Shown: positions 1 through 41,294 of the stretch, one piece after another
How positions within the stretch are numbered: position 1 is the first letter of the stretch
How the letters are laid out: each line of letters opens with the position of its first letter
Source: an uncultured Ruminococcus sp.
Lineage (GTDB): Bacteria > Bacillota > Clostridia > Oscillospirales > Ruminococcaceae
Length of the DNA: 41,294 nt
Direction: 5' to 3'
Assembly (NCBI GenBank): GCA_947169885.1
Contig: CAMVRM010000028.1
Location: 1-41,294 of the forward strand
Notes under the pieces: generated by a model
Told to the model about the DNA's origin: nothing
The model's database searches: none
What the model saw: the letters and a program-made list of their open reading frames with translations, nothing else
Made by a program: the position numbers and the translations under genes

Positions 1-401
1 ACAATTTGCACAAAAGTGAACCTTTGGACTGCTTTTGATGTACCGCTTCATTTGTTAGCTGTTCATAAGTATTTCCTCGGACTGCTTTTGATGTGCCGCT
101 TCATTTGTCGCTCGTTCGCCGCTGGGCTCACATTGCACAAAGGTAGGCAAGCCGCTCGTAAGGGATAGCTGTGGTCGGTTTATTTGTTGCGAGCGGCTTG
201 ATTTTGAATGGAGCTCTGCTCCAAACCTCGCCGGTCTAGCGCAACCGGAGTGCGCTAAGTCGCTTACGCGCGATTCCGCTTCATTTGTAGCAGAGTGTTT
301 ACAGTGCAAATTCTTTGTTATCTCTTATCTCACATTTCATATCTCTTATCTCTTATCTCTCATCTCTTATCTCTCATCTCTTATCTCACTTTTCATATCT
401 C
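1..401. repeat. Intergenic repeat region at left edge
   Basis: No convincing gene is present. Two 30-bp direct copies (26-55 and 79-108, 29/30 identical) contain the sequence CCGCTTCATTTGT, and a third copy of that 13-mer lies at 276-288. Read on the minus strand, each 13-mer gives ATGAAGCGG, opening reading frames of 6-13 or more codons, but no ribosome binding site precedes them. From about 314 to 410 the DNA is a low-complexity tract of TATCTCTTATCTCTCAT-type heptamers. The same tract type recurs in other intergenic gaps of this window. The region is downstream of the minus-strand sensor gene ending at 402. Confidence 0.6.
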
Positions 402-2156
402 TTATTTTGTGTTCTCTTTTTTGTTAAGCAGAACTTGCAGTGAGCGTCCAAGCTGAGTTGCAACGTATTCGCCTGTGTTGTAGATGTCATCGGAAAGACT
501 GCAAATGAGTATGCCGTAAATGCAGCTTCCGCAGAAGATCGGGAACGCAGTCAGTCCGCCGTTTCGGAATGACAGCTCGGAACGTGAGAACACTTCGCCC
601 AGTGTGCATCGCTGACGCACCTTTGACGGAAGATAAAGTTCGCCGCCCCTCATGACACACCTGAGAAGCGTATGCTCGGGGAAGTTCAGCACGCTCTCTT
701 TCTCAAAGCGTATCGGCTTTTCATAGACATACAGCGCCGAGTTCTCTATCCCCAGCATATCAAAGCTTCGGTAGATGTCCTCCTGTTCCGAGGCTTCGGC
801 AGAAGTTGCCGCAATGAACGCCTGCATACTTGCACTTGCTTTCTGTGCCTCGCTCTTTTGGAGCGAATCCTGATTTGCAAGTGCAACTATCGCCTTGTCT
901 TTCATGCGCAGGAACAGCTTGTTTATCATCACCGAACCTGTCATGGAACGCATGACCGAGTTCATGCTGTTCTGCAAACGGTCGATGCTCCTGAGAAGTT
1001 TGCCTGCATCGGTGTAGCTCATTGCGCCCTTTTCAAAGAACTTGTCGATCATCTTGCTGATCTCCGTAAAAGTCTCGGGGCTCATGTATCTGCGCTTCAT
1101 CGCCGTGAGCATTCGTGTTATCATCTCGTAGAAAAGCCTGCGCAAGTCCACCATTTCACGGGTTATTTTCTCGTTTTTATAGCGGTAGAAACAGTCATCG
1201 AACATTCGGTAAACGAACGCAGGCACGATGTTCACCATTTCGGTCACGCTGTAATCATACATCTCGTAGGGAAAAGAATCCCTGCCGTAAAGCCGTGTGG
1301 GAACAGTTGCCGAACGAACGTTCTCGCCGTCCATTTTCCTGAGCAGGAGTTCGAGTGCCTTTGCGCCCAGCGTGATGCTGTCAGAACCGATAGAAGTGAG
1401 CTGTGGGATAAGTTCGCTCGACATCTTGGTGTTGTCGAAACCGAACACCTGAATATCCTGCCCCGGGGTCAGCCCACGTTTTTCCATTGCCGCATAAAGA
1501 CCCTTTGCGACTGCATCGTTTACGCAGAATATCGCCTGAACATCGGGATTGCTGTCTAAGAGCTTTGCGGCGGCGGCTTCGCAGTCGATCGTCATATCGG
1601 TGTGTATAAAGTTCCTGTCACGGAAATTTATGCCATATTCCGCAAGACAGCAGGTGAATATCGCCTTTCTTGCTCTTGCGTCCTTGTTGTCATCTCTGCC
1701 GCCCAGCATACAAAATCTTGTTATGCCGCAGACGTTTATAAGGTACTCAACCGCTTCTCTTATCCCCGACTCGTTGTCGTAATTGACGGTCACGCAGTCA
1801 CGCATATCCGAGGCAACATAAACTTTCGGCTTTTGTGCAAAGCCCGTGCCGTCATCACGGTACATAGGGCTTTTCTGCTTGTCACGTTCGGATATGCTTC
1901 CGAGGTGTATTATAAAGCCGTCGATCTGACAGACTTTTGCCAGACTGAACACCGAGTTATAAACGGTCTTGTATGCTCTGAGCCAGTCGGGTTCTGTGCC
2001 GTCGATGTGCTTGCCGGGGAGGACTGCGAGCCGCACGCCCTTTCCCTGCGGTATAGCGCCTGCAACGCTCTTGACCAGTTCTTTTGAAAAGTCGCTTTCA
2101 ATATCTTCAAGAAGCAGACCTATAACTGTTTCCTTGCTGTTCATACCTGCTGTCAT
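402..2156 (-). CDS. LacI-type periplasmic-binding-like sensor protein without DNA-binding domain
   Basis: This 584-residue protein begins directly with a type-1 periplasmic-binding-protein fold like that of LacI-family regulators (residues about 10-295). The region around residues 205-245 (CVNDAVAKGLYAAM, then VFGFDN) is the typical LacI signature. There is no N-terminal helix-turn-helix, so it is unlikely to bind DNA. Residues about 300-430 are helical, and the last 110 or so resemble a GAF-like fold ending in FPIFCGSCIYGILICSL. No GGDEF or EAL motif is present, although in Clostridia this sensor type is often fused to such domains. The start overlaps the stop of the EAL gene as ATGA, so the two are translationally coupled and the protein probably senses a ligand for the partner phosphodiesterase. 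An internal ATG at 2144 is a weaker alternative start. There is no signal peptide, so it is cytoplasmic. Confidence 0.75.
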   Translation of the reverse strand: MTAGMNSKETVIGLLLEDIESDFSKELVKSVAGAIPQGKGVRLAVLPGKHIDGTEPDWLRAYKTVYNSVFSLAKVCQIDGFIIHLGSISERDKQKSPMYRDDGTGFAQKPKVYVASDMRDCVTVNYDNESGIREAVEYLINVCGITRFCMLGGRDDNKDARARKAIFTCCLAEYGINFRDRNFIHTDMTIDCEAAAAKLLDSNPDVQAIFCVNDAVAKGLYAAMEKRGLTPGQDIQVFGFDNTKMSSELIPQLTSIGSDSITLGAKALELLLRKMDGENVRSATVPTRLYGRDSFPYEMYDYSVTEMVNIVPAFVYRMFDDCFYRYKNEKITREMVDLRRLFYEMITRMLTAMKRRYMSPETFTEISKMIDKFFEKGAMSYTDAGKLLRSIDRLQNSMNSVMRSMTGSVMINKLFLRMKDKAIVALANQDSLQKSEAQKASASMQAFIAATSAEASEQEDIYRSFDMLGIENSALYVYEKPIRFEKESVLNFPEHTLLRCVMRGGELYLPSKVRQRCTLGEVFSRSELSFRNGGLTAFPIFCGSCIYGILICSLSDDIYNTGEYVATQLGRSLQVLLNKKENTK

Positions 2157-4777
2157 AATACACCGCCTGCAAGATCAATTTCGGGTGAGGGCTTTGAGAA
2201 CAGATAGCCCTGAGAATAGTCTATGTTGAAATCGAGCAGAAGTTCCTGTATATCCTGATTCTCAACGAACTCCGCAACTATCATGACTTTGCGGTTGCTG
2301 AGTCTTTTCCAGCCCGACATAAGAGCGATGAGGTTCGCACTCTGTTCATCGTCACAGCACTTGCGCACGATCGAGCCGTCTATCTTCAAAAAGTCGGAGT
2401 GTATGCTTGCGATGTGCTGCAAGTTCGAGAAACCGCTCCCGAAGTCATCTATCGAGATAAGTCCGCCGAGTTCGTGTATCTTGTCAACAAACGCCACCAG
2501 TTCGTCATAATCGTCAACATCTTCATTTTCCAGTATCTCAAAAACGAATGTTTCGGGGCGTTTTGCCGTTGCAAGAAATCCGTAGATATATTCGATAAGC
2601 TTGCGGTTCTTTATGTCCCTTATGCCTAAGTTTAAGCTGACACTTGTGTTCTCGGCGTTCCTGAACCGCTCAAAGACTTTCTTTATCATTATCTTTGTGA
2701 TAGAATCATACAGCAGTCCGTAGCTTCTTGCAACGTCAAGAAAGCTTGCGGGATTATAGACCCTGCCGTTCTCGTCCTCCAAGCGCATAAGTGCTTCATA
2801 GTGGTGTATCCTGTTCTCGTTGTTGTCATAGATGCCCTGATAATAGGGAATGACCTTATCGTGCGAAACGGCATAGTTTATAACATTCACCATATGATAG
2901 CGCTCACGTATGCTTTCTTCATCGTGCTGACCCTCTTTCGCATCGAACACCGAGAACTGGACATTCTTGCGAGCCATTTCGCTTATTGCCGTATATGCCG
3001 CCTGTTCAAGATTTTCGGGAGTGCAGTCATCAAGAACACAGAATATCGGCACTATCGAAATATAATCTTCGGTAGTCTCGGACAGTTCATGCTGGAGCTG
3101 TTCCATATCCTCCACGAACTCCGAAAGAGCGTACATAAAGCTTGGAGCGGCGATAGCTATGTTCCATTCTTTTATAAGATATGTTTTGTAACCCTTTGCT
3201 CTTGCAAAGCTGACGCACTTTGAAACAAAGTTCTTTCTGGTAAGGGCGATCGCACGCTCCGAAAATACGAGCTGCATCGCAGAAGTGTCAAAGACGTTTA
3301 TCATACATATCCTGTCAAAGCCTTTTATCCTTATGTCCATGCTGAGTGATGCGGCATTTGGTAACTCGTCCCTGTCGGAATAGAGAAGTTTCATCTCGCA
3401 GTCACGCACGAAAGCTTTAAGGCTGTCGGCGGCGGCTGTATGCTCGCTCTCGGCAAAGCGCTTTTCGGTGTCATAGAGATAATCGAGCAGTTCACGGTTG
3501 TCGGCGGCAAGTGAATCGGTGTGTGAAAAAACATCGGGGTTATAGCGCTGATCGGCAGGTGCTTCACCTATGACCGACACAACGAACGAGCAGTTCGCAA
3601 AAGTGTTCCTGCCGTCAACGTGTGCTATCTCGCCCTCGGTTATACAGCCGCACATATTCGAGTTCTCATAAGCCGAAAGTTCCCACTTGACGCAGTTGGA
3701 ATATATCATCGAACGTGCGATACATGAATAGCCGAAGATCGTTTCAGCCTTTTCAAAGTTCTCGACACGCCTGAAAAGCGAGCGGTTATCTGTGATTATC
3801 TTTCGGTCATAGATGAATGCACGTCTGAGTTTTTTGCCCGTGCAGACGTTGTGGTTGGCGTTTATCAGTTCACGCCTTGTATCACGGTCGATATTCGGGT
3901 GACTGTCATATTTAGGCTTGTTCACGGGGTCACGAACGTCAAAATTATCGCTCAGGCTCTCGCTGTCGGAAAAACGCACGAATATGGGAATATCGCTCGC
4001 ATCGGAATAAACGAACGGGAAAAGGTTCGTCAGTTCGGGGCGGTCGATAAGTTCGCTTCCCACGCCCACACGGTATTCCTCAGCGGCATCTTTGCCGTCA
4101 AGTTCGAGAATGCAGGTGCCGAAAGTGTCGGTTATCTCGTATTCCTCGCCGATAGTCTGCACGCCCGTTGCGTAGGAACTGTAACTTTCAACATCTTTGC
4201 CGCTTATCGAAGCCACGATCATACCCTTGTTTGACCAGCCGTTCTCGTCAAAGACGAAGCCCGAGTCGAGGAATTTTCTCAGGCTTATCTCGGAAGTGTT
4301 GGCAAGACCGCCGATCATCTGCACCCCCGGGAAACAGTCATTGCACTTGTCGACAAAGCTGTAAACATCAAGATACTTGCCCGTGAGAAAAGTGAGCATC
4401 AGCTTTGTGTCATCTTCGATGACGGCATCTTTGACATTTCTGCAAAGTTCGGCAGGGGGAACAGGAAGTTTGTCATCGCCGAAAGTCGGCAGAAGTGCAG
4501 TCTTTATCCTGCCGCCGTTCATCTGAGTTACCGACACGACGCACTGGTTCTGGATAAGCTTGCCCCAGCAGATAGCCGCCGAGGTGCTTGTGCCCAAGAT
4601 ATGCGCCCCGGGGACGAGCCGTGAGATAAAGCGTGCAAGGTCAACAGCCTCGTCTTCGAGGTGTATCGCCGTATGTATGCGGATAAGAATATCACCCTTT
4701 GAGGGGTCGAGCAACAGCTGACCGAACGCCTCAGCGAGCCGAGCCTTTGAAACATACTGAAAATTCCACGTAAACAT
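2153..4777 (-). CDS. FIST sensor domain / degenerate GGDEF / EAL c-di-GMP phosphodiesterase
   Basis: This 874-residue protein is predicted to hydrolyse cyclic di-GMP. Residues about 20-400 resemble the FIST_N and FIST_C small-ligand sensory domains (for example GTSTSAAI near residue 65). Residues about 470-630 look like a GGDEF domain that has lost its GG(D/E)EF signature. Residues about 640-870 are an EAL domain retaining the catalytic set: EAL at 661-663, an Asn in SVSLNLG, Glu in FEILEN, the IDDFGSG metal-binding Asp pair, Lys in LKIDGS, and QGYLFSKP. All expected metal and catalytic residues appear present, so an active phosphodiesterase is likely. The start is supported by CTAAGGAG eight bases upstream of the ATG. 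It is first in a two-gene operon with the LacI-type sensor. There are no membrane segments, so both proteins are cytoplasmic. Confidence 0.85.
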   Translation of the reverse strand: MFTWNFQYVSKARLAEAFGQLLLDPSKGDILIRIHTAIHLEDEAVDLARFISRLVPGAHILGTSTSAAICWGKLIQNQCVVSVTQMNGGRIKTALLPTFGDDKLPVPPAELCRNVKDAVIEDDTKLMLTFLTGKYLDVYSFVDKCNDCFPGVQMIGGLANTSEISLRKFLDSGFVFDENGWSNKGMIVASISGKDVESYSSYATGVQTIGEEYEITDTFGTCILELDGKDAAEEYRVGVGSELIDRPELTNLFPFVYSDASDIPIFVRFSDSESLSDNFDVRDPVNKPKYDSHPNIDRDTRRELINANHNVCTGKKLRRAFIYDRKIITDNRSLFRRVENFEKAETIFGYSCIARSMIYSNCVKWELSAYENSNMCGCITEGEIAHVDGRNTFANCSFVVSVIGEAPADQRYNPDVFSHTDSLAADNRELLDYLYDTEKRFAESEHTAAADSLKAFVRDCEMKLLYSDRDELPNAASLSMDIRIKGFDRICMINVFDTSAMQLVFSERAIALTRKNFVSKCVSFARAKGYKTYLIKEWNIAIAAPSFMYALSEFVEDMEQLQHELSETTEDYISIVPIFCVLDDCTPENLEQAAYTAISEMARKNVQFSVFDAKEGQHDEESIRERYHMVNVINYAVSHDKVIPYYQGIYDNNENRIHHYEALMRLEDENGRVYNPASFLDVARSYGLLYDSITKIMIKKVFERFRNAENTSVSLNLGIRDIKNRKLIEYIYGFLATAKRPETFVFEILENEDVDDYDELVAFVDKIHELGGLISIDDFGSGFSNLQHIASIHSDFLKIDGSIVRKCCDDEQSANLIALMSGWKRLSNRKVMIVAEFVENQDIQELLLDFNIDYSQGYLFSKPSPEIDLAGGVL

Positions 4778-4833
4778 TGCATTTCTCCTTAGTGCCCTCA
4801 GAACATCGGGCTGTAATAGTACATATCGTTTTA

Positions 4834-4842
4834 ATTATATCA
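4834..4842 (-). promoter_or_regulatory. Extended -10 promoter for the EAL/sensor operon
   Basis: The minus strand reads TGATATAAT, an extended -10 (TGnTATAAT) about 57 bases upstream of the ATG at 4777. A convincing -35 at 17-base spacing is not visible; TTGATG lies at a 20-base spacing. Confidence 0.55.
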
Positions 4843-4914
4843 TATTTCAACAAAAAAGTCATCAACCTTTTTGCAAAAACAGTAAATTTAGTAAAACTGC
4901 TCACTTTTTATCAA

Positions 4915-5250
4915 AATCTTTGTACAAAAGCACAATAAACAAGAGATAAGAGATGAGAGATGAGAGATAAGAGATAAGAGATAAGAGATAATAAATAAGA
5001 AATAAGAGATAAGAAATAAGAAATAATGTGCGCCTTCGGCGTTATTTAAAATTAGAAATAAAAAATAAGAGATAAGAGATAAAGTTCTGTACAGGCGTAT
5101 TTTTATACGCTGTTTCATAAGTTACCTGTGGGCGCACACTTGCATTTTGAAAAAGAATATGCTATAATACTAAGCAGAGACTAAGAGCGTTACGCATATT
5201 TCTAATTTCATCTTTCTTATCTCTTATTTCTAATTTCTTATTTAAGAAAA
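4915..5250. repeat. ATAAGAGAT low-complexity repeat with 30-bp palindromic element
   Basis: Roughly 4936-5085 is an array of ATAAGAGAT / GATGAGAGA-type units. It is followed at 5081-5110 by a 30-bp element holding the hairpin GCGTATTTTTATACGC. An exact inverted copy of this 30-mer lies at 22846-22875, also beside an ATAAGAGAT array. A reverse-oriented array (TCTTATCTCTTATTTC) sits at about 5205-5245 between the promoter and the next gene. The open frames through these arrays give repetitive I/S/Y/L/F-rich translations that are not real proteins. Confidence 0.7.
5140..5168 (+). promoter_or_regulatory. Promoter upstream of the 5253 gene
   Basis: TTGCAT at 5140-5145 and TATAAT at 5163-5168 are separated by exactly 17 bases, with TG before the -10 (extended form). 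It points rightward into the gene starting near 5253. Confidence 0.75.
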
Positions 5251-5252
5251 GC

Positions 5253-6068
5253 GTGGTGTTGGATATAAAAAAGGTTTGTTTGATTTTTTTGAAGATAATG
5301 ATAAGTTCGGTCACGCTGACAACGGCGGCTCTGTATATAAGCGACAAGTTCGGGGGCGTGCTTCGCAGAAGTCCTGTTCCGCCGCTGCTTTACCTGTTTT
5401 TCGTTACGCTCACGGGAATTGTTTTTCTTGAACAGGGACGTACCCCGAAACTCAGGTCACGCCGCATATCTCAGCTTCTGCAAACCGAAGGCTACTGCCC
5501 CGAGGTCTATGCACTGCTCGCCGACTGGAACGCACGGTGCGAAAAACGAGGCATGAGCGATGTCTCAAAGCTTGTCACGGCGCAGATGCTCATTGACGGC
5601 GCACACTACAAGGAGGGCTTCGGGAAACTCGCCGAACTGGATTTCTCCGAACTGGAACTGCGGCAGAAACAAGTCTATATGAACACTTATCTCTATGGTG
5701 CGGTGCTTCTGGGCGACCGTGCCGAGGCTGACAGGATATTCGCCTCGGCTGAAAAATGGCTCATGAGCGTTACCGACAGACAGCTTTCGGCTTCCGTCAA
5801 GCACACTCTCGGCTGCTACGAATATATGTGCGGCAGAAAAGTGCGTGCCGAGGAACTTTTCATGCAGTCGGTGGGAAGCACTTCGGCTCACGATGTTATC
5901 TGCGAGGACTGGCTCGCACTTGCGGCGTGCTACCTCGATTCGGGCAGAAAAGAACTGGCAAGGCTTGCCGTTCAGACCGCCGCACGCAACACCGTCACCA
6001 CTGTTCAGGAAGAAAAAGTCAGCCGTGCAAAAGAACTTGTTGAACTTGCATACGGTATCACAAAATAA
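5253..6068 (+). CDS. Membrane-anchored TPR-like protein of unknown function
   Basis: The product of about 271 residues has two hydrophobic segments near the N-terminus (about residues 8-30 and 40-60). A roughly 200-residue hydrophilic, helix-rich region follows, whose alternating Leu/Ala pattern resembles TPR-type helical repeats (LAELDFSELELRQKQVY; LAACYLDSGRKELARLA). It probably sits in the cytoplasmic membrane with the helical part in the cytosol as a scaffold. The start is uncertain: GTG at 5253 or 5256 has only a weak AAGAAAAG upstream, and ATG at 5298 would cut into the first membrane segment. It has its own promoter and is followed by a terminator shared with convergent ptsH. I do not recognise a named family. 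Confidence 0.7.
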   Translation: MVLDIKKVCLIFLKIMISSVTLTTAALYISDKFGGVLRRSPVPPLLYLFFVTLTGIVFLEQGRTPKLRSRRISQLLQTEGYCPEVYALLADWNARCEKRGMSDVSKLVTAQMLIDGAHYKEGFGKLAELDFSELELRQKQVYMNTYLYGAVLLGDRAEADRIFASAEKWLMSVTDRQLSASVKHTLGCYEYMCGRKVRAEELFMQSVGSTSAHDVICEDWLALAACYLDSGRKELARLAVQTAARNTVTTVQEEKVSRAKELVELAYGITK

Positions 6069-6074
6069 AAAAAC

Positions 6075-6103
6075 AAATGGCAGACCGCTGTGATCTGCCA
6101 TTT
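6075..6103. terminator. Bidirectional terminator between the 5253 gene and ptsH
   Basis: A 10-bp perfect stem (AAATGGCAGA / TCTGCCATTT) with a 9-base loop has A-rich sequence on the left and a T run on the right. It can end both the plus-strand gene and the minus-strand ptsH transcript. Confidence 0.85.
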
Positions 6104-6105
6104 TT

Positions 6106-6375
6106 TTATGCCTGTTCAAACTTGTTCTCGAACATTGCCGTCAGTTCGTCCAGCACCTGCTGTTCGTTCTCGCCGCTGACTTCAAGGGTGGGGCTTGAAC
6201 CGTAGTCGATTCCTGCCATCATGACCGCCATGACCGACTTTGCGTTCGTCCTCTTGCCCTTGTGGATTATCGTTATCTCGCAGTTTTTATAGGACTGTGC
6301 CGCCTTGCAGAACGCTCCCGCAGGTCTCATGTGCAGACCCTCTTCGTTCAGCACCGTTACTGTTCCTGTTACCAT
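6106..6375 (-). CDS. ptsH: Phosphocarrier protein HPr
   Basis: HPr accepts phosphate from EI (PEP-dependent) and passes it to EIIA components of the sugar phosphotransferase system. In Gram-positives it is also the HPr kinase target that makes the CcpA co-repressor. The 89-residue product has the full-length HPr size. His15 lies in GLHMRPAG, and the regulatory serine is at about residue 47 in NAKSVMAVMMAG. The presence of His rather than Gln at position 15 argues against Crh. The open frame extends 51 codons further upstream, but AAAGGAAG lies about 10 bases before the ATG at 6375, and the promoter at 6421-6449 would lie inside the longer version. It is monocistronic; no other PTS gene is nearby, which is common for ptsH in Clostridia. 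Confidence 0.93.
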   Translation of the reverse strand: MVTGTVTVLNEEGLHMRPAGAFCKAAQSYKNCEITIIHKGKRTNAKSVMAVMMAGIDYGSSPTLEVSGENEQQVLDELTAMFENKFEQA

Positions 6376-6420
6376 TTTTTGCGCACTTCCTTTCAAGCGA
6401 TATTGCTTTAATCTGTTAAT

Positions 6421-6449
6421 ATTATAACACATACCGCTTAATTTTTCAA
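6421..6449 (-). promoter_or_regulatory. ptsH promoter
   Basis: On the minus strand TTGAAA (6449-6444) and TATAAT (6426-6421) are separated by 17 bases, with TG one base before the -10. The predicted transcription start lies about 40 bases before the HPr start codon. Confidence 0.85.
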
Positions 6450-6588
6450 TAATAATTTCACAAGCAGAATATTTTCGGCGTATCGGACATATTTTTGCTA
6501 TATTTTTGTTTATTTTGACGATTATCACATAACAGCAATACTGTTTTTGTATTTCAAGATAAAAATATCGAATTTCGATAAAAACCTA

Positions 6589-6617
6589 TTGACAAACAGT
6601 TTCTTGTGTGGTATAAT
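6589..6617 (+). promoter_or_regulatory. Consensus promoter for the 6652/7113 gene pair
   Basis: TTGACA (6589-6594) and TATAAT (6612-6617) with a 17-base spacer form a perfect sigma-A type consensus, about 35 bases before the ATG at 6652. Confidence 0.9.
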
Positions 6618-6651
6618 CTTCTTGAACGAAAGAAAAGGGAGGACAGCATTT

Positions 6652-7101
6652 ATGACTTTTCGCAGAAAATGCTTTCTTACAGCAGGGGCGGCGCTTTTAC
6701 TGCTCATAACGGCGTGGGTCATCGCAGACCACCGCACAGAGATAAAAATGCGGCAGTATCTGCGTTCCCACAAAGAGGACTTTGCGGCGATAGAAAACAG
6801 CTTTGAACAGGTTTCAGGCGCTCACCCCAACACAAAAATAACCTGCTCTGAGGGCTATTTCACAGTGGGCTTGACAGAACGTGTACCCCTGAACGCCGAC
6901 ACACGGCTTGCGTTGAAGAACATCACGCAGGAGTTCGGGCTGGTCGCTGACTGGGCATTCGTGAACGAGAAAAACGGCGGCTTTTATGTAAAGGCGGCGC
7001 AGAAAGACGTTCCAAACGACAGGGAGCGCATACGGACGTTCTATTTCTGCTGTATCGACGGCGAGTGGGGCGTGGACAGTCGGGTACAATTTTGGGGTTG
7101 A
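6652..7101 (+). CDS. Small single-pass membrane protein, unknown
   Basis: The 149-residue product has one N-terminal membrane segment (about residues 9-25, AGAALLLLITAWVIA) after a positively charged start. A hydrophilic domain of about 120 residues follows, with no motif I recognise. The orientation suggests a signal anchor with the domain outside the cell. The ATG at 6652 is chosen because AAGGGAGG lies nine bases upstream and the perfect promoter at 6589-6617 excludes the longer open frame starting at 6547. The downstream membrane-protein gene begins 11 bases after the stop, so the two are probably one operon. Confidence 0.75.
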   Translation: MTFRRKCFLTAGAALLLLITAWVIADHRTEIKMRQYLRSHKEDFAAIENSFEQVSGAHPNTKITCSEGYFTVGLTERVPLNADTRLALKNITQEFGLVADWAFVNEKNGGFYVKAAQKDVPNDRERIRTFYFCCIDGEWGVDSRVQFWG

Positions 7102-7112
7102 AAGGAGCAGGT

Positions 7113-8234
7113 ATGGGATTTTTCAGCTATTTGATAATGGCGTTTTTCATTATTTCTCCGCTGGTGCTGACGGGGTATAATATCTATTATCTTGTCAAGC
7201 CATATGACAGTCTTGTGCCGAAAAAGCGCCGCAGTCGGTTTTTGTGCTATCTTGCAACGCCGCTGTTCGGGGAGTTCTGTCAGGCGATATTTGTCGGACT
7301 TTTCATCGGCATAACAACTAAGGAATGGAACGAACCGCTGATAAACGGCGGCGTGGAGGACGAGAGCTACCACATGATGATCTCGGGGCAGTACGGCGGC
7401 TGGGTGTATATCCTGCTCCTGCTGTCGGTCATCTCGGTCTGGATACTCAACGGGAATTACACACAAAACAAGCCGCCGCTGGTGAGCGTTCTGCTCATAG
7501 GGCTTGCGGCATCCGGCAACGTGGTGAGCCTGCTCTACTGCTTACAGCTCATTGTGAACACCACCGAAGAGCCGCTGATACTTGTGCTGTATCTTCTGCC
7601 GTTCAACTGGGTGCTGATAACGTGGCGAACCCTTGCGGACGAGTTCTCATTGCAGTCAAAATACATGAAAGAGGACGGCGTGCAGGGCGGCTTGAACGGG
7701 CTTCTGCTCAGGCTGTTCACGGCTCACGGGGGACGTTTTGCGCTGGTGCTGACCAGCCTTGTGCCGATAGCGGCAGTGATCTTCATCATTCAGATACTCA
7801 CGGGGCAGGGTGCGGACGCTTTCATCAAGACTTTCACCGACACCGCCGACTGGACGTTCTCACAGCAGACACCGCCGCCGCCCGAGTTCTACGAAGGTCA
7901 CTATCTCTGCACCGTTGCAGCAGGCGGTCACAGGCGGTTAGTAAAGCCGACACGTTACGGCTCACGGCTGGGCGAGAAGATAATCGTCAACCGTCAGCTT
8001 TGTGTCGCCAACGCTTTTGAAGAGCTTATCGCCGTGAGAACTCCCCGTTTCCACCGTGCGCTGAGGGGCTTTTACGACCGTCACGGCTATCCGATATGCC
8101 GTTTCATCACAACGCCTTTGCGTGCGGACATCGTATATATCCTGATGAAGCCGCTTGAATGGGCGTTCCTGCTGGTGCTGTACCTTTTCGACACCGAACC
8201 CGAAAAGCGCATAGCAAAACAATATCTATTATAA
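7113..8234 (+). CDS. Polytopic membrane protein with conserved C-terminal cytosolic domain (DUF6688-like)
   Basis: The 373-residue product has about six hydrophobic segments in residues 1-250, followed by a charged conserved-looking C-terminal domain. That domain holds CTVAAGGHRRLVKPTRYG, then IVNRQLCVANAFEELI, RTPRFHRALRGFYD and YGYPI-type sequence. The arrangement recalls the DUF6688 family from memory; I could not check this. AAAGGAG five bases upstream sets the ATG at 7113; the open frame upstream overlaps the previous gene and has no ribosome binding site. It is probably cotranscribed with the 6652 gene. Function is unknown. Confidence 0.7.
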   Translation: MGFFSYLIMAFFIISPLVLTGYNIYYLVKPYDSLVPKKRRSRFLCYLATPLFGEFCQAIFVGLFIGITTKEWNEPLINGGVEDESYHMMISGQYGGWVYILLLLSVISVWILNGNYTQNKPPLVSVLLIGLAASGNVVSLLYCLQLIVNTTEEPLILVLYLLPFNWVLITWRTLADEFSLQSKYMKEDGVQGGLNGLLLRLFTAHGGRFALVLTSLVPIAAVIFIIQILTGQGADAFIKTFTDTADWTFSQQTPPPPEFYEGHYLCTVAAGGHRRLVKPTRYGSRLGEKIIVNRQLCVANAFEELIAVRTPRFHRALRGFYDRHGYPICRFITTPLRADIVYILMKPLEWAFLLVLYLFDTEPEKRIAKQYLL

Positions 8235-8489
8235 TTCATACGGTTCGGGGATATGGAATATTATAGTTGTTCATTGTTATTTCATTTATTTAGCTTGTTA
8301 TATTGATGAATACGTGAGTTCGACTTACATATAGTTGCTAATTTCTAGTAAATACATACAAAAGCAAACATAAAAGTTATACATCACTGTTATTTTATTC
8401 ACGGTATTTTCATCTTTTATTAGTATTAGTGTGTTATAATATTATTAAGTAAGTTGATATTTCTTAAAATCACGAAAGGGTGATGTATA
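8235..8489 (+). promoter_or_regulatory. AT-rich leader with extended -10 before the GG-leader peptide gene
   Basis: This gap is markedly AT-rich. TGTTATAAT, with TATAAT at 8435-8440, is an extended -10 about 50 bases upstream of the start codon at 8490. No clear -35 is seen. No gene or terminator hairpin for the preceding operon could be recognised here. Confidence 0.5.
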
Positions 8490-8786
8490 ATGACAACTAA
8501 TTTAAACAATAAAACTGCCGAAAAAAAACTAAACGGCGAACTTTCGCTCGATGAACTCAAAAATGTCAGCGGAGGCTGCAATATTTCGGAAAGCGGCAGC
8601 TACACAACGGTCACTTTAACTCGGGAAGAATACGAAAAGTTGCAGAGACTTATAAAAGATCCTGCCGCAGCAGAATTTTTGAAGCCTTATGGTCTGACCG
8701 CAGATGATCTTGCTATGACTATAACTCGTCCCACCGAGCAGATCAAAGATGTCTTACCGTGGCTTAAACTTCTGCCGCTTCTATGA
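8490..8786 (+). CDS. Double-glycine leader peptide precursor (bacteriocin/RiPP-like), orphan
   Basis: The 98-residue product begins with a 29-residue leader ending in LSLDELKNVSGG. This matches the double-glycine leader consensus recognised by C39-peptidase ABC transporters (Leu-Ser, then Glu-Leu, then Gly-Gly at positions -2/-1). Cleavage after Gly29 would release a 69-residue product starting with Cys30, the only cysteine. It is acidic to neutral and rich in Leu and Glu/Asp, ending in a hydrophobic WLKLLPLL. A good ribosome binding site (AAAGGGTGAT) and a terminator right after the gene show a self-contained unit. No C39 transporter, modification enzyme or immunity gene is in the window. 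The exported product could be a signalling peptide or bacteriocin-like protein; its role is unknown. Confidence 0.8.
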   Translation: MTTNLNNKTAEKKLNGELSLDELKNVSGGCNISESGSYTTVTLTREEYEKLQRLIKDPAAAEFLKPYGLTADDLAMTITRPTEQIKDVLPWLKLLPLL

Positions 8787-8800
8787 TTTGATCGACCAAT

Positions 8801-8834
8801 GCCATGACGCACTCAGCTGTGTCATGGCTTTTTT
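8801..8834 (+). terminator. Intrinsic terminator of the GG-leader peptide gene
   Basis: GCCATGAC (8801-8808) pairs with GTCATGGC (8821-8828), followed by six T. Confidence 0.85.
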
Positions 8835-8836
8835 GC

Positions 8837-8865
8837 TTGACTAATCACAAAATCTATGCTATACT
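8837..8865 (+). promoter_or_regulatory. Promoter of the HD-hydrolase/PHP operon
   Basis: TTGACT (8837-8842) and TATACT (8860-8865) with a 17-base spacer start only three bases after the preceding terminator T run. Confidence 0.85.
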
Positions 8866-8897
8866 ATATATTGATAAATTATTAAGGAGGTATCACC

Positions 8898-9464
8898 ATG
8901 ACACTTTTGGATCAGGCGATAATCTTTGCAGTCAAGGCTCACAGCGGTCAGAAACGCAAACAGAAAGGTCTGCCGTTCATCGTTCACCCCATGGAGGCGG
9001 CGGCTATCGCAAGTTCTCTCACTTCCGATGAAGAAGTTATTGCGGCGGCTGTTCTTCATGACACCGTTGAGGACACCGACACCACCGCCGAACAGCTGAA
9101 AGAATTTTTCGGCGAAAGAGTGGCGGCGCTCGTTGGTGCGGATTCCGAGAACAAACGTTCGGAACTGCCTGCCGCTCAGACATGGAAGATACGCAAGCAG
9201 GAGTCGCTCGAAGCCATGCGGAACGACCCCGACCCCGACTCAAAGATAATCGTGCTTGCCGACAAGCTCTCGAATATGCGCTCGATCTACGGTAACTGGA
9301 AAGTTATGGGAAATTCCGTCTGGAACGGCTTCAATCAGAAAGACCCCTCGGAACAGGCGTGGTATTACCGCTCGATAACCGATATTCTTTCGGAGCTGTC
9401 CGACACCGTTGCCTATCAGGAATACAAGCGGCTCGTTGACGAGATATTTGAGGGCGTGGAATAA
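8898..9464 (+). CDS. HD-domain hydrolase, small alarmone (ppGpp) hydrolase-like
   Basis: This 188-residue protein matches the hydrolase half of RelA/SpoT and the stand-alone MESH1/SAH enzymes that remove pyrophosphate from (p)ppGpp using Mn2+. The expected residues are visible in order: His in FIVHPMEAA, the HD pair and Glu-Asp in VLHDTVEDTDTT, and Asp in VLADKLSNMRSI. There is no synthetase, TGS or ACT domain, and the length fits a single-domain hydrolase. AAGGAGG precedes the ATG with normal spacing. The stop overlaps the next start as TAATG, so it is coupled to the PHP phosphatase gene. Whether the true substrate is an alarmone or another nucleotide cannot be told from sequence. Confidence 0.85.
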   Translation: MTLLDQAIIFAVKAHSGQKRKQKGLPFIVHPMEAAAIASSLTSDEEVIAAAVLHDTVEDTDTTAEQLKEFFGERVAALVGADSENKRSELPAAQTWKIRKQESLEAMRNDPDPDSKIIVLADKLSNMRSIYGNWKVMGNSVWNGFNQKDPSEQAWYYRSITDILSELSDTVAYQEYKRLVDEIFEGVE

Positions 9465-10303
9465 TGACGGCTGATCTTCACACTCACACGAACTACTCCC
9501 CCGATGCGAAGTCCTCGCCCGAGGAGATGTGCCGCCGTGCCGCCGAACTGGGGCTTAAATGGTACGCTGTCACCGACCACTGCGACTGCAACTTCTGGCT
9601 TCCCATTTCCGAACAAGACCGCAAAATAACGATCGACAAGGAAATGTACGGCTCTCGGGATTACGCTCAGGCGAGCATCTCGCACATCTCACGGCTGAAA
9701 GAGCAGTTCCCTTTCCTGCTGTGCGGCGTTGAACTGGGACAGCCTTTGCAGAATATCCCTGCCGCCGAAGTTATCCTTTCACGTCCCGAACTCGATTTTG
9801 TTATCGGCTCGCTCCACATGAACTCGGGGCGTGACGATTTCTACTGGCTCGATTACGGCAATATGACCCTCGCTGAGATCTACTCGCTCATGGAGGAATA
9901 CTTCTCCGAAATACTGGAAATGTGCCGCAAAGCCGATTTTGATGTGCTGGGGCATCTGACCTATCCGCTGAGATACATCACGGGTGAATACGGCATAACG
10001 CTCGAAATGGGGCGTTTTGATGACGTTATACGCAGTATATTCCGCACGCTTGCCGAGAACGGACACGGAATAGAGATAAACACCTCGGGGCTTCGTCAGA
10101 AGATAGGCAAAACGCTCCCCGACTTGGAGTATGTCAAGCTTTACCGTGAGTGCGGCGGCGAGATACTGACGATCGGTTCTGATGCACACAATTCGGGGGA
10201 CTTGGGCGCAGGGATAGAGTTCGGCGAGCAGACTGCCCGTGATGCAGGCTTTAAATACACCGCCGTTTTCCGTAACAGAAAGCCCGAATTTATAAAGCTG
10301 TAA
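9464..10303 (+). CDS. hisJ: PHP-domain phosphatase, HisJ-type histidinol-phosphatase family
   Basis: The 279-residue protein carries the PHP metal-binding signatures: DLHTHTNYSPD at the N-terminus, VTDHCD near residue 38, GSLHMN, LGHLTYP, EINTSGLR and a C-terminal GSDAHNSGDLG. This combination and length match the HisJ/HisK histidinol-phosphatase family, which converts histidinol phosphate to histidinol in histidine biosynthesis. No other his gene is adjacent, so another phosphoester substrate is possible. It is translationally coupled (TAATG) to the HD hydrolase. No plus-strand T-tailed hairpin follows directly; the first one is at 11527-11550, so this transcript may run into the next region antisense to the micro-ORF RNA. 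Confidence 0.85.
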   Translation: MTADLHTHTNYSPDAKSSPEEMCRRAAELGLKWYAVTDHCDCNFWLPISEQDRKITIDKEMYGSRDYAQASISHISRLKEQFPFLLCGVELGQPLQNIPAAEVILSRPELDFVIGSLHMNSGRDDFYWLDYGNMTLAEIYSLMEEYFSEILEMCRKADFDVLGHLTYPLRYITGEYGITLEMGRFDDVIRSIFRTLAENGHGIEINTSGLRQKIGKTLPDLEYVKLYRECGGEILTIGSDAHNSGDLGAGIEFGEQTARDAGFKYTAVFRNRKPEFIKL

Positions 10304-10306
10304 ACA

Positions 10307-10344
10307 CTAAAAAGCCCCGTGACCGAACGCCGATCACGGAGCTT
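10307..10344 (-). terminator. Minus-strand intrinsic terminator ending the micro-ORF transcript
   Basis: AAGCCCCGTGA (10312-10322) pairs with TCACGGAGCTT (10334-10344) with one mismatch. On the minus strand the stem is followed by five T (A run 10309-10313). No T run follows on the plus strand, so it is directional. Confidence 0.8.
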
Positions 10345-10353
10345 GTATCCGAA

Positions 10354-10362
10354 TTAAGCCAT
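10354..10362 (-). other. Two-codon micro-ORF (Met-Ala-stop)
   Basis: ATG GCT TAA lies 12 bases after AAAGG, a weaker spacing than the others in the array. It is the last micro-ORF before the terminator. Confidence 0.3.
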
Positions 10363-10400
10363 TGGAATAAACAACCTTTCAGTAGATTTTGAAAAGTAAC

Positions 10401-10409
10401 CTATCTCAT
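10401..10409 (-). other. Two-codon micro-ORF (Met-Arg-stop)
   Basis: ATG AGA TAG is preceded by AAAGGA nine bases upstream within the recurring AAAGGAACGAGTCCA context. Confidence 0.45.
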
Positions 10410-10440
10410 TGGACTCGTTCCTTTCGATATATTTTTGTCC

Positions 10441-10670
10441 TAATGTCAAGCTAAATTAGTCTTTGGACTCACCCTTTCCTGCTAAATATTCAGCCTCTTA
10501 CTTGTGAGCATTTTCATGATGCCTCACTCCTTTTCGGTAAATATCGCATACACTGTCATGCGCTCCGCAGTCTGTCTGTGCCGACCGTGACATTATCGGT
10601 CAGCCATGCACTGCGGTCATTCGCACCGTGCGCTTCATGGGTCAAGCTGTTTAAAGCTCGATATAGGTCA
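10441..10670 (-). repeat. Tandem RNA module, copy A
   Basis: This copy is about 230 bp and nearly identical over its first 120 bp to copy B (10671-10898). It contains one 11-codon micro-ORF, a CGCAT/ATGCG hairpin just upstream of the ribosome binding site, and a longer hairpin in which CCGCAGT pairs with ACTGCGG around the inner stem GACCG-loop-CGGTC. Confidence 0.75.
10482..10517 (-). CDS. Micro-ORF, MKMLTSKRLNI
   Basis: This 11-codon frame has AAGGAG nine bases upstream of its ATG. It is nearly identical to the micro-ORF at 10712-10747 (one residue, N versus D, differs) and sits in tandem module copy A. Confidence 0.45.
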   Translation of the reverse strand: MKMLTSKRLNI

Positions 10671-10898
10671 TAATGTCAAGCTAAAGTAACCTTTGGACTC
10701 ACCCTTTCCTGCTAAATATCCAGCCTCTTACTCGTGAGCATTTTCATATGCATCACTCCTTTTTCAGGTAAATATCGCATACACTGTCATGCGCCCGCAT
10801 CTGCCTTCGCTCCGACCGTGACATTCTCGGTCAGCCGACATCTGCGTTTCTCGCACCGTGCGCTTAGGGTAAGAGCGTTACCGCTCATTACAAAGTCA
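10671..10898 (-). repeat. Tandem RNA module, copy B
   Basis: This copy is about 228 bp and carries the second 11-codon micro-ORF. It has the hairpin GACCG-AGAATGTCA-CGGTC, a GAGCG-GTAA-CGCTC hairpin with a GNRA-type tetraloop near 10873-10886, and a CGCAT/ATGCG hairpin before the ribosome binding site. Confidence 0.75.
10712..10747 (-). CDS. Micro-ORF, MKMLTSKRLDI
   Basis: This 11-codon frame has AAGGAG eight bases upstream of the ATG. An in-frame ATG two codons earlier is too close to the ribosome binding site. It is a paralogue of the copy A peptide. Confidence 0.45.
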   Translation of the reverse strand: MKMLTSKRLDI

Positions 10899-11100
10899 TA
10901 ATGTCAAACTGAAATAACCTTTGGACTCACCCCTAACTCTTAGATATTCCGTCTTGAACCGGTACTCATTTTGATCATCAAGCACCACTCCGATCGTAAT
11001 ATTTTAAGGAAGCCTCTCGCCGCTCGTGCGCCTCTCTCTGAGCCTTTGCCCCGTGACATTATCGGGAACTGCTCCTGCACCGAGGGTGCGGCTTGAAGCA
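10899..11100 (-). repeat. Tandem RNA module, divergent copy C
   Basis: This copy shares the opening TAATGTCAA, the CCTTTGGACTCACCC motif and the general layout with copies A and B, but is diverged. Its central hairpin is CCCG-ATAATGTCA-CGGG: the loop is kept while the stem bases changed on both sides. It also has a GCACC-CTC-GGTGC hairpin, and GAGC/GCTC and GCCGC/GCGGC outer pairings. Confidence 0.6.
10940..10978 (-). CDS. Micro-ORF, MIKMSTGSRRNI
   Basis: This 12-codon frame has CGGAGTG with GGAG nine bases before the ATG. It occupies the same place in module C as the 11-codon frames in A and B, and shares the Lys-Met start and terminal Ile. Confidence 0.4.
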   Translation of the reverse strand: MIKMSTGSRRNI

Positions 11101-11121
11101 TTATGTTCAAAGTTCGAGCCT

Positions 11122-11178
11122 CTATCTCAGGCTATTGGCAAACCAGCCGATCAAAAAGTATAACATTACCATTTTCAT
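11122..11178 (-). CDS. Micro-ORF, hydrophobic 18-residue peptide
   Basis: MKMVMLYFLIGWFANSLR is the longest and most hydrophobic peptide of the array, with a core (VMLYFLIGWFA) that could insert in a membrane. AAAGGA lies eight bases upstream and overlaps the stop of the preceding micro-ORF. It aligns in position with the MKM-starting frames of modules A and B. Confidence 0.5.
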   Translation of the reverse strand: MKMVMLYFLIGWFANSLR

Positions 11179-11183
11179 AAAAA

Positions 11184-11222
11184 TCATCCTTTACGATAAA
11201 TGATATGTTTTGGATAGTACAT
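11184..11222 (-). CDS. Micro-ORF, MYYPKHIIYRKG
   Basis: This 12-codon frame has CAGGAG eight bases before the ATG. Its upstream sequence (GTCAGGAGTG, TTCCCATGTACTA) duplicates that of the Met-Tyr micro-ORF at 11324-11332, but here the frame stays open because TAA is replaced by TAT. Confidence 0.45.
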   Translation of the reverse strand: MYYPKHIIYRKG

Positions 11223-11241
11223 GGGAATCACTCCTGACTTT

Positions 11242-11274
11242 CTACGGGATCGTAAACCTCTTGAATGCTTTCAT
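11242..11274 (-). CDS. Micro-ORF, MKAFKRFTIP
   Basis: This basic 10-codon frame has GAAGGAG ten bases upstream of the ATG. Confidence 0.45.
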   Translation of the reverse strand: MKAFKRFTIP

Positions 11275-11323
11275 AGAGCAACAACTCCTTCACGATCTTG
11301 ATCTTGTCGGGGGAAAATTCTGC

Positions 11324-11332
11324 TTAGTACAT
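11324..11332 (-). other. Two-codon micro-ORF (Met-Tyr-stop)
   Basis: ATG TAC TAA lies eight bases after CAGGAG. The same ribosome-binding context is duplicated at 11220-11236. Confidence 0.45.
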
Positions 11333-11348
11333 GGGAAACACTCCTGAC

Positions 11349-11384
11349 TTATTTAATATCCGTTAGTTTAAAGAGGACTTTCAT
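11349..11384 (-). CDS. Micro-ORF, MKVLFKLTDIK
   Basis: This 11-codon frame has AAGGGAG nine bases before the ATG. A longer in-frame version of 25 codons from an ATG upstream lacks a ribosome binding site. Confidence 0.45.
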   Translation of the reverse strand: MKVLFKLTDIK

Positions 11385-11429
11385 AAGACCCCACTCCCTT
11401 ACGAATAGTTTTCTTAAAAAAGTCATTGA

Positions 11430-11438
11430 CTACTGCAT
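11430..11438 (-). other. Two-codon micro-ORF (Met-Gln-stop)
   Basis: ATG CAG TAG is eight bases after AAGGGAG, an optimal ribosome binding site for a frame that ends after two residues. Confidence 0.45.
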
Positions 11439-11454
11439 CGGTAACACTCCCTTG

Positions 11455-11490
11455 TCATGATTTATCAGGTCTGAACTTCCTTTCGATCAT
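11455..11490 (-). CDS. Micro-ORF, MIERKFRPDKS
   Basis: This 11-codon frame has AAGGA ten bases before the ATG, one of the weaker sites of the array. Confidence 0.35.
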   Translation of the reverse strand: MIERKFRPDKS

Positions 11491-11526
11491 GACTACCACA
11501 TCCTTGCTTCGGATATATTTTTCTTT

Positions 11527-11550
11527 ACGGTCAGCGACCGTTATTTTTTT
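11527..11550 (+). terminator. Plus-strand intrinsic terminator inside the micro-ORF region
   Basis: ACGGTC-AGC-GACCGT is followed by TATTTTTTT on the plus strand. No plus-strand gene precedes it closer than hisJ, which ends at 10303, so it may end hisJ read-through that is antisense to the micro-ORF RNA. On the minus strand it is a plain hairpin. Confidence 0.65.
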
Positions 11551-11757
11551 GAGAAGAGCCTGCGATCTGTGCCGCAGATTAAATTGTTATCAAGATGTTG
11601 TCTTGTCTTTTTAAAGCAGAGTACAAGCTGTAATATCGTTGTGTTAAGACCGTCGTAACTGAAACTCGCTTTGTCTTCGCTAATGATTTGAATCAGAGGG
11701 AAGCGGACTGCTCACATCATTCTGATGCCGTCCTGTTTACTTTAAGCCCTCGGTGAG

Positions 11758-11808
11758 TCAGACATCTGCGAGTTCCAGAGAACTCTGCTGAATTTCAGAT
11801 GCATCCAT
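11758..11808 (-). CDS. Micro-ORF, 16-residue acidic peptide
   Basis: MDASEIQQSSLELADV is the first micro-ORF of the predicted transcript. AAAGGAG lies eight bases upstream in the AAAGGAGCGAGTCCA context that recurs through the array. Confidence 0.5.
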   Translation of the reverse strand: MDASEIQQSSLELADV

Positions 11809-12026
11809 TGGACTCGCTCCTTTCGGTGGATTAACAGCTTTGCGGTGCGTCCCGAGCATTGTTAAGTCTGGCAGGGATCTGCCCGATCCGTCAGCTTCCG
11901 CTCGCTGCCGATATGCTATGAAAAGCTCCGACCCGATACAGCCGCCCCTCAGCCCTTCTGTAAGTTCCCACTCTCTTCAGGACCCTTGTGCTGTTCTTTT
12001 TAGGTGTTCTGCTTTTCTATGTTCTT

Positions 12027-12055
12027 AGTATACCACACTTCTTGTCGCTTGTCAA
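12027..12055 (-). promoter_or_regulatory. Promoter of the micro-ORF RNA
   Basis: On the minus strand TTGACA (12055-12050) and TATACT (12032-12027) are 17 bases apart. It is divergent from the DUF1292 promoter 70 bases away, with which it shares the bases AAGTGTGGTATA before and into the -10. Confidence 0.88.
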
Positions 12056-12124
12056 TAGATTTTCTCAAATTTTCTTAAAACATTTTGTGCAAATTTTTAT
12101 TCGACTTTTTGGTTATTTTTTTGC

Positions 12125-12153
12125 TTGACAACGGTTTGCAAGTGTGGTATAAT
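12125..12153 (+). promoter_or_regulatory. Promoter of the DUF1292 gene
   Basis: TTGACA (12125-12130) and TATAAT (12148-12153) with a 17-base spacer form a perfect consensus. The predicted transcript starts near 12160, leaving a leader of about 80 nt. Confidence 0.9.
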
Positions 12154-12238
12154 ATTCGTGAGCGGTATGGGATACCGCAGGAAAGGTAAAGGCGCAAGCC
12201 GGTGGTCGGTGGTGTTGCCTTACGGAAGGAGAATGCTC

Positions 12239-12559
12239 ATGTCTGATGAGATCATGAACGGAATGAACGAATACACCCCCGATATTTACACTCTGGAGGA
12301 CGATGAAGGCAACGAACAGGCTTTTGAACTGCTTGACGTTATGGAATATGAGGGCGAAAAGTACTTCGCACTTACTCCTTACTTCGATGACCCCGAGAAA
12401 CTGCTCGAATATGACGGCGAGGTCGTTATATTAAAGAGCGAGTTCGAGGGCGATGATGAGATGATGGTGACTATCGAGGACGATGCCGAATATGAACGTG
12501 TCGGTGCGGTGTTCATCGAAAGGCTCAGAGAAATGTATGATTTTGAGGACGAGGAATAA
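12239..12559 (+). CDS. DUF1292 family acidic protein
   Basis: The 106-residue, strongly acidic product matches the DUF1292 family common in Firmicutes: YTLEDDEGNEQAFELLDVM, then GEKYFALTPY and VVILKSEFEGDDE. Family members are small cytosolic proteins of unknown function, often found near ruvX and fur genes, which are not seen here. GGAAGGAG seven bases upstream supports the ATG at 12239. The ATG at 12233 is too close to the ribosome binding site, and the long open frame from 12125 starts inside the promoter. Confidence 0.85.
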   Translation: MSDEIMNGMNEYTPDIYTLEDDEGNEQAFELLDVMEYEGEKYFALTPYFDDPEKLLEYDGEVVILKSEFEGDDEMMVTIEDDAEYERVGAVFIERLREMYDFEDEE

Positions 12560-12576
12560 TTTCTCCTCAGTTCGCA

Positions 12577-12789
12577 TATACTATTATTAAGTAAATAAAG
12601 ACTGCGGTGTACGTTAGTAAGGGTTCAATTTAATCCAACACTTATGTAATCAGGGATTCGCACTCCGTAAGATAATGCAGACCTCCCGTTCGGCACCCCG
12701 TGCAAACGGCCGTGTAAAACCGAAACGGACGAAGGGAGCGTGATTCTTAAGGGTCGTCTTACCCGTCCTGCTTTTGCGGGTTTTATTTT
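12577..12789 (+). ncRNA. Structured RNA of about 200 nt, 6S-like candidate
   Basis: A -10-like TATACT (12577-12582) without a clear -35 is followed by a sequence rich in pairing, ending in an intrinsic terminator at 12761-12789. The ends pair (AAGAC 12598-12602 with GTCTT 12756-12760). GATTCGCACTC near 12655 pairs 9 of 11 with GAGCGTGATTC near 12736. CTCCCGTTCGG pairs with CCGAAACGG and GGGAG around a GCAC-CCC-GTGC apical hairpin. A side hairpin TTAGTAAG/CTTATGTAA lies near 12614-12652. A long, interrupted rod of about 190 nt is what 6S (SsrS) RNA looks like, but I cannot confirm the family; a regulatory leader for the next gene is the alternative. Confidence 0.5.
12761..12789 (+). terminator. 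Terminator of the structured RNA
   Basis: ACCCG (12761-12765) pairs with CGGGT (12777-12781), followed by TTTATTTT. Confidence 0.7.
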
Positions 12790-12835
12790 CCCTTACGACG
12801 GCATTGCGGTCTTTTTTTATTTAGGAGGTAGGCAG

Positions 12836-13291
12836 TTGGAATTTATCGTTGTGGTCGCAGTGATCGCCGTTATCATCCTGATACTGGGCGTGAGCATGAC
12901 AATGGTCGCAAAAGCACTGCTCGTTATTTCGGGGATCGTTCTGGTGCTTATGCTCGTGTTCTTTGCCGCGATGTCGGTCATGCTCCTTTTCTCAAAAAAG
13001 GCTGAGGGCGAATTTGACGGCTTTGAGAAAAAAGGCGAGGGCAGTTTTGAAACTGCATGGTACAAGCTGGGCGAGGAACGCCTGCCGAACATCTTCCCTG
13101 CCGAAAATTTCATGAGAAAACAAATATACCAAAGCGGTGTACATAAAATGCGCAGGCTGTCGCTCGGAAAGCGCAGTTTTGCGATCGACGATCACAGCAT
13201 TCTCATTATCCTTATGGGGCTGTGGCTCACGGGGCTTAGCACGGCGCTCGTTGTGTTCGTGATGAGAACGCTGGAATTGTATAATGTCTGA
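12836..13291 (+). CDS. Small membrane protein with TTG start, unknown
   Basis: The 151-residue product has two adjacent N-terminal membrane segments (about residues 2-20 and 25-50). A soluble loop of about 75 residues follows, then a third membrane segment near the C-terminus (ILIILMGLWLTGLSTALVVFVM). The start is assigned to TTG at 12836 because AGGAGG lies seven bases upstream. The longer open frame from 12740 would run through the terminator and the structured RNA. No family is recognised. The LRR gene follows after 46 bases and may be cotranscribed. Confidence 0.7.
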   Translation: MEFIVVVAVIAVIILILGVSMTMVAKALLVISGIVLVLMLVFFAAMSVMLLFSKKAEGEFDGFEKKGEGSFETAWYKLGEERLPNIFPAENFMRKQIYQSGVHKMRRLSLGKRSFAIDDHSILIILMGLWLTGLSTALVVFVMRTLELYNV

Positions 13292-13337
13292 AATATAAAC
13301 AGCAAAAAAAATAAACAACAAAGGAGGCGGAGACTAT

Positions 13338-14225
13338 ATGCCTGAGGAGAAAAGCACGAAAGTTACGATAGACGGTGACACCCTTGTGCGCTACGAGGGC
13401 GCTGACAGAGAATTTGTTATCCCCGACGGTATACGAGTTATCGGGAAACACGCTTTTTCCGATAATATGACCCTTTCTTCGGTCACTGTGCCGCACGGGG
13501 TCGAGGTGATCGAGGAGGAAGCCTTCGCCGAATGCAGGGCACTCAACGAGATACACCTCCCCAACACCGTTGACACGATAGGCAGATGCGCTTTCACACG
13601 CTGTCAGAGCCTTATAAGCATCGAACTGCCCGTCAGCGTCAAGGACTTCGGCGAGGCGGTCTTTCGCTACTGCACACGGCTTTTAAGGGTCGAACTGCCC
13701 GTCAACATCAAGGAACTGAAAGCCGCCACTTTCGAGATGTGTACTTCCCTCGAGGAGATAGAAGTCCCCGACAGGATACGCAACATCGGTGAGGGGGCTT
13801 TCAGAGGCTGTTCAAATCTGCGCAGGGTCGAACTGTCGGTAAAGCTTGAAAAGATAGGCAAACAGGCGTTCAAGGACTGCACGGCGCTCACCTCGATACA
13901 GCTCCCCCACTCGCTGGGATTCATGGGCTACGATTCGCAGGGGGCGTTTGACGGCTGTACTTCGCTGGAACGTATCGAGATAGGTTCTGACACCTATTTT
14001 GACCCCGACTGCGGCATTTTCGACCACTGTCCCAAACTGCTGGACATTCGCTATCAGCATCTTGACGATCCCGACAACATAAGAGTTTTCCCGGCCTACT
14101 TAAAGAAGATACGTGAACGTCAGATAGAATGGCAGTCGCACAAAAAATGCACCTACTGCGGCGGCGACTTCTCAGGCGTGATAAAAAAAGTCTGTCGTGT
14201 CTGCGGCAAACCCAAAGCGTACTAG
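13338..14225 (+). CDS. BspA-like leucine-rich repeat protein with C-terminal zinc ribbon
   Basis: Residues about 20-250 of this 295-residue protein consist of about nine LRR_5 (BspA/Treponema type) repeats of about 23 residues, with the pattern aFxxCxxLxxIxLPxxvxxIG. The C-terminus carries two CxxC pairs (CTYCGG and CRVCGK) that would form a zinc ribbon. There is no signal peptide, sorting motif or membrane segment. It should therefore be cytosolic, unlike the many secreted BspA-like surface proteins. The role is probably protein binding. AAAGGAGG lies ten bases before the ATG. Confidence 0.8.
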   Translation: MPEEKSTKVTIDGDTLVRYEGADREFVIPDGIRVIGKHAFSDNMTLSSVTVPHGVEVIEEEAFAECRALNEIHLPNTVDTIGRCAFTRCQSLISIELPVSVKDFGEAVFRYCTRLLRVELPVNIKELKAATFEMCTSLEEIEVPDRIRNIGEGAFRGCSNLRRVELSVKLEKIGKQAFKDCTALTSIQLPHSLGFMGYDSQGAFDGCTSLERIEIGSDTYFDPDCGIFDHCPKLLDIRYQHLDDPDNIRVFPAYLKKIRERQIEWQSHKKCTYCGGDFSGVIKKVCRVCGKPKAY

Positions 14226-14470
14226 TCCTCGGGCGGACGGCTCGATGCCCTCGCACGAACGATAGTGCAGACCTTTTCATTTGTGCGGCTCGGGGCGGAC
14301 AATGGAGATAAGAGATAAGAGATATTAGCTAATAGATATTTTTTGATATATTCTTTTACATCAAATAAAAAAAGAGATGACCGATGTTTTTTACGTCAGT
14401 CATCTCTTTTTTAATTTCGGCGAAGCCGCTCCTTATTTCTTATTTCTTATTTCTTATTTATTATTTATTT
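14226..14470. repeat. Intergenic gap with repeat tracts and bidirectional terminator
   Basis: Short GAGATAAGAGATAAGAG (about 14310-14330) and TTATTTCTTATTTCTTA (about 14433-14470) tracts of the dispersed repeat type flank a strong hairpin. No gene is visible. Confidence 0.6.
14367..14412. terminator. Bidirectional terminator ending the minus-strand system operon
   Basis: AAAAAAGAGATGAC pairs perfectly with GTCATCTCTTTTTT around a 17-base loop. A and T runs on either side allow termination in both directions: for the LRR gene from the left and for the SH3b-protein operon from the right. Confidence 0.9.
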
Positions 14471-16015
14471 TCATTCATTTGTCGCAAAGATCTCGGCTAT
14501 CGAAAGGTCGGTCGGTACGCTTCCCTCTTCTGCGACAACGCTCTTTATCGTTATGTAAAGTGTGCTTGTTGTAATAGTCTTTGACAGCGTTATCTTGTTC
14601 ATGCGCTTTTCGGGAACGTATTCCAGCACAGCCGTTATCTTTGAGCCGTCATCAAATCTGAATTCGCAGTTCCTGATGTGATACTCCGCTTCTTCAGCAA
14701 ACTTGTCACCGTTATAGATATAAATGGTGTTTATCGTCTGCGGTTCGGAAGCTATAAGAGCAAGTTCATAATCCTCCTCATCGTTCCACGGCATCTTCCA
14801 GCAGGTGTTCAAGTCGAGGTCAATAACTTTTCCCCCGGAATAGCCATCATAAGAAGTATCGGCATAGACCGCTGAGAAATTCGCAATAGGAACGGATGTC
14901 GGTATCGACTGACCGCTGTCATCGGCGGAACTGCTCTCGGAGGAAGTCTGAACGGAAGTCTCTGTCGGAGGTTCTGTTTTTGCTGAGGTGGTGGTGGTGG
15001 TGGTGGTCTTTTTGGTGGTAGTCTCGGGGAGTTTGCTTATGAGATACTTCTTGCAGACCCAGCCGTATTTCTTGTTGAACAGCACATATACCCACGTTTC
15101 GCCAGTTGACGGGTCATAATAGTCGGCATATATCTCAACCTTGTTGTGGCGCTTTATGAGGTCTTTCTTTTCGTAGTCGAAACCGGGACCGTAACGCAGC
15201 TGAAGCCCTTCTTCGTCAACATCGGCATACATTATGCCCGAGGGGTTTGTGCCCTGAGGATAAACTTCGGTAGGCTTGTTCCACATACACGATTCAGAAG
15301 CCCAGCCCGAATAGCCGTTATAGGTGACATACGCCCATGTATCCTTTTCGCCCTCGTTGTATATCTCAGCCACAACGTCAACGCCCTGACCTGCGGGTAT
15401 GCCCTCATAGACGATCTTGTATCTCTTGTCGGGACCCGAACGTATTCTCAGCGATTCATACTTGTGGTTCACATACATCGTGCGTATGAACTCCTTTTCG
15501 TTCGGAGTGACGATCGCATTGTAATCAGTTTTGGTGGTAGTGGCGGCAGTAGTTGTTGCCGCAGTTGTTGATGCAGAAGTAACGGAAGGCGTAACAGGCG
15601 AAGGATTTGTTGCCGTAGTTTCGGGCTGAACGCTCTCGGCTATGACTTCCTGCTCTATGACCGCACCGCTTGTTGCGATAGTCCGCCTTGAATAGACTTC
15701 GCCTGCGCTGTCATCAGTTTCAAGACCCTTTTTCGAGAAGATCGAGATCGAAAGTATCACCGCACCGACTATCACCACACCGACTGCAACAGCCGCAGCA
15801 ACGCTCTTGGTGTGTGAGACAGATGCAGAACTATCGTTGCCGTCAGCGTTCGTTTCAGCCGTCTGAATGCCGCTGTCGGGAGCGGCGCTCACATCTGCAT
15901 ACGGGTCAAACGACTCGCCCTGTTCTGACGGGTCAAAAACTTCATCGAACCCAAATGTCTCAGCAAGGTTCTCGTCAGCCGAGCCATTATTGTTATCATA
16001 ATAATTACGTGCCAT
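14471..16015 (-). CDS. Membrane-anchored protein with two SH3b domains and a C-terminal beta-sandwich-like domain
   Basis: The 514-residue product has an acidic cytoplasmic N-terminus (1-70), one membrane segment (71-93) and a Thr/Ser-rich spacer (about 130-165). Two bacterial SH3 domains follow (about 183-245, SLRIRSGPDKRYK, and 268-327, LQLRYGPGFDYEKK), each ending in a YSGW/YGWV-type strand. After a second Thr-rich linker with a (ACC)n microsatellite lies a domain (about 380-514) reminiscent of discoidin-type binding folds (GGKVIDLDLNTCWKMP). The extracellular part probably binds cell-wall peptide or glycan. GAGGGG eight bases upstream sets the ATG. It is the last gene of the minus-strand kinase/phosphatase operon, suggesting an envelope-sensing or anchoring role. 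Confidence 0.8.
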   Translation of the reverse strand: MARNYYDNNNGSADENLAETFGFDEVFDPSEQGESFDPYADVSAAPDSGIQTAETNADGNDSSASVSHTKSVAAAVAVGVVIVGAVILSISIFSKKGLETDDSAGEVYSRRTIATSGAVIEQEVIAESVQPETTATNPSPVTPSVTSASTTAATTTAATTTKTDYNAIVTPNEKEFIRTMYVNHKYESLRIRSGPDKRYKIVYEGIPAGQGVDVVAEIYNEGEKDTWAYVTYNGYSGWASESCMWNKPTEVYPQGTNPSGIMYADVDEEGLQLRYGPGFDYEKKDLIKRHNKVEIYADYYDPSTGETWVYVLFNKKYGWVCKKYLISKLPETTTKKTTTTTTTSAKTEPPTETSVQTSSESSSADDSGQSIPTSVPIANFSAVYADTSYDGYSGGKVIDLDLNTCWKMPWNDEEDYELALIASEPQTINTIYIYNGDKFAEEAEYHIRNCEFRFDDGSKITAVLEYVPEKRMNKITLSKTITTSTLYITIKSVVAEEGSVPTDLSIAEIFATNE

Positions 16016-16034
16016 AGTATTTTCCCCTCACAGA

Positions 16035-17657
16035 TCAGCCGTCCGTACCGCCCTCGGGCATGAGTACCAGAAGCCATTTGAAGCCGCTGTTATCCATATC
16101 TAATGTAACAGCCATGCCGATCGTTTCAAAATTCCTGTTAAGGCATATCGTGTTCATGACCTCACGATCGAGCGATGCCAAAAACGCCGAGTGTTCCGCA
16201 TAAGTCTTGTCGGAAACGATAAATATGCTGTCGATAAGCTCGCTTGACAAAATTTCAATGCCGCAAGCCTCAGCCGCCGACTTTACCGCCGATACCGAAA
16301 CATCTCCGCCGCCCGAAAGAAGCTGTTCCGCAAGCAGATATGCACGCCTGCTCTCACGCAGTACCGATGAGCCTGCTGAGGCACGGTCACGGTTTATCTC
16401 TTTCACGAGCGCTTTTTTCTCATATTCTGCCGCAGAAACGGCAAGTGCATTTATGTCACAGCTGTCGGGCAATATGCCGTTTTGTTTCTTTGCGAGCGAG
16501 AACGCCGAAGATCCGTCCTCAGCCGCCATATATTCGCCCCTGCGCTTTTTCAGGTCGATCCATTTTGTGTAAACGCCGCAGAGCATATCTTCATAGCTTT
16601 CGTCAAACTCACTGCTGAAAGCTTTTATGTTCCGCTCGTTGTGTTCGATGACTTCCGCACAGGTCTTGTAGTCCTCAACGCTCATAAGAAGCGAAATGTA
16701 GTTTTTAAAACTGCCGCAGACTGTTTCCGCAAGTCCTGCCGAAGCGAACCTGTCGGAAAACTTTGCCGCAAATTCAAAAGCGTTGTCGGTGTCCCCGAAA
16801 GAATATTCAGCCGCAAGACTGCTGACCTGCTTTGTCACGCATTTTTCGAGGGAAAGTTCAAGATATTCCCCGAACTCACTGTCATTTGCGTAAAAATCCT
16901 CAGCCGAAAGTATCAGCTCTGCACAGCTTTCATATTCGCCGTCCGTCATAAGCGAAGCGACTGTGTTTTCAAGTTTGCCCTCAAACTCCGAACAACTTTC
17001 GCCGCAAAGTCCGATAAAATATTCACGGTCTTTTTCCGAGCCGCAGTTTTCGATAAAGCGTCCCGCTTCTGCAAAGTAGTCATTCAGGCTCTTTTTCGCC
17101 GCAGTTTCGTCAAGATATTCCGCCGCACGCTCAAAACAGCGCTCTTTCAGTTCGTCAGCTTTTTCAAGGCTCTGCTCGTCCTCGGGCGAAAGCTCATCAA
17201 ACAGTGCAAGTGCTTTTGCACATGACAAAATAACGTCTTTCTCGTCCCCGATAAGCATTTCGATCTTCTCACAGCATTCCCGTGAAGCGGCGATATTTTC
17301 TATCTGCGCAAGTGCCGTTTCAGCCGAAGTTTTATAACCCAGCTTTTCAAGCCCGTCAAAACGGTGTACACGCTTTAAGGCTTTTTCACAGCTTATTTTT
17401 CCTGCCGCACAGCATTCTGCCGCATCATCTGTTTCCTCACGAATGAGCTTTGAGACTTCTTCCGACGGGCTTATGTCATGCGCCTTGATAAGTTCCACTG
17501 CACGTTCATGCTCGCCGTTCAGCATCATTCGGGCGGCGACAGTTCCGTTCATGAGCAATGCCTGATAAAGTATGACAGCCCCCGTCTGGACTGCAAGCAA
17601 TATCCCTGCGGCAGTCTCAAAAGCAAAACCTTTTTTCATACCCCTGTCATCAGCCAT
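16035..17657 (-). CDS. Membrane protein with helical region and C-terminal CAP/SCP-like domain
   Basis: The 540-residue product has one N-terminal membrane segment (about residues 14-34 from MADDRG) and a long, mainly helical, Cys- and Glu-rich region with repeat-like character (about 50-400). Its C-terminal domain of about 130 residues has a CAP/SCP-type opening helix (LVKEINRDRASAGSSVL) and a closing strand pair (MAVTLDMDNSGFKWLLVLM). Most of the protein should lie outside the membrane. GGGAGG eight bases before the ATG at 17657 supports this start; an upstream in-frame ATG at 17687 lacks a ribosome binding site. The neighbour upstream (18514-17687) has the same layout in a shorter form, so the two may be paralogues. 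Confidence 0.7.
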   Translation of the reverse strand: MADDRGMKKGFAFETAAGILLAVQTGAVILYQALLMNGTVAARMMLNGEHERAVELIKAHDISPSEEVSKLIREETDDAAECCAAGKISCEKALKRVHRFDGLEKLGYKTSAETALAQIENIAASRECCEKIEMLIGDEKDVILSCAKALALFDELSPEDEQSLEKADELKERCFERAAEYLDETAAKKSLNDYFAEAGRFIENCGSEKDREYFIGLCGESCSEFEGKLENTVASLMTDGEYESCAELILSAEDFYANDSEFGEYLELSLEKCVTKQVSSLAAEYSFGDTDNAFEFAAKFSDRFASAGLAETVCGSFKNYISLLMSVEDYKTCAEVIEHNERNIKAFSSEFDESYEDMLCGVYTKWIDLKKRRGEYMAAEDGSSAFSLAKKQNGILPDSCDINALAVSAAEYEKKALVKEINRDRASAGSSVLRESRRAYLLAEQLLSGGGDVSVSAVKSAAEACGIEILSSELIDSIFIVSDKTYAEHSAFLASLDREVMNTICLNRNFETIGMAVTLDMDNSGFKWLLVLMPEGGTDG

Positions 17658-17686
17658 AACACTCGCCTCCCCCGTGGCTGAACGCA

Positions 17687-18514
17687 TTATTTAAGTGCGG
17701 CGGCTTCTGCAAATATCATTATGGAGTTTGTTGCCTTGTCATAGACCACCCCTGCCCCGAACCTTTTAAGATCGTCAGAGGTATAAAGCTTGTTTCGTGC
17801 ATCATCAGAGAGCATTTCGATAAAATCATCTGCCGTTATGCACTTCCCTGCACCTGCCGCATAAAAACTGAGTTCACTCACGTCAATGCCGAGAGCCTTT
17901 GTCTTTGCCATTATGTCATCATCGCTGTATTCCGAGGTGCTGCCCTTTTCCGCAAAGTCTTTGCAAAGATCGTTGAGTGCGGTGTCTTTCGGGAAAAGTT
18001 CGCAGGAATTTTCCGCTCTTTTCTGATTGATGATGCTCAGCAGATATTCCGTCTCAAAGTTTTCAAGACTTGTATAGATGCTCTGCATATCAAAGCTTCT
18101 GTCAAGTTCTGCTATCCTCAGTCCGACCGACACTGCCGAAATATCGCCCGAAAGATAATTGTGTCTTTCGTTCTGGATAGCAAGGCAGTTTCTGAGTTCA
18201 CGCTCGGGGCTGTAACCTTTTTGGATAAGCAGGTCAACAAATTTCAACAGCTGTTCGCCTTTTTCCGAACCTGCCGTGTCGGAATATTTGTCAAGCTTCT
18301 GCGGCAGTTCAGATGCCACCCAGCTTTTTATCTTTTCCGAGTTTTTTATGTCCTTTTCATTCATGAGCTGTGCGGCTGACTTATAATCCTCTTTTTCAAG
18401 CTTTTTTATAACGCCTGCCTCGGGCGGGATAAATGACTTTCCGAACACAAGTATGACCGTCTGCAATACTATCAGCACAATAAGTATCAGCTCGGGCAGT
18501 ATCTTATTTTTCAT
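17687..18514 (-). CDS. Membrane protein with degenerate CAP/SCP-like domain
   Basis: The 275-residue product has an N-terminal membrane segment (about 5-25, LPELILIVLIVLQTVILVFG), a helical stalk and a C-terminal region beginning YLLSIINQKRAENSCELFP. That region resembles the first helix of CAP/SCP (cysteine-rich secretory) domains, and it ends in FGAGVVYDKATNSIMIFAEA. The canonical CAP His/Glu catalytic-like residues are not evident, so a binding role is more likely than an enzymatic one. The start overlaps the stop of the preceding gene as ATGA (18511-18514), so it is translationally coupled within the operon. Confidence 0.7.
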   Translation of the reverse strand: MKNKILPELILIVLIVLQTVILVFGKSFIPPEAGVIKKLEKEDYKSAAQLMNEKDIKNSEKIKSWVASELPQKLDKYSDTAGSEKGEQLLKFVDLLIQKGYSPERELRNCLAIQNERHNYLSGDISAVSVGLRIAELDRSFDMQSIYTSLENFETEYLLSIINQKRAENSCELFPKDTALNDLCKDFAEKGSTSEYSDDDIMAKTKALGIDVSELSFYAAGAGKCITADDFIEMLSDDARNKLYTSDDLKRFGAGVVYDKATNSIMIFAEAAALK

Positions 18515-19560
18515 TCTTCTTCACTTCCGTCACTGACAATATATTTGTAATAATACGTTTTCTCTTCGCCAAGAACCTCTTCAGAACCCTTATAGATATA
18601 GCTCTTGTTGCCCTGCTCATCGTAGTATACGCCATCATATTCCAAGCGTGTATCGTCCTCCGGATCTGTGCTGACTAAGGCACAAGTTCCGTCATAGGCA
18701 GGCTTAAAATAATTTGTCTCACCATTATAATAATAAGCAATAAGCACAAGTTCCTTTTCGTTCTGATCCTGCATGAGGCTGAAAGGAAGATCAACAAATT
18801 CTTCCTCATCCTCAAACTTAATTTCCTCATCGACTTCAAGTAAGCCGTTACTGCGTGCGTATTCCGTGTCCACATCTGAAACAGACGAACTGTCATCCTC
18901 TTTCTTACCGGAAGTTTTTTCCTTGCTGTCGGTGTCTTCCTGTTCGCTGTCAATGCTGTCAGCATCATCTGCCTTGCTTTCTTTGTCAGCTTCTTCAAGG
19001 TCTTGGGGCTTCTTCTTTTTGGATTTGGTTTCTTCCGCCTTACTGCTGTCATCGGACTCATCGGAGGCAGTGTCGTCAGCTTCTTCCGAAACATCTTCCT
19101 GAACAGCCTCAGCTTCTTCGTCACTGTCCTTACTGCTGTAAACTTCGTCACGAAGGGCTTTTACCTCTTTCGCATATGAACTGTTGTCCTTTTCAAGTTC
19201 CTTATAGTCATTTTTAAGCATAAGATACTTGATGCACAGCACCAGCGAACAAACCGCAAAGCCCACCGCAAGCACCGAGGCAATAACAGCGATGATCTTT
19301 GGCTTTGATGATCTTTCGGAATGCCTATGGCGCTCCCCTGCATCACAGCTTTCACTCTGCGGAGCATACACCCCTGCGCTCCGTGCGGAAATATCCATGG
19401 GTATCTCAGGTTCAGGCGCATGATGCTTATTAGTCTGCACCTGCTCCGCTTCATCGTCCTCCGATGAATAAAACTCATAATTCCTGATGATCTTCAATAT
19501 CTCGGGTGTGAGCGTTGATTCATAGCTGTTGCTTCTTGGCTCAAAACTATTCATTATCAC
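18511..19560 (-). CDS. Single-pass membrane protein with long acidic Ser/Asp/Glu-rich linker
   Basis: The 349-residue product has a cytoplasmic N-terminus of about 85 residues and one membrane segment (about 88-112, IIAVIASVLAVGFAVCSLVLCI). A short coiled-coil-like stretch follows, then about 110 residues dominated by Asp, Glu, Ser and Lys, and a C-terminal domain of about 110 residues rich in Tyr and Asp. The acidic serine tract would be an unusual extracytoplasmic spacer if the topology is N-in. Start codon: GTG at 19560 overlaps the preceding stop, while ATG at 19554 has the better spacing from AGAGG. Its place between the zinc-finger gene and the CAP-like genes suggests it is a structural part of the same membrane assembly. 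Confidence 0.7.
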   Translation of the reverse strand: MIMNSFEPRSNSYESTLTPEILKIIRNYEFYSSEDDEAEQVQTNKHHAPEPEIPMDISARSAGVYAPQSESCDAGERHRHSERSSKPKIIAVIASVLAVGFAVCSLVLCIKYLMLKNDYKELEKDNSSYAKEVKALRDEVYSSKDSDEEAEAVQEDVSEEADDTASDESDDSSKAEETKSKKKKPQDLEEADKESKADDADSIDSEQEDTDSKEKTSGKKEDDSSSVSDVDTEYARSNGLLEVDEEIKFEDEEEFVDLPFSLMQDQNEKELVLIAYYYNGETNYFKPAYDGTCALVSTDPEDDTRLEYDGVYYDEQGNKSYIYKGSEEVLGEEKTYYYKYIVSDGSEEE

Positions 19561-19964
19561 ATGACCTCTATCAAATTCTTGATGTTGAATATCAGCAAAA
19601 CGATATTCGCCGCCGCAAGCATTATCCTCACAGCTATCCTGCCTGCCGAAAGCCCGTCTGCGGTCTTTGTCTTTTCAGACACAGCTGATCTTGCTTCACT
19701 GCCGCTTACGGGTGAATAGCTCTCGCCAGAAGTGCCGTCATCATCGTAACTCGGATAACTGTTTTCAAAAAGTGAGCTGTCACTTCCTGCCGCCCTGCTC
19801 CCGAAATGGTTCTTAGGCTGTTGAAATACCTTTTCGGGCATGACAGGCTGTTGTATAACAGGCACGGTCGGTCTTTCCCCACCGCATATTATGCAGTATC
19901 GGTCAGAACCCGAATTATAAGTCTCACACTGACTGCATCTCCACTGATCCTGCTGTTCGCTCAT
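19557..19964 (-). CDS. Tail-anchored protein with N-terminal RanBP2-type zinc finger
   Basis: Residues 8-27 of this 135-residue protein (WRCSQCETYNSGSDRYCIIC) fit the RanBP2-type zinc finger pattern W-x-C-x2-C-x3-N-x6-C-x2-C exactly. A Pro/Ser-rich linker of about 70 residues follows, then one C-terminal membrane segment (about 108-130, IAVRIMLAAANIVLLIFNI), making a tail-anchored topology with the finger in the cytosol. RanBP2 fingers bind ubiquitin or single-stranded RNA in eukaryotes; in bacteria they are mostly protein-binding adaptors. The start overlaps the kinase stop (ATGA), so it may link the soluble kinase to the membrane. Confidence 0.75.
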   Translation of the reverse strand: MSEQQDQWRCSQCETYNSGSDRYCIICGGERPTVPVIQQPVMPEKVFQQPKNHFGSRAAGSDSSLFENSYPSYDDDGTSGESYSPVSGSEARSAVSEKTKTADGLSAGRIAVRIMLAAANIVLLIFNIKNLIEVM

Positions 19965-20950
19965 ACGTCAAAATCCTCCGCCGCATACCAGCTGTCTGTT
20001 TCTTCCTCGGGAAATTCAGGCTCGTCTGCGCTGTCATCAGGCGGCATCTCGGGAAGTCCGTTCATCTTTTTCAGTTCCTCAAAGACCTCATTCACAGATA
20101 TGCGCCTGTCGGGGTCTTTTTCGAGCATCTTTGAGATAAGTTCACGCAAAGCTGTGGGTATGCGCTCACACAGTTCAGGCGTGTTACCGTTCAGGACGGC
20201 TTCATAAACATATGAATCGTCACTGCCAAGCTCGGGAAGCCTGCCGCAGAGAAGCTGATGAAAAACTATCCCCAGTGCAAAAACATCGACTTTCGGCGTG
20301 AGCTTTGCAGGCTCGCCGATCATCGCAAGAAAAGTCTCGGGAGCGTAATACACAGGGTCGCCCTGTATCTCACCTCTTTCAGGCACTGCGCTTTCAAGAT
20401 ACGATGCGTCAAAATCTATGACCTTGACGGTCAGTCTGTCATTTGTTGTTTTCTTGACGATAAGGTTATCGAGTTTTACGTCTGCGTGAACAAGCCCGTT
20501 TTCCGCAAGCTTTGAAAAGCAAAGCCCCAGCACTTTGAGCATGACAAGCTTTTGTGCGATAGAGCATGAAGCTATCTGCCTGAGCGTGAGTTCCGAACTT
20601 TCAACATAATCGGTTATGAGATAATAATGACTGCGTTCTCTGAAAAACAGCACAGGCGTGACAAGGTTTCCCGTCTGCGACTCTATGATCTTTTTATAAA
20701 CAGCCGTTCTTCCGCTGAACCATTCGGCACAGCGTTTTTTCTTGCGCATTATCGTATCTTCTGAAAGTCCTGCGTCCGCAGTCGGATAAACGGGATTTAT
20801 GAACTGCTTGATAAAAAAGCGCCTGCCGTCTTTTATACAGCTTCCCCACCTTGAAAATCCGCCGTTGTCAGCTTTGAGCGGTTCGGTTATGGTGTAGCCT
20901 CTGAGCGTATACGGCGTGAAGCCGCCGATCTCGGAATTTAGTTCTGCCAT
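19961..20950 (-). CDS. Serine/threonine protein kinase of a TerY-P-like triad
   Basis: The 329-residue protein has a complete protein-kinase core. It has a glycine loop (ADNGGFSRWG, 27-36), ATP-binding Lys48 (FFIKQF), catalytic loop HADVKLDN (155-162; HAD instead of HRD, with Asp157, Lys159 and Asn162 kept), and the metal-binding DFD (179-181, instead of DFG). APE lies at 203-205 and DVFALG in the F helix. The C-terminal tail of about 45 residues is acidic. It has no membrane segment. It overlaps the PP2C gene by 13 bases and is followed with ATGA overlaps by the zinc-finger gene. Kinase, PP2C and vWA adjacency matches the TerY-P triad described for tellurite/stress-linked systems by Anantharaman, Iyer and Aravind; ter genes themselves are absent here. 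Confidence 0.85.
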   Translation of the reverse strand: MAELNSEIGGFTPYTLRGYTITEPLKADNGGFSRWGSCIKDGRRFFIKQFINPVYPTADAGLSEDTIMRKKKRCAEWFSGRTAVYKKIIESQTGNLVTPVLFFRERSHYYLITDYVESSELTLRQIASCSIAQKLVMLKVLGLCFSKLAENGLVHADVKLDNLIVKKTTNDRLTVKVIDFDASYLESAVPERGEIQGDPVYYAPETFLAMIGEPAKLTPKVDVFALGIVFHQLLCGRLPELGSDDSYVYEAVLNGNTPELCERIPTALRELISKMLEKDPDRRISVNEVFEELKKMNGLPEMPPDDSADEPEFPEEETDSWYAAEDFDV

Positions 20951-21894
20951 TTTCTGTAATATTCCTTTTTATATTTTGTCCACTGGGAATAAAGCATTTC
21001 TTCCTCGGTGTTCTCGTCTATGAATTTTATGTATTCGTCATAAAGCTGATGAAGTCTGGGGTAATAATATTTCTTGCATTGCTCAAAGCTGTCAAAGCCG
21101 TAAACTGCTATCGCCGCCGTGAAGTCATCACCTGCGATGTTGCGTGAGATCTCGATGAACTTGTCCCGCCAGTCATTTGGCGAAGAAGCATAGCACAGCG
21201 ATTCCAGCAGATAGTATTCAAATTGTATAGGCGTTGAGTAATAGCCGAAACTGCCGTCTGTAAAAACTGCCGCAATGACAGGTTTTTTAATTGTCATGCG
21301 TTTTTCGTGAAGCACGAAATCCCTGTCAGCGCAGATAACGTTCGAGAGTTTGCTGTCGTTCCTCAGATTTTCAAAAGCGTCCTCATCGGTCGAAAGGTCA
21401 TCGGAAGTCACCTGCATCATGCCCCTGTTGTCGATAAGATAGCCTCTTGAATCCCCTGCCCAGATAAATTCGCATTCAAGGCTGTCCTCAGCCTGTAAAA
21501 AAGCGGCTATCGCTGCGGTGGTCGGCATAGTTCTGAGCATATTGCTGCTTATCGTACTTTTTGCGGAACTTTTTTTAACAAGTTCGCTTATCTCATGGAA
21601 GTTGTCTTCAAGTGCGCTTTTAAGATAACTACTGTCATCACCGTCGAACCTGAAACACTCGGCATGATAAAAGCTGTCGGTAACAGCCGCCGCACAAGCC
21701 GCCGCAAGCCTTGCTCCCGACTGACCGCCAATATATGAATAGGTGTCAGAACCCATTCCTCCGCATCCGTCAAAGACCGAGATAAAACCCTTGTCCTTCA
21801 TATCAAAAGCATAAGCAAAGCCGTCCTCGCCCTCGCCGATCCTGAATTCGCAGCAAAAACCCGTTACTGCCGTTGGGAATCTGAAATCGTTCAT
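20938..21894 (-). CDS. PP2C-type protein phosphatase of the triad
   Basis: The 318-residue product shows PP2C (PPM) metal-binding motifs in order: FDGCGGMG near residue 41-48, an IWAGDSRGYL motif near the middle, VFTDGSF, and GDDFTAAIAVYG near residue 255. These supply the aspartates that bind two Mn2+/Mg2+ ions, so it should be active against phospho-Ser/Thr. The last 45 residues are an added, charged helical tail ending KKEYYRKWQN. It is encoded between the vWA and the kinase and presumably opposes the kinase. The gap to the vWA stop is 13 bases. Confidence 0.87.
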   Translation of the reverse strand: MNDFRFPTAVTGFCCEFRIGEGEDGFAYAFDMKDKGFISVFDGCGGMGSDTYSYIGGQSGARLAAACAAAVTDSFYHAECFRFDGDDSSYLKSALEDNFHEISELVKKSSAKSTISSNMLRTMPTTAAIAAFLQAEDSLECEFIWAGDSRGYLIDNRGMMQVTSDDLSTDEDAFENLRNDSKLSNVICADRDFVLHEKRMTIKKPVIAAVFTDGSFGYYSTPIQFEYYLLESLCYASSPNDWRDKFIEISRNIAGDDFTAAIAVYGFDSFEQCKKYYYPRLHQLYDEYIKFIDENTEEEMLYSQWTKYKKEYYRKWQN

Positions 21895-21907
21895 ATCCTG
21901 CCCGTCC

Positions 21908-22579
21908 TTAAATGCTGTTGCAGATAGCGTTGATTATCTGATCGTAATTGACATCACGAAGACCCTCACCTATCTCCGACTCGTAATATATAACATTATC
22001 CCAGTTGTTTCGTATCTCGTTCCAGCCGTAAAGCTTTGGGGTAAAAAGTATAAGGCGCTTTGAGTTGAAGTCCATATAGCTTCCCTCGCTGTCCTTGTCT
22101 CCCCACCACCTTGTCAGCTCGTTGAAGTCAGCCGCCATTGTTTTCGGGTAATAGGGCGATGATTTTCCGAAGCCCAGAGGGTGTGCCGCATCGTCAGACC
22201 ACAGCACGATTATCTGACGGCGCTTTGTGCATTCCTTAGACCAGTTGGAGCGGATCGCAAATGCGAGCGCTTCAAGTCCGTCCTCGGGGTCATCGCCGCC
22301 GCCAAAGACTTTTATTGCATTTACCGCACGTTCAAATTCCTTTGTCTCGGCAGGAAGCACATAAAACCTTGTCATGCGCAAAGCGTCCTTTTCGTCCGCA
22401 AGATAGTCACGGAAGATTATCAGCTTTATCCTCAATGCGCCGATGCACTTGTTCTTGCTGGTCATCTTTGCCACAAGATCCTTATAGAAATTTATGGTAT
22501 GAGCCTTTATCGTCTCGATAAGTCCTGTCATGCTGTTTGTAGCATCTATCACGAACACGATGTCGACCGCATAAGTCAT
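21908..22579 (-). CDS. Cytosolic TerY-like von Willebrand factor A protein
   Basis: About 223 residues form a single vWA domain. The MIDAS motif appears as DATNS (near residue 11 from MTYAVDIV), a variant of DxSxS. Further parts are FRDYLADEKDA, the loop GGGDDPEDG, and the strand QIIVLWSDDAAH. There is no signal peptide, so it is a cytoplasmic, metal-dependent binding module. The start is uncertain. The promoter at 22732-22704 rules out the longest open frame, and remaining candidates are ATG 22579, GTG 22597 and ATG 22678, none with a strong ribosome binding site. The stretch between 22678 and 22580 is AT-rich with TTA codons and looks like leader. It is the first gene of the minus operon; with PP2C and kinase it makes the triad. 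Confidence 0.8.
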   Translation of the reverse strand: MTYAVDIVFVIDATNSMTGLIETIKAHTINFYKDLVAKMTSKNKCIGALRIKLIIFRDYLADEKDALRMTRFYVLPAETKEFERAVNAIKVFGGGDDPEDGLEALAFAIRSNWSKECTKRRQIIVLWSDDAAHPLGFGKSSPYYPKTMAADFNELTRWWGDKDSEGSYMDFNSKRLILFTPKLYGWNEIRNNWDNVIYYESEIGEGLRDVNYDQIINAICNSI

Positions 22580-22703
22580 CTTATAATTTGAACCCACTTT
22601 TATCGCCCAACCTTTTTTTAATAAAGTAATGTACTTTTTGTTTTTTCTTTTTTTCAAACAACTGTCACAAATCATCATCACTTTATCAGATGATATATAC
22701 ATT

Positions 22704-22732
22704 ATTATACCAGATTCTATCTTAATTGTCAA
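22704..22732 (-). promoter_or_regulatory. Promoter of the minus-strand triad operon
   Basis: On the minus strand TTGACA (22732-22727) and TATAAT (22709-22704) with a 17-base spacer form a perfect consensus. Confidence 0.9.
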
Positions 22733-22762
22733 TACTTTATGAATTATTTCCACAAAAATCAA

Positions 22763-23086
22763 TTCTTTTAAAATAAGAAATAAGAAATAAATAACAGATA
22801 AGAGATGAGAGATAAGAGATAAGAGATAATGTACGCCCCTACATAGCGTATAAAAATACGCCTGTACAGAACTTTATCTTTATTTAGATCCGTGAGCGAA
22901 GCGAACACATTATTTCTTATTTCTTATCTCTTATTTCTTATTTATTATCTTTTATCTCTTATCTCTCATCTCTTATCTGTTATTATCTCTTATCTGTTTT
23001 TTGTGTACAATATACTCCTATTTATCAATAATAATATACACAATAGCAAAATCTCAATCGTTTTCAAAAAAACTATTTGTCGACTA
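22763..23086. repeat. Intergenic repeat block between the divergent operons
   Basis: AAGAAATAAG/GATAAGAGAT arrays (about 22770-22830) and inverse TCTTATTTCTTATC arrays (about 22908-22995) flank an exact inverted copy (22846-22875) of the 30-bp element at 5081-5110. That element includes the hairpin GCGTATAAAAATACGC. An open frame runs rightward through the array into the vWA receptor gene but precedes its promoter, so it is not translated. Confidence 0.7.
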
Positions 23087-23115
23087 TTGACAACGATTAT
23101 TAACTATGATATAAT
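23087..23115 (+). promoter_or_regulatory. Promoter of the plus-strand operon
   Basis: TTGACA (23087-23092) and TATAAT (23110-23115) with a 17-base spacer. The predicted start near 23122 leaves a leader of about 124 nt before the ATG at 23246. Confidence 0.9.
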
Positions 23116-23245
23116 TAAATTTGAACTTGATAAAAAGACTGCCGTTTTTTCACGATTATTCACATTTATATACGTGACAGCGAATTTTTTTCGTCAGGCT
23201 CAAATTCAATGTTGCTCCGAAAATCAAAGGGGGAGAAAAAGAAAA

Positions 23246-26215
23246 ATGTTTAATACTATTAAAAAGAGGGTAAGGGCTTTTTTGTCCGCTGTTCTCGCAG
23301 GCGCTGTTCTTTTCGGCACAACGCCAATGCAGATTCCCGTTTACGCCGAAAAAGATAACAACAACACGGTAGTCACAAATGTTTTTTCAGATGACTATAC
23401 GCCTGTGAACGTTGCTATCCTTATGGATACCAGCCTTTCGATCGATTCGGCTGACCCGAAACAGGGCGACTCTCCGAGAACTTCACGCATTGCCGCAAGA
23501 CGCTTTATAACACGCCTTAACAGCTACGGCAACCGTGTTTCGATCTTCAAGTACTCCACAAAGGATCAGATAAAAAGACTTTCAGACCTGACGGAACTTG
23601 ATGACCTTGACAACGTTCTTGACCTTTATGACACCATTACCAACAAGACCGAGCCTGACGGCGGCTGGACTTATATGCTCGATGCCGTTAAGCAGGCTGC
23701 CGATTACTTGCAGGAAAACCGCCGCGAAAACACAAAGAACGTCATAATCATTTTCACTGACGGCGCTGAGAACGGCATGATCGACGCTGAGAACTACTCC
23801 GACAAAGCTTCGATGACCAAGGGCATAAACAATGCGATAGATGATGTTCTCGGCGGAAACAGAGCCGATGACCTTATCATTTACAGCGTTGGATATGATT
23901 ACCTTGATGAATACGGCAGTCACTCTATCGAAGAAAACGGATTCGGCGCTCAGATACTCGAAGAACTTGCAAAGCGCACAGGCGGCGCTTTCTATCCTGC
24001 TTCCGAGGGACTTAGTTCTATCTTACAGAAGTTTGACGAAGCGCTCGGAAGACTGAATTTCAGCGATCCGAAAAACGTTGACGAATACAAGGGCGACGGA
24101 AAAAAACACGACACTCAATTCAGCATCGGACCTTCCGTTCTGAATGCTTCTATCATAATCGACTGCGCAGATTACGCCGCTCTCTCAAAAGCAAAAATAA
24201 GCCTGAATTACAATGACGGCACTGACGATACCTACAAGAACATAAAGCTTGAAGACCGCAAGAAAAATTCTCAGGGCGACATCTGGAGAACTGATGACAC
24301 TATCACCATGCTCCAGCCTAAGCCCGGAAACTGGACGCTGACTATCGAGGGTCTGACCTGCGACAGCAACGTGAGCATAAAGCTTTTCAACGGCTATGAA
24401 GTCGAGAGCCGCACAACTCTCGATCTGCTGAGAAACGGCACTTCCGCTTCGATAGACGAGGCGCAGGCAGGCGACATAATAAAACTCAACACCAAACTTT
24501 ACGCAAGAGATCAGGAGATACCGAACACCGACCTCTATACCGACCCCACACTCAAAGCAAGGGCATACTTCACCTCAGAACCGCCCCTTGAAAACAACTT
24601 TGTAAGAAACCACACTATCGATGAATCGCTCGACAAGCTGGGCACAGACTTCATTCCCATGAACGCAAGCAGCAGCGGCTTTGAACTGAGTGAAAAGGCG
24701 ATAGACTGGGTAGGTACAGGCTATGTGAGCGTGTTCGTCTATTCCTCGGAACTGGATATAAGATGCTTTGACTGCTACGCTGTAACGGTGGGCGGCGCAA
24801 AGGAACTCAACATAATCGACCCTGTTCCCAAACAGACTTTCACGACTTCTTCCGAGCCTGTGAAGATAAAAGGACTGACCTCAAAGTGCAGTCCCTCAAA
24901 CGCTGATGTTTCAGTCGATCTCACCGCTTCATGCTATGACTCGCAGATATGCGATGTCAGCTTCGACAAGGCGGACGATTCGCTGACTATCACTCCGCTT
25001 GCTATCGGTACAACTCAGGTAAGGCTTGTTTACACTTCACAGCTTGACCCGTCTGTCACTGCCGAGATGCTTATTGATGTTGAAGTCGGCAACAGCAAGC
25101 CCGTGTTCTCGCTCCCCGACGGCGAAAAGCACAAAGACCTCCCCGTTATGGGCGATGCAACGATAGAGGGCATATCAAAGTATGTCTCCGACCCTGACGG
25201 CGACAGCATAGACATTTCCGCAAAGGTAAGGTCTGAGGACGCAGGCTTTATCTCGGCGGAATACGATGCAGGCACAGATGTTCTGACTATCTCGGGTCTT
25301 GCATACACCGACCAGCCGCTGAACATCGTCATTTCAGCGACCGACGGCACTGACACTGCTTCCGATTCGGTGACAGTCACCATGATAGACGATCCCGACC
25401 CGTTCCGTCTTGTTCTGCGCAAGAGTGACGAAAAGTTCACCCTCAAAACAGGCGAAGAAAAGGTCATAAAGAATTTCCACGAGTGCATAAGAGGCACTCA
25501 CGATGAACCTGTTCAGATAATAACCGATTCTGCCGATGCGGAAGCCGTTGAGATAACCTATGACGAAAAGAGCGATTCGCTCATCATCAAGGCAAAGCAG
25601 AAGACTTCGGGCGTTTTGCTTTCGGTCAAGGGCTTTGACGGCAAGAGGACTACCACAGAACTGACTATTAACGTCAAAGTCAAAAAGCCTGCCAACGTCA
25701 AGGCGATCCTCGGCATCATCGCAGGTGTTATCGCTGCTGCGGTCGCTGCACTCGCTGCTTCTTCGGCAATAAAGAAAAGCAAGTACAGAGTGAACCTCAC
25801 CATTAAGAAGCTCACTGTCAAAACAGGCGGCAAGGTCTATGAAATGACAGGAATAAACCCTCCGAACCTTATGGAGCTGTTCCCGTTAAACAAAACGGTG
25901 ACTCTTGCAGACCTTATTGATTCGCTCACATCAGACAGCACATGGTTCTCACCTGACAAGGCAGCTGCGATCTCAGCCGCATTCGCTCAGGGCGATGTCA
26001 ATGCTGCCGCAAACAGTCTTGTGTTCTATGGCTGCAAGCCTGTTTCGGGCTGTGCCGTAAAGACAGCAGGTCAGCACGATGACCTCGATGCTTTTGATAG
26101 GGGACGTGGGGTAAACTTTGAGTACGCCATAACCGATCAGAACGGTGATATAATGAACGTTAAGCTTTATGACGGAGACAAGGAAGTTATATCTCTCATG
26201 TTCTATTTTGAATAA
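23246..26215 (+). CDS. Exported, membrane-anchored vWA receptor-like protein
   Basis: The 989-residue product starts with a signal peptide (basic MFNTIKKRVR, then a hydrophobic core, ending near PVYAEKD). A vWA domain (about 55-260) follows with an intact MIDAS: DTSLS near 64-68, GGWTYMLDA, and IIIFTDGAE. Residues about 270-810 are beta-rich with Ig- or cadherin-like segments (SVTVTMIDDPDPF; SDPDGDSIDI). A membrane helix lies at about 818-841 (AILGIIAGVIAAAVAALAA), followed by a cytosolic tail of about 148 residues. The topology is therefore extracellular vWA sensor to inside tail. AAAGGGGGAG precedes the ATG. It is the first gene of the plus operon, divergent from the TerY-like triad, and probably its sensory input. 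Confidence 0.85.
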   Translation: MFNTIKKRVRAFLSAVLAGAVLFGTTPMQIPVYAEKDNNNTVVTNVFSDDYTPVNVAILMDTSLSIDSADPKQGDSPRTSRIAARRFITRLNSYGNRVSIFKYSTKDQIKRLSDLTELDDLDNVLDLYDTITNKTEPDGGWTYMLDAVKQAADYLQENRRENTKNVIIIFTDGAENGMIDAENYSDKASMTKGINNAIDDVLGGNRADDLIIYSVGYDYLDEYGSHSIEENGFGAQILEELAKRTGGAFYPASEGLSSILQKFDEALGRLNFSDPKNVDEYKGDGKKHDTQFSIGPSVLNASIIIDCADYAALSKAKISLNYNDGTDDTYKNIKLEDRKKNSQGDIWRTDDTITMLQPKPGNWTLTIEGLTCDSNVSIKLFNGYEVESRTTLDLLRNGTSASIDEAQAGDIIKLNTKLYARDQEIPNTDLYTDPTLKARAYFTSEPPLENNFVRNHTIDESLDKLGTDFIPMNASSSGFELSEKAIDWVGTGYVSVFVYSSELDIRCFDCYAVTVGGAKELNIIDPVPKQTFTTSSEPVKIKGLTSKCSPSNADVSVDLTASCYDSQICDVSFDKADDSLTITPLAIGTTQVRLVYTSQLDPSVTAEMLIDVEVGNSKPVFSLPDGEKHKDLPVMGDATIEGISKYVSDPDGDSIDISAKVRSEDAGFISAEYDAGTDVLTISGLAYTDQPLNIVISATDGTDTASDSVTVTMIDDPDPFRLVLRKSDEKFTLKTGEEKVIKNFHECIRGTHDEPVQIITDSADAEAVEITYDEKSDSLIIKAKQKTSGVLLSVKGFDGKRTTTELTINVKVKKPANVKAILGIIAGVIAAAVAALAASSAIKKSKYRVNLTIKKLTVKTGGKVYEMTGINPPNLMELFPLNKTVTLADLIDSLTSDSTWFSPDKAAAISAAFAQGDVNAAANSLVFYGCKPVSGCAVKTAGQHDDLDAFDRGRGVNFEYAITDQNGDIMNVKLYDGDKEVISLMFYFE

Positions 26216-26269
26216 AGCGAACGCACAACAATGTTAACTTTCTGCATATCAGCAGATAAAAAAAGTCGT

Positions 26270-26300
26270 GAGCTGCGGCTTTCAAAAAAGCGTGCAGCTC
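26270..26300 (+). promoter_or_regulatory. Stable hairpin before the tubulin-like gene
   Basis: GAGCTGC (26270-26276) pairs with GCAGCTC (26294-26300), with an inner GCTTT/AAAGC extension. No T run follows, so it is not a terminator. It sits between the vWA stop and the ribosome binding site of the next gene and could be an mRNA processing or stability element. Confidence 0.5.
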
Positions 26301-26326
26301 CCGGCAAAATTATAGGAGGACAGTTT

Positions 26327-29300
26327 ATGCCAATCTTTGACAATTACGAATCACAATTCATGCTCAGAGCGCCCGGAGCCGATATGGGTCTTAAAAAGAT
26401 CACTATTAAAGACGGCGCTTCCCTGCTAAAATTCAATGCAAGAGTAAGACCTGACCAAAACACAGGCACGCTTATCGTTGGTATTGGAGGTTCGGGCTTC
26501 AAGCTACTGAACGTTCTCAAAAAGAAGTACAGCAACACCCTTACCGATGCCGAAAATCTCGTTATGGAAGACAGACACGTAAGATTTCTTGCGATAGACT
26601 CGGATACAGGTGTAGGCACAGGTCTTAACGGCGGAAACGGCACACTTAAAGAATCGGAACTTTGCGGTTTATGGCATACACCTGCATTTTCAAGATACAT
26701 CGGTATGCTGCTCTCTGATGTGAACCAAGACCCTCAGAAAGAATGGTTCGACACAAGGTTTGCCGCAACAGAAGAACTCAATGACGGCGGCTGCGGCGGC
26801 AAGAGACAAAAGGGCAGACTTATGCTCTCGCTCAAAGATAACTATGACTACATCTACAATAAACTGGCTGCGATATTCAGCGACTTTGCAAGAAACGCTT
26901 TCAGTCAGGTCAATGTTATAATCGTTGCAGGCATAAGCGGCGGCACAGGTTCGGGCTGTATCGTTGACATTTCGTATATGCTCAGAAAAGCTGCTCTTGC
27001 GGCAGGCTGCCCTACCACCTTTGAGGCATTCATCTTCACGCCCAACTTCCACCGTCAGGAGATAAGAAACGGTCAGATAGCTAACCCCGATCTGCTCTAC
27101 CGCAACTTTGTTGCCTGCCTTAAAGAGATCGACACTCTTATGACTGCCACCGAAACAGGCTTTATTTACAGATTCCCCAGTCAGAAATATCCCGACGGCA
27201 ACGTGCCGGGGATCTCCGACGCTCCTACCGATATTTTCGACAGCTGCACGATCGTTGATTCTGTGAGCGATACAGGTGCGGAACTGCCTGCCGCTGAAGT
27301 TGTGAACATTCTGTCTGATTATATCATCGACATGGTAAGTGATATTTCTCTTGAAGACCCTGCAACTCATATGCCTGTACAGCTGCTCAACTCTATCCTT
27401 AACAACGAGGCTAATACCGCAGCAGCAATAAGTGATCTTATCTTCCAGCAAAGAATGCCTAACAACGTTGACTATCGTTATCGTTCCATAGGCTACAAGA
27501 CTGCCGAATTCCCCGTTGATGAGATAACCAACTATATGTCCGCAAGGATACTCCAGAATATCCGTAAGACAATGTTCTCAGACAGCATTATCCCTCACTG
27601 CGAGACTGCTGCAAGAACTTTCCTTGTGAACCAGAGACTTTATCCTCAGAACCAGATCGACAAGACAGTTGTTGATATTTACTATGAAAAGAGCGCAGAT
27701 GCTTACAGCAGCCTCATGGGATATTACCAGCGCATGAAAATGCCTGCTGACAAAAATGCAGCAAAAGTTTCCGGCAGCATCGAGCCGTTCCAGCAGTATA
27801 ACAAGGTAAAGCAGTTCTATGACCAGATGGAAAATGACCCCGGCACTGCAAATGTTCTTGCGTTCCGCACCGACTGGATAAACGCTCTCAAAAACGACAT
27901 AACCAACAATATGAACGAGATCATGCGCTCTGGCAACCTTGTCGGCAAGGCTGTTACAGGTGATGATCTTACCAACGAAAACATGGCTGACATCGGTCTT
28001 GCAGGACCTTACGCCGCTTCTGTTTTCGGCAAGAAAATGATCGAGATGCTTGAAGCTGTCAAGAAAAATATCAAGGACGGCGCAAACAACTTCGCTTCTG
28101 AACATATCAATCAGACTATGATCCAGAATCAGAAAAAGAACTATGACAGCGGCGTTAACAAGATGCAGAAACCAAGAACGTTCCACGCAGCTGATGATTT
28201 CAAAGCAGGCAAGGAGACTGTTGAAAGAGCTGTCAAAGCGTCTGCTGTCGCAGCACTGAAACTCATTCACGTTGACCCGATCTTAAAGGCGATAGATTCC
28301 GTTATCGACTTTATCAAGGAAAAGTGCGAGAACGAATACGATATATACTGCGCAGCATTCGCAAGGATCACTTCTGTCATGACACAAGATGCTGACAGCA
28401 TCGTTGCCGACGCTGTTGACAATCCTGCCGCTATCGTTGACATACAGCTCATGGGCGCTCCGAACACAACGGGCAAGGAACTCAAACTCAATGAACTTAT
28501 AGATTTCTATACCGACCCCGAAAAGATCAAAGCGGAACTCACTTCAAGCATCTATTCTTCAATGCTTGAAGAACCTTACAGCGACCAGTGGCTCAAACGT
28601 CTCGGACACAGCTTCCTTGTTCCCGACAACATCAGAAACAAGCTCAGCATCTACCTCAGAGACTTAAAGGCTGACAGCGACATAAACAGCAAGGACATTC
28701 TTGAAAGACTGCTCTTTATCCTTTACAGCCCTCAAACGCTGACTATCAAGCAGTCTATCGAACTGTTCAAGAAGCACTTTGACCCCAACATTACCGCTCC
28801 CGCCAACACAAAATGGAACAACCTTGAAAACGAGCTTCAGGCTCTCTATCCTCAGCTCACACCCAAACAGATGCCGCTCGAAATGGCTGCGACCGAGATC
28901 GTGAACATCATAACCACACTCGGATTCTGCTCCAACCTTTCTCCGCAGATGAATCACCGTGGCGTTACTATCGACAGCTTCCCCACGTATGATATGCTCA
29001 TACTCACCGACAGATCAAAATATCTGTCTGAAAAGATCTCATCAAGATTCGATCTTAACCTTGTTGTTCCTGCTCGAAGTGAAGAAGTCTCGGGCTATTC
29101 AATGGTAAAGGTAAGATTCGGTCTGCCGCTGTTCGCTTATGCCAACATGGCTGAGTGGCAGAAAGTCTATGTCGATCACGTTGATAACAACAACTTCATC
29201 GAAGCAGGTGTTCACCAGTCTGTCAAGGGTTGGAGACAATTCCAGCCGCTCGTAAACCTTGATTCGTTCAGATTCATGTATGAAGGCGACAACAATTTCA

Positions 29301-30547
29301 CCAACCTGTTCCAGAGCAGCAGCATCTATGATGAAGAAGTCGCTATCATGGACGAGATCACCGACAAGACCGACAAGGGTATCAAGACTTACGGCTACAT
29401 CACCGAACAGCTGACACAAACCGTTCCGCCCGAGACCGAATACTATATCCTGAACACCGTTTCAGACTACTCCGACAGGGCTAAAAATGCAGTCACAGAA
29501 AATGTCATGAACACTCTTGCTGATGACGTTTCGGCTGTTACATCGGCACTGGCAGCTTTTGATGCCGATCCGAATACTGACAATGATGCTCTTATCGAAC
29601 TTTATAACAAGGCGTTCGAGGATAAGTGGAACGAGCAGATCACGACCACACTCTTTGACCGCCTGAAAACTGTCAACGCACCGCTCAAAAGATCTAACCT
29701 GAAATACGGCAGGATTTTCTTCACCAACAACAACGCATCGACCGACAATTATCTTGATTCGGTAGAACAGGGCGGCGTTTACAAGGTAATTCGTTTCAGC
29801 CCGTATTTCCGTAATGAACTGGACAAAATGGACAAATTCTGCGGCGAACTTACCGAGAAGATAAACGTGAAAAAGGAAGAGCTTCGCACAGCCGCAAGAG
29901 AGAAATGGGTCAAAGAACAGATTGCTAAACGTGACATTATCCTCAAAGCTCACCAGCTGGAGATGATCGAACTGTTCGCTAAGTGCTATGCTGTGGGTCA
30001 CATCAATTATCGCTATGATGCAAACATCGGCACTCTCCAGATGACGCTCAAAGTCGGCACAAGGGAAGTTCTGCTTCTCAACACCAACATTTCAACAGGC
30101 AGAAACTACGAAAAGGAATTCAGAAGCTACTATCTGTTCCTGAGATTCATGCAGTATCTCGATGACCCTGCAAACGCTGTTTATCTCAAAGCGTTCGACA
30201 ACGCAACAACAGGCATAAATGCCGAGATAATCAACGCTATAACCGAAGCAAACGGAAAAGCACCCGTTGCCGCCAAGATGAAAGAACTTGTTGACACCGA
30301 GTTCCCTACAAGCATTCTCGACCTTATCCCTGCGGTATCCGAGTATCTCAAATACTACAATAATACACCGCCTGTTGTGTTCGGAAGCCTGCCTGTTGCA
30401 GACACTAAGTTCGATGCTGCCGACTTCAACGACAACTTCACCGATGACAACTTCCCTGATACTCCGAATGCAGGCAGAACATTCTATGGTCAGGTATATG
30501 CTTTCTATGCTAAACTTAACAGCTACATCGAGGACTTCGCTCGCTGA
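26327..30547 (+). CDS. Giant tubulin/FtsZ-like GTPase-fold protein (Tubulin_2-like)
   Basis: The 1406-residue product carries an N-terminal tubulin/FtsZ-type nucleotide-binding domain. It has a glycine loop GIGGSG at 52-57 after a hydrophobic strand, an acidic strand end FLAIDSDT near 92-99, and the tubulin signature loop GGTGSG at 205-210 in VIIVAGISGGTGSGCIVD. The remaining 1000 or so residues are long helical regions with no motif I recognise. Ordinary FtsZ is about 400 residues, so this is a large, specialised member resembling the Tubulin_2 group. AGGAGG seven bases upstream sets the ATG at 26327. It probably binds GTP and may assemble into filaments. No signal peptide or membrane segment is present. 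It lies second in the plus operon, upstream of the GTPase gene. Confidence 0.8.
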   Translation: MPIFDNYESQFMLRAPGADMGLKKITIKDGASLLKFNARVRPDQNTGTLIVGIGGSGFKLLNVLKKKYSNTLTDAENLVMEDRHVRFLAIDSDTGVGTGLNGGNGTLKESELCGLWHTPAFSRYIGMLLSDVNQDPQKEWFDTRFAATEELNDGGCGGKRQKGRLMLSLKDNYDYIYNKLAAIFSDFARNAFSQVNVIIVAGISGGTGSGCIVDISYMLRKAALAAGCPTTFEAFIFTPNFHRQEIRNGQIANPDLLYRNFVACLKEIDTLMTATETGFIYRFPSQKYPDGNVPGISDAPTDIFDSCTIVDSVSDTGAELPAAEVVNILSDYIIDMVSDISLEDPATHMPVQLLNSILNNEANTAAAISDLIFQQRMPNNVDYRYRSIGYKTAEFPVDEITNYMSARILQNIRKTMFSDSIIPHCETAARTFLVNQRLYPQNQIDKTVVDIYYEKSADAYSSLMGYYQRMKMPADKNAAKVSGSIEPFQQYNKVKQFYDQMENDPGTANVLAFRTDWINALKNDITNNMNEIMRSGNLVGKAVTGDDLTNENMADIGLAGPYAASVFGKKMIEMLEAVKKNIKDGANNFASEHINQTMIQNQKKNYDSGVNKMQKPRTFHAADDFKAGKETVERAVKASAVAALKLIHVDPILKAIDSVIDFIKEKCENEYDIYCAAFARITSVMTQDADSIVADAVDNPAAIVDIQLMGAPNTTGKELKLNELIDFYTDPEKIKAELTSSIYSSMLEEPYSDQWLKRLGHSFLVPDNIRNKLSIYLRDLKADSDINSKDILERLLFILYSPQTLTIKQSIELFKKHFDPNITAPANTKWNNLENELQALYPQLTPKQMPLEMAATEIVNIITTLGFCSNLSPQMNHRGVTIDSFPTYDMLILTDRSKYLSEKISSRFDLNLVVPARSEEVSGYSMVKVRFGLPLFAYANMAEWQKVYVDHVDNNNFIEAGVHQSVKGWRQFQPLVNLDSFRFMYEGDNNFTNLFQSSSIYDEEVAIMDEITDKTDKGIKTYGYITEQLTQTVPPETEYYILNTVSDYSDRAKNAVTENVMNTLADDVSAVTSALAAFDADPNTDNDALIELYNKAFEDKWNEQITTTLFDRLKTVNAPLKRSNLKYGRIFFTNNNASTDNYLDSVEQGGVYKVIRFSPYFRNELDKMDKFCGELTEKINVKKEELRTAAREKWVKEQIAKRDIILKAHQLEMIELFAKCYAVGHINYRYDANIGTLQMTLKVGTREVLLLNTNISTGRNYEKEFRSYYLFLRFMQYLDDPANAVYLKAFDNATTGINAEIINAITEANGKAPVAAKMKELVDTEFPTSILDLIPAVSEYLKYYNNTPPVVFGSLPVADTKFDAADFNDNFTDDNFPDTPNAGRTFYGQVYAFYAKLNSYIEDFAR

Positions 30548-30697
30548 TAAGCATCTAAGTTCAAAACTCTCACTCGTTATACGGAGCAGTCTTGCAGCAA
30601 AAAGGGCTGCTCCGATAATGATGTTCATGCTTTCTGTTTGCAGAGAGCATTTTGCCTTTACAGCTTCTCGCTGTTAAAAATTATAAGGGGGAAAACA

Positions 30698-32485
30698 ATG
30701 GATACCGAAAGCATCAATAAATTATACGGTTCTGCACAGAAGTTCATCGACAAGCTGTTCAACGGAGCAGGAGGTCATGCGGCATTTGCGGAAACCAGAT
30801 TCGTTGTTCTTGATGAAAGCGAAGATAATAAACTCAGCACACTATATAATTCGCTTTCCTTGTACGAAAAAAATAACTGCAAGGTCATGTATATAAACCG
30901 TGAAAATGCAGATCGGGCTGACGAATGGACTCCTGCGATCGAACACCAACTGCTCGGAGTAGGAGACAAAAAGCCAAACATTATCCTCATAACGGAATTT
31001 CGTGAAACGGCGCTCATCGAAAACTTCATCAAAAGACTTAACGCAAGATTCAGGACGGTCGCTATCGGCAGAGCAGGCGCAAAACTGAGCAACTGCGTTC
31101 ACTTGAAGATAATAAGACTTATCGACACTACCTACACCGAAAAAGACAGGAAGTTCATACCACAGCTTGCCGGGATATTGCATAAACAGTTCAGGATCGA
31201 AAATGACCCTAACAGAGTGTACTTCCCTGAGTGCGCAGTCGCACATATGCTCAAAGAGAACCCCTCACTTCTCAGCCGAAAATTGTTCCTTGCAGGCACG
31301 ATCGGTCAGGATCACTTAGGTCCCGGAGTTGATTTCTTTAAAGCCGCAGAGCCTGAGCTGTTCAAAGAGGACGATTACCCGTGGATAGATGTGAGCATCG
31401 AAAAGGGCGACAAGAACAGAATGCTCGTTTTTGCACTTCTCAAAAACGCCATTGATAAAATGAGAAATGCGAAAGACACCACCATCAAAAACAACTTGAA
31501 AAGCATTCCTTTCGCAAGTCTTTGTGAGTCCTTATCGGTCTGCGGAGGCTACGGCACAGATCCTTCTCTGATAAATAAGAAAATAATAGAAAACCAGCGC
31601 TACGCTCCGAATCCCATCGGTGAGTGGAACGAGCCTGAGCCTGTTCAGAACGATGACACAAAGAGCGCACTCTTTAATGGTCTTATAAATCTAATGTGGG
31701 ACGGAACTGCGGGAAATATCACAGATGAAACAACTCACACTCAGAATCCGAATGCTTCACAGCTTATGGCTGAGTGGTTCGCAATTTCCTACTGCCGTGA
31801 ACATCCGCTTGAAGAATTCATAAAACTCTATTACCACAAAGCGGCAAAACTGTATAACGAACAGAACCCTACTTCAAGAAATCCGCTCCCCGGATCAGCC
31901 AATTTCATCACACTCATGGATGATATGTACAAGATCTTCAATGATAAGCTTTCGGCTATGGGCAACGATCAGGACGATAACCTTGCTCCGTGGGCTGAAG
32001 TAATAAAAAAATATCACTCCACGCTCACAAAACAGTATATTGAATATATCTACGGCAATGCAGAATATACCCTTGATGATATAAACGAGTTCCTTACAGA
32101 CGAACTCAACGAACACGGTATCCCTCCTGTCGGAGGCGCAGGCGGCGGCATTGATCCTTTTGGTGACATCGACATAGACCCGTTTGCTGATATGCCTGTC
32201 ATCGAGCAGATAGTGAACTATATATCCAGCGAAGACCCGAACGTTTATCACAATATTGCTATGAATATCACAGCCATAAAAGGTATGCTCCAAGATCTTG
32301 CCGCAAGGCTTGTCGGTATTGCAGGCGGTCCTGCTTTCCTTGACATACACCAAATGATAGGCTTAGGTCTTGTCAACTGCACGACCCCGTTCAATTATAA
32401 CTTTGAGCAGATAGCTGTCAACTCCTATTATCTTGACAGCACAAGGCTGTTCACTTTTCAGGGCATAGACACGGAGGAGGATTAA
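30698..32485 (+). CDS. Unrecognised 595-residue cytosolic protein of the system
   Basis: I do not recognise a family. The N-terminal 170 residues or so show an alternating strand/helix pattern (RFVVLDES, CKVMYINREN, PNIILITEF, RTVAIGRAG), compatible with a Rossmann-like fold without a visible P-loop. The middle contains a Gly-rich GTIGQDHLGPG, and near residue 490 there is a GGAGGGIDPFGDIDIDPF linker before a C-terminal helical part. No signal peptide or membrane segment is seen. AAGGGGG seven bases before the ATG at 30698 sets the start. The next gene begins four bases after the stop, so it is certainly cotranscribed with the GTPase module and may act as an adaptor for the tubulin-like protein. 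Confidence 0.7.
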   Translation: MDTESINKLYGSAQKFIDKLFNGAGGHAAFAETRFVVLDESEDNKLSTLYNSLSLYEKNNCKVMYINRENADRADEWTPAIEHQLLGVGDKKPNIILITEFRETALIENFIKRLNARFRTVAIGRAGAKLSNCVHLKIIRLIDTTYTEKDRKFIPQLAGILHKQFRIENDPNRVYFPECAVAHMLKENPSLLSRKLFLAGTIGQDHLGPGVDFFKAAEPELFKEDDYPWIDVSIEKGDKNRMLVFALLKNAIDKMRNAKDTTIKNNLKSIPFASLCESLSVCGGYGTDPSLINKKIIENQRYAPNPIGEWNEPEPVQNDDTKSALFNGLINLMWDGTAGNITDETTHTQNPNASQLMAEWFAISYCREHPLEEFIKLYYHKAAKLYNEQNPTSRNPLPGSANFITLMDDMYKIFNDKLSAMGNDQDDNLAPWAEVIKKYHSTLTKQYIEYIYGNAEYTLDDINEFLTDELNEHGIPPVGGAGGGIDPFGDIDIDPFADMPVIEQIVNYISSEDPNVYHNIAMNITAIKGMLQDLAARLVGIAGGPAFLDIHQMIGLGLVNCTTPFNYNFEQIAVNSYYLDSTRLFTFQGIDTEED

Positions 32486-32488
32486 AGT

Positions 32489-33172
32489 ATGGAGATATTC
32501 AGTTACAGAGAAAAGCAGCTCACGATAAACAGTGCGGAATACTGCAAGTCGATAGGACTGAATGCTTATGAGAGCCGCCTTGTTGAATTTCTTGACGAAA
32601 ACCTGAGCATAAGCGAAACGCTGTCAGAAGTTTTTGACATCGGAAAGATGAGCAAAAAAGAATCAGCCGTGCTTTATGTTTACAGGCAGGGACTTCACCG
32701 CCTTACACTTAAAACATATCCCGAGGGCGAGATCATAGACTGTGTTTATATAAACGATACAAACGGCAGCCGCTACTATATCCCCATAAAATTGGAGCAT
32801 TACAAGGATAAACTCTTAGTCACCGTCAACCCCACTCCCAGCCTTAACGATGCACAGCCGGAAGCGGCAAAAAGAGTGTTCGTACAGCCCGATATGGTAA
32901 GCTTTGAAATGAACGGTCTGACGTTCTATCTTTACACACGTATCAAAACTCAGGAAAATAAGGTCATAAAAGGTATGCCCCCCAACAACGGTTCGCAGTT
33001 CACTCTGCCGCCGCTCGATAATATAGAATTCAACAGGACCCCTACCTATAAGATACCGCTGTTTGAAAAGAACGGCTATCCTGCAAGGATACTGTCACAG
33101 GGCATAAACGGCGATGACAGAACTCAGGATCTTATGATAGATGTTACGGTAATTTCATCGGAAAGGAGATAG
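32489..33172 (+). CDS. Unrecognised 227-residue protein of the system
   Basis: The product is mainly beta-strand rich after a helical N-terminal 70 residues. It has short repeated Tyr- and Leu-containing strands (YIPIKLEHYKDKLLVTV; LTFYLYTRIKTQ) and a final DLMIDVTVISSERR. No catalytic motif, membrane segment or signal peptide is visible. A GGAGGAGG sequence overlaps the end of the previous gene, so translation is tightly linked to it. The size and fold impression would fit a small adaptor between the 595-residue protein and the GTPase, but this is only inferred from gene order. Confidence 0.65.
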   Translation: MEIFSYREKQLTINSAEYCKSIGLNAYESRLVEFLDENLSISETLSEVFDIGKMSKKESAVLYVYRQGLHRLTLKTYPEGEIIDCVYINDTNGSRYYIPIKLEHYKDKLLVTVNPTPSLNDAQPEAAKRVFVQPDMVSFEMNGLTFYLYTRIKTQENKVIKGMPPNNGSQFTLPPLDNIEFNRTPTYKIPLFEKNGYPARILSQGINGDDRTQDLMIDVTVISSERR

Positions 33173-33181
33173 CTTACTCAA

Positions 33182-36100
33182 ATGAAAAACGCAAATGCAA
33201 ACAAACGCAAACGCTTAGGAGCGCCTCCTCCTCCGCCTCCCCCTAAAATGGAGCATACACCCGAAACTGCCGCACCACCCCCTCAGAAAAAAACGAACGG
33301 CTATCCTTTCTACTGCCCGACCTGCGGCATGGAACAGAATCTTGAAAAGGACTTTCTTATTTCGCTTTCCTCTATATTTGATAATGGTCATACAAACGAC
33401 GACCTTATCTTCCTGCTCATGAACAGCGATATTGAGATAGATGAGGACTATTTCAGCAGAGTCAACACCGACCCCGTGTTTGATAAGCTCACAAATCACT
33501 ATAAATATCTTGCTCAGAACAACCAAAGTTCAGTGCCTCAGAACATCGAGTTTGCAAACGGCATAGATCAGCCGCTGATCTTTGATTCTGCCGAACCGTT
33601 CAGTGCAGATCCGCTTGGCGATATGCCCACACAGTTTGAGGACGAAACAGCTTTTCCCGTTGGAGATACTCCCCCCCAGCCTGCTGATGCCGCCACCGCC
33701 GAAACAACATATGAACCGAACAAGATATTCGTCACGGACGATACTGAGGACTTCAATTTTTCGCAGGAAGTATTCGGTTCGGACAGCTCTGATCCGGAAA
33801 ATACCGAATCAGACAACAGTTTGCCTTTTGATACCATGGGAGACAATATCCTTGGTGATGCGAACGATCTGTTCCCGACAGGTCCTGCCGACAATGACCC
33901 TCTGAACAACGGCAGCACGGCAATAAACAATGATCCTCTTTTCACTCAGAATAATCTTAACGAAGAATTTGAAAAGGTGATCTATGACCTGAACCAGAAC
34001 AGCAAACAGCGTAATTACTTTAATGCACATGGCATTTTCTTTGACATGGAAGACCCCGAAAAGCTGAAAAACTGCGAAAAATTCGTATGGATAGAATCGT
34101 TCCTCAAAGCTTTCAGCGAACTTTCATTCGAGATCGACTTAGACGGTGTTGCGGTATATAATCCCATAATCGCAAGACTTATCTCAACCGGACTTGTGCC
34201 TTTTGAGAACGGAAAATTCAATGTCAACATATCATTTGACTTCAAGACGCTCTTTACAGAACAAAACATCAATGCAATCTACAAAAGGATAAGAGAGATA
34301 AGGCTCGATTCAGAAAATGCACTTGAAAGAACAATGAAGATCGTTGATATGATGGGTTCTGTCAAGCGCTGTGTCATCAGGTTCGATTCTTCGCTGCTCA
34401 CTCTTAACCAGTATCTCGAACCGAACCTCAATAGTGTGTTCCCTCAGTACCCCGGATCGGCGATATTCTCCGACAAAAAAGTATCGAGAAGAATTTGCTC
34501 CAACTGCTGTTCGGGTATCCCCTATTACTCGGGACTTATAAAGCAGTCTATAATCTCGTTTATCGGTATGCCTGCAAGCGGTAAATCCACCATTATCGAT
34601 GCGGTTTACAGCAAGCTGAAAGACACTGCGAGCATCTATACCAATATCCTCTATACAAAGATAAGCGAAGAAGACCATGACATGGCAAGGTACAATATAA
34701 GGCGCAGGGAAGCAGAGGAAGACCTGCTCACCAACCGTAAGACAGACCTTAATCAGAACCCCTCGCTGTCTGTAATGGTTGCAAAGCGCAAGGGCGATAA
34801 CGAATTTGAAGATGGGATACTCTTTACCTTTGTTGATATTCCCGGTGAAGTGTTCATGGCACAAAGAGCTGTCGCCGAAGCAGGCTCAGAGAACAATTTC
34901 AGGTACTTTAAACGCTTCAAAATAATGTCAAAGAGCGATCTGCTGAACATTGTTATCGCAAGTGAACAGCTCTATGCCGACAATGATGCAAGAAACACCG
35001 AGAACGCCGCCGCAATGGCACTCAACGATTTTGATGATTTCTACGATGCCTGCGATTTCTTCCGCCTGAGATATCTTAACGAAAACAGCAGACCCGTACC
35101 TGTATCGTTCATTCTGTCAAAGATAGATGCGATCGAGCCTGAGAGCAACCAAAATGACCTGAATCATCAGGCAGACGGCGCTCCCAACTACAAGCGTGAG
35201 AACTATTATATACACAAGGACGCTATGGGTCACACCAGCTACATCTGGAAAACTCACACATCCTCACTCCAGCGAAACAGAAATAATATGAAGAATTTCA
35301 TGGAGATAACCAAAGTCGCAGCCATGTTCGATGCACTCAAAGCTGACCCGAAGTTCAACCTGTGGACACAGCCGAACCCTGCGCTCGACCTTGAAAGTGA
35401 TGACCCGAAAAACGGCTACATCAATGCAGGAAGACTTATCTCTATGCAGAAGACTGCTCACGAAATATCCAACTACGTCTGCGCTGAATACGAGGACAGC
35501 ATCAGAAGCCTGTTCCAGCTGTTCGACCCCGGCAGGATAGATTATTCCGATCTGCCCATATTCCCTATCTCGCCTTTCGGTTTCTACGGCGCAAGGAACT
35601 ATTGGGAAGTCGACGGTCAGACAAAGCGCAAAGGCTTGGAGAGCCGCTTTAACCAACTGAGCAATAAACAGCTCGAAATGCTGATAGACATTTGCAGGAA
35701 TGAGAACTCTTTCAAAACAGCGCTTGAATCAAATATCGCCGACAAGAATACCGCTTCGGCACTCAGGCTCATGGTCAACTGCGAAAAAAACAATCCGACA
35801 ATGAACAAAGAAAAGATATTCGACACACAGCGTCAGAATGTTATCAGGATCTCAAACCGCTTCCTGCTCGCTTATGCCGCAAAACTGCTCAAAGGCGATA
35901 AAGTTCACTACGAATTTACCGACAGTCAGATAAGCGACCTTGACAGAGCGCTCTCTGAAAGCTGGGAGGTCATGCTTGAAGATGCCGAAACTATCGACAC
36001 ATTCAGCAGTTTTGCTTCTAAGATAACCGAAACACTCAATAATGCTGTCAACAATGCTCCTCTTATTCTTCTCAGACCCGATCAGGTACTCAAAACTACT

Positions 36101-36856
36101 TCCACTATAACCTATAACGCCAACACAGGTGTTTCGCTCTATGACCAGCTGATAAGCGAGGGAATAGTCACAGAACTTGAGACCGCCCAGCAGTTGTCTC
36201 TTATTGCATTCTTCAAGCTGTTCTTTATGGACTACATGAAAAAGACAGACTATATTGATGATGATTTCTACAAAATGGCAGTACTCATGGCAGAGCATTG
36301 CATCGCTGACGATATTCCCCAACTTGAAAAAATGTATGACAGCGCTAAGATATACACCGATGAACAGCTTGACCTTATCAGGCGATTCGATGAATTCAAA
36401 ATAAATGAAGAAAACGTTGTCAGCGCTATCGGCGATGCGTACAAAGGTCTAAACATGAACAAGACCCCCTACGGCTTGGATTACCTTATCTTCTGGATAA
36501 TGATACTTTCCGGACGGCTCGATTATCTTTGCCTTGATACCTATCGTGAAAGCGAACTCAAAGAATTCATCATCGCAAACCGTGAGGAAAAGCGCAGGAA
36601 CTGTTTCCGCCGTCCTAACTTCACAACTGCTAACTGCGCTCAGATCGAAGCAATAGCCAACAAGATAGACAAGATAAGCAAAGACGAGCGCACAGCTATC
36701 GAAGAAAGAAACGCCTGCCGAACTCTTCAGCGCAAACTTTTCTACTTCAACCGTCCCTACAAACAGCTTAAATACTTCATCAACTACTCCAAAGCTGAAA
36801 AGCAAAGACTTGAAGAAGAACGCCGAAAGATAATAGAGCAGAACCCGTGCTTCTGA
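33182..36856 (+). CDS. Large zinc-ribbon P-loop GTPase (DO-GTPase-like)
   Basis: The 1224-residue product starts with a Pro-rich tail (PPPPPPP, 15-21) and a CPTC pair at 45-48 (YCPTCGMEQ). A long acidic, low-complexity insert follows (about 130-270). A second Cys pair (ICSNCC) near 438-442 lies directly before the GTPase domain. The GTPase motifs are Walker A GMPASGKST (about 461-469), G3 DIPGE (about 553-557, in FTFVDIPGEVF) and an SKID G4-like motif near 646. The last 500 or so residues are helical. The layout recalls the 'double-GTPase' (DO-GTPase) families from conflict-system studies; the match is from memory. It has no membrane segment. Its partner is probably the GAP1-like protein encoded next, 31 bases downstream. 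Confidence 0.8.
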   Translation: MKNANANKRKRLGAPPPPPPPKMEHTPETAAPPPQKKTNGYPFYCPTCGMEQNLEKDFLISLSSIFDNGHTNDDLIFLLMNSDIEIDEDYFSRVNTDPVFDKLTNHYKYLAQNNQSSVPQNIEFANGIDQPLIFDSAEPFSADPLGDMPTQFEDETAFPVGDTPPQPADAATAETTYEPNKIFVTDDTEDFNFSQEVFGSDSSDPENTESDNSLPFDTMGDNILGDANDLFPTGPADNDPLNNGSTAINNDPLFTQNNLNEEFEKVIYDLNQNSKQRNYFNAHGIFFDMEDPEKLKNCEKFVWIESFLKAFSELSFEIDLDGVAVYNPIIARLISTGLVPFENGKFNVNISFDFKTLFTEQNINAIYKRIREIRLDSENALERTMKIVDMMGSVKRCVIRFDSSLLTLNQYLEPNLNSVFPQYPGSAIFSDKKVSRRICSNCCSGIPYYSGLIKQSIISFIGMPASGKSTIIDAVYSKLKDTASIYTNILYTKISEEDHDMARYNIRRREAEEDLLTNRKTDLNQNPSLSVMVAKRKGDNEFEDGILFTFVDIPGEVFMAQRAVAEAGSENNFRYFKRFKIMSKSDLLNIVIASEQLYADNDARNTENAAAMALNDFDDFYDACDFFRLRYLNENSRPVPVSFILSKIDAIEPESNQNDLNHQADGAPNYKRENYYIHKDAMGHTSYIWKTHTSSLQRNRNNMKNFMEITKVAAMFDALKADPKFNLWTQPNPALDLESDDPKNGYINAGRLISMQKTAHEISNYVCAEYEDSIRSLFQLFDPGRIDYSDLPIFPISPFGFYGARNYWEVDGQTKRKGLESRFNQLSNKQLEMLIDICRNENSFKTALESNIADKNTASALRLMVNCEKNNPTMNKEKIFDTQRQNVIRISNRFLLAYAAKLLKGDKVHYEFTDSQISDLDRALSESWEVMLEDAETIDTFSSFASKITETLNNAVNNAPLILLRPDQVLKTTSTITYNANTGVSLYDQLISEGIVTELETAQQLSLIAFFKLFFMDYMKKTDYIDDDFYKMAVLMAEHCIADDIPQLEKMYDSAKIYTDEQLDLIRRFDEFKINEENVVSAIGDAYKGLNMNKTPYGLDYLIFWIMILSGRLDYLCLDTYRESELKEFIIANREEKRRNCFRRPNFTTANCAQIEAIANKIDKISKDERTAIEERNACRTLQRKLFYFNRPYKQLKYFINYSKAEKQRLEEERRKIIEQNPCF

Positions 36857-36887
36857 CAAATAAATTTTTTTAGAAAGGAGTGATAGC

Positions 36888-39554
36888 GTGAGCAATCTTC
36901 TATACGGCGATATTGACGGTCAGGAACAGCCGGTGTTCAACAACACCGAAGTCAAGACCGAAATGATCTCTGCTATCTACACCGCCTGCAACAGCCGAAT
37001 GGCAGGCTACTGCCCTGTCAACACGAAAAAAGGCATATGGTATTTCACTGAAAGATACAATTCAAGAGGCGGCGGTTTCCTCAGCGCAGAAGTTGCTGAC
37101 TTTACTATCTCCCCACTTGACACCCTTTTAAAGACAGGCTTTCATAACTCGGCTGAATTTGAACAGCACAGCGCCGCAGGAACTAACAGGCTGTCCATAA
37201 CAGGAACAAAGCTCCCCGATAGATCTCACGCTCTGATCATAATCAAAAAAATGCTCGATGCCGTTGCAACACGTCAGACAGTGTGGCTGACATTCAACAA
37301 CAGCGGCATTTCGGATTCAAACTATATCGCAATGTGTCTGGGCTATTCAAGAAGGCTCATATCAGTTCTGCCGTCAAGGCTCCAGCCGCTCATTTCATTT
37401 GCCTGCAACATCACCACCATGAATTTCAACGGATTCAGTTCCACTCTTTCGTACATCTCGCCGAAATACTTAGAAGCAATGGGGCAGGGTGCGGCTCAGA
37501 TAAGAAACAGGATAATCAACTGCGACAGCCCGATAAACGGTGTACCCTCTGTTGAGGAATTTGTCCAGTTCTTAGCGATAATCGTTGCAGGTGCGACCCC
37601 TGCTCAGAATGAGTATTACAAAAAAGTCATCACCACCATGGACAGATACATCAAATTCGATGTTATTATCCGCAAGCCGTCTGACATTGCAATGCTCAAT
37701 ACTCTCTTCAAGTTTGTGCAGATAAGCCTGAAAAAAGAGCCTAACCCCCGAAATTATCTTGTGCTGTTCAGTCAGCTGAGGAACTTCGAGAGCTTTGACT
37801 TTCAGGCTGACAACCTGACAAAACAGCTTGAACAGATGTATCAGAAGATCAGGGCAGCGGAAGCCGCCAAACAGCAGACCGCACCCAAACCTCAGCAAGC
37901 CCCTGTTCAACAACAGCAGCCACCTGTTCAGCCAATACAGCCACAGTCTGTGCAGAATTCTGATAATAATAATATACCGCCAAAAATCAACAGTGAAAAG
38001 AATGATGCGATCGATCTGGGGCAGAAATATTTTAAAGCGCTCGAAGAGCAGGGCGCAATTTTAGAAAAGATCTCCTTGCTCAAAGATAGGATCGGAGAAA
38101 TTGAAGACGAGATCGAAGCACTGAATAATGAACAAAGACATATCGAAAATGAGATCAACCAAAAGAATGAACAACTAAGAGTTCAGGAATTTGACATTTC
38201 CGATAAAAGAAACCATTTTGTCGAAAAATGCTGTGATGTTATCGAAAAGGCAAAACAGACCGAAGAACTGACCGGAACACCTGTGACTGAACCTATCATC
38301 AGAGAATTGGAAAACAACGGTTTCCAAAGAAATTGGTATGACACATATGTTCAGAGCCGAAACAACCAGCAGTCTCAGACAGACAGACCTACCACCGGCA
38401 AGAGACAGTACAAAACATCTTCTCTGCCAAAGCCTAAGCTCGCTGATGAGCCGCAGTTGAACAACGGCTACGGCTATAATGCTAACAACAACGGCTACGG
38501 AAACAACAACAGCGGCTATGGCTTTGGCAATAACATCAACAATTTCGGCAACAGCAAAAACAACGACTTTAATTATAACGCTGTATTCCCTCAAAAAAAC
38601 AACAGCAGCAGCCTTATGATGGACGATGTACAGCCTGCACCCCCTGACCCGAATGCGGAGCTGATCAAGGAATGTATCGACAAACTTCATGGTATTGTCG
38701 AGCATATAACCCAAAGTAATGAATATGCGCTTTCGGTCGATACCTCAGTAGCTAAGATCGATCCGACTAACAGAAGTTTTGAAACCGCTAAGAATAAGTC
38801 ATGGATATACAGAATTTATGGAATATTTGATTATCCGGTCGAGAAAAATGAGAAATTATTCAGGTTCGACACTAAAAACTTCTATCAGAATTTTGAATAT
38901 CAATTCTATTATCAGCTGCCAAGAGGCGGAGATACAAAAAAAAGAAACAAATACGTAAAGGAATGCAGCAAATCTATATTCAGTCAAGCAGAACAGCTGA
39001 CACTTCTTCTCTTTATTGAAGAACTGATGAAGTATACTTATAATAACGATGAGTATATCACCTGCGCCTTATTTCAAAAGGGTGAAGAAAATAAGATCAG
39101 ACGCTCTCAGTTTCTGAATATCGGTAGCTTTGCTTTAAGGTTCATGATGAACGAAAAAATCAGCGAAGTCAAAAATTGCTTCGATGATCTCAACGATTAT
39201 GTTAACGAGCAAGCTGAGAACCAAATTCCTATGAAGCTTGCATTTTTCTCATTTGTTGATTATATCGCAAACGGTGTTACTTTGAGTATGGCAAAAAAAT
39301 ATAGCTATGATGACAGAGAAGGCATACAATCAAGTCTTATGGACGAATTTTCAGAATATCATCTTTATGATAAAATTATACTCGCTGCACGTTTTGCCGA
39401 TCTTATCGATGATATAGAAAACTATGATGAGCTTGATCTGGATTTTGAAATTTCTGGGCGCACAAAATTCATCTTCCCTAAAAAATTCGATGACGACAGA
39501 AGCGATCAGCTTCTTCCCGAACTTCTGAAAAAACTCAGGAAAAAGCGCAGATAA
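36888..39554 (+). CDS. GTPase-associated (GAP1-like) protein with Q/N-rich and coiled-coil linkers
   Basis: The 888-residue product starts with GTG; AAAGGAG lies seven bases upstream. The first 300 residues resemble, from memory, the N-terminal and middle domains of 'GTPase-associated protein 1' found beside DO-GTPase genes (SNLLYGDIDGQEQPVF; LPSRLQPLISFACNITTM). Then come a Gln/Pro-rich linker (about 322-360), a coiled coil (about 390-435) and an Asn/Gly/Tyr-rich prion-like stretch (about 523-565). The C-terminal helical domain has about 300 residues. Base composition changes within the gene: sampled lines give about 42-47% GC near 37.0-37.4 kb but about 28-35% GC at 39.0-39.4 kb, which suggests a C-terminal part of different origin. 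Confidence 0.7.
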   Translation: MSNLLYGDIDGQEQPVFNNTEVKTEMISAIYTACNSRMAGYCPVNTKKGIWYFTERYNSRGGGFLSAEVADFTISPLDTLLKTGFHNSAEFEQHSAAGTNRLSITGTKLPDRSHALIIIKKMLDAVATRQTVWLTFNNSGISDSNYIAMCLGYSRRLISVLPSRLQPLISFACNITTMNFNGFSSTLSYISPKYLEAMGQGAAQIRNRIINCDSPINGVPSVEEFVQFLAIIVAGATPAQNEYYKKVITTMDRYIKFDVIIRKPSDIAMLNTLFKFVQISLKKEPNPRNYLVLFSQLRNFESFDFQADNLTKQLEQMYQKIRAAEAAKQQTAPKPQQAPVQQQQPPVQPIQPQSVQNSDNNNIPPKINSEKNDAIDLGQKYFKALEEQGAILEKISLLKDRIGEIEDEIEALNNEQRHIENEINQKNEQLRVQEFDISDKRNHFVEKCCDVIEKAKQTEELTGTPVTEPIIRELENNGFQRNWYDTYVQSRNNQQSQTDRPTTGKRQYKTSSLPKPKLADEPQLNNGYGYNANNNGYGNNNSGYGFGNNINNFGNSKNNDFNYNAVFPQKNNSSSLMMDDVQPAPPDPNAELIKECIDKLHGIVEHITQSNEYALSVDTSVAKIDPTNRSFETAKNKSWIYRIYGIFDYPVEKNEKLFRFDTKNFYQNFEYQFYYQLPRGGDTKKRNKYVKECSKSIFSQAEQLTLLLFIEELMKYTYNNDEYITCALFQKGEENKIRRSQFLNIGSFALRFMMNEKISEVKNCFDDLNDYVNEQAENQIPMKLAFFSFVDYIANGVTLSMAKKYSYDDREGIQSSLMDEFSEYHLYDKIILAARFADLIDDIENYDELDLDFEISGRTKFIFPKKFDDDRSDQLLPELLKKLRKKRR

Positions 39555-39575
39555 TAAAGTGTACGGAGGTCAAAA

Positions 39576-39980
39576 ATGCAAACTATATCAATAGACGGCG
39601 AGATCAACGATCTTCAATTCAATCCCAATGGCGAACGTGACCGTCTGACACGCTTCATCGGCACGTCATTCTATAATCAGGTGGACAGTCAGCAGATGTA
39701 CAGTATGCGGATATTGAACCGCCAAACAAAGCTAGAGGGCTATCACACAAACAGAAAAGATACTCTTGTTTATCACGTTTTGTTCTGCGGAAAGGTCGAT
39801 GAGGATCAAAGACCGTTTCTCAAAAACGGCACAAAGATAAAAATGAAAGCCCGACAGCAGTTCTTTAAAAACATATTCTGGGCAGACAGAAGCACTATCT
39901 CCATTTTTATCCCCGACGGCTCAAACAGCGGTCAGGGAAGATGGGAAAAGCTGAAACTCATGCTCGATGACAATGAATGA
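39576..39980 (+). CDS. Small unknown protein of the system
   Basis: The 134-residue product has no signal peptide or membrane segment. It is basic in the second half (KIKMKARQQFFKNIFWADRS) and has beta-strand character. No family is recognised. ACGGAGG precedes the ATG with normal spacing. It lies 21 bases after the GAP1-like gene and 18 bases before the membrane-protein gene, so it belongs to the operon. Confidence 0.65.
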   Translation: MQTISIDGEINDLQFNPNGERDRLTRFIGTSFYNQVDSQQMYSMRILNRQTKLEGYHTNRKDTLVYHVLFCGKVDEDQRPFLKNGTKIKMKARQQFFKNIFWADRSTISIFIPDGSNSGQGRWEKLKLMLDDNE

Positions 39981-39998
39981 TAAGGGGAGGAATAACTC

Positions 39999-40916
39999 TT
40001 GGGAATGATCGTTTTAGAAGTGGCAGCGCTTCTGCTTGTCTGGATACCTGTTTTATTCAGTCAGCTCAAACTGTTCCTGCTGCCTAATTTTTTCAGGAAC
40101 TTTATCAGGATAATCATTGCAGCCGCAAGTGTTCTGATGTTCACCCCGTTGGCAGTCAACTACGTTATGGGCGTGCTTTGCAAAAAATTCAATATACCGC
40201 TCGACACGGCAGACATGACCGACACTGACTTCCAAAAAACACGGTTAATGTTCATTGTCTTCGGCATACTGCTTGCACTCGGACTTGTACTCCTGCTGAG
40301 CTGCATCATCAAAAAGCCCGTACTCAGCACATGGTACGGCGAGGACGACGAAGAACTCCCCTACCCGTACCGCTGCGGCGTGAGCTGTGCATATACGTCG
40401 ATCTCCTGCTCGGTGATAATCGTCATAACGATCATTGCCTGCTTAAACGTCATAAGAGGTGCGTTCGCCGACCTGCAATTCAGCCTTGACTGGGTGAAAT
40501 TCGAGCATATGGGCGACCTGCTCTGGGACAGTGCGAACAAGCTCGTCAAGGGACTGTTAGCGCCCTTTGGATTTGTCGTTTCAAAATTATGGCCTGAAAG
40601 TCAGGACAGCGAAGTGACCAAATCACAGCTTCACGAACTCGCCGAACATCTTATTGCAAACAGCCGTTCGATAGTAACAGCCGCAATGATCTTTGCGTTC
40701 ATGTTCCTGCTGTTCTATGTATATTCAAGAGCGCTTGCGATAGCGGCAGTAGTAAAGCAGCATCAAGTCGGCATATCGTCAACAGGCACAATGATAATAA
40801 GCATCATCGGCATTCTGTTCAGCCTGATAAACATAGTAACGCTCATCGGCGTGATAACCTCATTCATCACCCACAAACCCCCGAAGAAAAAGTCACCATA
40901 CGCCGTGACAGACTGA
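39999..40916 (+). CDS. Six-helix integral membrane protein, last gene of the plus operon
   Basis: The 305-residue product has six hydrophobic segments (about 3-28, 33-55, 77-100, 125-150, 225-250, 258-285) and an amphipathic stretch between the fourth and fifth. No transporter or enzyme motif is evident. The start is TTG at 39999, with GGGGAGG eight bases upstream; an in-frame ATG two codons later is too far. A membrane channel or anchor at the end of an NTPase-sensor operon could be the output or docking component, but this is inference from position only. Confidence 0.7.
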   Translation: MGMIVLEVAALLLVWIPVLFSQLKLFLLPNFFRNFIRIIIAAASVLMFTPLAVNYVMGVLCKKFNIPLDTADMTDTDFQKTRLMFIVFGILLALGLVLLLSCIIKKPVLSTWYGEDDEELPYPYRCGVSCAYTSISCSVIIVITIIACLNVIRGAFADLQFSLDWVKFEHMGDLLWDSANKLVKGLLAPFGFVVSKLWPESQDSEVTKSQLHELAEHLIANSRSIVTAAMIFAFMFLLFYVYSRALAIAAVVKQHQVGISSTGTMIISIIGILFSLINIVTLIGVITSFITHKPPKKKSPYAVTD

Positions 40917-40935
40917 GTTCTGACGAAAATAACAA

Positions 40936-40977
40936 CTCCCCCATGCTTTGGAATGGAAAAGCGTGGGGGAGATTTTT
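40936..40977 (+). terminator. Strong terminator of the plus-strand system operon
   Basis: CTCCCCCATGCTTT (40936-40949) pairs with AAAGCGTGGGGGAG (40958-40971), 14 pairs with one G-T, followed by seven T. Confidence 0.95.
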
Positions 40978-40985
40978 TTCATTTT

Positions 40986-41294
40986 TTACTTGTCAATAAA
41001 AACTGTTTCGTATATGTATTTAGAATTTATACAGTGTAGTTCTTTATCGTAATATTGGTATTTTCCTTCTACAGCTACTTCTACGGAAGAATATGAATCG
41101 GTTAGTGTAGCCTCTCTAATTTGAACATTTTCAATAATAACATCACCATTCAAATATGAATATCTATCCTCAACCATACTTTTAACTTCAGCCTTTGCTC
41201 TTCTTTTTACTTCTTCTTCTGATATAGATGGATATGTTTCTGTTGTTGACGTAGTAGTTGTTGTAGTAGTTGTTGTAGTAGTTGTTGTTGTTTT
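40986..41294 (-). CDS. Partial protein with poly-threonine linker, runs off right edge
   Basis: An uninterrupted frame of 102 codons continues past the window edge; only the C-terminus is present. It begins at the edge with a run of about 14 threonines encoded by ACA/ACT repeats. A helical stretch (SEEEVKRRAKAEVKSMVEDR) and a beta-rich domain of about 60 residues ending in ETVFIDK follow. Thr-rich linkers of this kind also occur in the SH3b protein at 14471-16015 and usually separate a membrane anchor from an extracellular domain. The sequence is AT-richer than its neighbours (about 33% GC in a sampled line). It is convergent with the system operon. Confidence 0.65.
   Translation of the reverse strand, partial: KTTTTTTTTTTTTTTSTTETYPSISEEEVKRRAKAEVKSMVEDRYSYLNGDVIIENVQIREATLTDSYSSVEVAVEGKYQYYDKELHCINSKYIYETVFIDK

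Follow-up and report, generated by a model that had tools for sequence, protein, structure and literature searches.

A candidate stand-alone structured RNA bearing a string of ribosome start sites in Ruminococcus and some relatives

What does a stretch of DNA encode if it has its own promoter and terminator, many start codons and no conventional gene? The window, a 41,294-nt stretch from an uncultured Ruminococcus sp., raises this question because a first-pass annotation described in it a minus-strand unit packed with micro-ORFs led by Shine-Dalgarno (SD) sequences. A sigma-70-type promoter, TTGACA-17-TATACT with TG before the second hexamer, stands at the head of the unit (12027..12055, minus strand, as are all features below unless noted). 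It had been called perfect; it is very good, and all 13 genus loci begin with a promoter of the same form, but it matches 11 of 12 consensus bases. The intrinsic terminator claimed at 10344-10307 is borne out (10303..10344; stem 10344-10312 with 15 pairs; tail TTTAGTGTTT), and by eye in the alignment all 13 genus loci end in a G+C hairpin and a T run. Alone, neither kind of element is rarer than in shuffled sequence (five promoters vs. a shuffle mean of 5.5; three terminators vs. 4.3). The array RNA would range from about 1.0 to 1.9 kb in length. Homologous DNA is present in 13 of 13 genus genomes searched, the genome of the window included. BLAST of the genome of the window finds no second array copy, and the window contains no tRNA or tmRNA. 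The anatomy of the unit is well supported; we infer the expression, translation and mode of action of the array RNA from its sequence.

The unit contains 15 ATG codons with an SD 4-mer 5-10 nt upstream; shuffled sequences average 3.39 (sd 1.73). None of 300 shuffles reaches this number, and the opposite strand of the unit has no such pair. The number observed in each of the 13 genus loci is matched by at most two of 300 shuffles, or by at most three when stricter SD words are used, and the opposite strands of these loci have zero to two pairs. The unit is real and not decayed DNA, and its SD-ATG pairing is well beyond chance, as the first-pass annotation had held. The nine ATGs that it listed, with frames of 10-18 codons, are all present. 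An SD 8-10 nt before each of them is recovered by script for eight of the nine; at 11384 the script finds AAGG at 12 nt, and GGGAG is seen by eye at 9 nt. Predicted pairing with the 16S tail averages -12.2 kcal/mol for the nine sites and -9.7 kcal/mol for 15 ordinary ORF starts hand-picked from the window. An extended pairing of the SD plus UCC with the 16S 3' end averages -12.4 kcal/mol over 112 sites and -10.3 kcal/mol with shuffled spacers; since the sites were chosen by a pattern that demands YCC, this comparison is biased and stays a lead. Four two-codon frames had been overlooked, at 11438 (MQ*), 11332 (MY*), 10409 (MR*) and 10362 (MA*), and the last two rank among the best conserved parts of the unit. 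No counterpart of the 18-codon frame at 11178 is seen in the other 12 genus loci.

The first SD-led micro-ORF, ORF A (MDASEIQQSSLELADV, 11758..11808), has an acidic N-terminus and occurs in all 13 genus loci. Other genera have comparable first ORFs, similar in length and acidic at the start, an acidic residue being part of one selection filter. Class B micro-ORFs follow at 11455..11490 (MIERKFRPDKS), 11349..11384 (MKVLFKLTDIK) and 11242..11274 (MKAFKRFTIP). Class C comprises the minigenes MQ* (11430..11438), which starts 52 nt past the class B start, and MY* (11324..11332), together with the micro-ORF MYYPKHIIYRKG (11184..11222), which has an ATGTAC start. Class D micro-ORFs lie at 10940..10978 (MIKMSTGSRRNI), 10712..10747 (MKMLTSKRLDI) and 10482..10517 (MKMLTSKRLNI); judged by eye, the start codon of the first of these is probably in a hairpin loop. 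Hairpin P1 occurs at 11046..11070, where its covarying stem encloses the loop segment AAUGUCA, and again at 10811..10835 and 10580..10604. A module motif without ATG, GGGGTGAGTCCAAAGG, is found at 10918..10933, 10690-10705 and 10460-10475, and the complement of the P1 loop, TTGACATT, at 10900..10907, 10672..10679 and 10442..10449. Some copies of the GTGAGTCC motif also have no ATG, so this motif is more than a start site.

The two-codon frames seem to be conserved for starting and stopping itself, because their in-frame stop is kept while the second codon, which is of many kinds, drifts. Minigene E1 (MR*, ATGAGATAG, 10401..10409) reads ATGAGATAA or ATGAGATAG at every one of the 13 genus loci. 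Minigene E2 (MA*, 10354..10362) has two codons in 12 of 13; it reads MA* in 11 loci, MV* in L038 and, with three codons, MVK* in L039, and its stops across the genus include TAA, TAG and TGA. Strict minigenes number two to four per locus in the genus and zero to seven in other genera, and minigene stops are TAA (50), TAG (20) and TGA (19).

Stops at codons 2-5 are concentrated in the frame of the ATG. Such stops are present in frames 0, 1 and 2 at 33, 10 and 9 of 47 genus sites (Fisher p = 1e-8), at 45, 7 and 6 of 54 sites in 20 loci of other genera (p = 2e-19), and at 30, 11 and 9 of 61 sites in 40 family loci found by their DUF1292 gene (p = 7e-6), with related sites treated as independent in all these p values. 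The comparison uses codon indices 1-4 in every frame because frame 0 cannot hold a stop at the ATG. Identical contexts are counted once, and ORF A is removed by rule except in the 40 family loci, where it is kept. When ATGA, in which the ATG supplies its own frame-1 stop, is included for the family loci, frame 1 has 29 of 61 vs. 30 of 61 in frame 0; an earlier count without these frame-1 stops gave 30, 8 and 9 of 61. An earlier frame test, for stops within four codons, gave 34/50, 21/45 and 9/43 by frame in the genus and 46/67, 19/66 and 11/66 in other genera, where the rule missed the ORF A copies. The sequence comparison shows that in the minigenes a stop soon after the ATG, in the ATG frame, is kept by selection. 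The minigene spacer has no local partner within 55 nt on either side (113 minigenes; equalled by 834 and 793 of 2000 permutations). A mini-hairpin between the SD (GGN) and an NCC before the ATG is not claimed: its third pair fits in 101 of 149 cases, just slightly more than the 93.8 that shuffles give on average (p = 0.048).

Structure is found close to the start sites. The ORF A start is in the loop of a hairpin whose SD-proximal arm, GCGAGTCC (11810..11817), pairs with GGAACTCGC inside the ORF (11768..11776). Covariation links the SD spacer of ORF A to a stretch within the ORF, and none of 20000 permutations is as good. This set has 27 loci, one for the genus and 26 others; the rule for choosing ORF A (15-28 codons, an acidic residue in the first eight) gives 39 loci. 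Pairing in the hairpin is poor in L116, L126 and L158. Further downstream, ACTCTGCT (11615..11622) is complementary, by sequence comparison, to AGCAGAGT in ORF A (11782-11789), and the two change together in L040, L043, L047 and L048; they likely form a long-range helix. The P1 stem covaries among 25 hairpin copies, 23 of them unique; the set excludes a AATGTCAC match in L048 that arose by chance. Where the loop is 10 nt long, the stems, which an ungapped alignment would misplace, are positioned by rule. The RNAalifold consensus of the D domain contains P1 and a weak 3' hairpin (one of the 25 D copies, L041:2452-2577, is left out of the alignment). The array RNA thus has the compensatory base changes in conserved helices by which structured RNAs are recognized.

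The divergent neighbor of the unit is a DUF1292 gene (12239..12559, plus strand; PF06949 match at 12302-12526), recognized by sequence in the same position in 12 of 13 genus loci. In L039 the array is about 20 kb away from the DUF1292 gene of that genome. Next to this gene lies 6S RNA (12596..12816, plus strand; RF00013, 46.6 bits vs. a threshold of 46.4); 6S is also present in 10 of 20 related loci. A strict 24-base pattern finds the array in its own genus only (8/396). This result is a limit of the pattern, because the sequence model R1 then found other genera, where related arrays usually have a DUF1292 gene as divergent neighbor and 6S RNA is often close by. Among the 67 genomes matched by R1, at least 31 have a match within about 2 kb on the divergent side of a DUF1292 gene, a figure from two tables read side by side.

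The 40 family loci contain 61 motif sites on the divergent strand, compared with 8 on the opposite one. A minigene is present on the divergent strand in 19 of 40 and on the other strand in 1 of 40; 21 of 40 have no minigene. These loci were chosen by rank of DUF1292 score, leaving out loci already included for their R1 matches, so the sample is poorer in arrays; G111, G084, G050, G063, G028, G091 and G036 were also skipped. Several of the 40 have weak R1 matches. No minigene is found on the divergent strand of 20 order loci (one each from 20 of 21 other families, leaving out G420; L165 is only 514 nt) or of 20 class loci (from 48 matching genomes outside the order). The core motif is on the divergent strand in 2 of the 20 order loci, and a minigene-like site is on the other strand in 2 of the 20 class loci. 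A looser count of SD-led frames, taken only as far as the next long ORF, gives 48 on the divergent vs. 11 on the other strand for the family, 3 vs. 5 for the order and 0 vs. 4 for the class. At E values up to 0.1, R1 matches 8 of 59 genomes, two of them in the own family (G000 and G074). Of the other six (G421, G436, G500, G498, G495 with L206, and G442), inspection covered the first four: the matches in G421, G436 and G500 lead to array-like loci, and that in G498 (L204) reveals no array.

The explanation that best accommodates these observations, held at a little short of even confidence, is that the unit encodes a stand-alone structured RNA with its own promoter and terminator whose string of ribosome start sites would serve as a ribosome-occupancy device. 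Many of its start sites are about 52 nt apart. Neighboring starts are 48-58 nt apart in 36 of 100 and 23 of 77 cases, and two thirds of the intervals fall outside this range. A ribosome covers about 30 nt, so at a spacing of 52 nt side-by-side loading is possible. Ribosomes would load at several sites, make a peptide of 2-18 residues, stop and soon be let go; the minigene peptide is probably not the point, since the second codon drifts. Plentiful free ribosomes would stay on the RNA and keep hairpins and loop contacts open, whereas scarcity would let it refold. Free ribosomes would thereby be trapped, stored or reported. ORF A, in which the ribosome binding site folds onto the ORF's own codons, would act as the gate. 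More speculative, and less likely than not, is the notion of a "ribosome rack", a new RNA class in which ribosomes are held at spaced minimal ORFs and the fold depends on how many are bound, which would let the cell store or measure its free ribosomes; its neighbor 6S RNA does a comparable job for RNA polymerase. The earlier suggestions of a dual-function RNA or a translation-sensing cascade are compatible with covarying structures near start sites. RNAIII and SgrS are dual-function RNAs; those we know of have one or few ORFs, and the array RNA differs in its many ultrashort ORFs. VcdRP combines RNA structure with a short ORF (PMC8672173).

A less likely explanation is a polycistronic peptide gene, an mRNA for ORF A, class B (MKV..RFT.I) and class D (M....RRNI) peptides in which minigenes only couple or space translation; the peptides would work inside the cell or beyond it. 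The presence of ORF A in all genus loci and the similar first ORFs elsewhere, their acidic residue partly imposed by the filter, agree with it. Single-base codon pairs in ORF A are synonymous in 109 of 227 cases in its own frame, compared with 45 of 198 and 45 of 166 in the other frames. Class D frames, of 10-15 codons, share an end landmark and by eye differ in length by whole codons, and the C-terminal patterns kept in classes B and D (RFT.I, RRNI) would suit useful peptides. Against this, class B and D peptides differ widely even inside the genus, and ORF A peptides across genera have little in common except the acidic start. Third-position bias in ORF A is almost nil (of 11 columns, 5 vary at position 1, 6 at position 2 and 7 at position 3), and its codons are also part of helices. 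Two-codon frames with a drifting second codon hold little peptide information, and the peptide array first proposed is therefore part of the unit at most.

Somewhat less probable again is an untranslated structural RNA in which GG-GUGAGUCC-RAUG modules are docking sites for protein or RNA that resemble start sites. The covarying structure and the motif copies without ATG would suit it, but the enrichment of stops in the ATG frame, with all three stop codons used, would not. The modules contain GGA, as CsrA sites do, and the array resembles CsrB-type RNAs that sequester CsrA or RsmA in having many repeated GGA-containing sites; it differs from them in its frame-specific stops. A CsrA sponge is ruled out by the absence of CsrA (PF02599) from all 13 genus genomes, compared with 3 of 14 control genomes that have it. 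OLE, GOLLD and ROOL are, like the candidate array RNA, long stand-alone structured RNAs of unclear function; unlike them, the array RNA has no Rfam match and keeps start and stop codons. At gathering scores Rfam detects only 6S in the window, outside the unit, and only 6S, RNase P and a SAM riboswitch in 20 related loci, none inside arrays; at a relaxed threshold the best score in 10280-12250 is 16.2 bits vs. a threshold of 65. A search of open-licence papers yielded no description of arrays of conserved start-stop frames in one RNA, in agreement with the initial statement that no described system has this layout.

A cis leader or attenuator of a neighboring gene, acting by terminator read-through or through a shared divergent promoter region, is improbable. 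The frequency of the divergent DUF1292 neighbor favors it, as does the cis action of known two-codon minigenes, but L039 has its array far from that gene and read-through cannot reach a divergent gene. The gene 3' of the terminator differs among genus genomes, may lie in either orientation and is not conserved, which makes the leader cascade first suggested less likely. The array shares with leader-peptide attenuators short ORFs whose translation would alter hairpin pairing, but runs of codons for a single amino acid are not seen. Lambda bar is a minigene of the same type as those of axe-txe (mg2) and LEE1. According to PMC8708949, the latter consist of an SD and an ATG with a stop after one or a few sense codons, affect RNA or translation by ribosome binding or peptidyl-tRNA drop-off, and act in cis on the next gene. 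The array has the SD, ATG, few codons and selectively kept in-frame stop in common with minigenes so described; those belong to the leader of one gene, whereas the array ends in a terminator of its own and is followed by no conserved gene. Chance, a decayed gene or a repeat is negligible as an explanation: three related copies about 230 nt apart do show duplication in the window, but the SD-ATG excess, the conservation in genus and family, the frame-specific stops and the covariation contradict it.

The array is apparently an undescribed long structured RNA of Ruminococcus and some relatives. If ribosomes do load on it, the ribosome itself would be the partner of this natural RNA, which could give bacteria a new means of holding, sensing or counting ribosomes, and both the sensing of spare translation capacity and the purpose of two-codon ORFs would become testable in rumen and gut bacteria. 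Even as a peptide gene, it would represent a hidden family whose ORFs, at their length, would escape ordinary gene callers.

A BLAST search of related genomes finds DNA homologous to the minus-strand unit in 13 of 13 Ruminococcus genomes, including the window's own, where the unit matches a single place. All nine micro-ORF starts that the first-pass annotation placed in this unit are ATG codons, although its inventory overlooked two-codon frames. The SD-like word claimed 8-10 nt 5' of each ATG is found by script in eight of the nine; at 11384 the script reports AAGG at 12 nt, and visual inspection finds GGGAG 9 nt before the ATG. The promoter at 12055-12027, described as perfect, is present with 11 of 12 consensus bases matched. 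The terminator claimed at 10307 is present, with a stem of 15 pairs. Taken alone, neither promoter nor terminator is rarer than in shuffled sequence. SD-ATG pairs are in excess: the unit has 15, and shuffled sequence gives 3.39 on average; the same count gives none on the opposite strand. Within the array DNA, three related units recur at a distance of about 230 nt from one another.

The genus comparison set consists of the window locus and 12 other fetched loci. All 13 begin with a TTGAC..TA...T promoter and end, as read by eye, in a hairpin and T run, and in each the count of SD-ATG pairs is equalled or exceeded in no more than 2 of 300 shuffles. In 12 of 13 loci, the divergent neighbour gene carries the DUF1292-type sequence ..YTPDIYTLEDEDG.., the Pfam match itself being seen for two genomes (G000 and G002) and the other neighbours being recognised by sequence. 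In L039, about 20 kb separate the array from the DUF1292 gene of this genome. Scanning named genomes with a sequence pattern gave 12 records, every one Ruminococcus. No Rfam family matches the window unit. No description of such an array was found among the open-licence papers searched, and one may exist elsewhere, bioRxiv preprints included.

Other features lie nearby in the window. A 6S RNA (12596-12816, plus strand) is directly downstream of the DUF1292 gene, beside the unit; 6S RNA is present in 10 of 20 related stretches, each just 2.8-5.8 kb long. A plus-strand ORF of 98 codons (8490-8786) begins MTTNLNNKTAEKKLNGELSLDELKNVSGG, which resembles the double-glycine leader of a peptide precursor, and precedes a gene at 8898-9464 that we take to be an HD-domain hydrolase. 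The plus-strand ORF at 13338-14225 begins MPEEKSTKVTIDGDTLVRYEGADREFVIPDGIRVIGKHAF and resembles a leucine-rich-repeat (BspA-type) protein.

The micro-ORFs fall into five classes. Class A (MDVSEIQQSSPRLAEV-like, 16-17 codons) occurs in 13 of 13 genus loci. Class B is MK...RFT.I-like and others, mostly of 10-13 codons, and class C is of ATGTAC type, often just MY and a stop, 51-57 nt after a B start in most loci. Class D is M....RRNI-like, with 10-15 codons. The first class E frame encodes MR (ATGAGATAA or ATGAGATAG; 13 of 13 loci) and the second MA or MV (12 of 13), with MVK in L039.

Minigenes, in which an SD and ATG precede one or a few sense codons and an in-frame stop, were examined at sites in which GG is followed by 4-10 bases, YCC, one further base and ATG, with a stop sought at codon index 1-4 of each frame. 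ORF A, the first SD-led micro-ORF, was excluded from the genus and other-genera sets and retained in the 40 family loci described below. Such a stop occurs in frames 0, 1 and 2 at 33, 10 and 9 of 47 genus sites, at 45, 7 and 6 of 54 sites in 20 loci of other genera, and at 30, 11 and 9 of 61 sites in the family loci (frame 1 rising to 29 of 61 when ATGA's own frame-1 stop is counted); p values for this comparison count related sites as if they were independent. Each of the three stop codons is in use (TAA 50, TAG 20, TGA 19), and the second codon is variable (TAC 16, GCT 14, AGA 10, GAA 9, GCA 8, plus others). Start and stop are thus kept while the residue drifts. In four loci, ATGTAA or ATGTAG follows an SD-like motif, with the stop right after the start (divergent-strand coordinates L141 959, L143 921, L151 828, L160 513).

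Neighbouring starts are 48-58 nt apart in 36 of 100 cases in the genus and 23 of 77 in other genera (raw counts). From 11490 to 11222 the window intervals are 52, 54, 52, 58 and 52 nt, and L111 has seven successive intervals of 49-54 nt. Long minigene runs also occur in other genera: MDS, MER, MER, MDKL and MDR at 106-113 nt intervals in L113, and seven minigenes at 52-65 nt intervals in L118.

R1, a sequence-only model of the D module (the repeat carrying the class D micro-ORF), has matches with E values of up to 1 in 67 of the 138 family genomes, where many single weak matches could be chance. In at least 31 of the 67, by side-by-side comparison of two tables, a match lies within about 2 kb on the divergent side of a DUF1292 gene. 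Forty further family loci, picked by their DUF1292 gene and so not selected by array content, carry 61 motif sites on the strand divergent from this gene versus 8 on the opposite strand, and a minigene in 19 of 40 versus 1 of 40. Beyond the family, DUF1292 is mostly not the neighbour of the array, since divergent-strand minigenes next to this gene were found in 0 of 20 loci of other families in the order and 0 of 20 of other orders in the class. R1 also found array-like sequences in two further families. In family f22, two loci are beside DUF1292, one with an ORF A (L182) and one with MYT and MYS (L203); a locus of f6 (L205) has MG and MY. In L107, L109, L112 and L113, arrays lie close to contig ends, as for repeats; G114 has R1 matches close to the ends of two contigs, so that a genome may sometimes carry several arrays.

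All 25 D units, located by their downstream motif, have upstream of them a hairpin, P1, whose loop includes the segment AAUGUCA. Among the 23 unique copies of the covariation set, stem pairs 4, 5 and 6 can form in 22, 23 and 20 (shuffle means 10.1, 12.2 and 12.8), and pairs 7 and 8 are no better than shuffles. The P1 stem varies with compensatory changes. Contact between the loop and UGACAUU is likely, as this complement comes 141-179 nt further on (UGGCAUU in one L042 copy). Inspection by eye places the ATG of classes B and D in an apparent hairpin loop. Near the 3' end, GAAAGG, CUUU and GAAAGG stand in succession with small variants (GAAGGG in L048), so that the final two SDs might compete for the same partner. 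ATG-less copies of the GTGAGTCC motif, followed by AAAG, occur at 10918-10933, 10690-10705 and 10460-10475 (minus strand); in other genera what follows the ATG-less motif, for instance CACC..GGTG, might fold into a small hairpin.

The SD-ATG spacer of ORF A pairs with part of the ORF itself (for example GAGUC/GACUC, GAGCC/GGCUC and GUGAUUCC/GGAAUCGC). Across 27 loci, the mean is -10.2 kcal/mol with the own ORF versus -8.7 (sd 0.35) when ORFs are exchanged between loci, and 0 of 20000 permutations are as low; pairing is poor in L116, L126 and L158. No local partner of this kind was found for the minigene spacers. ORF A likely forms a second helix with a site that lies 163-204 nt past its ATG; both sides of this helix differ in L048. 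The main rival explanation, that the array RNA serves peptide production, draws on the commoner synonymous change in the ORF A frame than in its other frames; however, third-position bias is lacking (5, 6 and 7 of 11 columns vary at positions 1, 2 and 3), and helices also involve the ORF A codons. A role as a CsrA sponge is ruled out in Ruminococcus, as none of the 13 genus genomes has CsrA.

What is conserved, as judged from sequence, comprises start sites, stops that follow quickly, a spacing that is often regular, and hairpins surrounding the start codons. An RNA partnered with the ribosome is the simplest reading and the most likely one. Excerpts of one paper (PMC8708949) state that binding to a strong SD ahead of a mini-ORF can shield RNA from RNase E, and that tRNA depletion through minigenes is possible. 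As the partner of the array RNA, several ribosomes would load at once and soon be let go, and the fold of the RNA would depend on this loading. The output may be ribosome storage, a signal of ribosome supply or protection of the array RNA.
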